From positions 2,418,001-2,482,000 of the forward strand of contig NZ_CP041063.1 in assembly GCF_011082085.1 (NCBI RefSeq): a stretch of DNA of 64,000 nucleotides, written 5' to 3'. Under the pieces are notes generated by a model. It had not been told where the DNA came from. It made no database searches and worked only from the letters and a program-made list of their open reading frames with translations. Positions 1-64,000 of this stretch are shown one piece after another. This stretch comes from Bacillus sp. Cs-700 (lineage in GTDB: Bacteria > Bacillota > Bacilli > Bacillales > Guptibacillaceae). The first letter of the stretch is position 1; each line of letters begins with the position of its first letter. Made by a program: the position numbers and the translations under genes.

Positions 1-1
1 A

Positions 2-184
2 ATTCGTGCAGAAGGTGAATCCGAAGCAGCTAAAATCTACAATAAAGCATTTAGCAAAGACCCCGAATTCTATGAACTTTACCGCACGCTTGAGTCGTAT
101 AAAACAACGCTAAACGACGAAACTGTGATTATGTTACCAGCAGATTCACCGTATGCGAGGCTTTTACAGGGCATTACGGAATAA
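2..184 (+). CDS. hflC: HflC-like SPFH/Band 7 membrane protease modulator (C-terminal 60 residues only)
   Basis: Open from the window edge to a TAA stop; only the C-terminal 60 residues are present. The residues seen (an acidic, Ala-rich coiled-coil end with RAEGESEAAKIY, followed by FYELYRTLESYK and ending LLQGITE) are typical of the end of HflC, the SPFH-domain protein that with HflK surrounds and modulates the FtsH protease on the outer face of the membrane. The gene starts outside the window, and its HflK partner would be expected just upstream. It could be another SPFH protein, but the tail pattern fits HflC best. Confidence 0.75.
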   Translation: MRAEGESEAAKIYNKAFSKDPEFYELYRTLESYKTTLNDETVIMLPADSPYARLLQGITE

Positions 185-189
185 ATTTT

Positions 190-229
190 TTCAGGGTGGC
201 CGCTTGTATGACTGAGCGCCCTCCCTGAA
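190..229. terminator. Inverted repeat between convergent hflC and mntP
   Basis: TTCAGGG at 190-196 pairs with CCCTGAA at 223-229, with further partial pairing inside. It lies between the ends of two convergent genes, so a shared terminator is likely, but neither strand has a clean run of Ts after the stem. Confidence 0.4.
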
Positions 230-283
230 GGTGCTTTATTGGCTAAACTGAGATTAATTGGCCAAAGAACCCCACCGCCATCA

Positions 284-841
284 TTACACGATCAACAACT
301 TCAGCCCAAAACAAAATAAGATGCAGCCTCCAAGCAGTTCGCTATAAGAACCGATCCAGCGCTGGAACTTTCGACCCATCATTAAACCAGACCAGGTTAA
401 AAACATGCTGATTAGGCCGAACAATAAAATCGTGACAAATACTCTTGCTCCATAAATACCAAGACTTAGACCAACGGAAAAACTATCAAGACTAACGCTC
501 AACGAAAAAACAAGCAGGCCGAATCCGACAGGGGTTACAAACGGTTTATCTCGCGATGATAGCGAGGAAAGTCCCATTTGAATACCGAGTAACAGCAAAA
601 GGGCGCCGCCGACCATCGTCGCGACCGTGCCAAAATGTTCGGATAAAACGCGGCCAATCATCATTCCGGCAAGAGGCATTCCCATATGAAAAAGTCCAAT
701 CACCACACCGATTTTGGCAATTTGGCGGAGACGGAGCGGGATCATACCCATGCCAAGTCCAACTGAAAAAGCATCCATACCGAGAGCAAATGCCATTATG
801 CTTAATGTGGCGAGCTCTCCAATTAATGCAGTGGAAATCAT
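284..841 (-). CDS. mntP: Manganese efflux pump MntP (YwlD/YebN family)
   Basis: 185 residues, almost entirely hydrophobic, with about six membrane helices in two homologous halves of three. Each half begins with a conserved aspartate in a small-residue context ([10 protein letters not shown] near residue 22 and [12 protein letters not shown] near 117), the paired acidic metal-site motif of the MntP family, which exports Mn(II). The position next to ywlC matches ywlD in B. subtilis. The start is an ATG about 6 nt after a GGGGGGAG ribosome site. The leader carries a hairpin (856-885), but I see no yybP-ykoY riboswitch core. Family assignment is secure; the manganese role is taken from characterised members. 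Confidence 0.9.
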
Positions 842-855
842 TCCATCTCCCCCCG

Positions 856-885
856 GGACGTGCTATTCAACTTTTATGCACGTCC
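856..885 (-). promoter_or_regulatory. Hairpin in mntP 5' leader next to the ribosome site
   Basis: A perfect 8-bp inverted repeat, GGACGTGC (856-863) and GCACGTCC (878-885), with a 14-nt loop. On the minus strand it ends right beside the GGGGGG part of the mntP ribosome site, so it could affect translation. Function unknown. Confidence 0.45.
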
Positions 886-984
886 TCTTGAAAATAGAAG
901 GGAAAGAATGAATAATAGATTAAGTAAGGCTCGTTAAGGGTAGTGTTTTAGTAATGATTGAGCCAAATTGGAGGAACGAATACA

Positions 985-1245
985 ATGAGTGTGCATAAAG
1001 GGATTTCGAATCAGCTTAGTCAAAAAAACAGGGAAATTAATTTGTTTATTCAATTAGATAAAGAGCGAGAAGCCGCAATTGCGCATGCCAGCGAATTATG
1101 TGCAGCTAACGAACCATTTACAACGGATCGCATTAACGAACTTTCTCTACAAATTAATGAACTCGCAAAACAAGGAAGCATTCCTACCCGTACGTACGTA
1201 ACACCGCAAATGGTAGAAGAGTTCGTCAACAAAAAACGCAGCTAG
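985..1245 (+). CDS. YpbS-like DUF2533 family small cytosolic protein
   Basis: 86 residues if started at the ATG at 985, which has a GGAGG ribosome site 10 nt upstream; an in-frame upstream ATG at 958 has no such site. The protein is charged and helical, with a pattern (LDKEREAAI...A...LC, then INELAKQGSIPTRTYVTPQMVEEFV) that I associate with the Bacillus YpbS/DUF2533 family, whose function is unknown. It stands alone, transcribed toward ywlC, and ends in a bidirectional terminator. The name comes from memory of the family and could not be checked. Confidence 0.65.
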   Translation: MSVHKGISNQLSQKNREINLFIQLDKEREAAIAHASELCAANEPFTTDRINELSLQINELAKQGSIPTRTYVTPQMVEEFVNKKRS

Positions 1246-1256
1246 TCTATAGTAAA

Positions 1257-1281
1257 AACCCGCTCAAGGCCTGAGCGGGTT
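1257..1281. terminator. Bidirectional terminator between the YpbS-like gene and ywlC
   Basis: A 10-bp stem, AACCCGCTCA / TGAGCGGGTT, with a 5-nt loop and T-rich sequence on both sides, placed between convergent genes. Confidence 0.85.
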
Positions 1282-1284
1282 TTG

Positions 1285-2355
1285 TTATTCTTTGATCACA
1301 CGATTGCTGGCTGCTTTTGATAGCCGATTCATTACGGCTGCTCCTACGCCCTCATGTGTAAACATTTCACTATAAATTTCATCAACGTCTGATTCATCGA
1401 ACTGCCTTAGGACATCATACAAGCGGTTCGCAACTGAAATCAGATCTGCCCTTGATCCGCACGGGATAACCACGTCGGCACGGTACCTCGCTTTCGATTC
1501 TTCCGTGGCGAGAACACCAATCTTTTTACCTTCTGCTCTACGCTTGTCCACAAGTGATTGCAAGTATGACGAGGAACCATCCACAAGCGTGACCGGAGCC
1601 GTCGGAGCATAGTGTGTGTACTTCACGCCAGGGGATTTTGGCTTTTGCCCTTCGTCACTTAGCGCTGGATCCACGTTCACTTCCCCAACAACTTCTTCTA
1701 ACTGCTCTTTCGTCACACCACCCGGACGAAGGATCGTCACGTGATGGCCTGAACAATCCACGACCGTAGACTCTAGCCCAACACCTGTCGAACCGCCGTC
1801 CACAATACCAGCAATTCTGCCACTTAAATCATGAATCACATGTTTCGCTGTGGTTGGACTCGGTTTTCCTGATAAGTTTGCACTTGGCGCGGCAAGTGGT
1901 AAATTCGCCGCCTTTAGAAGCGCAAGTGCCACTGGATGGTCAGGCATGCGAATGGCCACCGTATCAAGCCCAGCGGTCACATTTGAAGCGACACTCTTAC
2001 CACCAGGTAATACAATCGTTAATGGTCCTGGCCAGAACGCATTCATTAGCTTATCAGCTTGTTTTGGAATATGTGATACTAACTTTTCCACATGTGGACG
2101 ACTCGCCACGTGAACAATCAGAGGATTATCCGCAGGACGGCCTTTCGCACTGAATATTTTGGCCACAGCTTCTTCAGATAGCGCGTTTCCCCCTAGGCCA
2201 TACACGGTTTCAGTAGGAAAAGCGACGACTTCATTTCGTTGTAAACATTCGGCAGCTTCCACAACCTGTGGATAAACTTTTTCACTATCCACATTTCCAT
2301 CCACATACCAAACATTTGTGTGGATACCTTCCACGTTATTCACCTTCTTATTCAA
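1285..2355 (-). CDS. ywlC: Threonylcarbamoyl-AMP synthase, Sua5/YwlC type
   Basis: 356 residues, the usual length of the two-domain Sua5 form. It makes threonylcarbamoyl-AMP from threonine, bicarbonate and ATP, the first step of t6A37 modification of ANN-reading tRNAs. The N-terminal YrdC domain (about residues 30-225) shows FPTETVYGLGG, KGRPADNPLIVH, and the substrate-pocket segment with SANLSGKPSPT. The C-terminal Sua5 domain starts after the linker KSPGVKYTHYAP. It lies between mntP and the ywlB-like gene, as in B. subtilis. The start is an ATG; the first 20 or so residues are variable in the family. Confidence 0.95.
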   Translation of the reverse strand: MNKKVNNVEGIHTNVWYVDGNVDSEKVYPQVVEAAECLQRNEVVAFPTETVYGLGGNALSEEAVAKIFSAKGRPADNPLIVHVASRPHVEKLVSHIPKQADKLMNAFWPGPLTIVLPGGKSVASNVTAGLDTVAIRMPDHPVALALLKAANLPLAAPSANLSGKPSPTTAKHVIHDLSGRIAGIVDGGSTGVGLESTVVDCSGHHVTILRPGGVTKEQLEEVVGEVNVDPALSDEGQKPKSPGVKYTHYAPTAPVTLVDGSSSYLQSLVDKRRAEGKKIGVLATEESKARYRADVVIPCGSRADLISVANRLYDVLRQFDESDVDEIYSEMFTHEGVGAAVMNRLSKAASNRVIKE

Positions 2356-2513
2356 TAAATGCTAATAAACCCGGTTATTTCGGGATAATAAGTGATCTTT
2401 CCACAGAATTCTACACAATTCGTAAAAACGCTTCCTTTCACTTAACACACAAGTATCCACACAATGTGGATAACGTATGTTCGATTTGTGCATAACCATG
2501 TTGATGAGATCAC

Positions 2514-2945
2514 CTAGTTTAAACGTTTTCTCATAATCACTCGCTGATCTGATTGATTGGAAAATAGCTCATTTTCCCTTACTAATTTCGGAACGTCTTC
2601 GATAGAAATTGTCGAGAAACCGAAAACTTGAAAGAAAAATGATTCTTCTTTTGATGTGAGAAACAACTCGTCCAAATTAGCTTTTTTCGCAAAAAGTAGT
2701 ACCTGGTCAAAGAACTGTAATAATCGTTCAGAAGTTGATTCAGAGCTATTTAAGACGAGTGCTCTTAGAAGACCTGACGCACCTATCGTTTCAAGTCCAA
2801 TCACGCCTAGCAGGTCTTTTTTTTCTGATTCTGCGATAAGAAACGACTCAATATCAGGTAGCCCGTCCACATCAAGGCCGGATTGGATAACAAAATTCCT
2901 AACGGCTACGGCATCATCTGTCGTTGCTTTTCTAACAAGAAACAA
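2514..2945 (-). CDS. ywlB: YwlB-like GNAT-fold N-acetyltransferase-related protein
   Basis: 143 residues beginning VRKATTDDAVAVRNFV, the usual GNAT first strand and helix, followed by mixed alpha/beta and ending with an IMRKRL strand typical of the fold. The acetyl-CoA-binding Q/RxxGxG/A loop is not obvious, so catalysis is uncertain. Position between spoIIR and ywlC matches B. subtilis ywlB, which is the main basis for the symbol. Substrate unknown. Confidence 0.6.
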   Translation of the reverse strand: MFLVRKATTDDAVAVRNFVIQSGLDVDGLPDIESFLIAESEKKDLLGVIGLETIGASGLLRALVLNSSESTSERLLQFFDQVLLFAKKANLDELFLTSKEESFFFQVFGFSTISIEDVPKLVRENELFSNQSDQRVIMRKRLN

Positions 2946-3021
2946 ATAGATCTCCTCCTTCAGTTTTCACACAAAACCGTTCTGTTATGGTCTTATGCGT
3001 TGAAGAAGGAGAATAGACCAG

Positions 3022-3630
3022 TTAGCTGAATATTCCTTTCACCCAGTCCACAATCGTATCCATGATTTTCACCAAGAAGAAGTCAACTTCCACGTCTTCT
3101 GAAGGCTCTTCTACAGGCGCGTCGCTTTCTGCCTGAACAGCGTCCCCATTTGAGAAGTCAAGGAAACAAAGCGGTGGGAAAAGAACGCACCACCAGTTAT
3201 CCCCAAGACCTTCCCCAATTGTAATTAAGACGGCTTCATAGTCACCGGCAGGGTAAACAAAATCGCCATATAGTTTCGTCGGAAACGCGACTTCTCCAAA
3301 AGAAACAGAAAATGATTCACTGCTCCCAATCTGATCAAGCTCTTTTTCTACAATCGCTTCAATTTCATTCAAATGACTTTTAATCACGCGACGCGAAGCT
3401 TCAATGGATGTTAAATCAGCGACCCACTTATTAATTGATTCGTTCACTTCGTCACGAATACTACGCTTTACTGATTGATCTTCCTCACTATTACTATTTG
3501 CTAAAATGCGAAGACGAATCGCTTCGTCTGGAATAATCTGCTGATTTGCTGTAACAACTCCCGAACCCTGGAGACTTGAAGCAAGAATAAAAAATGAGAT
3601 TAATAGATTAATAAGTCCTCTTTGATTCAT
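3022..3630 (-). CDS. spoIIR: Stage II sporulation protein R
   Basis: 202 residues with an N-terminal hydrophobic segment (about residues 7-28) for export, then the conserved SpoIIR core: IPDEAIRLRILANSNSEEDQ, RDEVNESI, and the later SFGEVAFPTKLYGDFVYPAGDYEAV and GEGLGDNWWCVLFPPLCF motifs. SpoIIR is made in the forespore and secreted to the intermembrane space, where it triggers SpoIIGA to process pro-sigma E in the mother cell. Its acidic C-terminal extension ends in a short amphipathic segment. Position after prmC is the standard Bacillus arrangement. Good evidence that the organism sporulates. Confidence 0.97.
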   Translation of the reverse strand: MNQRGLINLLISFFILASSLQGSGVVTANQQIIPDEAIRLRILANSNSEEDQSVKRSIRDEVNESINKWVADLTSIEASRRVIKSHLNEIEAIVEKELDQIGSSESFSVSFGEVAFPTKLYGDFVYPAGDYEAVLITIGEGLGDNWWCVLFPPLCFLDFSNGDAVQAESDAPVEEPSEDVEVDFFLVKIMDTIVDWVKGIFS

Positions 3631-3723
3631 CTTGTATCCCGTCCCTTCTAGCTCTCATTCTGGCCAGATTCATACGTTTTAAACGTAGAACTGTTCACCA
3701 GAATGCGAGCAGAATCGACAGGG

Positions 3724-4572
3724 TTACGTTACAACACCAAATACCATTCGTTCTTTCCCACTAATATCTTTCACAACCTCAACCTGAATACACTGACCAA
3801 AAGAAGCTTCGAGCATTGCGGCAACTGTTCTTGCCTGCTTTTCGCCTACCTCAAATCCAATTAACCCTGGAGAAGCAATCAGCCCAGGCAAACCTTCCGC
3901 AAGTCTGCGATAAAGTACGTAGCCATCTTCTCCTCCTACAAGAGCACGAATCGGTTCATGGTCTCGAACTAACGGGTCAAGAGTGGCATATTCTTCTTCT
4001 GAAATGTAAGGAGGATTTGAAACGACGATATCAAACGTTTGTCCTTGTAACGGCTGAAGTAAATCACCGTGAAGAAACGAGATTGGAGCGTCAAGCTGAC
4101 GTGCATTTTCCTTCGCTACCTTAAGGGCCTCCTGAGAAATATCCACTGCTGTGACGTTTTGATTTTTCAGTTCTAGCGCAAGACTAATCCCAATCGCCCC
4201 GCTTCCGGTACCGATGTCGGCGATCTTGGACTTTTCCGGGTTAGGAAACAGCATTTTTGACCTAGAAAGAATACCTTCCACAAGCTCTTCTGTTTCAGGT
4301 CTTGGCACGAGTACATGATGATTCACGCGGAACGTTCTTCCGTAGAACTCTTCTTTTCCAACAATGTGCTGAACAGGAATGCCGGTCGCGTGCTCGTTTA
4401 TTTTCGCTTCAAAACTCGCAAAATTCGGCATTTGATCTTGCATCTGAAGCAATAGTTCTGTTCTTGATACGTTTAACTCGTGTTTGATCAGCCACTCGGC
4501 AGCCGATGCTTCACGTCCGTGCTCCTCTAAAAAAGAAGAAGCCCATTTAAGGGCTTCGAATACAGTCATCAT
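3724..4572 (-). CDS. prmC: Release factor glutamine methyltransferase PrmC
   Basis: 282 residues. It methylates the glutamine of the GGQ motif in peptide release factors using S-adenosylmethionine. The N-terminal helical domain (1-80) is followed by a Rossmann methyltransferase: VPRPETEELVE, ADIGTGSGAIGISLA (SAM loop, about residue 117) and the diagnostic VSNPPYIS (NPPY, about residue 185) that holds the glutamine side chain. It starts 4 nt after the prfA stop, so it is translated with its substrate gene. Confidence 0.97.
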   Translation of the reverse strand: MMTVFEALKWASSFLEEHGREASAAEWLIKHELNVSRTELLLQMQDQMPNFASFEAKINEHATGIPVQHIVGKEEFYGRTFRVNHHVLVPRPETEELVEGILSRSKMLFPNPEKSKIADIGTGSGAIGISLALELKNQNVTAVDISQEALKVAKENARQLDAPISFLHGDLLQPLQGQTFDIVVSNPPYISEEEYATLDPLVRDHEPIRALVGGEDGYVLYRRLAEGLPGLIASPGLIGFEVGEKQARTVAAMLEASFGQCIQVEVVKDISGKERMVFGVVT

Positions 4573-4576
4573 AGGG

Positions 4577-5647
4577 TCACTCTCCAGCTTCCGCCATTAA
4601 GCGCGTTTGTTCTTCTGTAATAAGCGCATCAATGAACTCATCAAGCTTACCTTGAAGGATCTGGTCAAGCTTTTGGATCGTTAAGTTAATTCTGTGATCC
4701 GTTACGCGGTTTTGTGGGAAGTTGTACGTGCGAATACGTTCAGAACGGTCGCCAGTACCAACAGCGGATTTACGGTTATCGTCATACTCTTTCTGTGCTT
4801 CCTGCTGGAACTTATCATACACGCGAGCACGAAGAACCTTCATCGCTTTTTCTTTGTTCTTGATCTGAGATTTTTCATCCTGACACGAAACTACAACACC
4901 AGTTGGCATGTGCGTTAAGCGAACCGCTGACATCGTTGTATTAACACTCTGTCCACCTGGCCCACTTGAAGTAAAGGTATCAACACGAATGTCTTTATCA
5001 TGAATGTCAACTTCTACTTCTTCTGCTTCAGGAAGCACCGCAACGGTTGCCGTAGACGTATGAATACGACCACCTGATTCTGTTGACGGAACGCGCTGAA
5101 CGCGGTGTGCTCCGTTCTCATACTTCATTTTTGAATAAGCGCCAGCACCGTTGATCATAAAGATAATCTCTTTAAAACCACCGAGTTCGGTTGAACTTGA
5201 TTCAATGACTTCAGACTTCCAACCTTGCATTTCAGCAAAGCGGCTGTACATTTTGTACAAGTCACCCGCAAATAGAGCGGCTTCATCTCCACCCGCTGCT
5301 CCGCGAACCTCGATAATTACGTTCTTATCATCGTTCGGGTCTTTTGGAAGAAGTAGCACGCGCAAGCGCTCTGCATACTCTTCTTCTTTAGGTGTAAGCT
5401 CGGAAAGTTCAGCCTTTACCATTTCGCGCATTTCTGCATCTTTTTCTTCCTCAAGCATCGCTTTCGCATCTTGAATGCCCTCGAGAATTTCCTTATATTC
5501 ACGATACACCTGAACGGTTTCCTCAAGACTTGATTGCTCTTTGGAATATTCCCGGAGTTTCGTCGTGTCATTAATGACTTCTGGATCACTCAACAACTGA
5601 TTTAACTTATCATAACGTTCTTCAACAATTTCTAAACGGTCTAACAA
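4577..5647 (-). CDS. prfA: Peptide chain release factor 1
   Basis: 356 residues, standard RF1 length. It reads UAA and UAG stop codons and triggers peptide release. The N-terminal coiled coil, the [19 protein letters not shown] segment, the GGQ catalytic loop ([10 protein letters not shown], about residue 230) and the RF1 C-terminus with [19 protein letters not shown] are all present. First gene of the prfA-prmC-spoIIR group on the minus strand. Confidence 0.98.
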
Positions 5648-5799
5648 GATCTTTCACCTCGTTTTCGTTGCATAACATTCTAATTATAGTATAGGACATT
5701 TCACAGGTCAAAAGCAAAAATAGCTTGAACTTGATTTATTCAGGGTAAACTGGAAGTAGGTTAGTAAAAACGAACGATTCCGGAAGGGGCGGTTTGAAC

Positions 5800-7134
5800 A
5801 TGAAATTCGTCATTATTGGCGGCGATGCAGCTGGTATGAGTGCAGCAATGCAAATTATTCGAAATGATGAGGAAGCGGAAGTTGTGACGCTTGAGAAAGG
5901 AAATATCTACTCTTATGGGCAGTGCGGTCTCCCTTATGTCATTAGTGGAAAAATTGAATCCACTGAAAAACTTATCGCTAGATCTGTCGATACGTTTCGA
6001 GAGAAGTATGGCATCGATGCTCGTGTGTATCATGAAGTAACAAATGTGGATACCGATAAAAAAATTGTAAAAGGAGTTAACTTAAAGTCCGGCGAACATT
6101 TTACCGAAAAATACGATAAACTGTTAATCGCGACAGGGGTTAGTCCTGTGAAACCAAATTGGGAAGGAATCGATCTTAACGGAATACATACATTAAAAAC
6201 GATTCCGGATGCTGAGAAGGTAATCAATGATTTGGATGACTCTGTTAAAAACGTTGCGGTTATTGGAGGAGGCTATATCGGTCTTGAAATGGCTGAAACG
6301 TTCCGTGAACTTGGTAAAAATGTGCGCATCATTGAACTAGGGTCACACCTCGCTAGCATTTTTGATGAAGACATGGCGAAGATGATCCATGATGAGGCAG
6401 AGCGAAACGAGGTTGCTGTTCATACAAACGAAGGCGTGCAATCTTTTAAAGGTGAGAAGCGCGTGAAAAAGATCGTAACAGATAAAGGAGAATATGAAGC
6501 AGATCTTGTTCTCGTTTCTGTTGGAGTAAAGCCTAATACAGGTTTCCTTAAGGAGTGCGGGCTACACACCGCTTCTAACGGGGCAATACAGGTGAATCGC
6601 TACATGCAAACGAGTAAAGAAGATGTCTATGCCGCTGGAGACTGTGCGACACATTACCATCGTGTCAAAGAACGTGATGACTTTGTTCCTCTAGGGACGA
6701 CAGCAAATAAACAGGGGCGTATTGCAGGACTGAATATGGTCGGACAGCCGAATACGTTTAAAGGAATTGTCGGTACTTCTGTCATTAAATTCTTTGACTT
6801 AACGCTTGGTCGAACAGGGCTTTCAACAAGTGAAGCAGAAGCACTTAATTTACCGTTCGCTAGCTGTTCTACTGAAGCGACAGATATCGCTGGATACTAC
6901 CCTGATGCACGAGAACTTTGTGTCAAAATCATTTTCCGAGATGATAACGAGCGCATCCTTGGCGGGCAGTTTATTGGAAAGTATGGCGTGGATAAGCGCG
7001 TTGACGTACTTGCGACTGCTCTTTATCACCAAATGACGTTACATGACATAGAGGACCTCGATCTCTCCTACGCTCCACCTTACAACAGCGTTTGGGATCC
7101 GTTGCAACAAGCAGCAAGACGAGCTCAGCATTAA
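5800..7134 (+). CDS. CoA-disulfide reductase-like FAD/NAD(P) flavoprotein
   Basis: 444 residues from the ATG at 5800, which has GGAAGGGG about 10 nt upstream; a TTG two codons earlier is possible. An FAD-binding [12 protein letters not shown] loop is at the N-terminus, and a single-cysteine motif ([12 protein letters not shown], about Cys42) matches the active-site cysteine of CoA-disulfide reductases and NADH oxidases. A second [11 protein letters not shown] loop (about 155) binds NAD(P)H; AAGDCA (about 280) closes the FAD site, and a dimerisation domain follows. It probably reduces CoA disulfide or a related persulfide or oxygen substrate. It has no rhodanese domain. It is inserted between prfA and tdk, which are closer neighbours in B. 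subtilis. Confidence 0.85.
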
Positions 7135-7141
7135 TAAAAAT

Positions 7142-7165
7142 AACCCTCTCATTGTTGAGAGGGTT
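7142..7165. terminator. Bidirectional terminator
   Basis: AACCCTCTCA / TGAGAGGGTT stem of 10 bp with a TTGT loop, A-rich before and T-rich after. Between the convergent flavoprotein and lipoprotein genes; overlaps the lipoprotein stop codon. Confidence 0.85.
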
Positions 7166-7539
7166 TATCTTGCTCGCACGTGAATTTTGTATCTTGGCAC
7201 TGCTTGATAAATTTTTGCGGCAAGCGTTTTTTTCTGATTATTTAGTTCCGCTTCTTGTTTATTCGTAAATTTAACATTTACCCACGCATGGTTGCCAGTG
7301 ATCGAAATCAATCCAGCATCAAATCCTTCTGCCTCGACTACTTCTCGAATCTTATCTTGATCGTCACTAATCGTTGGCTTGTCCACGCTCATATTTCGAT
7401 AGGACTGTGGGTTTAGATTAATATCGGTATTTAAGTTTTGACCTTCTCCCGCCTGTCCATTTGCTTCTGGCGGCTTGAGTGGCGAACAGGCTGATACAAG
7501 CAACAGAAGCACAAGCATCATCCAGGTTATCTTTCTCAT
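7165..7539 (-). CDS. Small secreted lipoprotein, YhcN/YlaJ-like
   Basis: 124 residues from the ATG at 7539, which has an AGGAGGTGA ribosome site 9 nt away. A lipoprotein signal runs from residue 1 to the lipobox VSAC (Cys about 18), so the mature protein should be anchored to the outer membrane face. The mature part is mostly polar, with a small alpha/beta domain (DQDKIREVVEAEG...AWVNVKFTNKQEAELNNQKKTLAAKIYQAVP). This layout resembles the YhcN/YlaJ sporulation lipoprotein group, but the match is weak and the function is not known. Confidence 0.6.
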   Translation of the reverse strand: MRKITWMMLVLLLLVSACSPLKPPEANGQAGEGQNLNTDINLNPQSYRNMSVDKPTISDDQDKIREVVEAEGFDAGLISITGNHAWVNVKFTNKQEAELNNQKKTLAAKIYQAVPRYKIHVRAR

Positions 7540-7648
7540 CAGTCGGTCACCTCCTGTTTTTAAGGTGCCCAACAAATGATGGTTAGATTCAAATCAGCGC
7601 TTTTCTTATCTTTTCGTTACGATTTACATATTTAAAAAGCACAAAAAA

Positions 7649-7668
7649 AAGCCCGGTTTCCCGGACTT
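7649..7668 (-). terminator. tdk terminator
   Basis: On the minus strand, AAGTCCGG and CCGGGCTT form an 8-bp stem closed by GAAA and followed by eight Ts. It overlaps the last codon of tdk. Confidence 0.85.
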
Positions 7669-8284
7669 ACTTTGAGATTTCTTGTTCTTGATGATCCCTT
7701 GCTGTCGGTTTTCCAGGTACTTTATGACAGTGACGACAGCGCGGTTCATAAGACTCAGATGCACCAACAAGGATAATGGGATCCTCGTAATGAGCAGGCT
7801 TGCCATCAATAAGACGCTGCGTACGACTTGCTGGAGAACCACATACGACACAAATCGCTTGAAGCTTTGTGACGGATTCTGCAACCGTTAAAAGCTTTGG
7901 CACCTGCCCAAAAGCTTCACCGCGGAAATCCTGATCCAGCCCTGCAACGATCACACGAACTCCTTCATCTGCAAGCTGTTGCGCTACATCAACAATGCCT
8001 TCATCAAAAAACTGCACTTCATCAACCGCAACCATATCCGTATCTTCAGAAACGCGGTCCAGGATCGCCTGTGAATGATCAACCGGAACAGCGATGACGG
8101 ACATTCCATTATGAGATACAACAGATTCTTCGCTATATCTGTTATCCACTTTTGGTTTAAACACCTGAACTTTTTGTTTGGCATAAGTCGCTCGTCTTAC
8201 GCGACGAATTAATTCTTCAGACTTCCCGGAAAACATACTCCCGCAAACAACCTCAATCCAGCCGCTGTACTTCATAACATGCAT
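7667..8284 (-). CDS. tdk: Thymidine kinase
   Basis: 205 residues of the type II (zinc) thymidine kinase family, phosphorylating thymidine to dTMP. The P-loop [14 protein letters not shown] is near residue 15, the DEVQFF magnesium/Walker B motif near 90, and the zinc lasso cysteines CVVCGSPA (about 145) and CRHCHK (about 183) are intact. The first ATG has a GGAG site 10 nt upstream; a second ATG three codons on is also possible. Between rpmE and prfA, as in B. subtilis. The leader contains a candidate attenuator. Confidence 0.97.
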
Positions 8285-8315
8285 TCAACCGCTTCTCCTT
8301 TCCCAGCATAAGCAT

Positions 8316-8340
8316 AAAAAAACGACTGATCAGCGCAGTC
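8316..8340 (-). terminator. Terminator-like hairpin just before tdk (possible attenuator)
   Basis: On the minus strand GACTG and CAGTC (5 bp, 7-nt loop) are followed by a G and seven Ts. It ends about 30 nt before the tdk start codon, so it would stop transcription inside the tdk leader. The stem is short. Confidence 0.4.
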
Positions 8341-8448
8341 CTTATTTTGCGTATACTTTCATCCAATTATTGATCGTAGAGTGCTCACAAACCGCAATCA
8401 CTCGTATTCGCTTAAAAAGGCTTCGCCCATCTTAAAAATCATCCTTCA

Positions 8449-8497
8449 TAGGAAGAAACGAGTGAACAAAAGGGTTTGTTCCAACCGTTTCTTCCTA
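8449..8497. repeat. Long inverted repeat in the tdk leader
   Basis: A perfect 12-bp arm TAGGAAGAAACG (8449-8460) pairs with CGTTTCTTCCTA (8486-8497). An inner GAACAAA (8464-8470) pairs with TTTGTTC (8475-8481). It lies 165 nt upstream of tdk. The rest of 8285-8589 shows only the rpmE terminator and the hairpin near tdk. Confidence 0.7.
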
Positions 8498-8554
8498 CAA
8501 ATATGTGCAAAGTAGCTCTGCATGATGATCATTTCTTGCTTCATTGAGTTAAAA

Positions 8555-8583
8555 AACAGGCAAGGAGTAAAAACTTGCCTGTT
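8555..8583 (-). terminator. rpmE terminator
   Basis: AACAGGCAAG / CTTGCCTGTT, a 10-bp stem, followed on the minus strand by a T run. It lies just after the rpmE stop. Confidence 0.85.
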
Positions 8584-8589
8584 CTATCA

Positions 8590-8796
8590 TTAACCTTTTA
8601 GGTTGTATTTTTTTCTAAACTTATCTACGCGTCCACCAGCGTCATTAAACTTCTGACGTCCAGTATAGAATGGATGGCACTCAGAGCAAACCTCTACGCT
8701 CACGCCGTCCTGTTTTGTAGAACCAGTTTCGAATTCGTTACCGCAAGCACATCTTACCTTAATGGTTTCATAACCAGGATGAATCGCTTGTTTCAT
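8590..8796 (-). CDS. rpmE: 50S ribosomal protein L31, zinc-binding type A
   Basis: 68 residues from the ATG at 8796, about 8 nt after GGAAGGAG. An ATG three codons earlier overlaps that site and is less likely. Cysteines in CACGNEF and [10 protein letters not shown] form the zinc site that marks the C+ form of L31, used when zinc is ample. It lies between rho and tdk with its own terminators on both sides. Confidence 0.97.
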
Positions 8797-8843
8797 GAAT
8801 TTCATCTCCTTCCGCCCTGATTCCTGAGGAACCAGAGTTAAAT

Positions 8844-8872
8844 GAAGCTAAAAGGCAGTGCCTTTTAGCTTC
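8844..8872 (-). terminator. Probable rho terminator
   Basis: A strong inverted repeat, GAAGCTAAAAGGCA / TGCCTTTTAGCTTC, lies 77 nt after the rho stop and before rpmE. The T tract that follows is weak. The segment between it and rpmE also holds GATTCCTGAGGAACC, a small dyad that could belong to an L31 leader; I could not establish that. Confidence 0.65.
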
Positions 8873-8948
8873 TGCACACATAGACGTATTATAGCAGGGT
8901 GTTCCAGACAATGCAATTGATCATCTTGTGACGAAACACCCTCATTCT

Positions 8949-10214
8949 TTACCTGGAAGAACCGCTTTTTTCTTTCTCAAACAGGTCGAAAAACTCACGA
9001 TTTTCCTTCGTTTTCTTCAGACGCTTTAAGAAATTATCCACGAATTCAAAGGAGTCATCCATGCTCTTACGAATCGTCCAAAGCATTTCAAGCTGTTCTT
9101 TCGGAAGAAGCAACTCTTCTTTACGTGTACCAGAGCGACGAATATCAATCGCAGGGAAAACGCGACGTTCTGCGAGACGACGATCAAGATGAAGCTCCAT
9201 GTTACCAGTTCCTTTAAATTCTTCATAAATGACGTCATCCATGCGTGAACCTGTCTCAACTAACGCTGTTGCTAAAATCGTCAAGCTTCCGCCTTCTTCA
9301 ATGTTACGCGCCGCACCAAAGAATCGTTTCGGACGATGGAAGGCTGCAGGATCAATACCACCGGAAAGCGTACGTCCACTCGGTGGGATGACGAGGTTAT
9401 AAGCACGAGCAAGACGTGTAATACTATCCAAAAGAATGACAACATCTTTCTTATGCTCAACCAATCGCATCGCACGCTCAAGCACAAGCTCAGCTACTTT
9501 AATATGGTTATCTGGCGTTTCATCAAACGTTGAATGAACCACATCGCCATCAACGGAACGCTCAATATCCGTCACTTCCTCAGGACGCTCGTCAATGAGA
9601 AGAACGATTAATTCCGTTTCAGGATGATTCGTTGTAATGCTATTAGCAATTTCCTTCAAAAGCATCGTTTTACCAGCTTTTGGTGGCGCTACGATGAGTC
9701 CACGCTGCCCATACCCCACTGGTGAAATCATGTCGATGATTCGAGTAGACAGATTGCCTGATTTGTTTTCAAAATTCATGCGCTTCTCAGGATAAAGCGG
9801 TGTTAGCGCTGGAAAATGGACGCGTTCTTTTGAAGAATCAGGGTCTTCTCCGTTCACTGCCGCCACGTGTAGAAGACCATAATAGCGTTCATTTTCTTTT
9901 GGCGGACGTACTTTCCCAGAAACGCGATCCCCGTTTCGAAGGTCGAATCTGCGAATTTGAGATGCCGAGATATAAATGTCTTCTGCGCTTGGCGAGTAGT
10001 TAATTGGTCGAAGGAAGCCAAATCCTTCAGACGAAATAATTTCAAGAATCCCTTCCATGAACAGAAGTCCTGATTGCTCTGCCTGGGCTTTTAAAATAGC
10101 GAAAACAAGCTCTCGTTTGTTTAACTTACTATAGTAAGAGACTTTGTATAAACGAGCCTGTTCATAAAGCTCTTTTAATGTCATTTGTTCTAGTTCTGAT
10201 ATATTTACTGCCAT
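8949..10214 (-). CDS. rho: Transcription termination factor Rho
   Basis: 421 residues. This is the hexameric RNA helicase that ends transcription at untranslated RNA. The N-terminal Rho-N helix bundle (1-45) is followed by the cold-shock-like RNA-binding domain (GFGFLRP...[15 protein letters not shown], about 65-95), Walker [16 protein letters not shown] (about 178), Walker [17 protein letters not shown], and the Q/R-loop region [29 protein letters not shown]. Standard length and gene order. Confidence 0.98.
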
Positions 10215-10489
10215 GTTGACACCACACTTTTTAAATGATTATGGGTTTTACCCAAATGATTGGAAAATGAAATAAGTGCACAAAAGGTTCATTTAAACAA
10301 CAGAGGTATGTTGTGTACAGATCGCCCTTTTGATTATGAATAAAATAATAAAGAAAGAGAGAAAGAGTTTGTTGAGATCCTGCGAGAGGCTAGTATGTGA
10401 TCCATTCAGGAATCTCTTAAGTGAGAGTAGAGGAAGTGCACAACGAAGGTGTTGCTTAGCAATCGTTACTCTTGAACATATTCTTTAAT

Positions 10490-10569
10490 GATTTTTGGCT
10501 CATTTTCGCCATTAACTAAAACGGGACAGGTGGTCCACTACGCGAATGACGACATTTGAGCCAAAAATC
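10490..10569. repeat. 80-nt inverted repeat in the rho-glpX gap
   Basis: A perfect 13-bp pair, GATTTTTGGCTCA (10490-10502) and TGAGCCAAAAATC (10557-10569), with more partial pairing inside and a GGGACAGGTG core at 10523-10532. The gap from 10215 to 10704 has no credible gene; the rho promoter must lie in it, but I see no clear one. This hairpin is 135 nt past the glpX stop and may end glpX transcripts. Confidence 0.65.
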
Positions 10570-10704
10570 AACTTTTCCACTCAACGATGTTGAGCGAATA
10601 GTAATAGGAAATAATACAGCACCTTATAGTTTTACCAGATTCCTAAAAAATATTCAACATGAAATGATACTTGTGGTTTTGAATCATGTACGTCTAATGA
10701 ACTT

Positions 10705-11673
10705 TTAAGAACGAATAACAAGGTCTGGTTTCTTTTTCAAACTGTGTTTTCCGTCTATAAAGCGGACAGTACCGGACTTTGCACGCATAACAACCGATTG
10801 GGTCGTACCAGAAGTTCCCTGGAATCTAACACCCTTTAATAATTCGCCATCTGTCACGCCAGTTGCCGCAAAAATGGCATCTTCCCCTTTTACGAGATCC
10901 TCCATGTAAAGAACGCGGGAAACATCATGAATCCCCATCTCGTTACATCGTTTCAACTCTTCTTCATTTTGAGGGAGAAGTTTACCCTGTATTTCTCCAC
11001 CGAGACACTTCAATGCAACGGCTGCAAGTACACCTTCAGGGGCACCACCAGAGCCAAATAAAATATCAACGCCTGTGTCATCAAAGGCCGTGTTAATTGC
11101 CGCTGCCACATCTCCATCAGAAATAAGCTTAATTCTAGCGCCTGCAGCACGAACTTCTTCTATAATCTTTTCGTGCCGCTTGCGGTCTAATATGACCGCC
11201 ACACAGTCTTCAATTTCTTTTCCTTTCGCTTCAGCAACCGCCTTCAAATTAACGTAAACGGAAGCGTTAATATCGATTTTGCCAACCGCTTTCGGTCCGA
11301 CCGCAATTTTGTCCATATACATGTCAGGTGCATGAAGCAAATTGCCGTGATCAGCAACCGCTAACACAGCTAGTGCATTCCACGTTCCTGCTGCTACGAT
11401 ATTCGTTCCTTCAAGAGGATCAACCGCGACGTCTACACGGGGACCATAACCAGTCCCAAGCTTTTCACCAATATAGAGCATCGGGGCTTCATCCATTTCC
11501 CCTTCCCCGATAACCACCGTTCCCTTCATCGGTACCGTGTCAAACACATCCCGCATTGCCGTGGTCGCGGCATCATCTGCTTCTTCTTTCTTGCCTCTTC
11601 CCATCCAGCGTGCTGAAGCGAGCGCAGCAGCTTCTGTAACTCTGACAAGTTCCATCGTTAAACTTCTTTCCAT
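10705..11673 (-). CDS. glpX: Fructose-1,6-bisphosphatase class II
   Basis: 322 residues from an ATG 7 nt after GGGGGAGG; an adjacent upstream ATG is equally usable. It removes the 1-phosphate from fructose 1,6-bisphosphate in gluconeogenesis. Metal and substrate motifs are present: [18 protein letters not shown] (about residue 54), VDPLEGTN (about 83), and [13 protein letters not shown] (about 206). It lies between murA2 and rho, as in B. subtilis ywjI. A cre-like sequence lies upstream (11706-11719; two mismatches to consensus). Confidence 0.96.
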
Positions 11674-11734
11674 CATGCTTTCCTCCCCCGGGGTGCGCAA
11701 TGTTAGTAAAACGCTTTCAAAACAGAGATAACAG

Positions 11735-11756
11735 AATGGTGGTTTTCACCACCATT
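11735..11756 (-). terminator. murA2 terminator
   Basis: AATGGTGGT / ACCACCATT with a 4-nt loop, just past the murA2 stop on the minus strand. The T-rich stretch that follows is imperfect. Confidence 0.65.
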
Positions 11757-11765
11757 TCTGATAAT

Positions 11766-13055
11766 TTAAGAACTTTCTACTTCTTTCAACTCTTCTTGGT
11801 CTAATTTCTCGCGCCAAACCCGCGCACCAAGATTGCTAAGCTTCTCAACGAGTCGCTCATAGCCGCGATCAATGTGCTCCAGTCCTGAGACTTCCGTGAC
11901 GCCTTCAGCCATTAGGCCAGCGACAACAAGGGCTGCACCAGCACGTAGATCTGAAGCACGCACCTTTGCTCCCTGGAGCTTGACAGCGCCATTAATTATG
12001 GCAGAACGTCCTTCAACCTTAACGTTCGCACCCATTCGACGTAGTTCATCGATGTGTTTGAATCTTGCACTATAGATCGTATCGGTTACAATACTGCTTC
12101 CTTCAGCATTTGTTAAAAGCGAAGTAAACGGCTGCTGAAGATCAGTTGGGAACCCTGGATAAACAAGGGTTTTAAGATCAACGCCTTTCCAACCTTCACG
12201 CGGCGAACGAATAAAAACTTGATCTTCATTTGTCTCGACTTGTACACCCATCTCACGTAGTTTCGCAATAAGCGATTCTAAGTGTTGAGAAATAACATTG
12301 TCGATCACAACTTCATCACCCATCGCAGCTGCCATGATCATGTAGGTTCCTGCCTCAATACGGTCAGGAATAATGGAATGATAGCAACCGGTTAGCTCGT
12401 CCACGCCGTCAATTCGAATAACGTCCGTTCCAGCCCCTTTAATCTTTGCTCCCATGCTTGATAATAGTGTGGCAACGTCAATGATTTCAGGTTCTTTAGC
12501 TGCATTTTCAATCACGGTACGACCTTTCGCACGAACCGCTGCAAGCATAATGTTAATCGTCGCTCCAACGCTTACTACATCAAGGTAAATGCGAGCACCT
12601 CTTAGTTCATCTGCACGAAGGTAAATGGCCCCTTGTTCATTCGTTACTTTTGCGCCAAGCGCTTCAAATCCCTTAATATGCTGATCAATCGGACGTGGTC
12701 CAAGATTACATCCGCCCGGAAGTCCGATAACCGCCTTGTTAAAACGACCTAACATTGCACCCATTAAATAATAAGAAGCACGCAGCTTCTTTACTTTGCC
12801 ATTCGGCAGCGGCATCGCAATCATATCCTTAGGATTTACAGTTAATGTATTTCCATTTAGCTCAGCTTGTCCCCCGATTTCTTCAAGCAAATCACGGAGA
12901 ATCCCAACGTCAGAAATGTTCGGCAAGTGATCAATAGTGACAGTGGAATCTGCTAGAATAGCCGCCGGGATTAATGCTACCGCACTATTCTTGGCCCCGC
13001 TCACCTGAACGGTTCCACTTAAACGGTGGCCTCCAGCGATCATCAACTTTTCCAT
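11766..13055 (-). CDS. murA2: UDP-N-acetylglucosamine 1-carboxyvinyltransferase (second MurA, MurZ type)
   Basis: 429 residues from the ATG at 13055, which has a GGGAG site and begins [23 protein letters not shown], the normal MurA start. It transfers enolpyruvate from PEP to UDP-GlcNAc, the first committed step of peptidoglycan synthesis. The catalytic, fosfomycin-reactive cysteine is present in [17 protein letters not shown], and the late [11 protein letters not shown] loop is intact. Location between fsa and glpX identifies it as the second MurA paralogue of low-GC Gram-positives rather than the one in the atp region. Confidence 0.95.
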
Positions 13056-13159
13056 AACGGTCTCCCTTCTTCGTCCGCATCGTATGTTCCTCATTCTGTC
13101 ATGATACTTCATAAGAATAGTATGGGCAAAAACAGGAAGTTCATGCCAATTCGTTCATT

Positions 13160-13813
13160 TTATTCGTTTGCTTTTTTCGCTTCTTCCCAATCAGCAAGGA
13201 ATTGATCGATTCCTTTGTCTGTTAGCGGGTGCTCAAGCATTTGAAGCACGACTTTCAATGGCATTGTGCCAATGTCAGCTCCGCGTAGGGCAGCTTCTGT
13301 TACGTGCATAGGGTGACGAATGGATGCAGCAATGATTTCAGTTTCGATGCCATGCACAGCGAACAGTTCAGAGATTTCAGAGATAAGATCAAGACCATTT
13401 TGACCGATATCATCAAGACGACCAAGGAATGGTGAGACATAAGAAGCGCCAGCTCGTGCTGCAAGCAATGCCTGGTTCGCAGAAAAAACGAGCGTTACGT
13501 TTGTCTTAATACCAGCTTCAGAGAATGCTTTGACAGCTTTCATTCCTTCACGGTTCATCGGTACTTTCACTGTAATGTTTGGAGCGATTTCAGCAAGCTG
13601 TTTACCTTCTTCAATCATTTCTTCAGCTGTAGTGGAAACTACTTCAGCACTAACCGATCCAGCTACAAGGCTAGTAATTTCACGAAGACGATCGTGAAAA
13701 TTTACTTTCTCCTTCATAACGAGGGACGGATTCGTTGTTACACCTGAAACGATACCCATATCATGTGCTTCTTTAATGTCAGTTAAGTTAGCGGAATCTA
13801 TGAAAATTTTCAT
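13160..13813 (-). CDS. fsa: Transaldolase / fructose-6-phosphate aldolase-like protein
   Basis: 217 residues of the short transaldolase family, beginning [32 protein letters not shown]. The Schiff-base lysine lies in NITVKVPM (about residue 83), followed by [33 protein letters not shown]. It is either a transaldolase of the pentose phosphate pathway or a fructose 6-phosphate aldolase; sequence alone does not separate the two. It lies between fbaA and murA2. An imperfect cre-like element is at 13836-13849 in the leader. Confidence 0.9.
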
Positions 13814-13953
13814 TGCATTCGTCCTCCTTTTATTTAGAAAGCGTTTACGAGAAAAATTTTAACATATTTTGTTTTGCGTTAGCTGATTTGGTTGTAAATA
13901 AATGAAAAATAGTCGTAAGGTAGTAGGTAGGGGATTAAAAAACGGAAATCAGA

Positions 13954-13975
13954 AACCGCTCATATTAGAGCGGTT
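13954..13975 (-). terminator. fbaA terminator
   Basis: AACCGCTC / GAGCGGTT stem with a 6-nt loop just past fbaA. On the minus strand it is followed by T-rich sequence ending in six Ts. Confidence 0.65.
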
Positions 13976-13998
13976 TTGATGATCCGATTTTAAGAAGA

Positions 13999-14862
13999 TT
14001 ATGCTTTGTTTGAAGAACCGAATTCACGCATTTTGCCAATTACTGTTTCTTTAATTGCATCGCGTGCAGGTCCCATGTATTTACGAGGATCGTAAAGATC
14101 TGGCTTTTCTTCAAGTACAGAACGAACTGCTTTAGCAGAAGAAAGTTGGCTCTCCGTGTTAACGTTGATCTTAGCATGTCCAAATTTGATCGCTTTTTTA
14201 ACGTCAGCTGTTGGAATACCAGTACCACCGTGAAGTACGAGAGGAACACCAGTCATTTTGCTGATTGTTTCCATGCGGTCGAACCCTAGGTTAGGCTCAC
14301 CTTTGTAAGGACCGTGTACAGAACCAAGTGCAGGCGCGAAGCAATCTACACCAGTTTCGTTGATTAGACGCTCACACTCTTCAGGGATCGCGTATGCAGC
14401 TTCTGCATCACTAACAACAAGATCGTCTTCTTGTCCGCCAATGCGGCCAAGCTCAGCTTCAACAGAAACACCAACTGCGTGTGCAGCTTCTACTACTTTT
14501 GTAGTAAGAGCAATGTTTTCGTCTAGTGGGTAGTGAGAACCATCGATCATAACAGAAGTAAATCCAGCGTTGATCGCTTGCATACACTTCTCGAAGCTAG
14601 AACCGTGGTCAAGGTGAATCGCAACTGGTACTGTAACCTTGTACTCTTCCATAAGCGCTTCAACCAACGTTACGATTGTTTTGAATCCGCCCATGTAACG
14701 AGCAGCACCTTCAGAAACACCAAGGATAACTGGTGATTGTTCTTCTTGTGCAGCTTGTAGGATCGCTTGAGTGAACTCAAGGTTGTTAAGGTTAAATTGG
14801 CCAACTGCGTAGCCTTCCGCTTTACCTTTTTCAAGCATTTCTTTCATAGAAACTAAAGGCAT
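13999..14862 (-). CDS. fbaA: Class II fructose-bisphosphate aldolase
   Basis: 287 residues. It splits fructose 1,6-bisphosphate to DHAP and glyceraldehyde 3-phosphate using zinc. Motifs: [14 protein letters not shown] (zinc/catalytic His and Asp, about residue 80), [27 protein letters not shown] (about 133), [12 protein letters not shown], and [10 protein letters not shown] with the zinc histidine near 208. It has a good AGGAGG site and a leader of about 200 nt. The neighbours fsa and glpX make this a central carbon cluster. Confidence 0.97.
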
Positions 14863-14893
14863 GATAAATCCTCCTCAATCTAATTTAAAATTG

Positions 14894-15080
14894 CCAGGTC
14901 TGACCTGGAACATCTTAATAACGAATACCTGTTATTGAAGCATGCAGATGCATCCAGAAAAAACTGTCTTCTACAAGATGGCACAAACATGGTGTTTTTA
15001 TGTATGCCACAGCTTAAGAAATTTCAGCTAATCTGAATTCATTTCGTCTACAATTTATCCAAAAACACGGTTCTATTATA
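14894..15080 (-). promoter_or_regulatory. fbaA promoter and leader
   Basis: An extended -10 (TG-C-TATAAT on the minus strand, -10 at 15075-15080) gives a leader of about 200 nt. Inside it are a perfect 15-nt palindrome, CCAGGTC T GACCTGG (14894-14908), and a small hairpin, AATAAC / GTTATT (14917-14936). The palindrome looks like a protein-binding site or hairpin; the factor is unknown. Confidence 0.5.
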
Positions 15081-15153
15081 GCATATCACTTCTATAAAAG
15101 AAGGGGAAAAAGCTTGATTTAATAGGATTTGTTTATGTAAGCGTTACCTTTTG

Positions 15154-15522
15154 TTATGAAAGCGATGCTAATTCTTTTTTGACTGTTGCTCGAATCTCAT
15201 CGATGTCAAAAGGTTTCGCAAAATGCGTTATTGCCCCTAAGTCCATCGCTTCATGAATCATGTCTAATTCGCCATATGCCGTCATGATGATAACAAGCGC
15301 TCTTGCTTCCATTTTTTTGATTCGCTTTAAAATCTCTAGCCCATCCATTCCTGGGATTTTCATATCGAGAATAACTAAGTCAGGATCCTCACTTTTTACG
15401 ATTGAGAGTGCTTGAACGCCGTTTGCTGCCTGGAATGTTTGATAGCCTTCTTTTTGAAAAATTTCGTTAAGAAGGATGCGTATACCGTATTGATCATCTA
15501 CGATTAAGATTTTTTCATTCAT
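15154..15522 (-). CDS. spo0F: Sporulation phosphorelay response regulator Spo0F
   Basis: 122 residues, a receiver domain with no output domain. Acid pocket IVDDQYG (Asp10/11), phosphoryl-accepting [13 protein letters not shown] (Asp54), MTAYGE (Thr82) and AKPFDI (Lys104) are at the standard Spo0F positions. It carries phosphate from sporulation kinases to Spo0B and on to Spo0A. It is divergent from ywjG, and the 254-nt gap between them holds a TATAAT (15590-15595 on the minus strand). Confidence 0.97.
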
Positions 15523-15776
15523 ATGTGAGCACCTACTTTTCCGTTAGTCTTATGTTTAAGTTCGCTTAAAGATCGTGAATCCCTTCCTGATTATACATTG
15601 AGGGCTGATATTCGCAAGTGTTGAACAGTTTCGTTATAATAGTGACCGGTTATACATGTATAATGTGTTCGCTCATCCCACCTCCTTTTCGCTAGCAATT
15701 CATTTGTATACCTATACCCAGATCGACATAAAATTAGCTTTCAATTTTTCATAAAAAACAGAAAGGCAGTGATCCA

Positions 15777-16307
15777 ATGCTTAAGATTTTCACGACTCAG
15801 TTAATGGGTAAATTTAAAGGGATTCAGGATCAGCATGAAATGATCATAGAAGATATTTCACGCTTGTTTGCTCAAATTATTACAGGCGGTGGTACAGTTT
15901 ATTTCTATGGAGAAAACGAACTTCAGGGAGCTGCTCTCGAAGCAGTGTATGGCTCTGAAAAGCTTCCCTCAAGTGCGATTCTTCATGATCCTGCCGATTT
16001 AACTGAGAATGATTGTGTCCTTTTATTTTCAAGGCTTAGTGAAGACGAAGCGGCTGCGAAGCATGCGGAAAAGTTTAAAGCGACTGGTGCAACGGTCGTC
16101 GGTATTTCCGCTACGCGAAAAGAAGCCGATCCTATCCTTGAGCAAAACACCGATTTTCATATCAACACCGGATTAACGACCGGTCTTGTTCCAAATGATG
16201 AAGGAGAACGCATAGGTTATCCGGCCTTACTTACTTCGTTATATGTTTATCATGCTCTCTATTTAACGACTCGGGAAATACTAGAAGAACATGGATACGA
16301 ATTTTAA
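15777..16307 (+). CDS. ywjG: YwjG, DUF2529 family
   Basis: 176 residues. Conserved Bacillus protein with a Rossmann/SIS-like layout: helical start, GGGTVYFYGENELQGAALEAVYGSE, CVLLFSRLSEDE and ATVVGISATRKEAD, which resemble sugar-isomerase (SIS) strands. No function is established. Located between pyrG and spo0F, as in B. subtilis, on the opposite strand, with a strong terminator behind it. Confidence 0.85.
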   Translation: MLKIFTTQLMGKFKGIQDQHEMIIEDISRLFAQIITGGGTVYFYGENELQGAALEAVYGSEKLPSSAILHDPADLTENDCVLLFSRLSEDEAAAKHAEKFKATGATVVGISATRKEADPILEQNTDFHINTGLTTGLVPNDEGERIGYPALLTSLYVYHALYLTTREILEEHGYEF

Positions 16308-16317
16308 GTCTATACAA

Positions 16318-16353
16318 AAAGACATCCCTTTCGCGGTAGAAAAGGATGTCTTT
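16318..16353 (+). terminator. ywjG terminator
   Basis: AAAGACATCC / GGATGTCTTT, a 10-bp stem with a 16-nt loop, followed by a T run. Confidence 0.85.
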
Positions 16354-16358
16354 TTATT

Positions 16359-16520
16359 AGGCTCATTTCGTAGATGTTATTGCTTTTAGATAAATTGGGT
16401 AATTTCCGCTCCTGTCCCGCTAGTCCCGCAGGAGTCGAGCATCCTTCCGCTACAATTAGCGAAGTGTGGTCTTTTATTCAATAATTGATTCAAAAGCAAC
16501 AATCTATTAGAAAAGAGCCT
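16359..16520. repeat. Dispersed structured repeat, family A, short copy
   Basis: 162 nt bounded by AGGCTCATTTC and GAAAAGAGCCT. It is closely similar over its length to the 228-nt element at 32366-32593, but lacks the GC-rich middle (about 65 nt between TTCCGCT and CCTGTCCCG). The 3' end runs into the T-rich end of pyrG and may double as its terminator. Confidence 0.8.
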
Positions 16521-16528
16521 TTTTTTAA

Positions 16529-18151
<1,623 letters not shown>

Positions 18152-18303
18152 TCATGGTTTGTATTCTGCCCTTTTAGAAAGGGAGAGGATTCATCTGAAA
18201 CGAGAGATTTTATTTTTTTAATAAAATCCATGCAGATGGATACAATTTTCTTTACTTAAACGGAAGGTCCACTCTTACTGGCTAAAAGCTTCTCATATGT
18301 GAG

Positions 18304-18367
18304 TATAAAAACAAAAAAAACAAAAGTGGCACCTGTCCCATAAATGGGGGGCACTTTTGTTTTTATA
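18304..18367 (-). terminator. rpoE terminator with CACCTGTCCC core
   Basis: ACAAAAGTG (18320-18328) pairs with CACTTTTGT (18352-18360), with CCC/GGG pairing inside, followed on the minus strand by a long T-rich tract. The gap 18140-18454 otherwise holds the pyrG leader: a small CCCTTT/AAAGGG hairpin (about 18168-18182) and an ATCCAT/ATGGAT dyad. Confidence 0.8.
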
Positions 18368-18454
18368 TCGGATCTATAAATTAGTTTAGTATTTTGGTGA
18401 AGCCCAAAAATGATTCTACCGATTTCGCTACTGAAAGTCAAGAAGCGACAGAAA

Positions 18455-18943
18455 TTATTTCTTTTCTTCTTCGTCGTCTTCCACGTCGTCGTCATCTTCA
18501 TCATCTAGGTCTTCATCATCCAAATCTTCTGTATCATCATCGAAGTCGTCGTCATCAAAATCGTCAAGGTCATCAACTTCAAGATCTTCAAGATCGTCTT
18601 CATCATCTTCATCAAAACCAAGGTCATCTTCAGACTTCTTGCGTTTCTTAGGCTTGATTGTTGTTGCTAGCTCTTCTTGTGATTGCTCAACTGGGTACCA
18701 GCCTTTTAGACCCCACTGGTTGTCTCCAAGCGTTACAAATCGACCATCCGTGTTCAAGTTTGTATAAACTTCTGCAAGCATTTCCTGAAGCTGTGAGGAA
18801 GATAAACCTTTCATCTTTCCAATCTGGTCCATCAGTTTATAGAAAGAAACAGGTTTCTTCTCGTCCTGCAGGATGAAATACATAATATCAATCATGGATG
18901 TTTCTTGAATGTCTTCAGCAGACAGCTGCTTTAAGCTACTCAC
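18455..18943 (-). CDS. rpoE: RNA polymerase delta subunit
   Basis: 162 residues from a GTG at 18943, 10 nt after AGGGAGTG. The globular winged-helix HARE-HTH domain (about 1-85) ends NTDGRFVTLGDNQWGLKGWYPVEQ. The tail from about residue 100 is almost pure Asp/Glu. Delta displaces RNA from polymerase, speeds recycling and lowers initiation at unstable promoters. The upstream extension of the reading frame is hydrophobic and lacks a ribosome site, so I reject it. Between icmF and pyrG; in B. subtilis acdA and fadF lie directly upstream. Confidence 0.95.
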   Translation of the reverse strand: MSSLKQLSAEDIQETSMIDIMYFILQDEKKPVSFYKLMDQIGKMKGLSSSQLQEMLAEVYTNLNTDGRFVTLGDNQWGLKGWYPVEQSQEELATTIKPKKRKKSEDDLGFDEDDEDDLEDLEVDDLDDFDDDDFDDDTEDLDDEDLDDEDDDDVEDDEEEKK

Positions 18944-19169
18944 GATATCGGCACTCCCTTTCAATTCTCTCCTATGAATAATAGCTACTAAAAAAACTAG
19001 CATTTCACTATTTTTAAAACGATCGCGTTTCCATGTTGCTCGTTATACCCTAATTCAAAACATACCATTCATTATAAACAAATTTACACAATCTATGCTA
19101 CGATTTTCAAACAAATCTATTGAAATAACAGGATTTACTCTTCCATACTCTCTTCTCTTTCGAACGAAA

Positions 19170-19194
19170 AGGAGGAAGGGAAGTCCTTCCTCCT
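19170..19194 (-). terminator. icmF operon terminator
   Basis: AGGAGGAAGG / CCTTCCTCCT, 10-bp stem and 5-nt loop, with Ts after it on the minus strand. It closes the acyl-CoA operon before rpoE. Confidence 0.75.
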
Positions 19195-19235
19195 ACAATA
19201 ATATGAACGCTTGCATTTGACAAGTTCTTTACTGC

Positions 19236-22200
19236 TTACATATTACGACGGTATTTCCCGCCCACTTCATAAAGAGCTCTTGTAATTTGGCCAAGGCTCG
19301 CGACCTTAACGGTTTCCATTAACTCTTCAAAAATGTTTCCTTTACTAAGTGCGGCACGCTTTAAGCGATTAAGTGCTTCTTCTGTCTTATCAGCATGCGC
19401 TTCCTGGAACTGCTTTAAGTTCGTAATCTGCTGTTCCTTCTCTTCTTTGCTCGCTCGCGCAAGCTCCATGTTCCACTCTTCTTCTGCTGGTGGATTCGGA
19501 TTTTTATACGTATTTACACCAACGATCGGAAGCTCGCCGCTATGCTTTAGCATCTCGTAATGCATGGACTCTTCTTGAATTTTGCCGCGCTGGTACTGTG
19601 TCTCCATCGCACCTAATACCCCACCGCGCGCATTGATTTTCTCAAATTCACTAAGAACGGCTTCTTCCACAAGGTCGGTTAATTCTTCAATAATGAAGGA
19701 ACCTTGGAGCGGGTTTTCGTTCTTCGTTAACCCGTGCTCCTTTGTAATAATCATTTGAATAGCCATCGCACGACGAACCGACTCCTCTGTCGGCGTTGTT
19801 ACCGCTTCGTCGTATGCATTCGTGTGAAGCGAGTTGCAGTTGTCATGAATCGCCATTAAGCCTTGTAACGTTGTGCGAATATCGTTAAAGTCCATCTCTT
19901 GCGCATGCAGGGAGCGACCTGACGTTTGAACATGGTACTTTAACTTCTGACTACGCGCATTAGCGCCGTACTTCTCGCGCATCACGGTTGCCCAAATTCT
20001 GCGTGCCACTCTTCCAATGACCGTATATTCTGGATCCAGTCCATTGCTAAAGAAGAACGAGAGATTTGGTGCAAATTTATCGATATCCATGCCGCGGCTT
20101 AAATAGTATTCAACATACGTAAAACCATTGGCAAGCGTAAATGCCAGCTGCGATATTGGATTGGCTCCAGCTTCTGCAATATGATACCCCGAAATCGATA
20201 CAGAATAATAATTACGGACGTTTTCGTTAATAAAATATTCCTGAATATCTCCCATCATTCGAAGGGCAAATTCCGTTGAAAAGATGCATGTGTTCTGTCC
20301 TTGATCTTCTTTTAAAATATCAGCTTGAACCGTACCACGAACGGTGCTCAGCGTGTGTGCCTTAATCTCTGCAAGCTCCTTCGCGCTTGCTTTACGGCCT
20401 TCTTTTTCTTCAAAGCGCTGAATTTGCTGCTCAATCGCCGTGTTCATAAACATCGCAAGAATGATTGGCGCGGGGCCATTAATCGTCATCGATACCGAAG
20501 TCGAAGGCGCACACAAATCAAACCCTGCATAAAGCTTTTTCATATCATCAAGCGTACAAATGCTAACGCCACTTTCGCCAACTTTTCCATAAATATCCGG
20601 TCGATAGTCTGGATCTTCTCCATAAAGCGTAACGGAATCAAAGGCCGTGCTTAAGCGCTTCGCGTCTTCGTTCTCAGAAAGGTAATGGAAGCGGCGATTC
20701 GTGCGCTCCGGCGTTCCTTCGCCTGCGAATTGACGCTTCGGATCCTCGCCTTTTCGTTTAAACGGAAAAACACCTGCTGTATAAGGAAACGAGCCTGGTA
20801 CGTTCTCTTTCAGAACCCAGCGAACGATCTCTCCCCAGTCCTCGTATTTCGGTAGAGAGACTTTAGGAATATCAAGCCCAGACAAACTCTTTGTTGTAAG
20901 CTCCGTCACGATTTCCTTCTCTCGGATCACCGTCACAAACTCTTTCCCGCTATACTTTTCTTTCACTTCAGGCCAGTTCTCGATGATTTTACGGGTTTCT
21001 GTATGCATGTCGTCCATGTTTTGATCTTTCATCTTCGTTAGCATGGCGATAGTCTCATCGTTGTCTTCCGTACTCTTAAGCATCTCTATTGTCCCTTGGA
21101 GCTGGAACGCTTTTCGCGCAAGCTGAACTTGTTTCTCAACATATTCATGATAGCGTCGAACGGAGCCAGAGATATCCTGTAAATATTGCTGGCGCTGCGG
21201 CGGAATAATCAAATTCAGCTTTTCAACAATGTCACTCGTTTCAATATTTGTTGCCCAGTCATTGCGACATTTACGGTGGATTGTATCAACCAATGCTTTA
21301 AAAAGCGTATTCGTCCCCGGGTCATTAAATTGACTGGCAATCGTGCCGTAGACCGGCATTTGATCAAGATTTTGCTCAAACAGCATGTGACTGCGCTGAT
21401 ACTGCTTCTTCACATCACGTAAGGCGTCTTCAGAACCTTTTCGCTCATATTTATTAATAACAATCAAATCAGCAAAGTCGATCATATCAATTTTCTCAAG
21501 CTGAGAAGGCGCACCGAATTCACTTGTCATCACATACATCGAAACATCGGAAATATCAACGATCTCGGCATCCCCCTGGCCGATTCCGCTCGTTTCAATG
21601 ATAATCAAGTCATAGCCTGCCGCCTTCACAACCGTTAGTGCTTCACGAATCGAGAGCGAAAGTTCGGTTTTTGATTTCCGCGTTGCAAGGCTTCTCATAA
21701 AGACGCGATCATTGTGAATGGCATTCATACGAATTCTGTCGCCGAGCAGAGCGCCGCCAGTCTTTTGTTTTGTCGGATCAATGGAAAGGATCGCTACCGT
21801 CTTATTATCAAATTCATTAATGAAACGTCGCACAAGCTCATCGGTTAAAGAACTTTTCCCCGCGCCACCGGTTCCAGTAATCCCAAGAACAGGTGAATCG
21901 GTTGCCATATTCTTCAGCTTATCGAACACTTGCTCAGCAGCGGCCGCCGTCTCTTCTGTGCGCTCTCCTCCATAGCTTTCCGCTAGCGTAATGAGACTTG
22001 ATACAGCTTGAGGATCACGTTCATGCAAACGATCAATCTGATTATCAATTTGTTTAAATGTCGCGAAATCACATTCCTTAATCATGTGGTCGATCATGCC
22101 TTGAAGTCCAAGATCGCTGCCATCATCAGGTGAAAAAATTCGTGATATTCCGTAGGCGTGAAGTTCTTTAATTTCCTTAGGAATAATGACGCCGCCTCCA

Positions 22201-22499
22201 CCGCCATAAATCTTAACGTGAGAAGCCCCTTTTTCCTTTAAAAGGTCGTACATGTATTTAAAATACTCCATGTGACCGCCCTGGTAGGAAGAAATCGCAA
22301 TTCCCTGCGCATCTTCCTGAATCGCAGCATTAACAACTTCCTCAACAGATCGGTTATGACCAAGATGGATCACTTCTGCTCCGCTTGCCTGTAATATTCG
22401 ACGCATAATGTTAATGGATGCATCGTGACCGTCAAACAAACTTGAAGCAGTTACAAAACGAACGTGGTTAACCGGTTTATACGTTTCAACTACACTCAC
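19236..22499 (-). CDS. icmF: Fused isobutyryl-CoA mutase IcmF (adenosylcobalamin-dependent)
   Basis: 1087 residues, the size of the IcmF fusion. The N-terminal cobalamin-binding domain has FDGHDAS (axial His25) and a YGGGGGV loop. The middle G-protein chaperone domain has [18 protein letters not shown] (about 205), followed by Mg-binding and [11 protein letters not shown] motifs. The C-terminal acyl-CoA mutase barrel runs from about 560 to the end ([59 protein letters not shown]). It interconverts isobutyryl-CoA and butyryl-CoA; some members also act on isovaleryl- or pivalyl-CoA. The start is a GTG after GAGGAGGAA. Last gene of the acyl-CoA operon, 13 nt after the TetR gene. Confidence 0.95.
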
Positions 22500-22512
22500 T
22501 GCTGTTCCTCCT

Positions 22513-23148
22513 CTATACGTTTTTAGCTTCGATCGGATTTAAAGCTTTCATCAAAAATCCTTCTTGCATTTTGGTGTATTCTTCAATTGAATAATGTGAA
22601 TGAAGCGCCCAACGCCTAAAGGTCCACATCTGCCCCTGCACTAGGATGTTATGCGCAGCACCGTAGATCTCGTCTTCTGTCAGGCGTAGCTTCCCTTCCG
22701 TCACGCACTCTTCAATTAGTCGCTCAAAAATTTCGGCCATACCGAGTTCCTTTTTCAATACATAGGGAAGCGTTTCCCGTGGGAGCGATTTTGCTTCCTG
22801 GTACATGACAAGCACTTCATCCTGCATATCATCCATGACATGATAAAACGCATGAAGAGCCTGCCTCAGTCTCTCAATTCCTGTTATATCTGGCTTCAAC
22901 TGTTCTTCGAGCCTTTCGCGCACTTCATCGTAGATACTGTCGCAAACAAGATATAGCACGTCTTCTTTTTTTCGAATGTATTCATAAAGTGTCCCAATGC
23001 TAAACCCGGCGACACGAGCGATCTCTCTCGTCGTTGTCCGATGAAACCCTTTTTCTTTAAAAAGAGAGACCGCCGCTTTAATCATTTGCTCGCGACGTTT
23101 CTGGATCAACTTCTCATCTTTCACCATCGAAGGAACGTTCTTCTTCAC
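22513..23148 (-). CDS. TetR/AcrR family regulator, FadR-like
   Basis: 211 residues. An N-terminal TetR helix-turn-helix (about 15-60: [51 protein letters not shown]) is followed by an all-helical ligand domain. Its GTG start overlaps the meaB stop (GTGA), so the two are translationally coupled. Because it sits inside the acyl-CoA operon it probably represses the operon and responds to an acyl-CoA. Candidate FadR-like operators are at 31093-31110 and 28737-28754; whether this protein or another FadR binds them is unknown. Confidence 0.85.
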
Positions 23149-24107
23149 CTTCCCATCCCCTTCCTCTCAAGACTGCCGTCCATGTAATTCTGAAGCAGCT
23201 TTACAGCAGCTGAGTAAGGGTCAATGGAACCACTTGTCACTTCCTCGACCCAGCCTTTCTCAGTTTCTTCATATTCCACAAGTTTTTTCATCATTTCAGC
23301 GTGCACCACTTCAATCACTTCACGCTCAAGGGACGTTTTACGCCGAGCATCACGCTCACCGGATGCTTTGCTGTATTCAAAGTGCTCCTGCATTCGTTTC
23401 CACACTTTTTCAAGACCTAGATTCTGAACAGAGATCGCCTTTACAATCGGTGGGCGCCACGGTGCATCGTGCTTCACGAGATCGAGCATACTTTCAAGCT
23501 CGGCAAGAAGCTTCGGAACGCCTGGTAAATCCGCTTTATTCACGACAAAGAGATCCGCAATTTCCATGATGCCAGCCTTAAAGACTTGCACGACATCTCC
23601 GCTACCCGGATTTAAAACGACCGCAATCGTATCCGCAATTTTCATAATGTCTAGCTCCGATTGCCCAACCCCAACCGTTTCAATCAAAATAACATCAAAT
23701 CCAAAGGCATCCATCAAACGAACGGTTTCTTTCGTCGTTCGTGATAGTCCTCCAAGGCTTCCTCTCGTTCCCATGCTCCGAATAAATACGCCTGGATCTG
23801 TAAAATGCTCCGCCATCCGAACCCGATCGCCAAGAAGAGCCCCACCGCTGAACGGACTCGTCGGGTCAACAGCGACAACGCCAACGGTAAGGTTTTGTTT
23901 TCTTAAGTACGTAATCAGACGATTCACGAGTGAACTTTTTCCGGCGCCAGGTGACCCAGTCATGCCAATGTAGTGGGCTCGCCCTGTCATCGGATGAATA
24001 TCCTTCAGCAATTCTAATTTATCCTCAGCATCATTTTCGACCAGACTAATGGCTTTAGCGAGCGCTCGCTCATCCTTTTTTGAAAGTCGTTCTGCGAGTG
24101 GATGCAT
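23145..24107 (-). CDS. meaB: MeaB/ArgK-type cobalamin mutase-associated GTPase
   Basis: 320 residues of the G3E GTPase group. P-loop GMTGSPGAGKSSLVNRLI (about residue 51), [30 protein letters not shown] (about 152) and VVNKADLP (about 200) are all present. MeaB proteins load and protect adenosylcobalamin in methylmalonyl-CoA mutase. IcmF in the same operon already has a fused G domain, so this copy may serve another mutase encoded elsewhere. It lies 8 nt after the preceding acyl-CoA dehydrogenase gene. Confidence 0.93.
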   Translation of the reverse strand: MHPLAERLSKKDERALAKAISLVENDAEDKLELLKDIHPMTGRAHYIGMTGSPGAGKSSLVNRLITYLRKQNLTVGVVAVDPTSPFSGGALLGDRVRMAEHFTDPGVFIRSMGTRGSLGGLSRTTKETVRLMDAFGFDVILIETVGVGQSELDIMKIADTIAVVLNPGSGDVVQVFKAGIMEIADLFVVNKADLPGVPKLLAELESMLDLVKHDAPWRPPIVKAISVQNLGLEKVWKRMQEHFEYSKASGERDARRKTSLEREVIEVVHAEMMKKLVEYEETEKGWVEEVTSGSIDPYSAAVKLLQNYMDGSLERKGMGR

Positions 24108-24115
24108 GGCGCTTT

Positions 24116-25258
24116 TTAATCAGCCATCAGCATTCTTGAAATAACAAGACGCTGAATTTCATTTGTACCTTCATAGATTTGCGTAATTTTCGCATCACGC
24201 ATGTAGCGCTCAACCGGATAATCCTTCGTATAGCCATAGCCACCAAAGACTTGCACCGCTTCTGTTGTCACTTCCATTGAAATATCACCGGCATATAGTT
24301 TAGACATCGCCGATTCTTTTCCGTACGGCAGACCCTGACTTTCTTTCCATGCTGCCTGATAAGTTAATAGTCGAGCTGCTTCAATCTTTGTAGCCATATC
24401 GGCTAGCTTAAAGCCAATGCCTTGATTCTCACCAATCGGCTTACCAAACTGCTTACGATCTTTCGCATACGCCGTAGCCGCATCTAGTGCCCCCTGCGCG
24501 ATGCCAACAGCTTGAGCCGCAATCCCGTTACGTCCACCGTCAAGCGTCTTCATGGCGATCTTAAATCCTTGCCCCTCGTCACCAAGACGGTTCTCAACCG
24601 GAACACGACAATCTTCGAAAATAATTTCTAATGTAGGTGAAGAACGAATCCCTAGCTTTTTCTCTTTCTTACCCATCGAGAAGCCAGGCGTTCCTTTTTC
24701 AACAATAAATGCGGTAATCCCTTTGTGACGCTTTTCTTTATCTGTTTGAGCAAACACAATATAAATCTCCGCTTCGCCACCATTTGTGATAAAAATCTTT
24801 GATCCATTTAAAATATAGTGATCACCATCAAGCTTCGCTGTTGTTTTCATACCACCAGCATCAGATCCTGATCCAGGCTCCGTTAGGCCGTAAGCACCCA
24901 TAAGCTTCCCTTCTGCCATTGGACGGAGGAACTTTTGCTTCTGTTCTTCAGTACCAAAAGCATTTAGCGGCCAGCCTGCTAGAGAGGTATGAGCGGATAA
25001 GGTTACTCCTGTAGAAGCACAAACGCGAGAAAGCTCTTCCACTGCAATCACGTAGCTTAAATAATCCGAGCCAATGCCGCCGTACTCTTCTGACCATGGA
25101 ATGCCCGTTAAGCCAAGTTCCGCCATTTGATCAAAAAGCTTGCGATCAAAGCGCTCTTCTTCGTCACGCTCAGCTGCAGTTGGTTCGACTTCTTTCCTCG
25201 CAAAGTCACGCACCATTTTGCGTAGCATTTCATGTTCTTCTGATAGTTGGAAATTCAT
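24116..25258 (-). CDS. Acyl-CoA dehydrogenase (short/branched chain, AcdA-like)
   Basis: 380 residues from the ATG at 25258 (GGGAG site upstream; the frame extends 11 codons further but without a ribosome site). FAD flavoprotein that oxidises acyl-CoA to 2-enoyl-CoA. Motifs: [17 protein letters not shown] (FAD/substrate loop), [23 protein letters not shown], and the C-terminal [15 protein letters not shown] that carries the catalytic glutamate. Substrate could be butyryl-, isobutyryl- or 2-methylbutyryl-CoA. Position near fadF and rpoE is similar to acdA of B. subtilis. Confidence 0.93.
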
Positions 25259-25282
25259 CTCGTTTCTCTCCCTTTTTGGTGG

Positions 25283-25336
25283 TTTGGACAATAAAAGTTG
25301 GTTATGGAAAATATATTTAATTTTTGGACAATAAAA
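25283..25336. repeat. 14-bp direct repeats spaced exactly 40 bp
   Basis: TTTGGACAATAAAA occurs at 25283-25296 and again at 25323-25336, flanking an A/T-rich spacer, upstream of the acyl-CoA dehydrogenase start. Origin unknown; slippage, insertion scar or paired protein sites are all possible. Confidence 0.7.
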
Positions 25337-25445
25337 CGAATATCCCTGACTTTTCTAATCCAGCTGCACTGACCAGTCCCTCTGGCACTTCACCTTCCAA
25401 CTCGAACACATAGATCGTGTTCGGTTTGGATGCCTCCAGTGCCTG
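25317..25445 (-). pseudogene. Orphan 42-codon open fragment without start codon
   Basis: On the minus strand the frame from just after a TGA (25446-25448) to a TAA (25317-25319) reads as a plausible protein tail, including KPNTIYVFELEGEVPEGL and a GIFVLLSKN end. It has no ATG, GTG or TTG start near its beginning. It could be the remnant of a gene between the two acyl-CoA dehydrogenases, part of a dispersed repeat, or chance. I do not recognise the family. Confidence 0.3.
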
Positions 25446-25475
25446 TCAGGTCTAAACGGCCACTTCCGCTTTTCC

Positions 25476-26618
25476 TTATTTCATCAGGTTTCGACTAATC
25501 ACGATCTTCTGTATTTCGCTCGTTCCTTCATAGATTTCGCATACTTTTGCATCGCGGAAGAGGCGTTCTACCGGGTAATCTTTCGTGTAGCCGTATCCTC
25601 CGTAGACTTGAACCGCTTCAATCGAAGCTTTCACGGCCGCTTTCGATGCAAAAAGCTTTGCCATCGAGACTTCCTGCATGCAAGGGATTCCGTGGTTTTT
25701 CAGGTCAGCCGCACGATAGGTTAGTAGTTTAGCCGCCTCAACTTCTGTCGCCATATCGGCAAGCTTAAAACCAAGGCCTTGATTTTGCCCAATCGGCTTC
25801 CCAAACTGATGACGCTCTTTCGCGTAAGCTGTTGCATAGTTCAGCGCCGCTTCTGCGATGCCAAGTGACTGAGCAGCAATTCCAATGCGACCGCTTTCAA
25901 GATTCGCCATCGCAATTTTAAAGCCCTGCCCTTCTTCGCCAAGACGATTTCCAACAGGTACACGGCAGTCTTCAAAAATGATTTCCACCGTATTCGAGCC
26001 ATTTAGCCCCATTTTCTTCTCTTTCTTTCCAACGCTAAAGCCAGGCATGTCACGCTCAATAATAAATGCGGTTACGCCTTTGCTTCCTTTTTCATCCGGA
26101 TTTGTTCTAGCGAAGGCGACGTACGTATCTGCTTCTCCACCATTTGTAATGAAGATTTTCGAACCGTTCAAAATGTAATGATCTCCGTCTCGTACGGCGC
26201 GTGTTTTCATACTGCTTGCGTCTGAACCTGAACTCGGTTCCGTCAGTGCGAATGCACCAAGGTATTCACCAGTCGCTAGCTTCGGAATGTAGCGTTTTTT
26301 CTGTTCTTCTGTTCCAAACGCTAATATCGGCAGTGTCCCAACGGACGTATGAACTGATAGAATCACGCCAACCGTGGCGCTTACTTTTGAGAGCTCATGA
26401 ATCGCAATAATATAAGACGTATAGTCCATTTCCGCTCCGCCGTACGCTTCTGGAATCGGTATGCCCATTAAACCGAGCTCGCCCATTCGTTTGATCACTT
26501 CACGTGGAAAGCGATCCGTCTCTTCCATTTCCTCAACGATTGGGGCGATTTCTTTTTCCGCAAAGTCCCGCACCATTTTCTGCATCATCTTCTGCTCTTC
26601 CGTAAATACAAGCTCCAT
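25476..26618 (-). CDS. Acyl-CoA dehydrogenase (second copy)
   Basis: 380 residues, clearly related to the downstream copy. It has the same landmarks: [51 protein letters not shown], and the catalytic [15 protein letters not shown]. The start is an ATG with a GAGGA-rich site. The pair probably splits substrates, for example straight short-chain versus branched-chain acyl-CoAs from valine or isoleucine, which would suit isobutyryl-CoA mutase in the same operon. Starts about 20 nt after the 3-hydroxybutyryl-CoA dehydrogenase gene. Confidence 0.94.
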
Positions 26619-26638
26619 GCTCGTTCCTCCTCGTGGTG

Positions 26639-27493
26639 TTAATCCTGGTATTGGTAGAAGCCTCTTCCTGTCTTACGTCCGAGCCAGCCGGCTTTTACAT
26701 ACTTTCGCAGAAGCGGGCATGGGCGGTATTTGTCATCACCAAATCCTTCTTGAAGCGTTTCCATAATATACAAACACGTATCCAGCCCAATAAAATCAGC
26801 GAGCGTTAGCGGTCCCATCGGATGATTCATACCGAGCTTCATGACGCTATCGATATCTTCAGGAGAGGCTACACCTTCATAAACGGTATAGATCGCTTCA
26901 TTGATCATTGGCATCAAAATTCGATTCGACACAAATCCAGGAAAATCATTTACTTCCACCGCTGTTTTTCCAAGATCCACTGCCAGCTTTTCAACCGCTT
27001 GATAGCTTTCATCCGTTGTCGCTAAGCCCCGAATGATTTCAACAAGCTTCATGACAGGTACCGGGTTCATAAAATGCATTCCGATTACTTTCTCCGGGCG
27101 CTTTGTCGCTGCCGCAATTTCCGTAATTGGAAGGGAAGATGTATTAGTCGCAAGGATTGTATGTTTCTCGGCAATTTCATCCAGGCGTGCAAAAAGGTTT
27201 CCCTTTACTTCCATGTTTTCAACTGCGGCTTCAATGACGATATCAACATGCTTTGCATCCTGCAGATCTGTCGTTGCTCTCAACCGCTCCATCGTTCCAT
27301 TCATATCGTCCTGCGTGATTCGCTCTTTGGAAACCTGCTTCGAAAGGTTTTTCTCAATTCCTGCGAGTCCTCTATCAATAAATTCCTGCTTTAAATCATT
27401 TACATACACGGTATAGCCAGAAGCTGCACACACCTGCGCAATCCCTGCCCCCATTTGTCCAGCACCAATCACCATAATTGTTTTGATTTCCAT
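26639..27493 (-). CDS. hbd: 3-hydroxybutyryl-CoA dehydrogenase
   Basis: 284 residues from the ATG at 27493; an ATG two codons earlier lies too close to the GGGAG site. NAD-binding [14 protein letters not shown] is at the start, then [38 protein letters not shown] with the catalytic histidine (about 138). The C-terminal domain has [25 protein letters not shown] and ends [11 protein letters not shown]. It oxidises 3-hydroxyacyl-CoA to 3-oxoacyl-CoA. Paralogue of B. subtilis MmgB. In the acyl-CoA operon between thiolase and the dehydrogenases. Confidence 0.95.
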
Positions 27494-27507
27494 TGTCATG
27501 CTCCCTT

Positions 27508-28686
27508 CTATACTTGAACCATGATTGCGTCGCCTTGACCACCGCCGCTGCAGATCGCCGCGACCCCGATGCCACCGCCACGTCGTTTCAATTCATGAAT
27601 AAGCGTTATTAAAATGCGGGCACCGCTTGCGCCAATTGGATGTCCAAGTGCCACTGCACCGCCGTGTACATTCACCTTTTCTTCATCAAGAGAAGCAATT
27701 TTCCCGCTCGTTAGCGCAACCGCCGCAAACGCTTCATTGATTTCAAAAAGATCGATTTCTTCAAGCGATTTACCTGTTTTCGTTAAAAGTTCATTAATCA
27801 CAAGGCCAGGCGTCTTTGGGAAATCCTTTGCTTCAACGGCAATGGCCGTATGCGCAAGAATCGTTGCCATCACTTCTTTTCCTTCTTTCGACGCGCGTTC
27901 TTCCGACATTAGGACAAGCGCTCCTGCGCCATCATTTACACCAGGTGCATTCCCCGCAGTAATCGTTCCGTCAGCACCGAAAACCGGGTTTAGTTTCGCG
28001 AGCTGCTCCTCCGTAGTGCCTTTTCTTGGCGCCTCATCGTGTTCAACGAAAAGAGGATCTCCCTTTCGCTGCGGCACTTCTACAGGGATAATTTCCTGTG
28101 CGAAAATGCCCCCTTCCATCGCCTTTACTGCTCGCTCCTGACTTCTTGTCGCCCAGCGATCCTGCTCTTCTCTCGAAATTTCATATTCTTCAGCAGTCGT
28201 ATTTCCATAAACGCCCATATGACAGCCATCAAAGGAGCACGTTAAGCCATCATGGACCATAAGATCAACCACTTGATTGTCGCCCATTCGCATACCCCAG
28301 CGTGCGTCCTTCATGATGTATGGCGCGTTGCTCATCGATTCCATTCCACCGGCCACGATGACGTCTTCATCCCCAGAGCGAATGATCTGATCGGCGAGCG
28401 TAACGCTACGAAGACCAGAGGCGCACACTTTGTTAATCGTTTCTGTTTTCACTTCCCACGGAATGCCCGCATGTCTTGCGGCCTGACGCGATGGAATTTG
28501 ACCCTGACCACCTTGAAGCACTGATCCCATAATCACTTCACCAACATCTCCAGGCTCAACTCCAGCGCGAACTAACGCTTCTTTGATCGCTATTCCACCA
28601 AGCTTAGATGCTTCGATTGATTTTAAAGCCCCTCCAAATTTTCCAAATGGCGTTCTTACACCACTAACGATGACCGTTTTGCCCAC
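27508..28686 (-). CDS. thl: Acetyl-CoA acetyltransferase (thiolase)
   Basis: 392 residues from a GTG at 28686, 5 nt after GGAGAGG. The protein then begins [21 protein letters not shown], the normal thiolase start; the longer frame has no ribosome site. The acyl-accepting cysteine is in [11 protein letters not shown] (about 88), with later [11 protein letters not shown] (His) and CSGGGQGDA (second Cys). It condenses or cleaves acetoacetyl-CoA or 3-oxoacyl-CoA. A perfect cre site and a FadR-like dyad lie just upstream, so it probably heads its own transcript as well. Confidence 0.95.
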
Positions 28687-28707
28687 AAAAACCTCTCCTC
28701 TCTTTTT

Positions 28708-28721
28708 TGAAAACGCTATCA
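28708..28721 (-). promoter_or_regulatory. CcpA cre site upstream of thiolase
   Basis: TGAAAACGCTATCA matches the catabolite-response consensus TGNAANCGNWNNCA at every defined base, with T flanks on both sides. It lies 22 nt before the start codon, a position suited to roadblock repression by CcpA when glucose is present. Confidence 0.6.
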
Positions 28722-28736
28722 TTATTGCGTAAAATG

Positions 28737-28754
28737 CGACTGAACGCTCGCTCA
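28737..28754. promoter_or_regulatory. Degenerate FadR-like dyad upstream of thiolase
   Basis: CGACTGAACGCTCGCTCA resembles the Bacillus FadR operator pattern TGAnTGAnnnnTCAnTCA with one mismatch per half. It is weaker than the site at 31093. Inference only. Confidence 0.35.
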
Positions 28755-28832
28755 CCTTACCGACAAAGTAACAAAGGAAAGAGCTCATGCCGGTCGTTAA
28801 AACCAGCATAAGCTAACCCTTTGCAATACAGT

Positions 28833-30941
28833 CTATTGGAGAACGGCTTTCTTTTGAACAATCGAGCGTTCTAAAATCTCAACGATATCAAGCGTTGCGA
28901 CTTCTTCTTCTACTTCTTTCGCTTTCGTCCCATCACTCATCATTGTTAAGCAATATGGACATGCGCTTCCGATAACGGATGGCTTCACACTAAGTGCTTG
29001 CTCGGTTCTCGTTACATTAATACGAGATCCTGTGTCTTCTTCTGTCCACATCAAACCGCCACCAGCGCCACAGCACATACCGTTTTCGCGGTTGCGGTCC
29101 ATCTCGATCACTTCAACGCCTGGAATACTGCGAAGAATTTCACGTGGTGGATCGTACACTTCGTTGTAACGGCCGAGGTAACAGGAATCATGATAGGTGA
29201 TTCTCTCGTTTACTTCGTGCTTCGGCTTCAGTTTTCCTTCTTTAATCCAGTCATATAATAATTCTGTATGGTGATAAACCTCTGCTTCAAGCCCAAACTC
29301 TGGATACTCATTTTTGAGAGAGTTATAAGCATGAGGGTCGATCGTCACGATTTTTGTAATGTTATGCTTCTGGAACGTTTCAATGTTTTTCTGTGCAAGG
29401 TCCTGGAATAAGAACTCGTTTCCAACACGTCTTGGCGTATCGCCAGAGTTCTTTTCTTTATTTCCAAGAATAGCGAATGAGATGCCTGCCTCGTTCATGA
29501 TTTTTGCAAAAGAAGCAGCAATCTTCTGGCTACGGTTATCATAAGATCCCATTGAGCCAACCCAGAAAAGATATTCGAATTCTTCGCCTGCTTTTTCTTT
29601 TTCTTTCACCGTTGGAACAACGATATCGTCACGTAGGTCACGCCAGTTCTCACGCTCTTTCCGGCTAATGCCCCACGGGTTGCCTTGACGTTCAATGTTT
29701 GTGATTGCTCGCTGAACGTCGCTATCCATCTTCCCTTCCATTAAGACAAGATGACGACGCATGTCGATAATCTTATCAACGTGCTCGTTTTCAACCGGAC
29801 ACTGATCTTCACAGTTACGGCACGTTGTACAAGCCCAAATTTCTTCTTCCGTTATGACGTTCCCAATTAAATCTCCACTTACAAGTCCTTCTGCTGCTGC
29901 AGCTGTTTCCTGCTGATCACGTGATTGATAAGCGATTTGATTTCCAGCTGTATTTGAGAAGGCATACGCCGGAACCCATGGCGTTCTTGATGTGACGGCA
30001 GCCCCTTTTTCCGTTAGATGATCACGAAGCTTAACGATTAAATCCATTGGAGAAAGAATTTTTCCTGTTGCGGTTGCTGGACACATATTTGTACAGCGTC
30101 CACATTCTACACAAGCGTACAGATCGACGAGCTGCTTTTGGTTAAAATCTTCAATTGTATTAACGCCGTATGTTTCTTGACTTTCATCTTCAAAGTTAAT
30201 GGATGAAAGCTGACCGACTTTGTGCGTGCGACCAAGAAAAACGTTCACTGGCCCAGCAATTAAGTGAGCATGTTTCGATTGCGGTACGTACACCATGAAC
30301 GTTAGTAGCACGAGCAGGTGGATCCACCAGAAAAAGAAGAATAGCGCAATCGCTGCTGTTTCATTGAGCCATGAGAACAGGAACGCAATTCCTGAAGCTA
30401 CTGGTGCGCTCCACGAGTAACCTGCATCATGCCAAATGATTTCCATACCGCCTGCAAATAGGACGGAAATCATAAGAAGACCGATAAATAAAAGGACAAG
30501 TCCTGCTTTAAAGCCTTTTTTCAATCGAGCAATGGCTTCAATATAGCGACGATAGAATGCCCATACTACCGCTGTTAAAATCATGAGCGTCACGAGCTCC
30601 TGGAAAAACGTAAACGCTGGATAAAGCGGTCCAAGAGGAAGGTGTGACCCCGGCGATAGACCTTTCACAATCATATCGATGGCACCAAATTGAACGAGAA
30701 GGAAACCGTAGAACATCATCACATGGATGGTTCCACTCTTCTTATCTTTTAGTAATTTCTTTTGCCCAAATACTTTAACTAGAATCGCTTCTAGTCGTTC
30801 TTTCATGGAATGATCAAATTCTGCTTTCTTTCCAAGCTTAATGTATTCATATCGCGTCTTGACAACATACCCAAACAAAAACAGTGCGTAAGCGGTTACA
30901 ATAATGAAAGCAATCCAGTTAGCGATCAATAAAACATCCAT
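28833..30941 (-). CDS. fadF: FadF/YwjF: membrane Fe-S oxidoreductase linked to acyl-CoA oxidation
   Basis: 702 residues from the ATG at 30941 (GGAGAGG site 9 nt upstream). The N-terminal third has about five or six membrane helices; then two ferredoxin-type clusters, CVECGRCTNMCPA (about 290) and CTTCRNCEDQCPV (about 380). A C-terminal CCG domain follows with CCGAGGGLMW (about 625) and an AAxx-CPYC segment. It resembles heterodisulfide-reductase D-like proteins and probably passes electrons from acyl-CoA dehydrogenase and ETF to menaquinone. The symbol follows B. subtilis, where the gene is in the FadR regulon next to acdA. Confidence 0.9.
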   Translation of the reverse strand: MDVLLIANWIAFIIVTAYALFLFGYVVKTRYEYIKLGKKAEFDHSMKERLEAILVKVFGQKKLLKDKKSGTIHVMMFYGFLLVQFGAIDMIVKGLSPGSHLPLGPLYPAFTFFQELVTLMILTAVVWAFYRRYIEAIARLKKGFKAGLVLLFIGLLMISVLFAGGMEIIWHDAGYSWSAPVASGIAFLFSWLNETAAIALFFFFWWIHLLVLLTFMVYVPQSKHAHLIAGPVNVFLGRTHKVGQLSSINFEDESQETYGVNTIEDFNQKQLVDLYACVECGRCTNMCPATATGKILSPMDLIVKLRDHLTEKGAAVTSRTPWVPAYAFSNTAGNQIAYQSRDQQETAAAAEGLVSGDLIGNVITEEEIWACTTCRNCEDQCPVENEHVDKIIDMRRHLVLMEGKMDSDVQRAITNIERQGNPWGISRKERENWRDLRDDIVVPTVKEKEKAGEEFEYLFWVGSMGSYDNRSQKIAASFAKIMNEAGISFAILGNKEKNSGDTPRRVGNEFLFQDLAQKNIETFQKHNITKIVTIDPHAYNSLKNEYPEFGLEAEVYHHTELLYDWIKEGKLKPKHEVNERITYHDSCYLGRYNEVYDPPREILRSIPGVEVIEMDRNRENGMCCGAGGGLMWTEEDTGSRINVTRTEQALSVKPSVIGSACPYCLTMMSDGTKAKEVEEEVATLDIVEILERSIVQKKAVLQ

Positions 30942-31043
30942 GTTGGCAAACCTCTCCTTTCGAGTCATTCCTTCTTAGCCGCTTCTAAGTTGCTTGAACG
31001 ATGGTGCTCCCCGAATGTCCAAACGAATTATGAAAACGCTTTT

Positions 31044-31072
31044 AAGTCAGAATGAAAGTAATTTTCTGACTT
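31044..31072. promoter_or_regulatory. Second dyad in the fadF-ywjE intergenic region
   Basis: A perfect 9-bp inverted repeat, AAGTCAGAA / TTCTGACTT, separated by 11 nt, lies between the FadR-like box and fadF. A cre-like TGAAAACGCTTTTA (31031-31044; one mismatch) abuts it. It could be another operator or a leader hairpin. Confidence 0.45.
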
Positions 31073-31092
31073 TAGTATAACACAAAAACAAA

Positions 31093-31110
31093 TGAATGAG
31101 CATTCAGTCA
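31093..31110. promoter_or_regulatory. FadR-type operator between fadF and ywjE
   Basis: TGAATGAGCATTCAGTCA fits the dyad TGAnTGAnnnnTCAnTCA exactly and closely resembles the B. subtilis FadR box. It lies 14 nt upstream of a TATACT -10 for fadF (31074-31079, minus strand), overlapping the -35 position. Binding would block transcription until long-chain acyl-CoA releases the repressor. Confidence 0.65.
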
Positions 31111-31182
31111 GAGAATTTTTTTTACTTTTTTCAAGTTTAGGACAAACTATGTCCATATCAGCAGTGGAAAGTGGTGAAACGC

Positions 31183-32361
31183 ATGAAATACTTTTTTTTC
31201 GTTCTCCTTGTTCTCGTATTATGGATCGTCATTGATCTTCACTTAGGAAGTAAAAAAAGAAAGCAGACTTCTTCTTCATGGATTGAAACGACCGGTAATG
31301 CCACTTTCATCGGGGATGGAGATGATTTTTTCCGACAGCTGCTTAGCGATATCGACAGCGCGAGCCAAGAAATCCAGATGATGTTTTACATTTTTCGTAA
31401 TGATGAAACAGGTCAAAAGGTGATTGATCACCTTTGTAAAAAAGCTGGTTCTGGCGTTCTCATTTACCTGCTTGTTGACTACGGAGGTAGTCATGGCTTA
31501 AAGAAATCCACCATTACCAAAATGCGCACATGCGGCATCCATTTTTCCTATTCTAGAAAAATTTCTTTTCCGAATCTCTTTACTTCTTTAAATGAACGCA
31601 ATCATCGTAAGATAACAGTTATTGACGGAAAGATTGGCTATATAGGTGGGTTTAATGTGGGCAACGAATATGCGGGCAAAGACCCTAAATTCGGCTATTG
31701 GCGCGACTACCATCTCAGGTTGACTGGTGAAGCTGTAAAAGGACTACAAGATCAATTTGTTCACGACTGGATGGAAAACCATTGCTCTCCAATTGAAGCT
31801 GTTTCAGCCGATTTGGAAAAAGGGGCTGAAACACTTACATTTCATATTACAAATGGAAGTGATATCGAAAAATCATTCGCTTCTTACATTGATAAAGCAA
31901 CAACGTCAATCAAAATTGGGACACCCTACTATATTCCAGGACAAACCGTCCAAACGAGTCTTTTGCGTGCATTAAAATGCGGCGTGTCTGTGCAAATCAT
32001 TTTACCAATGCGCGCTGATCATCCCCTCGTGAAAGAAGCATCTTATCCCTATCTCGTCGAACTGATCCAGGCTGGTTGTGAAGTGTATCAATATATGAAC
32101 GGGTTTTACCACGCCAAAGTGATGGTTATTGATGATACGTTTTGCGATATCGGCACAGCGAATTTTGATCAGCGAAGTTTTCATATTAACGGCGAGATCA
32201 ATTGCCTTTTACACTCTTCTAATTTTGTTTCGGAAATTAAAGAAGTTATTAAAAAGGATCTGCTTCAGTCAGAGCGCCTCGATTTGACGCGTCTTCAAGA
32301 TCGAACGTTTGGGAACCGCATGCTTGCTCCAATCGCACGCCTTTTTAGTCCGTTTCTTTAA
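31183..32361 (+). CDS. ywjE: Phospholipase D-family cardiolipin synthase-like protein YwjE
   Basis: 392 residues from the ATG at 31183; GTG codons at 31171 and 31174 are alternatives. One N-terminal membrane helix (about 1-20), then two PLD domains with HKD motifs NHRKITVIDGKIGYIGGFNVG (about 145; His-Lys-Asp present) and FYHAKVMVIDDTFCDIGTANFDQRS (about 310). It probably condenses two phosphatidylglycerols to cardiolipin. Normal cardiolipin synthases often have two N-terminal helices; this one has one, like YwjE. Divergent from fadF, as in B. subtilis. Confidence 0.87.
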   Translation: MKYFFFVLLVLVLWIVIDLHLGSKKRKQTSSSWIETTGNATFIGDGDDFFRQLLSDIDSASQEIQMMFYIFRNDETGQKVIDHLCKKAGSGVLIYLLVDYGGSHGLKKSTITKMRTCGIHFSYSRKISFPNLFTSLNERNHRKITVIDGKIGYIGGFNVGNEYAGKDPKFGYWRDYHLRLTGEAVKGLQDQFVHDWMENHCSPIEAVSADLEKGAETLTFHITNGSDIEKSFASYIDKATTSIKIGTPYYIPGQTVQTSLLRALKCGVSVQIILPMRADHPLVKEASYPYLVELIQAGCEVYQYMNGFYHAKVMVIDDTFCDIGTANFDQRSFHINGEINCLLHSSNFVSEIKEVIKKDLLQSERLDLTRLQDRTFGNRMLAPIARLFSPFL

Positions 32362-32365
32362 GTTT

Positions 32366-32593
32366 GGCTCTTTTCGTAGATATTGTTGTTTTTAGATAAG
32401 TGGTTAATTTCCGCTACAGGATGCTCGCTTTCCGCGGGGCGGGCGGTGAGCCTCCTCGTCGCTTTTTACGGGGTCTCACCTGTCCCGCTAGTCCCGCAGG
32501 AGTCGAGCATCCTTCCGCTACAATTAGCGAAGTGTGGTGTTTTATTCAATATCAATAATTGATTGAAAAGCAACAACTTATTAGAAAAGAGCC
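32366..32593. repeat. Dispersed structured repeat, family A, full copy
   Basis: 228 nt bounded by the perfect 10-bp inverted ends GGCTCTTTTC and GAAAAGAGCC. Nested inside are TTGTTG/CAACAA, GGATGCTCG/CGAGCATCC and GGTGAG/CTCACC pairs around a GC-rich core. It fills most of the 317-nt gap between ywjE and uvsE. A shorter copy is at 16359-16520. No open reading frame of note, so it looks like a non-autonomous element. Confidence 0.85.
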
Positions 32594-32631
32594 TTAAGCT
32601 TAAATGTGCTACATTCCGTTTTAACTTAAGG
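32592..32631. repeat. Hairpin upstream of uvsE
   Basis: CCTTAAG (32592-32598) and CTTAAGG (32625-32631), extended inward by TTAAA/TTTAA pairing. It overlaps the last 2 nt of the repeat element and ends 47 nt before uvsE. May be a leader hairpin or operator. Confidence 0.5.
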
Positions 32632-32678
32632 TCAAAGGGAATGAAACGATCAGACCTTTTAAGAAAGGAGTTGACCTC

Positions 32679-33638
32679 ATGATGCAACTTCGATTCGGCT
32701 ATGTATCGAACGCTCTCGCATTATATGAAGCTTCCCCCGCGAGAACGATGACATTTGCGACGTGGTCAAAGTTATCGAAAGAAGAGCGCGAAGCCAAACT
32801 GCACAATCTTACAGAGACCAATTTAAAGAGTACACTTCGAGCACTTCATTACAACATTGCGCATGAGATTGATATGTATCGCATGTCTTCATCCATCGTG
32901 CCGCTTGCAACGCATCCCGAAGCAACCTGGGATTATATCACGCCTTTTCGAGAACTGTTTCAAGAAATCGGAAATCTAGTTAAGAAGCACAAGCTTCGCG
33001 TAAGCTTCCACCCAAATCAATTCACGCTTTTTACAAGTCCCAAATCACACGTAACAGAAAATGCCATTGGCGATCTGAATTATCATGTCGCCATGTTAGA
33101 GGCAATGGGTCTTGACACACGTTCGATCGTCAATATTCATATTGGTGGCGCTTATGGAGATAAAGAGGAAACATTGAAACGGTTTTATAAAAACTTCAAT
33201 AAAATACCAGCTGCCGTCCGCTCCCACGTAACCCTTGAAAATGACGACAAAACCTATACTGCAAAAGAAACACTAGAAGCATGTGAGCAAACCGGCGTGC
33301 CGTTTATTTTCGATTACCATCATCATATGGCGAATCCAGGCGATGGCTTGCCTGATCGATTCTTCGAGCGAGTGTATAAGACATGGGAATCGCACGGTAT
33401 TCGACCAAAATTCCACCTCTCTTCCCCAAAATCAACGAGTGCGTATCGCAGTCATGCTGATTATGTGGACAGCGAGTTTGCGATTCCGTTTCTTAACATG
33501 TTGAAAGAGCACGGAGAAGATGCAGACATTATGATTGAAGCAAAGAAAAAAGATCTCGCAGCGCTTCAGCTTGTCGAAGATCTTTCAGCCGTTCGCGGTG
33601 TAAAGCGACTTAACGGCGGTTCAATTCAATGGAAGTAG
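32679..33638 (+). CDS. uvsE: UV DNA damage endonuclease
   Basis: 319 residues, the length of the UvdE/UvsE TIM-barrel enzymes. It nicks DNA 5' to UV photoproducts using a metal cluster. Seen: start MMQLRFGYVSNALALYEASPART, NIAHEIDMYRMSSSIVPLATHP, VSFHPNQFTLFTSP, NIHIGGAYGDKEET, LENDDKTYTAKETLE, FDYHHHMANPG, and a late LSSPKS..HADYV segment; the His, Asp and Glu residues of the metal site are present. GGAG is 8 nt before the ATG. B. subtilis ywjD is its orthologue and lies beside ywjE. Its 3' end overlaps the convergent hydrolase by 29 nt. Confidence 0.96.
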   Translation: MMQLRFGYVSNALALYEASPARTMTFATWSKLSKEEREAKLHNLTETNLKSTLRALHYNIAHEIDMYRMSSSIVPLATHPEATWDYITPFRELFQEIGNLVKKHKLRVSFHPNQFTLFTSPKSHVTENAIGDLNYHVAMLEAMGLDTRSIVNIHIGGAYGDKEETLKRFYKNFNKIPAAVRSHVTLENDDKTYTAKETLEACEQTGVPFIFDYHHHMANPGDGLPDRFFERVYKTWESHGIRPKFHLSSPKSTSAYRSHADYVDSEFAIPFLNMLKEHGEDADIMIEAKKKDLAALQLVEDLSAVRGVKRLNGGSIQWK

Positions 33639-34383
33639 CAAACTGATAAATAATCTGATTTAGCTCTCTCCATGATTTTGTTGGTAGCTCATGATACGCA
33701 TTCGAGACGCACACAAGCTTACAGTGCGGTACATATTTTTGATACTTTTTTTGATAATGATGAAAGTAAAAGGCGCGCTCTCCCGTTACGTGCATAAACG
33801 GTATATGGAGCGCGCTTAGTTTGTTTGTGCACACATAGCGACGTCCTTTTTCGTAAAAGTTCTCAAGCAGGTATGGATTCGTGCTAACGATGTACGAACG
33901 TAACATTTTAAACTCTGCCTCGCTTCTCGCATGTCCTTTCGCAAGAATCCAAGAAAGCACCTTCATCTTATGGACAAGCGCCTTCCCCGCTCGAAATTCA
34001 GCTTGGAGGAATGGATCGATCACCTCAGAAAACCCACCACATAAAAGTAGTCCGGCTACTTTTTCTTGATGCTGAATAGCAAACTCCTGAGCGACACTTC
34101 CTCCGCTGGAATACCCGATGAGCACTGCTTCTTTTATGCTGAGTGCCTTCATTAGAAGGTTTAAATCATTTGCTAACAGAGCAATTGAAAATTCCTTTGA
34201 ACCTAATCCGCTTCTCCCGTGTCCTCGCATATCGAAAACAATGATGCGAAAATGCTCCGCAAGCTTTCGCTGTTCATGAAACACAACATGTCCCATCCCC
34301 GGTGGGTGAAGAAAAATTAGCGGCAGCCCGCTCCCTTTCTCTTCATAAAACAAGTCAATATCGTCTACCTTTACATACGCCAA
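33610..34383 (-). CDS. Alpha/beta-fold hydrolase
   Basis: 257 residues with the standard fold: LIFLHPPGMGH (oxyanion loop), FRIIVFDMRGHGRSG, the nucleophile elbow LIGYSSGGSVAQEFA (Ser about 93), and the terminal histidine in NAYHELP (about 236). The lid region (about 125-190) is helical. Substrate cannot be told. The start is a TTG after GAGG. It follows a XapX-like gene by 18 nt, forming a small operon, and its end overlaps uvsE by 29 nt on the opposite strand. Confidence 0.85.
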   Translation of the reverse strand: MAYVKVDDIDLFYEEKGSGLPLIFLHPPGMGHVVFHEQRKLAEHFRIIVFDMRGHGRSGLGSKEFSIALLANDLNLLMKALSIKEAVLIGYSSGGSVAQEFAIQHQEKVAGLLLCGGFSEVIDPFLQAEFRAGKALVHKMKVLSWILAKGHARSEAEFKMLRSYIVSTNPYLLENFYEKGRRYVCTNKLSALHIPFMHVTGERAFYFHHYQKKYQKYVPHCKLVCVSNAYHELPTKSWRELNQIIYQFATSIELNRR

Positions 34384-34401
34384 ACCGTTAACCTCATTTC
34401 C

Positions 34402-34572
34402 TTATAATGAAAAAAATCCGATCATCCACTCGTACGCTTTAAATCCAAGGTAAATGCCAACAATACCAGCAATTCCTGCAAAAGCAGGCGGAGCTGGAAT
34501 CGGAAGTTTTAAGAAAGCAAAAATAAGACCTACTAAAAATCCCGTTAATGTTGCGATTAGTACCGTCTTCAT
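34402..34572 (-). CDS. XapX/DUF1427-like small membrane protein
   Basis: 56 residues. The ATG has a GAGGTGAT ribosome site. Two hydrophobic segments flank a proline-rich turn (LKLPIPAPPAFAG), followed by GIVGIYLGFKAYEW. This is the XapX-domain pattern of small membrane proteins, often found near sugar, xanthosine or hydrolase genes. Function unknown. Probably cotranscribed with the hydrolase 18 nt downstream. Confidence 0.75.
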   Translation of the reverse strand: MKTVLIATLTGFLVGLIFAFLKLPIPAPPAFAGIAGIVGIYLGFKAYEWMIGFFSL

Positions 34573-34654
34573 CCGATCACCTCTTCTTTAAAGTATGACC
34601 GAATGAATGATTCATTATAAAAAATGATTGCAACGTCATCATGATTAAGAAAAA

Positions 34655-34682
34655 AAGTCCTGTCGCAAAAGCAACAGGACTT
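34655..34682 (-). terminator. argS terminator
   Basis: AAGTCCTGT / ACAGGACTT stem of 9 bp with a 10-nt loop, followed by seven Ts on the minus strand. Confidence 0.88.
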
Positions 34683-34687
34683 GGATA

Positions 34688-36349
34688 TTACATTTTTTCT
34701 GGAGCTGTGACGCCGATGATTTCAAGCGTGTTTTGAATCGTTTGACGAACGGCCTGCATCAGCTTAAAGCGTGCTGCGCTTTTCGCAAGATCTTCTGAAT
34801 CCAGCACGCGCTCCGCATTATAGAAGCTGTGAAGCGCCTGTGCAAGCTCAAATGCATAGTTTGTGATCCGGTGCGTCATGCGTTTCTCCGCTGCTTCTGC
34901 AATTGCCTCAGGAAGTTCACCGAGCTTTTTAAGAAGGTCCATTTCTTTCTCAGATGTAATGAGAGAAAGATCTGCGTCTTCTGTTAAGCCCATTTCTTCG
35001 CCTTGACGCAGAATGCTACAAACGCGAGCATGCGCATACTGCACGTAGTACACAGGGTTTTCGTTCGAACGAGATACAGCAAGATCCATATCAAAATCAA
35101 GATGTGAATCCGAGCTTCTCATGGAGAAGAAATAGCGCATCGCATCGATGCCCACTTCATCCATTAATTCACGAAGGGTAACGGCTTTCCCTGTTCGTTT
35201 ACTCATCTTCATTTTCTCGCCGTCTTTAAAGAGATTCACCATCTGAATGATTTCCACTTCAAGCTGCTCACGCTTGTAGCCAAGCGCTTCAATGGCTGCT
35301 TTCATTCTTGGAATGTAACCGTGATGGTCTGCTCCCCAGATATTGATCAACTTATCAAAACCGCGAGATAGCTTATCCTGGTGGTAAGCGATATCCGGCG
35401 TTAAGTACGTATAAGATCCGTCACCTTTAATCAAAACGCGATCTTTGTCGTCGCCGTAAGTGGTTGAACGGAACCAAGTTGCACCGTCCTGCTCAAACGT
35501 TTCACCGCGCTCTTTTAACTTCGCAAGAACGTTATCGATCTTGTTTGATTGATAAAGAGATGTTTCAGAGAACCAGACATCAAATTCAACGCCAAATTCC
35601 TTCAAATCTTTTTTAAGCTTTTCAAGCTCGCGCTCAAGGCCATATTCACGGAAATAAGCATAGCGCTCTTTGTCATTAAGTTGAAGGAGACGATCGCCTT
35701 CTTTCTCAACAAGATCTTTCCCGAACTGCACGATATCCTGTCCTTGATAACCATCTTCAGGCATGTCTTTTTCTTTTCCAAGTGCCTGCATGTAGCGCGC
35801 TTCAAGTGATACAGTAAGATTATGAATCTGGTTTCCAGCGTCATTGATGTAATATTCACGTGATACATCATAACCAGCACGGTCTAGTACGTTACATAGC
35901 GTATCGCCTACTGCTGCTCCTCGCGCGTGACCTAGATGCAAACTTCCAGTCGGATTGGCTGAAACGAACTCAACCTGGATTTTTTCATTTTTGTCAGCTG
36001 AACGACCGTAGTTATTTCCTTTATCAAGAATCGTTGGGATGAGCTCTGTTAAATAAGCTGTATCCATGAAAAAGTTAATAAATCCTGGACCCGCAATATC
36101 AATTTGTTTAATGCCTGCTTTTGTCATATCAAGATTCGCTTTTAGATCTTCTGCAATGGCACGAGGTGCTTTCTTTGCAATACGAGCAAGCTGCATCGCC
36201 ATGTTCGTTGCATAATCACCGTGCGCTTTATCTTTCGGTGATTCCAGAATTACTTCAGGCATTTCACTTTCTGATGCAAGGTTCGCTTTGATGACGGCCT
36301 GCTTAATCTCTTCTTTTAACTGCTCTTTCTTTTGTTCCACACTGTTCAT
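34688..36349 (-). CDS. argS: Arginyl-tRNA synthetase
   Basis: 553 residues, class I synthetase. N-terminal Arg-S additional domain (about 1-110), HIGH signature as [14 protein letters not shown] (about 135), [16 protein letters not shown] near 365, and the helical anticodon domain from about 440 with [15 protein letters not shown]. It charges tRNA-Arg. Its ATG overlaps the end of ywiB by 4 nt (ATGA), so the two are coupled as in B. subtilis. Confidence 0.98.
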
Positions 36350-36777
36350 TGACTTGCTCCTTTCCAGCTTAGCGACAGCTCATGTCGCTGCGTTTCATCT
36401 TCTTCAAGGTAAAGCAAATACCGTAGCGTTAAACGACCCTTCACCTTCTCCTTGTCCACCAGCTGCTCAATACGTTCTGTTCGAATTTGCATCGGCATCG
36501 CTCCGAACGGCGTTTTATAAAGAGATTCTGACACTTGTCCTGGCGCAAACTGCTGACGCATGGAAAGTGCTCCTCTTCGAATCACGGTCACTTGTTCTTG
36601 ATCTATTTTCACCGTTGTTGAAACCTTCCCAATCTCCAGGCTTTCTTCATAACGCAAATAAAGCGCTTCGCCTTTCTCAACAAGGTTTCCCTGAACGGAA
36701 TAATTTGTAGACTCTTTCTCTTTCCCTGACTGTATCCGGGAATCAATCGTTATTTCAATCGGATGATCACTCATCAC
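36346..36777 (-). CDS. ywiB: YwiB, DUF1934 calycin-like beta-barrel protein
   Basis: 143 residues, mostly beta strands alternating with charged turns, matching the DUF1934 calycin-like barrel: [52 protein letters not shown], and the late [24 protein letters not shown]. Function not established. Overlaps argS by 4 nt, and this tight pairing is kept in Bacillaceae. Confidence 0.85.
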
Positions 36778-36837
36778 TTCACGTCCTCACTAAAGCATTA
36801 ACTTTCTTATTATAAGAAAAGCGCAGGGGCCTTGTCC

Positions 36838-36915
36838 ACCCCCGACAAGCTTAAGGCCTATCTCAATGTGACGCTTTTTGTCACAATGAGAGGGGACTTA
36901 AGACCTCGAGGGGGT
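36838..36915. repeat. Nested cruciform-like repeat between speB and ywiB
   Basis: Three nested arms share one axis: ACCCCC (36838-36843) with GGGGGT (36910-36915), CTTAAG (36850-36855) with CTTAAG (36897-36902), and TCTCAATGTGAC (36861-36872) with GTCACAATGAGA (36880-36891; one mismatch) around a 7-nt loop. No gene in the gap 36778-37001. Likely a mobile or structured intergenic repeat. Confidence 0.75.
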
Positions 36916-36970
36916 AGGCTTTGGAATAACCGCCACTAAAAGTTCTTCCATTCTTTCCAATAAGAAAAGA

Positions 36971-36991
36971 CTGTATTCAAATAGAATACAG
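36971..36991 (-). terminator. speB terminator
   Basis: CTGTATTC / GAATACAG with a 5-nt loop, followed by T-rich sequence on the minus strand, right after the speB stop. Confidence 0.8.
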
Positions 36992-37001
36992 CCTCTACGC
37001 T

Positions 37002-37886
37002 TTATTTCTTATGTGTCCAGCCAAGCAACATTTCACGGATAAATTTACTAGCCGCAATTGGCGTTTGTTCAGATGGATCGTATGCTGGAGCCACTTCAAC
37101 AAGATCGGCTCCGACCACGTTAATGTCCGAACCTGCAATCGCCGCGATCGCTTCAAGTAATTCTTTGGACGTAATGCCCCCTGCTTCAGCGGTGCCTGTT
37201 CCAGGCGCATGAGCAGGGTCAAGCACATCAATATCAATCGTAACGTAGACGTTGCGTCCTTTTAACGTTGGAAGCACCTTTTTCAAAGGCTCCGCAACGT
37301 CGAACTTATGCATGTGCATGCCTGACTCTTTCGCAAATTGAAACTCTTCACGCATGCCAGAGCGAATTCCGAACGAGTACACGTTCTCTGCACCAATCAA
37401 CCCACAAATTTTACGAACAGGTGTGGAATGAGAAAGCGGTTCGCCTTCGTACTCCTCACGCAAATCGGCATGGGCGTCAATGTGAATCAACGCAAGATCA
37501 TCGTACTTCTTATGAAATGCTTTAAGGATTGGCCATGTCACAAGGTGCTCGCCACCCATACCAAGTGGAAACTTTCCAGCTTCAAGCAACGAATCAATGT
37601 ATTCTTCAATCATATCGATGCTTCGCTGTGGATTTCCGAATGGAAGTGGAATATCACCTGCATCAAAGTACCGAATTTCTTCAAGATGACGATCGGCATA
37701 AGGACTATATTCTTCAAGACCGAGAGAAGCCTCGCGAATGCGCCCTGGCCCAAAGCGAGAACCCGGGCGGAAGCTAACCGTCCAGTCCATCGGCATACCG
37801 TAGATCACAACGTTACTTTCATCAAAAGACGGATTGCTTAGGATAAAAACGTTACCTGAATAAGCTTCATCAAACTTCATACTCAT
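37002..37886 (-). CDS. speB: Agmatinase
   Basis: 294 residues of the ureohydrolase family, cleaving agmatine to putrescine and urea. Manganese-site motifs are intact: [10 protein letters not shown] (about 110), [14 protein letters not shown] (about 137), and [22 protein letters not shown] (about 220). Its ATG overlaps the speE stop (ATGA). Paired with spermidine synthase, as in B. subtilis. Confidence 0.97.
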
Positions 37887-38710
37887 TTAATGAGATCCTG
37901 TACGAATTTAGGAAGTGCGAAGCTAGCCGTGTGAAGCTCTTTTGTATAGTACTTTGTGTCAATCTCATGGAAGCGACTTTCAGGTACTTCAAGCGGATCG
38001 TTCTTTTTCGAACCAATTGTAAATGTCCAGAGACCGCTTGGGTAAGTAGGAATGTTCGCTGTGTAAACGCGCGTAATCGGGAAAATCTCTCTTACGTCTT
38101 TGGATACTTGTGTAATTAAGTCTGCTTTAAACCATGGGTTGTCCGTCTGTGCAACGAAAATACCGTCTTCTTTTAAAGCTTTTGAAATGCCTTCATAAAA
38201 GCCACGCTCAAAAAGCTTTGCAGCTGGTCCAACCGGCTCCGTTGAATCGACCATAATGACGTCGTATTCTCCTTCGCTTTTCGCGATATGCATAAAGCCG
38301 TCATCAACGAGCACTTCAACACGCTCGTTATCTAACGCTCCTGCAATGGAAGGCAAGTATTTCTTCGAGTACTCGATCACTTTGCCATCGATTTCAACGA
38401 GTGTTGCTTTTTCGACAGATGGGTGCTTCAATACTTCCCGAATGACACCACCATCTCCACCACCAACAACAAGAACGTGTTTTGGATTGGGATGCGTAAA
38501 TAACGGTACGTGAGCGACCATTTCATGATAGACGAACTCATCTTTTTCCGTCGTCATAACCATGCCATCAAGAACAAGCATGTTTCCGAACTCTTCTGTT
38601 TCAATCATGTCCAGACGCTGAAAGTCAGTTTGTTCTGTATGCAACGTCTGTTTAATTTTCGCCGTAATGCCAAAGCTTTCTGTCTGTTTCTCTGTGTACC
38701 ATAATTCCAT
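37883..38710 (-). CDS. speE: Spermidine synthase
   Basis: 275 residues from the ATG at 38710 (AGAGGAG site 8 nt upstream). It transfers aminopropyl from decarboxylated SAM to putrescine. Motifs: [42 protein letters not shown] (dcSAM loop, about 83), VDDGFMHIA, and [14 protein letters not shown]. Makes spermidine from the putrescine produced by the coupled downstream speB. Confidence 0.97.
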
Positions 38711-38891
38711 GTAAACCACTCCTCTATGTCAAATTGCTACACTAAGACCGTTCCCGAACCGCATAGGTCCAAACACCTTTAGTATGTAGCAAAAAAATGG
38801 ATCTAAGCATCAGGAAAGCTTGCCACCAAACGGAAGCCATCGTTTTCCTTATCCTTTCGTCCCTTTAAAAAGTTTCTTAAAGCACAAGAAA

Positions 38892-38919
38892 AGTATAGTC
38901 GACTCTGCGTAAAAAGCAA
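38892..38919 (-). promoter_or_regulatory. Probable sigma-A promoter of speE-speB
   Basis: On the minus strand TTGCTT (38914-38919), 16-nt spacer, TATACT (38892-38897). Start expected about 180 nt before speE. The rest of 38711-38982 shows no gene. Confidence 0.5.
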
Positions 38920-38982
38920 GAGAATTTTCTACATTCATTTCTTGTTTCTAACAGTAATGAATTTGCCCCTCTTCCATTCACG

Positions 38983-39762
38983 CTAAAACAACACCATCCA
39001 AACAAAGAGAGCGAGTACAAATCGATAGATGGCAAAAGGGATCAATCGGACGCGTTCAATGAATTTAATAAATGTTACAATAGCGAAAAGCGCAACGACA
39101 AAGGCTGCCAAAAAGCCTGTCACAAATACTGGAAGATCAGATACGGATAAAAACTGATAGCTTTTCAACAAATCATATCCGCTTGCCGCCACCATCATCG
39201 GAACCGCTAAAATAAACGAAAATTCAGCCGCTGTTTTGTGATTTGTTCCTAGTAAGACGCCGCCTGAAATCGTGGCGCCTGACCGTGAAAACCCTGGCCA
39301 CAGTGCTAAACATTGAAAGAGACCAATCGAGAAAGCTTGCTTAAGCGTTAAGTTATCTAAACTTGAACTAACAGGGGCACGTTTTTTTAAATCAGCGAAA
39401 ATCATTAACACGCCACCAACAATCAGTCCAATGACAACGGTATGCGGCGAGAACAGATAACTTTTTATAAAACCATGAAGAAGGAAGCCCGCTACGACAG
39501 CGGGAATCATACCAAGGATGAGATGAACAAGGGTTAACCCTTCACTTGTTTTTGGTGATAATAACGCAACAAATCGTTTTCGATACATAACAACCACCGC
39601 AAGAATTGAACCAAGTTGAATGACGATTTCAAACGTCTTTGCCCTCTCTCCAGTAAAATCAAGCCAGTATCCTGTTAAGATCAAATGCCCTGTTGATGAA
39701 ACTGGTAAAAATTCTGTTAGTCCCTCTACAATCCCAAGTATGATTGCAATCATGATCTCCAT
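38983..39762 (-). CDS. uppP: Undecaprenyl-diphosphatase UppP (BacA)
   Basis: 259 residues, a membrane enzyme with about eight helices. It recycles undecaprenyl pyrophosphate to the monophosphate carrier for wall synthesis and contributes to bacitracin tolerance. Signature loops: [20 protein letters not shown] (residues about 9-28, with the catalytic Glu and Ser) and [16 protein letters not shown] (about 160). Divergent from a class A PBP gene. Confidence 0.96.
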
Positions 39763-39950
39763 ACGTTTCTCTCCTCGCTCTCAGATAACATTGCGTATAG
39801 TTCATCTTATTCAAAAACTGGACAACTATTTTTTAAACTTATTGCTACCGTCTTTCGTTTTGAAAAAACAAGTATCTTTCATCGGGAAACGTGTTTAAGA
39901 GTTTCTAGATTGTTACATACTAGATTTAAGACGATGTGGGGGTGAACCAC

Positions 39951-42008
39951 ATGAAATGGCTCAAGGATGAGCGATTCCATTATTGGAAGCGATGGACCAT
40001 GCTTCTAAGTAAATTAATGATGATTGGCATCGTGTTAATCGGGATGTCTATGGGGATGCTTTATTTGCTAACGGTGTTTATGGGAGCTCCCGAGCTTCAA
40101 GTCCCACAAACAACGATTTACTATGATCATGATGAAACGGTTATAAGCGAATCAAATCAAGATGGTCAGAACCGCTATTGGGTTGACCTTGAACATATTT
40201 CTCCTAACGTGATTGATGCAACAATCGCCATTGAAGACAGGCATTTCTACGATCATATGGGGTTTGATTTTAAACGGATCGGCGGGGCAATTCTTGCAGA
40301 TCTAAAAGCAATGGCAAAAGTTCAAGGAGCTAGTACCATTACACAGCAATATGCGCGGAATCTCTTCTTAGAACATGATAAAACGTGGAAACGAAAAATC
40401 GCGGAAGCCTTTTACGCTTACCGGCTCGAGGTTCATTATTCGAAAGAAGACATTCTTGAAGGGTATCTCAACACGATCTACTATGGTCACGGCTCTTACG
40501 GAATTGAGTCTGCAGCAAGAACGTACTTTGGTAAAAAAGCAGAGGAACTTTCTCTTGCAGAAGCGGCGATGCTTGCTGGGATTCCAAAAGGTCCTGGCTA
40601 TTACTCTCCTTATGCCGATGCCGAGCGGGCAGAGGAACGGCAAAGCACCGTCCTCCAAGCAATGGTGTCGAACGATGTGATAACGGAAGAGGAAGCCATG
40701 CAAGCAGAGACTGAAAACATGGCCCTTCAAACGTTTACAGAAGAAACGAAGTCTGACATCGCGCCTTATTTTGCTCAGGAAGTAAAAAAGGAATTAAGGT
40801 CGGTTCTTTCACTTGATGAGCGTGTAATTGAGCAAGGCGGGCTCCATGTTTATACGACACTTGATGCAACGATGCAAAAGGCAGCAGAAAAGTGGGTAGC
40901 CTCTTCCATTGACCAAAAAAGCGACATTCAAGCAGCGCTCGTCGCCATGGAACCGACGTCAGGAGCCGTTAAGGTGATGGTCGGAGGTCGTGATTATTCA
41001 GAAAGTAAATTCAATCGTGCCACGATGGCAAAGCGAACGCCTGGTTCCACGTTTAAACCGCTGTTGTATTATGCGGCTATCAAGAATGGCTTCACGCCTT
41101 CGACGCTTGTGCGAAGTGAGCCAACAACTTTTTACTATGATAACGAAAAGAAAACCTATTCTCCGCACAACTATGGAGACGTTTATGCGAATGAGGAAAT
41201 TACCCTTGCACAAGCTTTAGCGCTTTCTGATAATGTTGTTGCGGTAAAAACACATATGTTTTTGGAGGAAAAAACGCTCGTTAATACGGCAAAATCATTC
41301 GGGATAACAAGTAAACTATCGGCAATTCCTTCCCTTGCGCTTGGAACAAAGCCTGTTGGGATGATGGAGATGACAGAAGCGTATAGCATGCTAGCAAATG
41401 GTGGCTATAGCGTTGCTCCGTATTACATTGAGAAAGTAACGGATCGCGACGGCAAAGTGATTTATGAGCATTCAACACAATCTGAGCTTGTTTTAGATCC
41501 TGAGGCTGCTTTTGTGACGACCAGTATGATGACCGGCGTCTTCGATGAATCACTCAATGATTACACGCGCGTCACGGGGTCTGGAATAGATCACCTCTTA
41601 ACGCGACCGGCTGCCGCCAAAACGGGATCAACTTCTACAGATAGTTGGATGGTAGGATTTACACCGCAGCTTACCGCAGCGGTTTGGGTTGGATACGATA
41701 AAGGAGAAACATTGAATCATCGAAACGATGGCTCTTATACGAAAAAGATCTGGGCAAATTTTATCGAAGAGGCACTAGCTGAAGAAGAAGCGACTGATTT
41801 TAAGAAACCAGAAAATGTGGTTGGGATAGAGGTCGATCCTCAAACAGGGCTGATCGCCACTGACAATTGCCCTGTGAAGCGCTTAACTTATTATATAGAA
41901 GGAACGGAGCCTTCACACCTTTGTGAAGATCATCCCGGAACGCCTTCTTCAGAGCAAGAAAAGCAGAAAAAAGGCATTTTCGATCGGTTCTTTAATTGGA
42001 TTAGATAA
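39951..42008 (+). CDS. pbpG: Class A penicillin-binding protein (PbpG/PBP2d-like)
   Basis: 685 residues from the ATG at 39951 (GGGGGTGA site). An N-terminal anchor helix (about 20-45) is followed by a GT51 transglycosylase with IEDRHFYDHMGFD, GASTITQQYARNLFL and the KIAEA..AYRLE motif. The transpeptidase domain has TPGSTFKP (catalytic Ser), SDN and KTGSTSTDSWMVGFTP. It polymerises and crosslinks peptidoglycan. Lying next to speE, it matches B. subtilis pbpG, a forespore sigma-F gene; I could not confirm a sigma-F promoter here. Confidence 0.93.
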   Translation: MKWLKDERFHYWKRWTMLLSKLMMIGIVLIGMSMGMLYLLTVFMGAPELQVPQTTIYYDHDETVISESNQDGQNRYWVDLEHISPNVIDATIAIEDRHFYDHMGFDFKRIGGAILADLKAMAKVQGASTITQQYARNLFLEHDKTWKRKIAEAFYAYRLEVHYSKEDILEGYLNTIYYGHGSYGIESAARTYFGKKAEELSLAEAAMLAGIPKGPGYYSPYADAERAEERQSTVLQAMVSNDVITEEEAMQAETENMALQTFTEETKSDIAPYFAQEVKKELRSVLSLDERVIEQGGLHVYTTLDATMQKAAEKWVASSIDQKSDIQAALVAMEPTSGAVKVMVGGRDYSESKFNRATMAKRTPGSTFKPLLYYAAIKNGFTPSTLVRSEPTTFYYDNEKKTYSPHNYGDVYANEEITLAQALALSDNVVAVKTHMFLEEKTLVNTAKSFGITSKLSAIPSLALGTKPVGMMEMTEAYSMLANGGYSVAPYYIEKVTDRDGKVIYEHSTQSELVLDPEAAFVTTSMMTGVFDESLNDYTRVTGSGIDHLLTRPAAAKTGSTSTDSWMVGFTPQLTAAVWVGYDKGETLNHRNDGSYTKKIWANFIEEALAEEEATDFKKPENVVGIEVDPQTGLIATDNCPVKRLTYYIEGTEPSHLCEDHPGTPSSEQEKQKKGIFDRFFNWIR

Positions 42009-42031
42009 AAGACGGGTGCTACACCCGTCTT
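42009..42031. terminator. Bidirectional terminator
   Basis: AAGACGGGTG / CACCCGTCTT, 10-bp stem with a CTA loop, A-rich before and T-rich after, between convergent pbpG and the DUF2164 gene. Confidence 0.88.
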
Positions 42032-42033
42032 TC

Positions 42034-42294
42034 TTAGCGATTCGATTCTGGATCTGGCTTCTTTAACGCCTCAAGGTCTTGTTCGATACTAATCCACTTT
42101 TGTTCTGTCATACCAATTGCGTCAGATATTCCAGCGTTGTAAAGTGTCGGACCGATATCGGACATCACAAAATGCAAAACGTTTTCAGCTGCAAGATCGC
42201 CAATTTCTTCATTTCGCTCTTCATAGAAAAATGCTTGGATGCGTTCAACTAATTCTTTCTTTTTCGCACGTGAGATTTGATACACCTTGCTCAC
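42034..42294 (-). CDS. DUF2164 family protein
   Basis: 86 residues with the whole family pattern: KKELVERIQAFFYEERNEEIGDLAAENVLHFVMSDIGPTLYNAGISDA. Small soluble helical protein of unknown function. Lies alone between the pbpG and ywhD terminators. Family named from memory of the motif. Confidence 0.8.
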   Translation of the reverse strand: MSKVYQISRAKKKELVERIQAFFYEERNEEIGDLAAENVLHFVMSDIGPTLYNAGISDAIGMTEQKWISIEQDLEALKKPDPESNR

Positions 42295-42335
42295 CCTCTC
42301 TAAGTAAACGCTTACGAAATGTTCCCTAGAACCAG

Positions 42336-42365
42336 AACAGCCCGGGGAAACTTCCCCGGGCTGTT
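42336..42365. terminator. Strong hairpin after ywhD
   Basis: A 14-bp perfect stem, AACAGCCCGGGGAA / TTCCCCGGGCTGTT, with a 2-nt centre. It lies about 100 nt past ywhD. The T tract is poor on the minus strand, so it may act as a barrier or terminator. Confidence 0.65.
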
Positions 42366-42462
42366 TTGGGTCCTAGCTATATGTGTTGCGTAACCATAAG
42401 TTTACGCTCAGTTTCAGGAAACCTCAAGGGATTTTATCAATTAGTCAGAAAACAACTCAAAG

Positions 42463-42990
42463 TTAGTCTTGAAGTCCTGCTTTCACTTCATCACTGGAAC
42501 GTTCATAGACTTCTTTATCAAACTCAATCAAATAGTTACGGAGCATTTGTTTTGATTTAGCATCCATATGGTCGACAACGACTTTACCCTTCATGGATTT
42601 ATCCATATTGTTTACATGCTCCGGCATGCTTTTCCATGCGCGCTTCGCTTCTGCATTAAAGAAAAATTCACACGCGCCAATGCCATAATAGTGTGGTCCT
42701 TCTTCCGTACGTTGAAGGGTCACCCATACGATCCAAGCTGTATGACCATCTGGCACTTCTTCGCGCGTCTTAACGAGCTTCTTGCGCTTTTCAAGAGCAC
42801 TACGTGCGTGAAGCGCACCTACATCTACATAAATTTCGTCCGTTGTCGGATCAATAATGACAGGTGAAACGTTATCGAGGTTAATCGTACCTACTCCATA
42901 ACCTCCGTGTCCGTCAGTAGAATCACCACTTAAAATGTTAAAACCTGTTGAAGGCTTCTTTTTCGGATTCTTTTCTTCTTCATTTGCCAT
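42463..42990 (-). CDS. ywhD: YwhD family protein
   Basis: 175 residues, soluble. Conserved Bacillus protein of unknown function. Features include a lysine-rich start, GFNILSGDSTDGHGGYGVGTINLDNVSPVIID, DEIYVDVGALHARSALEKR, and HTAWIVWVTLQR. Good AAGGAGGT site. Its place near pbpG and speE is the same as in B. subtilis. Confidence 0.88.
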   Translation of the reverse strand: MANEEEKNPKKKPSTGFNILSGDSTDGHGGYGVGTINLDNVSPVIIDPTTDEIYVDVGALHARSALEKRKKLVKTREEVPDGHTAWIVWVTLQRTEEGPHYYGIGACEFFFNAEAKRAWKSMPEHVNNMDKSMKGKVVVDHMDAKSKQMLRNYLIEFDKEVYERSSDEVKAGLQD

Positions 42991-43103
42991 TTCTTAGTAC
43001 CTCCTTCAATCGCAATTGTCCGCTATCATTTTATCACAATTACCTGAATGGATTCATGTCACAGCCATTCATGGTTTTATCGGAATTGATTTTAGATTAC
43101 CCC

Positions 43104-43132
43104 TTGTCAAATGCGTTTATTACGAATATTAT
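43104..43132 (+). promoter_or_regulatory. Sigma-A promoter of the purine permease gene
   Basis: TTGTCA (43104-43109), 17-nt spacer, TATTAT (43127-43132), start expected near 43139. ACGAATATT (43122-43130) and AACGTTCGT (43150-43158) have inverted CGAA cores that vaguely recall PurR boxes. I see no purine riboswitch core. Confidence 0.6.
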
Positions 43133-43177
43133 AGTATTTGTGCTTAAAAAACGTTCGTATTTAATGGAGGTCTTACC

Positions 43178-44494
43178 ATGTTTAACTCCTTTTTCCGCTT
43201 GAAAGAAAATGGAACAAACGTTAAAACAGAATTTCTTGCAGGATTAACTACTTTCCTGACAATGGTATATATCGTAATTGTTAACCCAATTATCCTATCC
43301 TCAACAGGGGTTCCGTTCGATACTGTCTTTATCGCAACGATTATTGCAGCCGTTGTCGGAACACTGTGGATGGGATTATTCGCAAATTACCCAATTGCAA
43401 TTGCACCTGGTATGGGTCTAAATGCTTACTTCGCATTTTCCGTCGTAGGTGGACAGGCAGGCGTATCTTATCAAGTCGCCTTTGGCGCTGTTTTCATTGC
43501 GGGGTTATTATTTATTATTCTTTCTCTAACCCCATTCCGTGAGAAGCTAATTGAAGCCATTCCGACAAATCTTAAGCTTGGTATCACAGCTGGAATTGGC
43601 TTATTCATTGCGTTTATCGGCCTTCGCATGACAGGCATTATCGTAGCCGATGAAGAGAACCTTGTTGGTCTTGGAAACCTTCATTCTCCTGAAGTGCTTT
43701 TAGCGCTTGTTGGCCTGATCATTACGCTTATTCTCATGGCCCGTAACGTTCCTGGGGCACTATTCTTCGGCATGATCGTTACTGCAATGATTGCGATCTT
43801 CACAGGTCAACTTGAATTTAAAGAAGGCTTCATGCAAACACCTTCGGCTCCTGAATTCTTCATTTTCGGAAGCCCACTTCAGGCAATTAAAGATATGGTT
43901 GAATACGGCTTATACGCCGTTGTATTTTCCTTCTTACTCGTTACTTTATTTGATACAACCGGTACGATGGTTGGCGTTGCTGAACAAGCTGGTTTAATGA
44001 AAGGGAAGAAAATGCCGCGTGCACGCCAGGCACTTCTTGCTGACTCGATCGGCACAACAGTTGGAGCCATTTTTGGAACAAGCCCTACAAGTGCTTACCT
44101 TGAATCCTCTGCAGGCGTTGCGGCTGGTGGTCGAACTGGTTTAACATCTGTCGTCGTTTCGATCTTGTTTATTGTCTCTGCGTTCTTTGGCCCACTCGTC
44201 GGCTCGCTATCAGGTCTTGCGGCGATTACAGCACCTACGCTCATTATCGTCGGAAGCTTAATGATTGGCGCCGTTGGTAAAATCGATTGGAGTGAGTTTG
44301 ACGAAGCTTTCCCAGCTTTCTTAATCATTCTCACAATGCCACTAACTGCAAGTATTGCAACAGGAATCGCTCTTGGCTTTATTACGTACCCTATTTTAAA
44401 AGTTGTTAAAGGAAAATGGCGCGAGGTTCATCCGCTTCTGTACCTTTTCGCTGTACTATTCTTCTATCAACTTGCTTTTCTTCCTCATGCATAA
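43178..44494 (+). CDS. pbuG: Hypoxanthine/guanine permease, NCS2 AzgA-like (PbuG type)
   Basis: 438 residues with about 12-14 membrane helices. Family landmarks: NGTNVKTEFLAGLTTFLTMVYIVIVNP near the start, YPIAIAPGMGLNAYFAFSVV (about 70-90), LFDTTGTMVGVAEQAGLM (about 260), and FGTSPTSAYLESSAGVAAGGRTGLTSV (about 300). Imports hypoxanthine or guanine with protons; the exact base is inferred. Alternative: the PbuO paralogue. Confidence 0.88.
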   Translation: MFNSFFRLKENGTNVKTEFLAGLTTFLTMVYIVIVNPIILSSTGVPFDTVFIATIIAAVVGTLWMGLFANYPIAIAPGMGLNAYFAFSVVGGQAGVSYQVAFGAVFIAGLLFIILSLTPFREKLIEAIPTNLKLGITAGIGLFIAFIGLRMTGIIVADEENLVGLGNLHSPEVLLALVGLIITLILMARNVPGALFFGMIVTAMIAIFTGQLEFKEGFMQTPSAPEFFIFGSPLQAIKDMVEYGLYAVVFSFLLVTLFDTTGTMVGVAEQAGLMKGKKMPRARQALLADSIGTTVGAIFGTSPTSAYLESSAGVAAGGRTGLTSVVVSILFIVSAFFGPLVGSLSGLAAITAPTLIIVGSLMIGAVGKIDWSEFDEAFPAFLIILTMPLTASIATGIALGFITYPILKVVKGKWREVHPLLYLFAVLFFYQLAFLPHA

Positions 44495-44497
44495 CCG

Positions 44498-44524
44498 AAA
44501 GCTCTGCCCTCGCGGCAGAGCTTT
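44498..44524 (+). terminator. pbuG terminator
   Basis: AAAGCTCTGCC / GGCAGAGCTTT, 11-bp stem, 5-nt loop, then a T run. Confidence 0.92.
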
Positions 44525-44572
44525 TTTTCTGACAAATCCACTAATACAGGTAACGCCCTTCCGATCAACGAC

Positions 44573-45604
44573 CTATACCCAATGCATCACTTTTTTCTCT
44601 TCACTACTCTTAAATGCAAGCTCAATCACTTTAATAACATTCAGCGCTTCTTCAGCAGTGACCGGTGGCGCGCTATCTTCTTTCAGGGCCTGATAAACTT
44701 CCTTGTAGTACGTTTGATAAGATCCAGGTAAGGTCTTCACCTCATGATCACCTTCTTCATTCGTCAGCACACCGAACTGCTCTCGCGCTTCTTCTCCCCA
44801 ACCTAATTCCCCTGGAACTCTTCCCGCTATCAACGCTTCCTCTTGAGGATCAATGCCCCATTTTAAGAACGAACCCTCTATTCCATGAAGTTGATAACGC
44901 GGCCCATGTTTTTTTACGAGAGAGCCACCATGAAGAATCACCCTTTTTTTCCCATAATGCAGAATCAGATGAAAGTAGTCATCTGTTTTGCCTTCTTCGC
45001 GCTGAGCGAGAATATCCGCATAAACGCCGTCCGGCTTACCAAAGAGGGTGAGCGCCTGGTCAATTAAATGGGAACCGAGGTCAAACAGAATGCCAGACCC
45101 TTTCTTGTCTTGCTCTCGCCAACGATCACGTACCTCCGCATTATAGCGATCATAATGAGCCTCGTAAGTGATAACCGATCCAAGCTGCTTTTCCTTTACG
45201 AGCTGTTTAATCGTGAGGAAATCACTGTCGTATCGTCTGTTATGGTACACGCTTAGCAAACGATCATTTTCTTCTGCAACCGCAATGAGACGCTCCCCTT
45301 CTTCTACACTAACAGTGAAGGGCTTTTCAAGAACAACATGCTTCCCTGCTTCAAGAGCCTGTTTGGCCATTGGAAAATGAAACTCATTCGGTGTCGTGAT
45401 AATGACCAGCTCGATTTCCTCATCGGTTAACAACTCCTCCATAGACGACACAACATTCACCTCTGGAAATGAATGATGGACCTTGTCTGGATTCGAAGAA
45501 ACGACTGTTGAAATCGTTAACCCCTCTACCGCTTTAATGACAGGTGCATGAAACGTCGCCCCTGAAAATCCAAAGCCAACTATACCTACTTTCACTTTTC
45601 TCAT
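44573..45604 (-). CDS. Gfo/Idh/MocA oxidoreductase, scyllo-inositol dehydrogenase (IolW/YvaA)-like
   Basis: 343 residues. N-terminal Rossmann fold VGIVGFGFSGATFHAPVI, then VVLEKPFTVSVEEGERL (catalytic Lys about 95), and a C-terminal domain with YHNRRYDSDFLTIKQLV, RDRWREQDKKGSGILFDLGSHLIDQAL (active-site Asp and His) and GGSLVKKHGPRYQLHGIEGSFLKWGIDPQE. This pattern is close to B. subtilis IolW, an NADP-dependent scyllo-inositol dehydrogenase. Substrate inferred; monocistronic. Confidence 0.85.
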   Translation of the reverse strand: MRKVKVGIVGFGFSGATFHAPVIKAVEGLTISTVVSSNPDKVHHSFPEVNVVSSMEELLTDEEIELVIITTPNEFHFPMAKQALEAGKHVVLEKPFTVSVEEGERLIAVAEENDRLLSVYHNRRYDSDFLTIKQLVKEKQLGSVITYEAHYDRYNAEVRDRWREQDKKGSGILFDLGSHLIDQALTLFGKPDGVYADILAQREEGKTDDYFHLILHYGKKRVILHGGSLVKKHGPRYQLHGIEGSFLKWGIDPQEEALIAGRVPGELGWGEEAREQFGVLTNEEGDHEVKTLPGSYQTYYKEVYQALKEDSAPPVTAEEALNVIKVIELAFKSSEEKKVMHWV

Positions 45605-45774
45605 TTTTTCACTCCCGCGTTATAAGCCTTTTGACCCCTTTTTCAATTCGACAAGAATACACAAATTACTCGACTTCTTTTTCCAAATTTTGATACTAAT
45701 AAACGATTATACTAATGTTCAGACGGGTATTTATGTAATGAATCCGAAACATTTGTAAAGAAGGTGGCTTTATT

Positions 45775-46203
45775 ATGAAAAAAACCCTTTATTCCCCTAT
45801 TATGATCAGTTTCATTCTTGGTTTACTTGCTTCTCTCATTTATTCGATCATTCTAGCAGCAGGCGGCTATCATCACACTGGATTAGCTGGCTTCTTTTCA
45901 ATTCTTACCATCCTAGTAGCTTATCTTCTACTTTCGACGTACTGGCTTCCGACCCTTCTTGAAATAAAAACGACGATTGCGCTCGGAGCGGGAATTACGT
46001 TCCATGTCATTAGTTCTTTCACGCTCGTCGTTATGATGGCAAGTACGTTACCGGAAATTTCAGAACTGCTTCTCCCTTACTTAAGTACACTACTTATTTC
46101 TTTTCTAATCATGATCGTCATTCTTATCGCTGGAATCATTCTTGGAAAAGTTGATTTCACGAAGCTTACTAATAGAGATAAGAAAATGTCGATGAAAGGT
46201 TAA
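45775..46203 (+). CDS. Hypothetical four-helix membrane protein
   Basis: 142 residues with four hydrophobic segments (about 10-30, 38-60, 66-90 and 100-127), then a lysine-rich tail facing the cytoplasm. No conserved motif that I recognise. The start is an ATG after AAGGTGG. It stands alone between the inositol-dehydrogenase-like gene and ywgA, with a bidirectional terminator after it. Function unknown. Confidence 0.65.
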   Translation: MKKTLYSPIMISFILGLLASLIYSIILAAGGYHHTGLAGFFSILTILVAYLLLSTYWLPTLLEIKTTIALGAGITFHVISSFTLVVMMASTLPEISELLLPYLSTLLISFLIMIVILIAGIILGKVDFTKLTNRDKKMSMKG

Positions 46204-46212
46204 TTTCAATAA

Positions 46213-46242
46213 CAAAAGGTGCCCCGATCAGGGCACCTTTTG
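46213..46242. terminator. Bidirectional terminator
   Basis: CAAAAGGTGCCC / GGGCACCTTTTG, 12-bp stem, between convergent genes (membrane protein and ywgA). Confidence 0.88.
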
Positions 46243-46273
46243 TTGTCTATTCATCTATTGTGCCAAAATGGCA

Positions 46274-46768
46274 TTAACAGCCAAGCTTTTCCATAAAAGC
46301 GTAGGCTTGCTCAATTTCATCTTCAGAATAATTTTGCTTCCGTTTTATCGTATGGACCTTCTCAACAACTTCTTCTTTTGTCAGGCGATCGAAAAAAAGA
46401 ATCGTTGAAACAAGTTCAAGAAAACGGGAGCTCTGGCTATTAATTTCACTGATACACTGACGAAGCTCAGGCAATTCAAAATCGTAATGACCTAGAAATT
46501 CGTCGCCTTCTTCCGTTACTACATACTTATATTGGTAATAGTTTCCTTTACTTTCTTTCACTTCTGTGACAAGACCAAGATTACAAAGCTCCTCTACTCT
46601 TAGTGTTAACTCTTCTGAGTAAGGACCATAGAAATGAAACTGATATTTCTCGTTAAATGGAAACTGTAACTTTTTGCAAATGTAAATGATCTTTTGTAGT
46701 TTCTTACGTCCAATGACCTCTCCGGCTTCTTTCAACACAGCTATCACTTTCGCGTGATCTTCTAGCAA
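46274..46768 (-). CDS. ywgA: YwgA family protein
   Basis: 164 residues from a TTG at 46768, which has GGAGGGG about 9 nt upstream and restores the family start (LEDHAKVIAVLKEAGEVIGRKKLQKIIYICKKL). The core FPFNEKYQFHFYGPYSEELTLRVEELCNLGLV is highly conserved among Bacillaceae. Predicted winged-helix-like protein; function unknown. The upstream ATG in frame has no ribosome site. Confidence 0.88.
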   Translation of the reverse strand: MLEDHAKVIAVLKEAGEVIGRKKLQKIIYICKKLQFPFNEKYQFHFYGPYSEELTLRVEELCNLGLVTEVKESKGNYYQYKYVVTEEGDEFLGHYDFELPELRQCISEINSQSSRFLELVSTILFFDRLTKEEVVEKVHTIKRKQNYSEDEIEQAYAFMEKLGC

Positions 46769-46815
46769 CCTGCACCCCTCCCATGTACTTTTTACAGGTT
46801 GTCCAAAAAGCAATC

Positions 46816-46911
46816 TTACTTTATCAAATGATGTTCAAAAGCTTTGCAGGCGGTCCACGCCACTTCTTTTGAACACACACCAGCATCACCTGTAGCGGAA
46901 GCGCACTTCAT
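46816..46911 (-). CDS. 31-residue Cys/His-rich small protein
   Basis: Short frame between ywfO and ywgA: ATG at 46911, stop at 46816. Three cysteines (3, 13, 22) and a His pair (27-28) in the spacing C-x9-C-x8-C-x4-HH look like a small metal site; the C-terminal part reads VAWTACKAFEHHLIK. AAAGG lies about 10 nt upstream as a weak ribosome site. It starts 27 nt after ywfO stops and ends 47 nt before ywgA starts, so it may be translated from the ywfO transcript. Real gene or chance frame is not settled; the residue pattern argues for real. Confidence 0.5.
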   Translation of the reverse strand: MKCASATGDAGVCSKEVAWTACKAFEHHLIK

Positions 46912-46938
46912 GCCAGGACTGCCTTTCTTTTTGAACAG

Positions 46939-48222
46939 CTAATCGATTTGAAGCAATGACTTAATACGACGAGTAGCATCAGTATTTCCTTCAAGAATAA
47001 AGTCTGCAGGGAAATACAGTTTATGATCGGTTCTTTTTTTACCTGAAATGGCTTCCACCACATCAGATTCACGCGAAAGCTCACGTAAATCTCCACCAGG
47101 TTTTATTAGATGTATCGGTAACCGTTCTTCTTCTTCACCGGGCCGATAGAAATCATACGGCAAATCGGAAGATGAATCAACCACTAAATAATAATCTGGG
47201 TCAATCCCAGCTTCGTGAAAGGAATCATGTAACTCTCGCCACGCATTCATCTGTTGCATCGGGTTAAATTCGATGTATTTAAATAGCCTGCGATTCATAA
47301 ATCGTTCGCATAGATCGCTCAGGATATGGTCATTCTCCTCCTGCCAGATCTGGAAATAAAACATCACAACAGAATCATCCAACTTCAAAAAATCTTCAAG
47401 ACTAATATCTTCTTTAAAAAGAGAATAGAAGTGAATCGGATCATGTTGAAAGTGATAGCCCTGCTCAAATAACGCCTTTGCGCGGTGAAGAATTTTACTT
47501 AAAATCACCTCTGCACTTCGCGTCACAGGATGAAAATAAATTTGCCAGTACATTTGATAGCGACTCATAATATAGTCTTCTACAGCGTGCATACCACTTT
47601 GCTTTATGACGATTTGATCGTCACCCGGGCGCATCACGCGTAGAATACGCTCAATATCAAATTGACCATAGCTAACCCCTGTAAAATAAGCATCGCGAAG
47701 AAGATAGTCCATCCGATCTGCATCGATTTGGCTTGAAATTAAGCTAACCACAAGTTTATTATCATGCGTTTTGGCAATTACATCCGCTACTTGAAGTGGG
47801 AAATCATCGCTCACCCTTCGAAGTACCTTGTTAATCTCAGTGTCACCTAGAATGACCATCCGCGTGAAATCTTCATGATCAAGGTTAAATACTTTTTCAA
47901 AGGAGTGTGAAAACGGCCCGTGCCCTACGTCATGCAATAGCGCTGCGCACATGCTTAACAGCCTATTCTTTTCATCCCATCCCTCATACTGAGAGAAAAT
48001 CTCGTTAATTCGCCTCACAATCTCATAAACACCGAGTGAGTGACTGAAGCGACTATGTTCTGCTCCGTGAAAAGTAAGATACGTTGTTCCGAGCTGGCGA
48101 ACTCTCCGCAAACGCTGGAATTCTTTTGTGCCTATCAAGTCCCAGATTAAACGGTATCGAACATGGATGTAGCGATGGACAGGGTCTTTAAATACTTTTT
48201 CTTCGTTTAATCGTTCGAGCAT
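46939..48222 (-). CDS. ywfO: HD-domain phosphohydrolase YwfO
   Basis: 427 residues from the ATG at 48222, 11 nt after GGAAGGAG; upstream in-frame ATGs lack a site. HD metal motifs: GAEHSRFSHSLGVYEI (His), ALLHDVGHGPFSHSFE (HD, about 90), and a later SSQIDADRMDYLLRDAYFTG. Members of this group act as dNTP or nucleotide phosphohydrolases and are often oligomeric. The orthologue in B. subtilis lies at the same place. Confidence 0.9.
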   Translation of the reverse strand: MLERLNEEKVFKDPVHRYIHVRYRLIWDLIGTKEFQRLRRVRQLGTTYLTFHGAEHSRFSHSLGVYEIVRRINEIFSQYEGWDEKNRLLSMCAALLHDVGHGPFSHSFEKVFNLDHEDFTRMVILGDTEINKVLRRVSDDFPLQVADVIAKTHDNKLVVSLISSQIDADRMDYLLRDAYFTGVSYGQFDIERILRVMRPGDDQIVIKQSGMHAVEDYIMSRYQMYWQIYFHPVTRSAEVILSKILHRAKALFEQGYHFQHDPIHFYSLFKEDISLEDFLKLDDSVVMFYFQIWQEENDHILSDLCERFMNRRLFKYIEFNPMQQMNAWRELHDSFHEAGIDPDYYLVVDSSSDLPYDFYRPGEEEERLPIHLIKPGGDLRELSRESDVVEAISGKKRTDHKLYFPADFILEGNTDATRRIKSLLQID

Positions 48223-48287
48223 TCCGCGGCAGGCTCCTTCCGTCAAATTCATCCCTTCATTATATACCACCCCATAACAAATGAAAA

Positions 48288-48315
48288 CCTTCTCCCGAGT
48301 CGTGATGGGAGAAGG
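48288..48315 (-). terminator. Symporter gene terminator
   Basis: CCTTCTCCC / GGGAGAAGG, 9-bp stem with a 10-nt loop and T-rich end on the minus strand, between the symporter gene and ywfO. Confidence 0.75.
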
Positions 48316-48414
48316 CTCATGTTGTTTGGGTAGATAAAAAGAATGGAATCGAATAACGCTGATCGTCAAATCATTCTGCATATAGAGAGGGGGACGTGCC
48401 CCTCTTAACCCATG

Positions 48415-49647
48415 TTATAGAACAGTTTCAACTTTTTTGCCTTCACGTTTTTCTTCTGATTTTGCGATATACATCGCACAAGCCGCGTCACCTGTAATGT
48501 TAACAGCTGTACGCGTCATATCAAGAAGACGGTCAACGGCAAGGATTAAGCCAATCGGTTCGACAGGTAAACCTACTTGCTTTAGAACCATTGCGAGCAT
48601 AATGAGTCCTACTCCTGGTACACCTGCAGTACCGATACTAGCTAGGGTCGCCGTTACGACAACGATAATAAGCTGTGTAAAGGTTAAATCAACACCGGTA
48701 ATTTGAGCAATAAAAATCGTTGCCACACCTTGCATAATCGCCGTTCCATCCATATTGATTGTTGCTCCAAGTGGTTGGACAAAACTACTAATTTGCTTTG
48801 GTACTTTCAGGTTTTCCTGAGCAGTTTTCATTGAAACTGGAAGCGTACCACTACTAGAAGATGTACTAAAAGCAACTGCCATCGCTGGCGCAAAAGCTTT
48901 ATAGAATTTAATAGGATTTTCTTTACATAAGAAGTAGATCGCACTACCATATGTGAAGAGAAAATGAATAAGTAACGCTCCTAATACAACAAGGAAATAC
49001 ATTCCCATTGATTGTAGCGCTTCTTTCCCCTGGCCACCTACGGCTGAAGCGATTAGTGCAAAAGCACCGTATGGCGCTGTTTCCATAATGATTTTAACAA
49101 GATACATCATAACGTCGTTACCTTGTTCAAACAAATCACGGAGTGCCTTAGTGCGTTCGCCAAGAATTGCAAGAGCAAAACCTACGAAAATAGCAAATGC
49201 GATAATTTGAAGCATGTTTCCTTCAACCATCGCTTGAATTGGATTGGTTGGAATAATATTAATGATCGTATCTAACACAGGAGGTGCTTCTTCAGCTTTG
49301 AAGTCTGAATTTCCTGAGAAGGATCCTTCAACCCCTGGTTTAATCAAGTAAGCAAGTGCCATCGCAATCGAGATGGCAATCGTTGTTGTAACAAGGAAAA
49401 ACGCAACTGTTTTTCCACCCATTCGTCCTAGCTTCTTCGGATCGCTTATTCCGGCTGTTCCTACTACGATGGAGAAGAATACGATTGGTACAACGAGCAT
49501 CTTAATTAAGTTCAGAAAGATTTGCCCAACAGGACCAAATAAATATTGATCGACAGGTCCAAAGGCATCTGGTGCAAATAAATTAAAGATCACACCAACA
49601 AGAATACCTAGAACAAGACCTGCAATAATTTTAACTGTTAGCTTCAT
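48415..49647 (-). CDS. Dicarboxylate/glutamate:cation symporter (DAACS family, GltT/GltP-like)
   Basis: 410 residues from the ATG at 49647 (GGGG site 8 nt upstream). Eight membrane helices and two re-entrant hairpins. Signature AVAFSTSSSSGTLPVSM (HP1 serine-rich tip, about 265), GATINMDGTAIMQG (NMDGT, about 300), GTAGVPGVGLIMLAMVL (HP2), and AVDRLLDMTRTAVNITGDA at the end. Imports glutamate/aspartate or C4-dicarboxylates with Na+ or H+. The precise substrate is not readable. Confidence 0.92.
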   Translation of the reverse strand: MKLTVKIIAGLVLGILVGVIFNLFAPDAFGPVDQYLFGPVGQIFLNLIKMLVVPIVFFSIVVGTAGISDPKKLGRMGGKTVAFFLVTTTIAISIAMALAYLIKPGVEGSFSGNSDFKAEEAPPVLDTIINIIPTNPIQAMVEGNMLQIIAFAIFVGFALAILGERTKALRDLFEQGNDVMMYLVKIIMETAPYGAFALIASAVGGQGKEALQSMGMYFLVVLGALLIHFLFTYGSAIYFLCKENPIKFYKAFAPAMAVAFSTSSSSGTLPVSMKTAQENLKVPKQISSFVQPLGATINMDGTAIMQGVATIFIAQITGVDLTFTQLIIVVVTATLASIGTAGVPGVGLIMLAMVLKQVGLPVEPIGLILAVDRLLDMTRTAVNITGDAACAMYIAKSEEKREGKKVETVL

Positions 49648-49843
49648 AAACATGTCCCCTTTCGTCTCATCGACTTCGATACCATCATCGTGTGCATAAT
49701 ACGGACCGCACAATGCTGGCTAATTTCTGCTTTATGTAGATTTTTCTTATGATCTTAGTCATACATGAAAGCTCTTACATAGATTACCATTTCTTTTCTA
49801 TCTATACCCGCTCGCTCGCTAACTTGAAACTACCGTAATTATC

Positions 49844-49871
49844 ATTATATCATTTTAGACAATTCTCGCAA
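49844..49871 (-). promoter_or_regulatory. Probable promoter of the symporter gene
   Basis: On the minus strand TTGCGA (49866-49871), 16-nt spacer, TATAAT (49844-49849). The leader is about 190 nt. The gap 49648-50058 holds this and the lipL promoter, and nothing else I can support. Confidence 0.5.
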
Positions 49872-50018
49872 TTTCCTTTTTTTCGCAAGCGCTCATTTTT
49901 CTTTAGAAATCGAAGTTTTATAGGGAAATAAGGGGTGAAATTGGGTAAAAAGGATCAGCGATTTTGTCATCACCCGGGAAATACTGTCGGATGATGTCTT
50001 AAAACTCCTTTCGTCTGC

Positions 50019-50024
50019 TATAAT
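50019..50024 (+). promoter_or_regulatory. lipL -10 element
   Basis: Extended -10, TG-C-TATAAT, ending at 50024, with transcript start expected about 50031, close to the lipL ATG at 50059. No good -35. Confidence 0.55.
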
Positions 50025-50058
50025 AGGAACGATTAGTACGTGAAAAAGGGGTAAGAAA

Positions 50059-50895
50059 ATGGGAAATAACGATTCAATTCTTTATCAGCCAAAATGGCGG
50101 ATTATTGATCAATCAACCCTTGGGCCGTCGTTTGATGCCCTCCAATCGTTCGCAATGGATGATACGCTTTGCAGTTCTGCTGGAAGCGGCGAATCGCCAC
50201 CAATTTTGCGCTCATGGGTTCATCACAATACGATTGTCCTTGGCATACAAGATACGCGCCTTCCTTATTTTGAAGAGGCCGTTCACTATTTAAAATCTCA
50301 AGGGTATCGAGTAATCGTAAGAAACTCCGGTGGTCTTGCCGTTGTCCTTGATGCAGGCGTCTTAAATCTCTCACTCGTTTTAGCTGAGAAGCAACAACAA
50401 ATTGATATCGATACAGGGTACGGAGCAATGGTCGATTTTGTACAGGAAATGCTAGCACCGTATAATGTCACAATTGAAGACCGTGAAATTGTCGGTAGTT
50501 ACTGTCCTGGTCGCTATGATTTAAGCATTAATGGAAAGAAATTCGCCGGCATTTCTCAGCGCCGACTTCGTGGAGGAGTTGCGGTACAAGTCTATTTATG
50601 CGTCGATGGAAGTGGAGCAGAGCGAGCCTCTGTGATTCAGGAGTTTTATAAACGAGGTGTGAACGGAGAAGCAACGAAATTCACTTATCCTGAAATTGTT
50701 CCAGAAACAATGGCTTCGTTAACTGAATTAATCGGAGAAGAATTAACCGTTTCAGATATGATGATGAAAACGCTGAAAACGCTAAAGACGTATGCCGGAT
50801 CAATGACAACAGCACACCTTTCAATTTCTGAGCTTTCTCTTTATGATTACAATTACCAGCGCGTCTTCACGCGTAATGAAAAAGCCCTCGGTTAA
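50059..50895 (+). CDS. lipL: Octanoyl-[GcvH]:protein N-octanoyltransferase LipL
   Basis: 278 residues of the biotin/lipoate ligase fold. It moves octanoyl from GcvH to E2 subunits of 2-oxoacid dehydrogenases. [20 protein letters not shown] (substrate loop, about 92) and the catalytic cysteine in [24 protein letters not shown] (about Cys149) match LipL rather than LplJ. B. subtilis lipL (ywfL) is also near pta. Ends in a shared terminator. Confidence 0.93.
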
Positions 50896-50900
50896 AAAAA

Positions 50901-50930
50901 ACTCCCCTGAAGGAATTCCTTCAGGGGAGT
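50901..50930. terminator. Perfect 30-nt palindromic terminator
   Basis: ACTCCCCTGAAGGAA followed by its exact reverse complement, A run before and Ts after, between convergent lipL and pta. Terminates both. Confidence 0.92.
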
Positions 50931-50938
50931 TTCATATC

Positions 50939-51913
50939 TTATAGGCTTTGCATTGCAGTAATCAATGCCAGCTTGTACACGTCTTCCTCACTACATCCGC
51001 GGGAAAGATCGTTAACTGGTTTGTTTAATCCTTGAAGGACTGGACCAACGGCTTCATAGCCACCAAGGCGCTGAACCATTTTGTAGCCAATGTTTCCTGC
51101 TTCAAGACTAGGGAATACAAATACATTCGCTTTCCCTTTAAGTGGCGATTCAGGTGCTTTCTTTTGAGCAACCTCTGGAACGAAGGCAGCATCAAATTGG
51201 AATTCACCATCAATGATAAGTTCAGGTGCCATTTCTTTCGCAAGACGCGTTGCTTCTTCGACCTTCTCTGTTTCAGGAGATTTTGCAGATCCTTTTGTCG
51301 AGAAACTTAACATCGCTACTTTTGGCTCAATGCCAAACATCTTCGCTGTTTCCGCACTGCTTACACCGATTTCAGCCAAATCATTGCTATCTGGAGAGAT
51401 GTTAATCGCACAGTCAGCAAAAACGTACTTCTCATCACCTTTTACCATAACGAATGCGCCAGATGTTTTCTTCACGCCTTCTTTCGTTTTGATAATTTGA
51501 AGTGCCGGACGAACCGTATCACCAGTCGAGTGAGCAGCACCACTGACAAGGCCGTCTGCTTTACCTGTGTGAACGAGCATTGTCCCAAAGTAGTTCACAT
51601 TAAGAAGAATTTCCTGCGCCTGTTCCGCAGTTGCTTTGCCTTTACGACGCTCAACAAATGATTCAACAAGAGCATCCATTTCAGAATAAGTTGCTGGATC
51701 CATCACAGTTAGATCACTGTGTAATGTAAGATTTAGGCTTGTTGCTTTGTCTTGAATAGCATTTTCTCCACCAATAACGATTGGCTTTAGGATGCCATCC
51801 TCTGCAAGACGGTTAGCTGCTACTAATACGCGCTCATCTGTTCCTTCTGGAAAAACGATTGTCGGATTGCCTGCTTTTACCTGGTCTTTCATGCTTGTAA
51901 AAAGATCACTCAT
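50939..51913 (-). CDS. pta: Phosphate acetyltransferase
   Basis: 324 residues from the ATG at 51913 (GAGGTGA site). It converts acetyl-CoA and phosphate to acetyl phosphate for overflow acetate formation. Motifs: IVFPEGTDERVL, GMLVHTGKADGLVSGAAHSTGDTVRPALQII (about 125), DCAINISPDSNDLAEI, ANVFVFPSLEAGNIGYKMVQRLG, and PVLQGLNKPVNDLSRG. A cre-like site at 51991-52004 suggests CcpA activation as in B. subtilis. Confidence 0.97.
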   Translation of the reverse strand: MSDLFTSMKDQVKAGNPTIVFPEGTDERVLVAANRLAEDGILKPIVIGGENAIQDKATSLNLTLHSDLTVMDPATYSEMDALVESFVERRKGKATAEQAQEILLNVNYFGTMLVHTGKADGLVSGAAHSTGDTVRPALQIIKTKEGVKKTSGAFVMVKGDEKYVFADCAINISPDSNDLAEIGVSSAETAKMFGIEPKVAMLSFSTKGSAKSPETEKVEEATRLAKEMAPELIIDGEFQFDAAFVPEVAQKKAPESPLKGKANVFVFPSLEAGNIGYKMVQRLGGYEAVGPVLQGLNKPVNDLSRGCSEEDVYKLALITAMQSL

Positions 51914-51990
51914 TATTTTCACCTCATTGTTTTTAATATCCAACTCCTACGATAACTCTTTTTCCCACAAAACGAAAATAAATCCCTGAT

Positions 51991-52004
51991 TGTAAGCTCT
52001 TTCA
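51991..52004 (-). promoter_or_regulatory. cre-like site upstream of pta
   Basis: TGAAAGAGCTTACA on the minus strand has one mismatch to TGNAANCGNWNNCA. It is about 80 nt upstream of the pta ATG, consistent with an activating cre position. Confidence 0.5.
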
Positions 52005-52187
52005 TATAAAAGTTCTATTTTTCAGACGAATTCAAAGAGACTCTTAGTGGCTTTCATTGTTGATACTCTTCTAACTATAAGCTAACGCGATCGTATTTAA
52101 ACATTGGTACCAATTTTCCATCCTATTTCTGAGTATCTTTTTTCATCTAATCGTCACTCTCAATCGCTTTTAAAGAAGGACAAGTAT

Positions 52188-52196
52188 TGGTATAGT
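52188..52196 (+). promoter_or_regulatory. hemQ extended -10 promoter
   Basis: TG-G-TATAGT, with TATAGT at 52191-52196 and a poor -35. It gives a leader of about 140 nt that contains a hairpin, CATCAGAGT / ACTCAGATG (one mismatch), and a 28-codon frame. The remainder of 51914-52345 contains the pta upstream region only. Confidence 0.45.
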
Positions 52197-52210
52197 AGGT
52201 AGTGGATATA

Positions 52211-52297
52211 GTGAAACTTCCATCAGAGTGGGCATTGTTTGATCTACTCAGATGGTTAGTTGAACCAATCGGACCTTTAGGGGCAGTTGCTGTATAA
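52211..52297 (+). CDS. Possible 28-residue leader peptide upstream of hemQ
   Basis: GTG start at 52211, stop at 52295-52297. Reads VKLPSEWALFDLLRWL then VEPIGPLGAVAV: an amphipathic Trp/Leu helix and a Gly/Ala/Pro tail. No clear ribosome site, and the frame could be chance. If translated it might attach to membranes or attenuate hemQ. Low confidence. Confidence 0.25.
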   Translation: MKLPSEWALFDLLRWLVEPIGPLGAVAV

Positions 52298-52345
52298 ACG
52301 TAACCTGCCTTATTGGTGTGATAAAAGATAAGGAGTGAATCAGAT

Positions 52346-53092
52346 ATGAATCAAGCAGCAGTTACTCTCGATGGCTGGTATTGCCTTCATGACTTCCGTA
52401 CTATGAACTGGACAGCATGGAAACAGCTTTCAAGTGAAGAACGTGATCTTGCGATGAATGAATTTCTAACGTTCCTTGAAAAATGGGAAGTCACAGCAGG
52501 CCATAAACAAGGAAGTCATACGCTTTATTCCATCATTGGTCAAAAAGCGGACTTTATGTTGATGCTCCTCCGCCCAACTATGGAAGAGTTAAATGAAATT
52601 GAAAATGCTTTTAACAAAACGACATTAGCTGAATATACGGTGAAAGAATACTCATACGTATCTGTCGTTGAGCTTAGTAACTATATGGCTGGAAAAGATA
52701 GCGACCCTGATAATGATCCGCGCATTCAGGCCCGTTTGAAGCCAGAATTAGCAGAAGCTCCTTACGTTTGCTTCTATCCAATGAACAAAAAGCGCGAAGG
52801 AAACGACAACTGGTACATGCTTTCAATGGACGAGCGTCGTGAAATGATGCGTAGTCACGGACTTATTGGACGTAGCTATGCTGGCAAAGTGAAGCAGATC
52901 ATCACGGGCTCTGTTGGCTTTGACGACTGGGAATGGGGCGTTACCCTCTTCGCAGACGACGTGCTTCAGTTTAAAAAGCTTGTCTATGAAATGCGCTTCG
53001 ATGAAGTTAGTGCCCGTTATGGAGAATTTGGTAGCTTCTACGTTGGAACTCACCTTCCAAAAGAACGCCTTCCACAATTCTTATACGTATAA
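52346..53092 (+). CDS. hemQ: Coproheme decarboxylase HemQ
   Basis: 248 residues of the chlorite-dismutase-like fold. It converts coproheme III to protoheme in the Gram-positive haem pathway. Conserved residues: Tyr in FYPMNKKR (about 145), which forms the radical, and the proximal His in [14 protein letters not shown] (about 172). Start is an ATG with an AAGGAG site. Orthologous to B. subtilis YwfI, next to pta. Confidence 0.97.
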
Positions 53093-53098
53093 TCTTGC

Positions 53099-53135
53099 AA
53101 GCTCTTCTAACACTTTTTTGTGTTCAGGAGAGCTT
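53099..53135 (+). terminator. hemQ terminator
   Basis: AAGCTCT...ACAC / GTGT...AGAGCTT with a TTTTTT loop, followed by a T run. The gap from here to gerQ (53412) has no gene or element I can support. Confidence 0.85.
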
Positions 53136-53412
53136 TTTTGTTTATCTGAGCGATTTTCCTCATAGGCATATTCTTTCATTTCGTACATACAATGAGTTAC
53201 GTAGAGCCATGGCATTATTCTTTCTTATTTGCGTGCCAGAAGCATCAATTTTCTAGCTATTCGCTCTGGTTCTTTAACTCTGGTGGCACCTAGCGGTTTA
53301 ACCAGTGGAATGAGGGACGCTTTAAGTCACACTGTTTCACCAAGCCTACCGAAAGCAATTTTGTGCGGAAGTGTACGACTATTTGTAAGAGAACGCTTTA
53401 AGGAGGGTTATG

Positions 53413-53856
53413 ATGAATAATCAATACTGGAAAACCCCACAGTCACAAAACATGGGCGGCTATGGGCAAATGCCGCAGCAACCGCAAGGCGGCGGGCAAA
53501 TGGCACAGTATCCTTCAGGCTTCCCTGGTCAAGGACAGCAAGTTCAAGGAGCATCCATGGGGGTAGGCTTTCCTGCACAACTTGCCGTAGAGCAGTCCTA
53601 CATTGAAAACATCCTGCGCTTGAATTTAGGGAAAATCGCCACCGTTTACATGACGTTCGAAAACAGTGAGAAATGGAACTCGAAAGTGTTCAAAGGGGTG
53701 ATCGAAGCAGCGGGAAGAGATCATATCATTCTTTCTGATCCCCAAACAGGCAAACGTTATATCTTACTCATGGTTTATTTAGACTATATTACATTTGATG
53801 AAGAGCTCGAGTACAACTACCCTCTTCAACAAACAACGCAATATACTCCGCGTTAA
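53413..53856 (+). CDS. gerQ: Spore coat protein GerQ
   Basis: 147 residues from the second of two adjacent ATGs; AGGAGG is 6 nt upstream. The N-terminal half is Gln/Gly/Pro-rich (about 1-50), followed by a conserved domain: EQSYIENILRLNLGKIATVYMTFENSEKWNSKVFKG and DHIILSDPQTGKRYILLMVYLDYITFDE. GerQ is a coat protein needed for the coat localisation of CwlJ and is crosslinked by transglutaminase. It lies between hemQ and ywdK, as in B. subtilis. Confidence 0.96.
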   Translation: MNNQYWKTPQSQNMGGYGQMPQQPQGGGQMAQYPSGFPGQGQQVQGASMGVGFPAQLAVEQSYIENILRLNLGKIATVYMTFENSEKWNSKVFKGVIEAAGRDHIILSDPQTGKRYILLMVYLDYITFDEELEYNYPLQQTTQYTPR

Positions 53857-53864
53857 CGGATATG

Positions 53865-53894
53865 AAAAAGCTGCCGGGATTCCGGCAGCTTTTT
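53865..53894 (+). terminator. gerQ terminator
   Basis: A-rich GCTGCCGG / CCGGCAGC stem, 4-nt loop, TTTTTG after it. Confidence 0.9.
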
Positions 53895-53900
53895 GTTTTG

Positions 53901-53967
53901 GCCAATATATTGTGAGTTTGGCCAATATCCTGAGATATTTGCCAATAAACCGCAACCATCCGCCAAC
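53901..53967. repeat. Array of GCCAAT motifs at 20-nt spacing
   Basis: GCCAATA occurs at 53901, 53921 and 53941, exactly 20 nt apart, and GCCAAC at 53962. The first two units share TTTGGCCAATAT and a TG-rich middle. The array lies right after the gerQ terminator. Confidence 0.75.
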
Positions 53968-53979
53968 TTTCGACATATA

Positions 53980-54001
53980 GCGGGCGGTGACAGGCACCCG
54001 C
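53980..54001. repeat. GGTGACAGGCACC-type hairpin
   Basis: GCGGG (53980-53984) pairs with CCCGC (53997-54001) around GGTG-ACAGG-CACC. It may terminate ywdK on the minus strand, but no T tract is seen. Confidence 0.5.
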
Positions 54002-54018
54002 GAACTTGTACACTCACG

Positions 54019-54387
54019 CTAAGCCTTAAATGCCGCAACCACAACCAAAATCCACGCTGTAATAAACGCGACGCCACCAAGCGGCGTGATCGCGCCAAGA
54101 ATTTTGATTCCGCTAAGGCTAAGTACATACAAGCTTCCGGAAAACAGCACGATTCCAGCAAACATCAGCCAACCGGCCCATTGCATCAATCCTGCAGATT
54201 GGAGCTTATCCGCCGCAATGGCCACTCCAACTAAACCAAGCGCATGGTACATGTGATATTGAACACCTGTTTTGAACGTTTCTAGCATTTTCTCTGATAG
54301 TCGTCCTTCTAATCCATGTGCGCCAAATGCGCCAAGGCCTACCGCAAGCGCCGCATTAATCGCACCAATAATTAAAAATAGCTTCAT
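54019..54387 (-). CDS. ywdK: DUF423 membrane protein YwdK
   Basis: 122 residues from the ATG at 54387 (AAGGAG site 12 nt upstream). Four membrane helices with the family pattern: FLIIGAINAALAVGLGAFGAHGLEGRLSE, TGVQYHMYHALGLVGVA, MFAGIVLFSGSLYVLSLSGIKILGAITPLGGVAFITAW. Function unknown. The longer upstream frame is not credible. Confidence 0.9.
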   Translation of the reverse strand: MKLFLIIGAINAALAVGLGAFGAHGLEGRLSEKMLETFKTGVQYHMYHALGLVGVAIAADKLQSAGLMQWAGWLMFAGIVLFSGSLYVLSLSGIKILGAITPLGGVAFITAWILVVVAAFKA

Positions 54388-54469
54388 CTCATTATCCGCT
54401 CCTTCGTCCGAATCTTCTCTCCCATCATAGCGGAAAGCGCTTGAGTGAAGCAACGAATTCTGAAATTGT

Positions 54470-55726
54470 TCATACACCTTTCGAATCTTGCCACTTACCT
54501 GTCTGCATACTTCGGTGCACCATTTGCACACTTTCTTTAAAAACAAACCATCCGCCTAACGGAAAGAGTAACAGCCCCACCCATCCAGGGAATGAAAAAC
54601 CTGTTACCAAACAGAGCAAGAGAAAACTTGGCATCGACACAAGCATTAACGCTTGTTTCCCTGCTTGCTTACGTAGTGACGTATCCCACTGGAATAACTG
54701 AGCAAAGCTACCTTCCGAGAACTCATGCCAGTCAGCTCTCGATAGCCCGATCAACGCATAGAGTGCAAACAAAAGCACCACCACTTTCACAACTAGCGGC
54801 AACAAAAGGATCGCTGCCGTTCCCCAACCGATCACTTGTAGGTAATATTGTATTTTTCCAATCGAGCGAAGCAACCATTTCGTATAAAGATCGATCATCC
54901 TTGTCTGTGGAAAATGTGTCTTACGTATTCGCTTGGATCCTCGAAAAAGAAAAGGCTGTTTTCGAACAATCAGAGTAGCCGGGGCTACCCCAACGTTTCC
55001 CATCAAAAATTTCGTTATACTCTGCTTATGTCCCCGCTCGATGACCGCATCGTGAAAAAAGGTTCCCCTTATCTTCACACGCGCCCATAGCTGAACAAAC
55101 AACAGAAGAAGCAAACTCCCGCTCCCGGCAAAAACCGCCCATTCGTACTGCCAACCGACCTGGCTCACTACAAGCAGGATTACAATGGAAAGCAGGTTCA
55201 CAAATCCAACCGGGATCCATTTCACCCAAATAGAAGGCACGAACAGATCAATAAAATACCGACTCGTTTTCACATTCCAACTTACTAAAAGCAGAAATAG
55301 CCCCGTAACTGCAATTCTCTCCAAACTCCAGCCCCATCCTGTCATAAGTAGCGGCAGAGCAACACCAATTCCAAGAGACGAAACGAGCATTCCTTTCAAA
55401 AGCGAATGCGCCATTCCCCACTTCTTCAGTCCTTTACTAAGGACTGCGTTTTGCATCAAATACACCTGATCCGCTTCTTCTGTATACATCCGTAATGACC
55501 AGGTCGTTGCGATTAAAAACAGTGGGAAGACAGCAGACTGCTCAGGAATGACTGTGAGCCAGTCAGGTGCCACCAGCCACCAGGAGCGATAATAAGCCAC
55601 ACCGATCACGAGCGCCGGAATCAGAATATAGAGCCAAACCGTCCAATCAAGCGCAGCTTTTAGATCACGAATTTTATAACGACGATCGTCCCTTACTCGC
55701 TTTCGTAACAGTTGAAAGGATGTCAT
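54470..55726 (-). CDS. EcsB-like ABC transporter permease
   Basis: 418 residues with about eight or nine membrane helices in pairs, matching the EcsB/YthQ family of integral subunits (begins TSFQLLRKRVRDDRRYKIRDLKAALDWTVW). The start ATG overlaps the ATPase stop (ATGA). EcsAB pairs affect secretion, protease processing, competence and biofilm in B. subtilis; the exact substrate is unknown. Whether this is the main Ecs or a YthPQ-like paralogue is not clear, but it is not next to hit or ecsC here. Confidence 0.85.
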   Translation of the reverse strand: MTSFQLLRKRVRDDRRYKIRDLKAALDWTVWLYILIPALVIGVAYYRSWWLVAPDWLTVIPEQSAVFPLFLIATTWSLRMYTEEADQVYLMQNAVLSKGLKKWGMAHSLLKGMLVSSLGIGVALPLLMTGWGWSLERIAVTGLFLLLVSWNVKTSRYFIDLFVPSIWVKWIPVGFVNLLSIVILLVVSQVGWQYEWAVFAGSGSLLLLLFVQLWARVKIRGTFFHDAVIERGHKQSITKFLMGNVGVAPATLIVRKQPFLFRGSKRIRKTHFPQTRMIDLYTKWLLRSIGKIQYYLQVIGWGTAAILLLPLVVKVVVLLFALYALIGLSRADWHEFSEGSFAQLFQWDTSLRKQAGKQALMLVSMPSFLLLCLVTGFSFPGWVGLLLFPLGGWFVFKESVQMVHRSMQTGKWQDSKGV

Positions 55727-56427
55727 ATTCGTTGCTCCATTAACATATCAACACAATCAAGAAGCGAACTGTCGATCTCTAAACCAGACTGCTCACGCAT
55801 TTCCTGAAGCGACCCTTTTGCAAGAAGCGTTCCGTTCGACAATAAAACAAAGCGATTACATACCCGCTCCGCCGTATCTAACACGTGCGTACACATTAAG
55901 ATTGCCGCACCTCGCGCTCGTTCTTTTTCAATCATCTTTAAAAAATCCTTAGTCGCGCGCGGATCCAGTCCTAGAAACGGTTCATCAATAATATAGACGT
56001 CAGGTTGCAGCATAAAAGCGGTAATCAGCATCACCTTTTGTCTCATTCCTTTTGAAAAGCTTGATGGAAGATGATGAATCACATGCTGAAGTTGAAAGTA
56101 ACGGATCAAGTTCTGTGCACGCTCCTGCCAATCCTCATCAGCTAGTGATGTAGCCGCTGCCGCAAGCTCTAAATGCTCCCAAAGCGTTAAGCTATCATAG
56201 AAAACAGGCTGCTCTGGCACGTAAGCATAGCGCGTCCCATTCTCAAACGTGACGGTTCCTTTCCATTCTTTCAATAATCCTAGAATCGTTTTAATCGTTG
56301 TACTTTTCCCCGCTCCGTTTGACCCTAGTAACCCAAGAAGCTCACCGCTCTTTACTTCGAATGCAATCTCTCGTATTTTACTCTCTCTTTTTTCGTAACC
56401 TGCTTCCTCAATCGCAACTTTCAACAT
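55723..56427 (-). CDS. EcsA/YthP-like ABC transporter ATPase
   Basis: 234 residues from the ATG at 56427. Walker A GLLGSNGAGKSTTIKTIL (about 40), signature SSFSKGMRQK (about 127), Walker B VYIIDEPFLGLDPRA (about 147), and the H-loop in MCTHVLDTAERVCNRF. A GTG three codons upstream overlaps the ribosome site and is less likely. It starts 48 nt after the sigma-cassette gene with no terminator between, so one transcript is likely. Confidence 0.9.
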   Translation of the reverse strand: MLKVAIEEAGYEKRESKIREIAFEVKSGELLGLLGSNGAGKSTTIKTILGLLKEWKGTVTFENGTRYAYVPEQPVFYDSLTLWEHLELAAAATSLADEDWQERAQNLIRYFQLQHVIHHLPSSFSKGMRQKVMLITAFMLQPDVYIIDEPFLGLDPRATKDFLKMIEKERARGAAILMCTHVLDTAERVCNRFVLLSNGTLLAKGSLQEMREQSGLEIDSSLLDCVDMLMEQRI

Positions 56428-56475
56428 CACCTTCACCTCTATCCTTTTATACGAGATAAAATGGGTAAAAGTTTC

Positions 56476-56724
56476 CTATTTCTTCCCTTTTTGAGCTTCA
56501 ATAAACTGTTCAAAGTTCGGCACATCCTCCACACTGTATTTTTCAACAGCTTCCATAACCTTTATCACTAATTCCTGCCGTAAATCATCCCTATTTTGAG
56601 GGGGAGTTTGTCTGAGCTCTGCTTCGATTTTTTTCTCAAATTGATTGAGGATCGCACTCAGTCCCTCTTTGTCTTCATTCTTAGCCTGCTGTAAAAGCGT
56701 ATATAGTCTTTTTTCCATAGTCAT
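56476..56724 (-). CDS. RsoA-like partner with sigma region 2 homology
   Basis: 82 residues. The core ILNQFEKKIEAEL and NRDDLRQELVIKVMEAVEKY resembles sigma-70 region 2.1-2.2, which contacts the polymerase beta-prime coiled coil, and it ends NFEQFIEAQ. B. subtilis RsoA is an analogous small region-2 protein that works only with sigma O. First ATG overlaps the YvrJ stop (ATGA); a second ATG two codons later has better AAGGG spacing. No DNA-binding region 4 is present, so it needs a partner. The assignment is by pattern and neighbours. Confidence 0.65.
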   Translation of the reverse strand: MTMEKRLYTLLQQAKNEDKEGLSAILNQFEKKIEAELRQTPPQNRDDLRQELVIKVMEAVEKYSVEDVPNFEQFIEAQKGKK

Positions 56725-56867
56725 CCCTTCTTGTTTGTTTCCTTATCCTCCACTGCATTCGTGAGATCATCAATTTTCTTTTCAAGTCGAACGAGCAAAT
56801 AAAGAGAGACCACAATCGGAAATCCTAAATCACCGATAATCGCGTTAATCACTGTTGTGATGCTCAT
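56721..56867 (-). CDS. YvrJ-like small membrane protein
   Basis: 48 residues: SITTVINAIIGDLGFPIVVSLYLLVR, then LEKKIDDLTNAV and a Lys-rich tail. One membrane helix plus a short amphipathic segment; the GDLGFPIVVSLYLL(V/L)R motif is characteristic of the YvrJ family, found beside sigO (yvrI) in B. subtilis. The AAGGAGGGG site is strong. Both ends overlap neighbours by ATGA: the sigma gene upstream and the RsoA-like gene downstream. Its role in sigma O systems is not established. Confidence 0.8.
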   Translation of the reverse strand: MSITTVINAIIGDLGFPIVVSLYLLVRLEKKIDDLTNAVEDKETNKKG

Positions 56868-57430
56868 GAACTCCCCTCCTTTCCTGCAGCCTTTAACTTC
56901 TCAAGGGCTCGTTTACGCCTTCTGCTCACGGCTTGCTGTGAAATTCCAGCCGTTCTAGCAATTTCCGTATCAGATAGCTCGAAGCGATAAAAAAGGTCTA
57001 GAACCTCTTTCTGCTTTGAAGTTAACCTGCTAAAAGCAAGATAAATGGATTTCTGCTGTATACTCTCTTCAAACGCTGGTTCTTCATCACTACTTGTCGG
57101 ACTTTCAATCAAATCAATCCACGCAGCATCTGAGGCTCCTATAGGTTGATCAAGTGTGAGAGGAAAACGAAGATGCCCAACTCTACGCTTTCGATCAAAG
57201 TTAATGGCCGTATAACGAATGAGCTTCGTCACATAAGCGATAAATCGGATTTCCGTATAATACTTATGAAAAAGAGAATTGAGCCTGTTTAACGCTTCAC
57301 GATCCCTCGATTCATAAGCCTCCATAAAACTTGTCCAATGCGCTTCTTTTTGAATAAACGACTGAAACAAGAGATTTTCCTTTAACTCCTCCATCACTTT
57401 ATCTAAACGCCATTCATTCTTCATCCTCAC
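56864..57430 (-). CDS. Sigma-70-like factor with region 4, SigO/YvrI-like
   Basis: 188 residues. C-terminal region 4 is strong: YLAFSRLTSKQKEVLDLFY and the helix-turn-helix ELSDTEIARTAGISQQAVSRRRKRALEKLK (about 148-178). A middle segment IRFIAYVTKLIRYTAINFDRKRR (about 62-85) resembles the end of region 2 (2.3-2.4), whereas regions 2.1-2.2 are poorly matched. The missing part appears in the small gene two downstream, giving a split sigma factor. Good GGGAGAGGTGAGG leader site. A LexA-like box lies 64-77 nt upstream. Target promoters are unknown. Confidence 0.75.
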   Translation of the reverse strand: MRMKNEWRLDKVMEELKENLLFQSFIQKEAHWTSFMEAYESRDREALNRLNSLFHKYYTEIRFIAYVTKLIRYTAINFDRKRRVGHLRFPLTLDQPIGASDAAWIDLIESPTSSDEEPAFEESIQQKSIYLAFSRLTSKQKEVLDLFYRFELSDTEIARTAGISQQAVSRRRKRALEKLKAAGKEGSS

Positions 57431-57493
57431 CTCTCCCTTCTCTGTCTGTAGGAATGAAAGTATGCTGAAAGATAAAAATCACAACCCTCATTT

Positions 57494-57507
57494 CGAACGT
57501 ATGTTCT
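57494..57507. promoter_or_regulatory. LexA (SOS)-like box upstream of the sigma cassette
   Basis: CGAACGTATGTTCT matches 13 of 14 positions of the B. subtilis LexA consensus CGAACRNRYGTTYC. A TATAAT at 57515-57520 (minus strand) would place the transcript start at or next to the box, fitting repression. The -35 is weak. Confidence 0.5.
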
Positions 57508-57526
57508 TATTTTAATTATAGAAAAA

Positions 57527-57548
57527 ACTCATGAAAATAACCATGAGT
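57527..57548 (-). terminator. Flagellar operon terminator
   Basis: ACTCATG / CATGAGT, 7-bp stem with an 8-nt loop followed on the minus strand by TTTTTTC, 32 nt past the YaaR-like gene. It separates the flagellar operon from the sigma cassette. Confidence 0.75.
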
Positions 57549-57580
57549 CAATACTTCCTATTTCACATAGGTCGATCGAA

Positions 57581-58018
57581 CTAGAGAGAAAGATCAACAA
57601 GCAGCCCTTTTATTTCTCCGACTAGTGATAATAAGGACATCCCATTCTTCTCTTTCTCTCGCATCTCTTTCTGAATTTCAATGAGCTTGTTTTCTACCGT
57701 TTCCACAAGCTTGTACGTGCGACTTCTCCCATAATGATCCATGCTCTTTTTCTCAGAAAGCGTAAGACCCTGGCTAACCGCTTCTTCAAGAAACTGTTTT
57801 ACCATCCTCTTGTAGGCAGATAAGTTCTGAAACGTTCGTTCCTTTCCAAGTAGCTCACCCTGACGGTCAATTTGTTGCAGAAGACGCTGAAGTTCAGCCC
57901 CTTTCAGCTCTTTAGACGCCTCTTGAATCACGGACTGAAACGCAACCTGCTTGTTTCCTTTTGGCAAATCTAGCTTTAAAGGATCAACTGATGGCTTGCC
58001 ATGCTGCTGAATTTTCAT
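57581..58018 (-). CDS. YaaR/DUF327 family protein
   Basis: 145 residues, mostly helical, with the DUF327 pattern: FQSVIQEASKELKGAELQRLLQQIDRQGELLGKERTFQNLSAYKRMVKQFLEEAV and SYGRSRTYKLV-like HYGRSRTYKLVETVENKLIEI. Function unknown. Its ATG overlaps the preceding swrB-like stop by 4 nt and it ends the flagellar transcript, so a motility-linked role is plausible here; in B. subtilis yaaR is not in this operon. Confidence 0.75.
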   Translation of the reverse strand: MKIQQHGKPSVDPLKLDLPKGNKQVAFQSVIQEASKELKGAELQRLLQQIDRQGELLGKERTFQNLSAYKRMVKQFLEEAVSQGLTLSEKKSMDHYGRSRTYKLVETVENKLIEIQKEMREKEKNGMSLLSLVGEIKGLLVDLSL

Positions 58019-58443
58019 CGCTGTTCAGACCTTCCATGTAAATTGACGATCAGCTCTACTTCTCCGATCCCGCAGTTTAATATCCGCGCAATGTCCGCTA
58101 CCGAAAAGCCCTGCTGGTGAAGCTGAACGGCTTTTTGGTTTCGTTCATTATGAGCGGAAGGATGCTGAACAATATCCGGTTTCTTTGGCTCTTCGACTTC
58201 AGGAGCACGCGCCTGCTCTAAAACGCGAAGGCGCATATCCAGCTGGTTTTCACGTTTATCCACGTAGGATTTTACTTCGTTTAAGAGACGGTCATTCTCT
58301 TCCTCAAGCTGTTCAATATAGACTTCCATACTGGCTGCGATCTCTTCTCGTCCCGCTCCCTTCGTTTGCTTTAGAAAAAGAATCACGATACATAGAAAGC
58401 TCACAAGATGAAGCGCAATGCTAATAAAAATAAATGGATACAT
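58015..58443 (-). CDS. SwrB/YlxL-like protein (DUF6115)
   Basis: 142 residues from the ATG at 58443 (GGAGTGAT site). N-terminal membrane helix (about 1-24), a charged coiled coil (about 30-80), and a C-terminal helix-turn-helix-like end: NQKAVQLHQQGFSVADIARILNCGIGEVELIVNLH. Position right after sigD matches B. subtilis swrB, which promotes flagellar type III secretion and swarming. The sequence is variable in this family; call rests on layout and place. Confidence 0.75.
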   Translation of the reverse strand: MYPFIFISIALHLVSFLCIVILFLKQTKGAGREEIAASMEVYIEQLEEENDRLLNEVKSYVDKRENQLDMRLRVLEQARAPEVEEPKKPDIVQHPSAHNERNQKAVQLHQQGFSVADIARILNCGIGEVELIVNLHGRSEQR

Positions 58444-58457
58444 AAGGATCACTCCGA

Positions 58458-59243
58458 TTACATTGATTGAACATGTTCTTTGTTAGCTCGGAGGACACCC
58501 TTCATGCGAAGGAGCGCTCTCGAGTGTAGTTGGGAAATGCGACTCGTCGATAACCCTAGAATTCTTGCAATCTCAGTAAGCGTCAATTCTTCAAAGTATA
58601 CGAGGGAGACAACAATTTTTTCTTTCTCAGGTAAGCGGTCAATGGTTTCAGCTAGTAGCTGTTTAATAAAATGGTGGTGGAGATGTTTTTCTGGTAAATC
58701 GGCATGCTCGTTTTCAATCACGCTATACCGTTCGATTTTTTGCTGCTCATCCTCTTGCACAGGCTCATCCACTGATACCATTGTTGATAATGATGCATCT
58801 TGAATCACGCGCTGCACTTCTTCAATTGTCATACCAAGGAACTCGGCCACATCATGGTCACTGCTAGATGTTTGATTTCGCTGTTCTAAAACAGCATAAG
58901 CTTCTTCAATTTTACGCGCCTTGTCACGAACAGAGCGTGGCACCCAATCATTATGACGCAGGCCATCAATGATCGCGCCTTTAATCCGCCAGCCGGCGTA
59001 CGTTTCAAATTTCAAATCACGTTCTGGCTCGAATTTTTCAAGTGCATCAAGAAGCCCCTGATAGGCGAAACTCATAAGGTCATCACGCTGAACAGTAGAT
59101 GGGAGAGCGGCCGCATATCGTTGCACAGCGTAATCAACAAGCGGACGATAAAGCGAGATAAGATGGTTGCCTGCCTCTTCCTGCTTCTCCTCTTTCCACG
59201 CTCTCCAATATTCGGTTGTCTGTTTATCCATTTTGGATTTCAT
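58458..59243 (-). CDS. sigD: Sigma factor SigD/FliA
   Basis: 261 residues from the ATG at 59243 (AGGTGGTGA site). Region 2: LISLYRPLVDYAVQRYAAALP, LMSFAYQGLLDALEKFEP and the FETYAGWRIKGAIIDGLRHNDWVPRSVR segment. Region 4 at the C-terminus: RLPEKEKIVVSLVYFEELTLTEIARILGLSTSRISQLHSRALLRMK. It directs late flagellar and autolysin genes. Only 30 nt separate it from flhG; the che genes that usually lie here are absent. Confidence 0.95.
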   Translation of the reverse strand: MKSKMDKQTTEYWRAWKEEKQEEAGNHLISLYRPLVDYAVQRYAAALPSTVQRDDLMSFAYQGLLDALEKFEPERDLKFETYAGWRIKGAIIDGLRHNDWVPRSVRDKARKIEEAYAVLEQRNQTSSSDHDVAEFLGMTIEEVQRVIQDASLSTMVSVDEPVQEDEQQKIERYSVIENEHADLPEKHLHHHFIKQLLAETIDRLPEKEKIVVSLVYFEELTLTEIARILGLSTSRISQLHSRALLRMKGVLRANKEHVQSM

Positions 59244-59273
59244 GAAGTTCACCACCTGAAAAATTCTTCCCGC

Positions 59274-60137
59274 TTATTTGTGAAACAGTATCTTCGTCAA
59301 AAAACCTTTCACGCCAAGTTTATAAACAGAAGGAAGGTTTAAATACGTTCGAACCAATTCGTCTATTGCCTTTGCCGCTTTCGAATTTGGATATTCAAGT
59401 AAATAGGGTGACTGTGCGATAACCGCTTTACGCACAAAAGGATCATCTGGAATCGCCCCAAGCAAATCAATCGACTTATTTAAAAACTGAACAGAGGCTT
59501 TTTGGAAATTAAGGGACGTACGTTCAGCCTCTTCCTTCGTAAGGGATCGATTTACGATCAGTTTGACAGAGGCTTGTTTATTTTTTTCATTTAGCGCTTT
59601 TAGAACACTATATCCATCTGTAATCGAAGGTGGCTCAGGATTAATGACAAGAAAAACATCATCAGCCGCTTGAAGAAACCGCATTCCTTCATAAGTGAGC
59701 CCCGCGCCTGTATCGAGAATAATGTAATCCACTTTTCCTTGAAGCGAACCCACTTCTTTTAAAAAATGATTTAATTGCAGGCCGTCTAACGAAAGAATTT
59801 TTCCGATTCCATGACCACCTGCTAAATATTGAAGACCATTTATCCCTGTTTCAACGACGGCTTCAAGTGATAGCTCCTTCTCAAGCATCGTCATAACGGT
59901 TTCTTTCGGCGTAACCCCCATTAGCACATCAAGGTTTGCCATCCCAACATCTAAATCAAAAATCACTACTTTTTTATTTAACGCAACAAGACTAAGGGCA
60001 AAATTAAGCGATACATTCGACTTTCCAACGCCGCCTTTTCCACTTGTGACAGCGATCACTTTTGTATTTCGATTACTTGAACCAGAATGAAGGCGACGTT
60101 TCACTTCTTGACGTAATTGATTCGCTTGATCAGCCAT
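59274..60137 (-). CDS. flhG: Flagellum site-determining protein FlhG (YlxH)
   Basis: 287 residues, MinD/ParA ATPase. Deviant Walker A AVTSGKGGVGKSNVSLNFA (about 30), FDLDVGMANLDVLMGVTPKET (about 60), and YIILDTGAGLTYEGMRFLQAAD (about 140), with NRSLTKEEAERTS after. The N-terminal DQANQLRQEV helix is the FlhF-activating peptide. It controls the number and placement of flagella. One nucleotide separates it from flhF. Confidence 0.95.
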   Translation of the reverse strand: MADQANQLRQEVKRRLHSGSSNRNTKVIAVTSGKGGVGKSNVSLNFALSLVALNKKVVIFDLDVGMANLDVLMGVTPKETVMTMLEKELSLEAVVETGINGLQYLAGGHGIGKILSLDGLQLNHFLKEVGSLQGKVDYIILDTGAGLTYEGMRFLQAADDVFLVINPEPPSITDGYSVLKALNEKNKQASVKLIVNRSLTKEEAERTSLNFQKASVQFLNKSIDLLGAIPDDPFVRKAVIAQSPYLLEYPNSKAAKAIDELVRTYLNLPSVYKLGVKGFLTKILFHK

Positions 60138-60138
60138 C

Positions 60139-61281
60139 TCACCGTCCCTCCGTCACAAGGTCAAGGAGGAACTCTGGTGTCGTTCTCACGAGATCATCTG
60201 GTACGTTCTGCCCAGTCGTTAGGACTGTAATCGGAAGGTTGTAATCTTCCATAAAATTAAAAACCGGCCCTCGAACTGTCGTTTCATCCATCTTCGTCAT
60301 CATCACTTCCGATACCCCAAGCGATTGAAAATTATCAGCAATCAATCTCATATCAGAATAACGATGGGTAAGGCTTAACATGAGCGTAATCGAAAGTTCC
60401 TGACCGGATAAAAGCGTTTCTAGCTGTGTAATATAGCCATACTGCTGATAATTCCGTCCCGCCGTATCCATAAGAATGATGTCACATGTTGAAAGGCGTT
60501 CAAGTGACTGTTCTAAATCGGCAGGAGATTGGACAACTTCCATTGGGATGCCGAGAATATCAGCATACGTTCGAAGCTGTTCGACTGCGGCAATCCGGTA
60601 CGTATCTGAGGTAATAAGGCCAACGGATTGACGCTCTTTCAATAATAAATGCCCTGCTATCTTCGCAATTGTCGTTGTTTTCCCCACTCCTGTTGGACCA
60701 ACGAAGCACCGTATTTTCTTTGGTTCACTTCTTATACTAGGATAATTCTTTATTCGTTTTGCAAATACCTGTCTCATCCATGTAAAAGCATCTTCCTTTG
60801 TATAACTTGGATAAGATTTTGATTTAATTAGTAGTTCCGCCATGACACCTGAACGAATCGCCTGCGAGAATTCCTGAGCTTCTAAAAAGGCTTGTACCGG
60901 CTTTAACTGTTTCGGTAAACGCTCATTCTCCATCATTTGCATCATCATTTCTTTCATCGACTTTAGCTCACCAAGCACCTGAGTATCAGCTTCTGGCTGT
61001 TTGTCCACTTTAGGCGTCTGCTCTTCTATTCGTTTAGGCGCCTCTTCCCGACGCTTTTTTTCAGACTGTAGTAACGTAGCAAACTCACTTGTTTCTTCTT
61101 TCGCTACCTTTTCTTCATCAAGAGCAGCAAGCACTTCAAGGCGCTGTTTCTGAAATAAGCCGAAAATCCCGCCTACTTTTACTTTTTTCGTATTTAAAAT
61201 AACGGCATCCTGGCCGAGCTCCTGCCTAATAAGGGGCATTGCTTCTCGAAGGTGGGTGACCACATAGCGTTTGATCTTCAT
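60139..61281 (-). CDS. flhF: Flagellar SRP-like GTPase FlhF
   Basis: 380 residues. Basic N-terminal domain (about 1-60), an acidic linker, then the SRP GTPase: GPTGVGKTTTIAKIAGHLLL (about 193), TSDTYRIAAVEQLRTYADILGIP, LMDTAGRNYQQ and MTKMDETTVRGPVFN. It positions the flagellum at nascent sites. The ATG overlaps the flhA stop (ATGA). Confidence 0.96.
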   Translation of the reverse strand: MKIKRYVVTHLREAMPLIRQELGQDAVILNTKKVKVGGIFGLFQKQRLEVLAALDEEKVAKEETSEFATLLQSEKKRREEAPKRIEEQTPKVDKQPEADTQVLGELKSMKEMMMQMMENERLPKQLKPVQAFLEAQEFSQAIRSGVMAELLIKSKSYPSYTKEDAFTWMRQVFAKRIKNYPSIRSEPKKIRCFVGPTGVGKTTTIAKIAGHLLLKERQSVGLITSDTYRIAAVEQLRTYADILGIPMEVVQSPADLEQSLERLSTCDIILMDTAGRNYQQYGYITQLETLLSGQELSITLMLSLTHRYSDMRLIADNFQSLGVSEVMMTKMDETTVRGPVFNFMEDYNLPITVLTTGQNVPDDLVRTTPEFLLDLVTEGR

Positions 61282-63311
61282 GGTAGATTAATCACTCCTA
61301 CACTTTGGACTTCAACTTCAGGCTCTAGCTCGCTATAGGAAAGAATCGTGAGCTCAGGCATATAGCGTTCTAGAAATTGGCGTAAATACATGCGAATCGC
61401 AGGTGACGTTAATAGAATTGGCTGAATACCTGACTGCTGAAGACGGCTTACCTGCTGCAGCACTTCCTGATAAATGGTTTGCGATGTTTCAGGATCAAGC
61501 GCTAAGTAACTTCCCTGATCCGATTGCTGAACCGATTCCGCGAAGCGCTTTTCAAGTCGCGCTCCTGCTGTTAAGACTTTCACAGGCTCACCTGGCACAG
61601 CTACTTGTGACGTGATCTGGCGAGATAATGACTGTCGCACATATTCCGCTAATACATCAGTATCTTTCGTACGCACGCCGTTATCGGCTAACGATTCAAG
61701 GATCATATCCAATGATCGAATCGAAACTTTCTCTTTCAACAGTCTCATTAGTACCTTTTGCACATCACCGATTGTGAGGATGTTCGGAATCAGTTCTTCT
61801 AGAACAGCTGGAGAGGATTCTCTGACGTTATCGAGCAAGTGCTTCACTTCCTGACGACTTAACAACTCATGCGCATGGCGCTTAATTACTTCTGTTAAGT
61901 GGGTGGAAACAACTGACGGTGGATCCACAATCGTGTAGCCCGATAGCTCAGCTCGATCTTTCATTTCTTCCGTTACCCATAGAGCTGGCAGTCCGAAAGC
62001 GGGTTCTACTGTCTCAATCCCTGTAATGGTTTCATCTTCTAAACCGCTGCTCATCGCAAGGTATTGATCCAGCCGAACCTCCCCGCCAGCTACGCGGTTT
62101 CCTTTTATTTTGATCACGTACTCGTTCGGTTCGAGCTGGATGTTGTCACGAATTCGAATAACAGGCACGACAATCCCGAATTCAAGGGCGATTTGCCTGC
62201 GAATCATGATGACGCGATCGAGAAGATCACCGCCCTGTTTTTGGTCGGCTAGTGGAATAAGTCCATAGCCAAACTCAAACTCAATTGGATCGACTTGTAG
62301 AAGACTCGTCACGCTTTCTGGCTTTTTCATTTCTTCAACTTCTTCGTCGCCTGCGGCTAATTCGACTTCTTTCGTTTGATCCAGATTCTTTTGCATCGTC
62401 CAGCCTCCATAGACGAGGAGCCCTGCGATTGGAAATGTGAGAAGCGGATTGATCGGTGTCGCAAGACCTAGGAGCGCCACAACCGCTCCAACAACGTAAA
62501 GAAGCTTCGGATAAGCAAAGATTTGCGAGGTGATATCAGATCCTAGATTACCATCTGATGCTGCTCGCGTTACGACAATTCCCGTCGCTGTTGAAATGAG
62601 CAGCGCAGGAATTTGACTAACAAGGCCATCGCCAATCGAGAGAAGCGTAAACGTCGTTGCCGCATCGCCAACTGGCATCCCATGAACGACCATTCCGATA
62701 ATGAGTCCACCGATAATATTAATTAACGTAATGACAATACCGGCAATCGCATCACCTTTTACGAACTTACTGGCTCCGTCCATCGCGCCATAAAAGTCAG
62801 CTTCACGCGCAATTTTTTCTCGGCTTACTTTCGCCTCGCGATCTGAAATCATACCTGCGTTCAAATCAGCATCAATGCTCATTTGCTTCCCTGGCATCGC
62901 ATCGAGCGTAAATCGAGCAGCTACTTCAGCCACTCGTTCGGATCCTTTTGTAATAACAATGAATTGAATAATAACAAGAATCAGGAATACAAGGAGTCCG
63001 ATCACAACACTCCCGCCAACTACGAAAGAACCAAACGTTTCAATCACCTGTCCACCTGTTTTGTTCGTTAAAATGGAGCGCGTTGTTGAGACGTTTAAGC
63101 CAAGTCGGAAGAGCGTTGTTAATAACAACAGCGATGGAAAAATCGAAAACTGAAGCGCTTCTTTCGTATTCATCGCTACAAGGATGATCGTGAGCGCTAG
63201 GCTAATGTTCATCATAATGAGAAAATCGAGTAAGAGTGGAGGGAACGGGATGACCATCATGATCACAATCATAATGACGGATACGAGCACGGCATAATCT
63301 TTTATTTTCAT
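61278..63311 (-). CDS. flhA: Flagellar export protein FlhA
   Basis: 677 residues, the B. subtilis FlhA length. Eight N-terminal membrane helices, with the conserved cytoplasmic FHIPEP-type segment around DAMPGKQMSIDADLNAGMISDREAKVSREKIAREADFYGAMDGASKFVKGDA (about 145-195). A large C-terminal cytoplasmic domain follows. It is the export gate that binds chaperone-substrate complexes. Confidence 0.97.
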   Translation of the reverse strand: MKIKDYAVLVSVIMIVIMMVIPFPPLLLDFLIMMNISLALTIILVAMNTKEALQFSIFPSLLLLTTLFRLGLNVSTTRSILTNKTGGQVIETFGSFVVGGSVVIGLLVFLILVIIQFIVITKGSERVAEVAARFTLDAMPGKQMSIDADLNAGMISDREAKVSREKIAREADFYGAMDGASKFVKGDAIAGIVITLINIIGGLIIGMVVHGMPVGDAATTFTLLSIGDGLVSQIPALLISTATGIVVTRAASDGNLGSDITSQIFAYPKLLYVVGAVVALLGLATPINPLLTFPIAGLLVYGGWTMQKNLDQTKEVELAAGDEEVEEMKKPESVTSLLQVDPIEFEFGYGLIPLADQKQGGDLLDRVIMIRRQIALEFGIVVPVIRIRDNIQLEPNEYVIKIKGNRVAGGEVRLDQYLAMSSGLEDETITGIETVEPAFGLPALWVTEEMKDRAELSGYTIVDPPSVVSTHLTEVIKRHAHELLSRQEVKHLLDNVRESSPAVLEELIPNILTIGDVQKVLMRLLKEKVSIRSLDMILESLADNGVRTKDTDVLAEYVRQSLSRQITSQVAVPGEPVKVLTAGARLEKRFAESVQQSDQGSYLALDPETSQTIYQEVLQQVSRLQQSGIQPILLTSPAIRMYLRQFLERYMPELTILSYSELEPEVEVQSVGVINLP

Positions 63312-63313
63312 CG

Positions 63314-64000
63314 TCAGTTCCCTCCTCCCGGGTAGCCTTTAATGCTATAAACGTAAGCAAGTATTTCTGCGACAGCCTTGAACAGCTCTTCTGGCACCCC
63401 ATCACCAATGTCCACCTGATGATAAAGCGCACGCGCAAGCTGGACATTTTCCGTCGTAATAATTTCGTGCTCTTTCGCTTTTTCTTTAATCTTTTGCGCC
63501 ACGTAATCCATCCCTTTCGCAACGACTGTCGGCTTATCCATTTCTTTCGGATCGTACCGAAGCGCAATGGCAAAGTGCGTAGGGTTCGTGATCACGACGT
63601 CTGCATTTGGAATCTCTGAGATCATGCGGTTCATTCCAAGCGCACGCTGCTTTTCTTTAATCTTTGATTTAATGAGCGGGTCACCCTCGCTCTTTTTATA
63701 TTCATCTTTAATGTCCTGTTTTGACATACGGATGTTTTTTTCAAAGTCATATTTCTGATATACATAGTCTAATAGGGCTAAAAATAATAATAGAATTCCT
63801 ACAGCTAAGCCCGTTTGGACGATGAGTGAGCCTACAAGAGCGGTGGCTTCCCCGATCGACTTTTGCGAAATAAGCATCACTTCATCTCGCTTATTCCAAA
63901 GAACAATAAACGTAACGGCTGAAATAAAGGTGATCTTAATTAATGATTTCAAAAGTTCTACGAGCGTTCGAGCTGAGAAAATCCTCTTCGCTCCTTTTAT
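63314..64000 (-). CDS. flhB: Flagellar export protein FlhB, C-terminal part (runs off the window)
   Basis: 228 codons to the window edge; the frame stays open, so the N-terminus is outside. Two membrane helices are visible, then the cytoplasmic domain with the self-cleaving NPTH sequence (DVVITNPTHFAIALRYD). FlhB cleavage there switches export from rod/hook to filament proteins. The start codon lies beyond 64000; an internal ATG at 63952 should not be used. Typical gene order flhB-flhA. Confidence 0.95.
   Translation of the reverse strand: MKGAKRIFSARTLVELLKSLIKITFISAVTFIVLWNKRDEVMLISQKSIGEATALVGSLIVQTGLAVGILLLFLALLDYVYQKYDFEKNIRMSKQDIKDEYKKSEGDPLIKSKIKEKQRALGMNRMISEIPNADVVITNPTHFAIALRYDPKEMDKPTVVAKGMDYVAQKIKEKAKEHEIITTENVQLARALYHQVDIGDGVPEELFKAVAEILAYVYSIKGYPGGGN

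Follow-up and report, generated by a model that had tools for sequence, protein, structure and literature searches.

Two described systems come closest to the locus analyzed here. In the accessible parts of the literature searched, SigO-RsoA (YvrI-YvrHa) appears as one system, found in B. subtilis and linked to oxalate decarboxylase and to acid stress. Excerpts of PMC10141391 name acid stress and antibiotics acting on the cell wall as its inducers and cite, as reference 46, a paper whose title reports control of SigO-RsoA by an integral membrane protein; excerpts of PMC8103513 report the sigO operon itself (autoregulation) and yvrJ as targets. The other system, UviA-UviB of Clostridium perfringens plasmids, is described in the available portions of PMC4459074 and PMC9527704 as combining a LexA site, UV induction, a BhlA-family holin and a nearby amidase.

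The cassette studied here lies in a 64,000-nucleotide stretch (the window) of a genome that forms a single contig of 4.3 Mb and that its named relatives place in the genus Pseudalkalibacillus. As in SigO-RsoA, one operon encodes both a protein with region 4 and another with region 2, but the 82-aa protein of the window falls under the cutoff of the RsoA equivalog (37 versus 100 bits), and the cassette carries a LexA-like box that is found in none of the four B. subtilis-type loci. YvrJ is encoded between the sigma halves in the window, whereas in the B. subtilis-type loci that showed it, L104 and L106, it is divergent from sigO. At the place of the upstream autoregulatory promoter of the SigO system, the window has a conserved GGTTGTGA-N18-CTTT element, a predicted promoter. 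The likeness to UviA-UviB, as far as the available portions describe that system, consists of a dedicated sigma factor together with a small holin or holin-like protein, a LexA or LexA-like site and, in relatives of the window's cassette, an amidase nearby; SOS induction of the cassette is predicted. In contrast, UviA forms one chain and has regions 2.4 and 4.2 of its own (PMC4459074, in part), while region 2 is here split over two proteins, and the cassette falls outside the UviA type (group V, TcdR-like), which is defined by a single polypeptide with regions 2 and 4. Moreover, no bacteriocin gene was identified with the window's cassette, and YvrJ belongs to another Pfam family than the UviB holin.

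Two-subunit sigma factors are known already as a kind, and what is added here is a putative operator of SOS type, a promoter element recurring across the family and a connection to hydrolases. An earlier sequence-only reading of this DNA had overlooked the box and GGTTGTGA-N18-CTTT, and likewise the association of relatives with cell-wall hydrolases. None of these additions was found in the literature searched, which largely excludes subscription papers and in which nothing joined YvrJ with LexA, nor SigO with LexA, Bacillus and the SOS response.

Cassette layout and the two sigma halves

The cassette and its surroundings comprise the following features, in the direction of transcription (window coordinates).

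57581..58018, minus strand: DUF327 gene (Pfam), preceding the cassette
57526..57549, minus strand: terminator-like hairpin between the cassette and the preceding flagellar-operon gene
57509..57537, minus strand: weak housekeeping-type promoter, TTTTCA-17-TAAAAT, ending immediately before the operator
57494..57507, minus strand: LexA (SOS)-like operator AGAACATACGTTCG, from 14/14 genus genomes and family statistics
57449..57486, minus strand: candidate autoregulatory split-sigma promoter GGTTGTGA-N18-CTTTCATTCCTA, perfect in 14/14 genus genomes
56864..57430, minus strand: SigO-like sigma subunit, 188 aa, GTG start with an alternative ATG 6 nt downstream at 57424; from N- to C-terminus, by profile matches and alignments, an N-terminal stretch of its own, a region 2.3-2.4-like stretch, a linker and region 4
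56721..56867, minus strand: YvrJ, 48 aa (Pfam PF12841), a hydrophobic segment followed by a charged one
56476..56724, minus strand: RsoA-like sigma subunit, 82 aa, region 2.1-2.2-like by profile matches
55723..56436, minus strand: ABC transporter ATPase (Pfam), followed by an EcsB-like permease at 54470-55726

Two ATGA overlaps chain the sigma gene to yvrJ and yvrJ to the RsoA-like gene. The sigma gene and an adjoining YvrJ were found in all 14 genomes of the genus Pseudalkalibacillus, with ATGA at the sigma-YvrJ junction in 12 of them and ATGA at the end of YvrJ likewise in 12; this co-occurrence and the kept junctions make the cassette more than a chance arrangement. The proposal of a split sigma cassette made in the sequence-only reading is therefore borne out by three chained minus-strand ORFs, a domain split seen by HMM and the 14/14 co-occurrence. 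The same reading took the overlaps to imply fixed stoichiometry, which is unsupported since an overlap implies translational coupling and not a ratio. It had also taken the setting, next to an ABC exporter and a flagellar operon, to be different from that in B. subtilis, so that the regulon might be new. A FliA-like match within 2 kb of the cassette is listed in 12 of the 14 genomes, so the flagellar side is common to the genus, but the setting provided no clue to function. As to oxdC and yvrL, the genes linked with the SigO system of B. subtilis, the eight proteins scanned around the window's cassette include no cupin; they include no hydrolase either.

The 188-aa protein matches Pfam Sigma70_r4 at 6.9e-10, and Sigma70_r2 is absent among the 13 Pfam families listed for it up to E 1. 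Its match to TIGR02937 enters the model only at position 35 (residues 46-181 against model 35-163 of 165). The 82-aa protein matches HTH_16 at 36.7 bits and Sigma70_r2 at E 0.003, under the Pfam cutoff. The comparison with RsoA suggested by the sequence-only reading gave a match to the equivalog NF041489 at 2e-9, but its 37.3 bits are below the curated cutoff of 100 bits. In phrog_351 (sigma factor), the 188-aa protein aligns at 558-728 (1.1e-14) and the 82-aa protein, weakly, at 490-556 (E 0.019); as these matches abut, the two proteins read as neighbouring halves with the break inside region 2. Single-sequence sigma matches of the 82-aa protein are weak (E 0.0003 to 0.02), and a profile of 28 of its relatives retrieved 16 sequences from the PDB at E values up to 1, every one a sigma factor, the best being SigW residues 9-71 at 7e-4. 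A profile of 24 relatives of the sigma half matched FliA residues 137-237 at 2.7e-11. These profile matches back, at the HMM level, the earlier assignment of regions 2.1-2.2 to the 82-aa protein and of regions 2.3-2.4 plus 4 to the 188-aa protein: the latter has no complete region 2, and the former is region 2-like. They support the reading of the two proteins as a split sigma factor whose region 2 appears to be divided between them.

A predicted operator and a candidate promoter element upstream

The palindrome AGAACATACGTTCG upstream of the cassette differs at one position from the LexA box of B. subtilis, given as CGAACN4GTTCG in the consulted parts of PMC9578287 (Table 1) and PMC4551915. 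The cassette thereby has, with one mismatch, the CGAAC-N4-GTTCG-type operator near a start site that marks the LexA (SOS) regulon. The box is present in 14/14 genus genomes, identical except for one spacer base, and its core starts 20 nt before GGTTGTGA in each of them. A similar box, CGAATAAATGTTCG, lies upstream of recA in all 14 genomes, and the region before lexA in the window's genome contains CGAACTTATGTTTG and AGAACCCCTGTTCG (this survey used only the plus-strand lexA loci).

Abundance provides no such argument. The chance expectation for a palindrome of this kind within the window is 1.06, and boxes with at most one mismatch are rarer in the window's genome than mirror controls (55 versus 147 sites). 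When nine regions around LexA-like sites of this genome were read as a control, five sites were inside ORFs of at least 100 aa, and lexA was the one recognised SOS place among the nine, the others not being known SOS genes. This control reading does not help the LexA interpretation, and our overall confidence was slightly lowered because the genome-wide box control was negative. The one sigma-70 promoter found before the box, compared with a mean of 2.3 in shuffles, is no evidence by itself; a TATAAT is also present at 57515-57520, within the weak promoter upstream of the operator. The case for the operator thus rests on its position and recurrence, from which we consider control of the cassette by LexA likely.

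Recurrence was assessed across Bacilli. The RsoA model (E 1e-3) matched 51 of 398 genomes, four of them above the model cutoff, so the type is commoner than the lone B. subtilis example known to the sequence-only reading. A broader RsoA-like profile (E 1e-4) matched 234/397 genomes of the order, the weak matches among which may be ordinary sigma factors. In two of the families from this broader search (f79 and f89), many RsoA-like matches contain one in-frame stop and may be decayed copies or reflect true gene ends. Relatives of the sigma half were found on 18 plasmid records, 15 of which were read. The resulting 45 cassettes consist of these 15 plasmids, L228 and 29 RsoA loci, i.e., the 30 listed of the 51 matching genomes minus L115, which has a different ORF upstream. 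Four loci (L104-L107) are called B. subtilis-type from their RsoA score above the cutoff, and the other 41 cassettes non-subtilis.

Within 460 nt around the sigma start, a perfect GAAC-N4-GTTC was found in 28 of the 41 non-subtilis cassettes and in none of the four B. subtilis-type loci; seven of the 13 non-subtilis cassettes lacking it have a box with one mismatch in the scanned region. Among all 256 half-sites, the next-best were A/T runs (16 and 12 cassettes), and the best with equal base composition reached 2/41. In 44 loci, 27 sites fell in the 20,240 bases around sigma starts, compared with 3 in 163,547 bases elsewhere, and dinucleotide shuffles of the 41 cassettes gave a mean of 0.18 and a maximum of 3 in 2000. 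A further set came from 30 loci listed with the broader profile, of which 16 were new and five of these were dropped for want of a sigma ORF; the perfect palindrome was present in 7 of the 11 remaining cassettes, absent from 4, and had no occurrence in 30,466 bases elsewhere. The palindrome thus recurs across chromosomes and plasmids of several genera, although the cassettes are akin to each other and these counts are not independent trials.

A second element also recurs. GTTGT-N20-CTTT was found in 13 of the 45 cassettes, with other spacings from 10 to 30 giving 0-2, and the strict form is missing in the other 32; shuffles of 41 cassettes gave a mean of 0.11 and a maximum of 3. In the genus the element takes the form GGTTGTGA-N18-CTTTCWWTCCTA, perfect in 14/14 genomes, and the -10-like part in the window differs from the family's CTTTATTA. 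By eye, GTTTAC precedes both sigO and yvrJ in the B. subtilis-type loci, together with a TTTAAT or TTATATA block at comparable spacing. Because this like block precedes the operons reported as SigO-RsoA targets, the element was read as a split-sigma promoter, and GGTTGTGA-N18-CTTT is a candidate for the cassette's own autoregulatory promoter. Autoactivation by the cassette's sigma factor is, on these motif data, fairly probable.

Neighbours and candidate targets

Promoter scans of the window's genome and its relatives (14 genomes) recognised no second conserved site of the genus type. A match with three mismatches upstream of coaBC in the window's genome was set aside, as by eye it falls within a run of T that follows an inverted repeat at the end of the gene before, and a genus-like short sequence in five genomes (G002, G005, G009, G011 and G013) was taken, also by eye, for coding sequence.

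A plasmid pattern, GGTTGT-N20-CTTTWWWA with at most one mismatch, was compared with its mirrored counterpart and had 32 sites on the 15 plasmid records versus 12 for the mirror control, with no match on four of them (W09, W11, W14 and W15). On a 42.5-kb P. megaterium plasmid there were seven pattern sites versus no mirrored ones, and six of the seven sit 26-67 nt before annotated genes; among these are the genes for an S8 peptidase, a glutaredoxin and a 670-aa protein, and a gene that opens a run of ABC transporters. The pattern also precedes an amidase (Amidase_3) in L165, a Phage_lysozyme gene in L169 and a cell-wall hydrolase (Hydrolase_2) in L171, and a similar stretch was seen by eye ahead of a peptidoglycan-binding protein in L165. 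On four scanned chromosomes the plasmid-type pattern was not in excess (16, 21, 10 and 22 sites versus 25, 20, 30 and 22 for the mirror). One Pseudalkalibacillus genome has a second cassette, in the order sigma, YvrJ, RsoA, Amidase_3 and a peptidoglycan-binding/glycoside-hydrolase-like protein, and its sigma gene is preceded by both the box and the promoter element. In L228, a 185-aa gene with no Pfam family (8103-8873) has a split-sigma promoter motif and a LexA-like box upstream.

The scans showed no target of the window's copy other than the cassette itself, so its output is a prediction. One might suppose that a plasmid module was domesticated and left the chromosomal cassette as a remnant, which today drives nothing but itself, as relatives occur on 18 plasmid records, no other conserved site with the cassette's promoter was recognised in the 14 genomes and the scanned neighbours in the window include no hydrolase. 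Yet all 14 genomes have kept the proteins, the box and the promoter element, which argues for a selected function and leaves the remnant explanation unlikely.

Two further sets of neighbours were recorded. The DUF1659-DUF2922-YvrJ operon of the same genome (L007 926-1644; G000:C1:3739150-3739868) was rejected as a direct target since its conserved promoter block, ATGCCCCTTTTT...CGATATATAGGG, is not of the split-sigma type; this non-standard block is itself strongly conserved in an alignment of 16 of the 17 genus loci, L035 having been left out because it has no ORF. Of 12 loci scanned, four have a tRNA-Cys(gca) gene close to the split-sigma cassette (L170 3314-3384, L173 3253-3323, L174 3036-3107 and L168 1-71). 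All four also bear a glutaredoxin gene, and the glutaredoxin loci L164, L167 and L172 show no tRNA. Together, tRNA-Cys(gca) and glutaredoxin near cassettes hint at a cysteine-rich product.

YvrJ and the proposed switch

YvrJ of the window matches PF12841 at 60 bits, and a single transmembrane segment was read by eye. Pfam shows no holin match for YvrJ and no link to holins. Residues 7-44 of its 48 align with phrog_4898, labelled holin, at E 2.7e-6 and 28.6 bits, and this family was matched by all eight YvrJ proteins tested (E 2.8e-7 to 0.005); the scores are low, at 18-32 bits, and the label is an annotation and not a test. From the split-sigma family data comes a candidate role for YvrJ proteins, which have so far lacked characterisation.

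With somewhat more confidence than doubt, we favor a LexA-primed, self-amplifying two-subunit sigma factor with the build of SigO-RsoA and a UviA-UviB-like working, whose relatives drive holin- or endolysin-type genes. The cassette would encode a SigO-RsoA-type sigma factor of two subunits and a small holin-like membrane protein, and LexA bound to the operator beside the start site would hold the operon low. Upon DNA damage, removal of LexA would allow a first wave of both halves, coupled by the ATGA overlaps, which would join on RNA polymerase, recognise GGTTGTGA-N18-CTTT before their own operon and so amplify the signal. In several plasmid or mobile relatives, the same type of promoter before peptidoglycan hydrolases, peptidases and glutaredoxin may lead to opening of the wall for lysis or product release. 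For these plasmid relatives, lysis or release as the output is evenly balanced with other outcomes; for the window's copy, whose visible output would be YvrJ and the cassette alone, it is doubtful.

A different possibility is that the locus is the equivalent of SigO-RsoA for envelope or acid stress and that a repressor other than LexA binds the palindrome. The shared architecture, the inducers reported in the excerpts of PMC10141391, the promoter-like element of similar form that B. subtilis-type loci have ahead of sigO and yvrJ, and the lack of enrichment of loose boxes in the window's genome all agree with it. However, the palindrome fits the published Bacillus LexA consensus, resembles the host's recA and lexA boxes and is found repeatedly in several genera, both chromosomally and on plasmids, which makes this equivalence improbable. 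YvrJ could also be a membrane regulator of the sigma halves, holding and releasing them like an anti-sigma factor rather than acting as an effector, with the operon order serving assembly control. Its translation between the halves, overlapping each neighbour in 12/14 genus genomes, and the membrane-protein control named in the reference title cited above would suit such a role. Elsewhere, however, YvrJ is encoded not between sigma halves but directly behind an amidase (on two plasmids) or an S8 peptidase, or inside a DUF1659-DUF2922 operon; given also the match to the PHROG labelled holin, a regulatory role of this kind seems rather improbable. An origin in phages is unsupported, as a viral search with single proteins as queries found no relatives in phage records or viral contigs.

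These data place SigO-RsoA in a large family whose members occur both chromosomally and on plasmids. Of the non-subtilis members examined, 28 of 41 have a perfect SOS-type palindrome, and the family shows a recurrent promoter signature and, on several plasmids, a candidate regulon made up of peptidases and enzymes that hydrolyse the wall. The family may represent a counterpart in Bacillus of UviA-UviB, the bacteriocin switch of clostridia. It also suggests why a sigma factor might be split, in a form open to testing, namely, a built-in AND gate ahead of a dangerous output. More tentatively, split sigma factors could be a widespread DNA-damage switch of Bacilli, a LexA-primed, self-amplifying AND gate through which hosts, plasmid-bearing or chromosomal, would be committed to wall opening of the holin/hydrolase type or to product release, with YvrJ as the holin and the acid-stress SigO-RsoA of B. 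subtilis as an offshoot minus the SOS box.

As a separate observation from the genus survey, the recA matches are split into two pieces in 3 of the 14 genomes (G002, G007 and G011; L101-L103), as if by an intron or intervening sequence.
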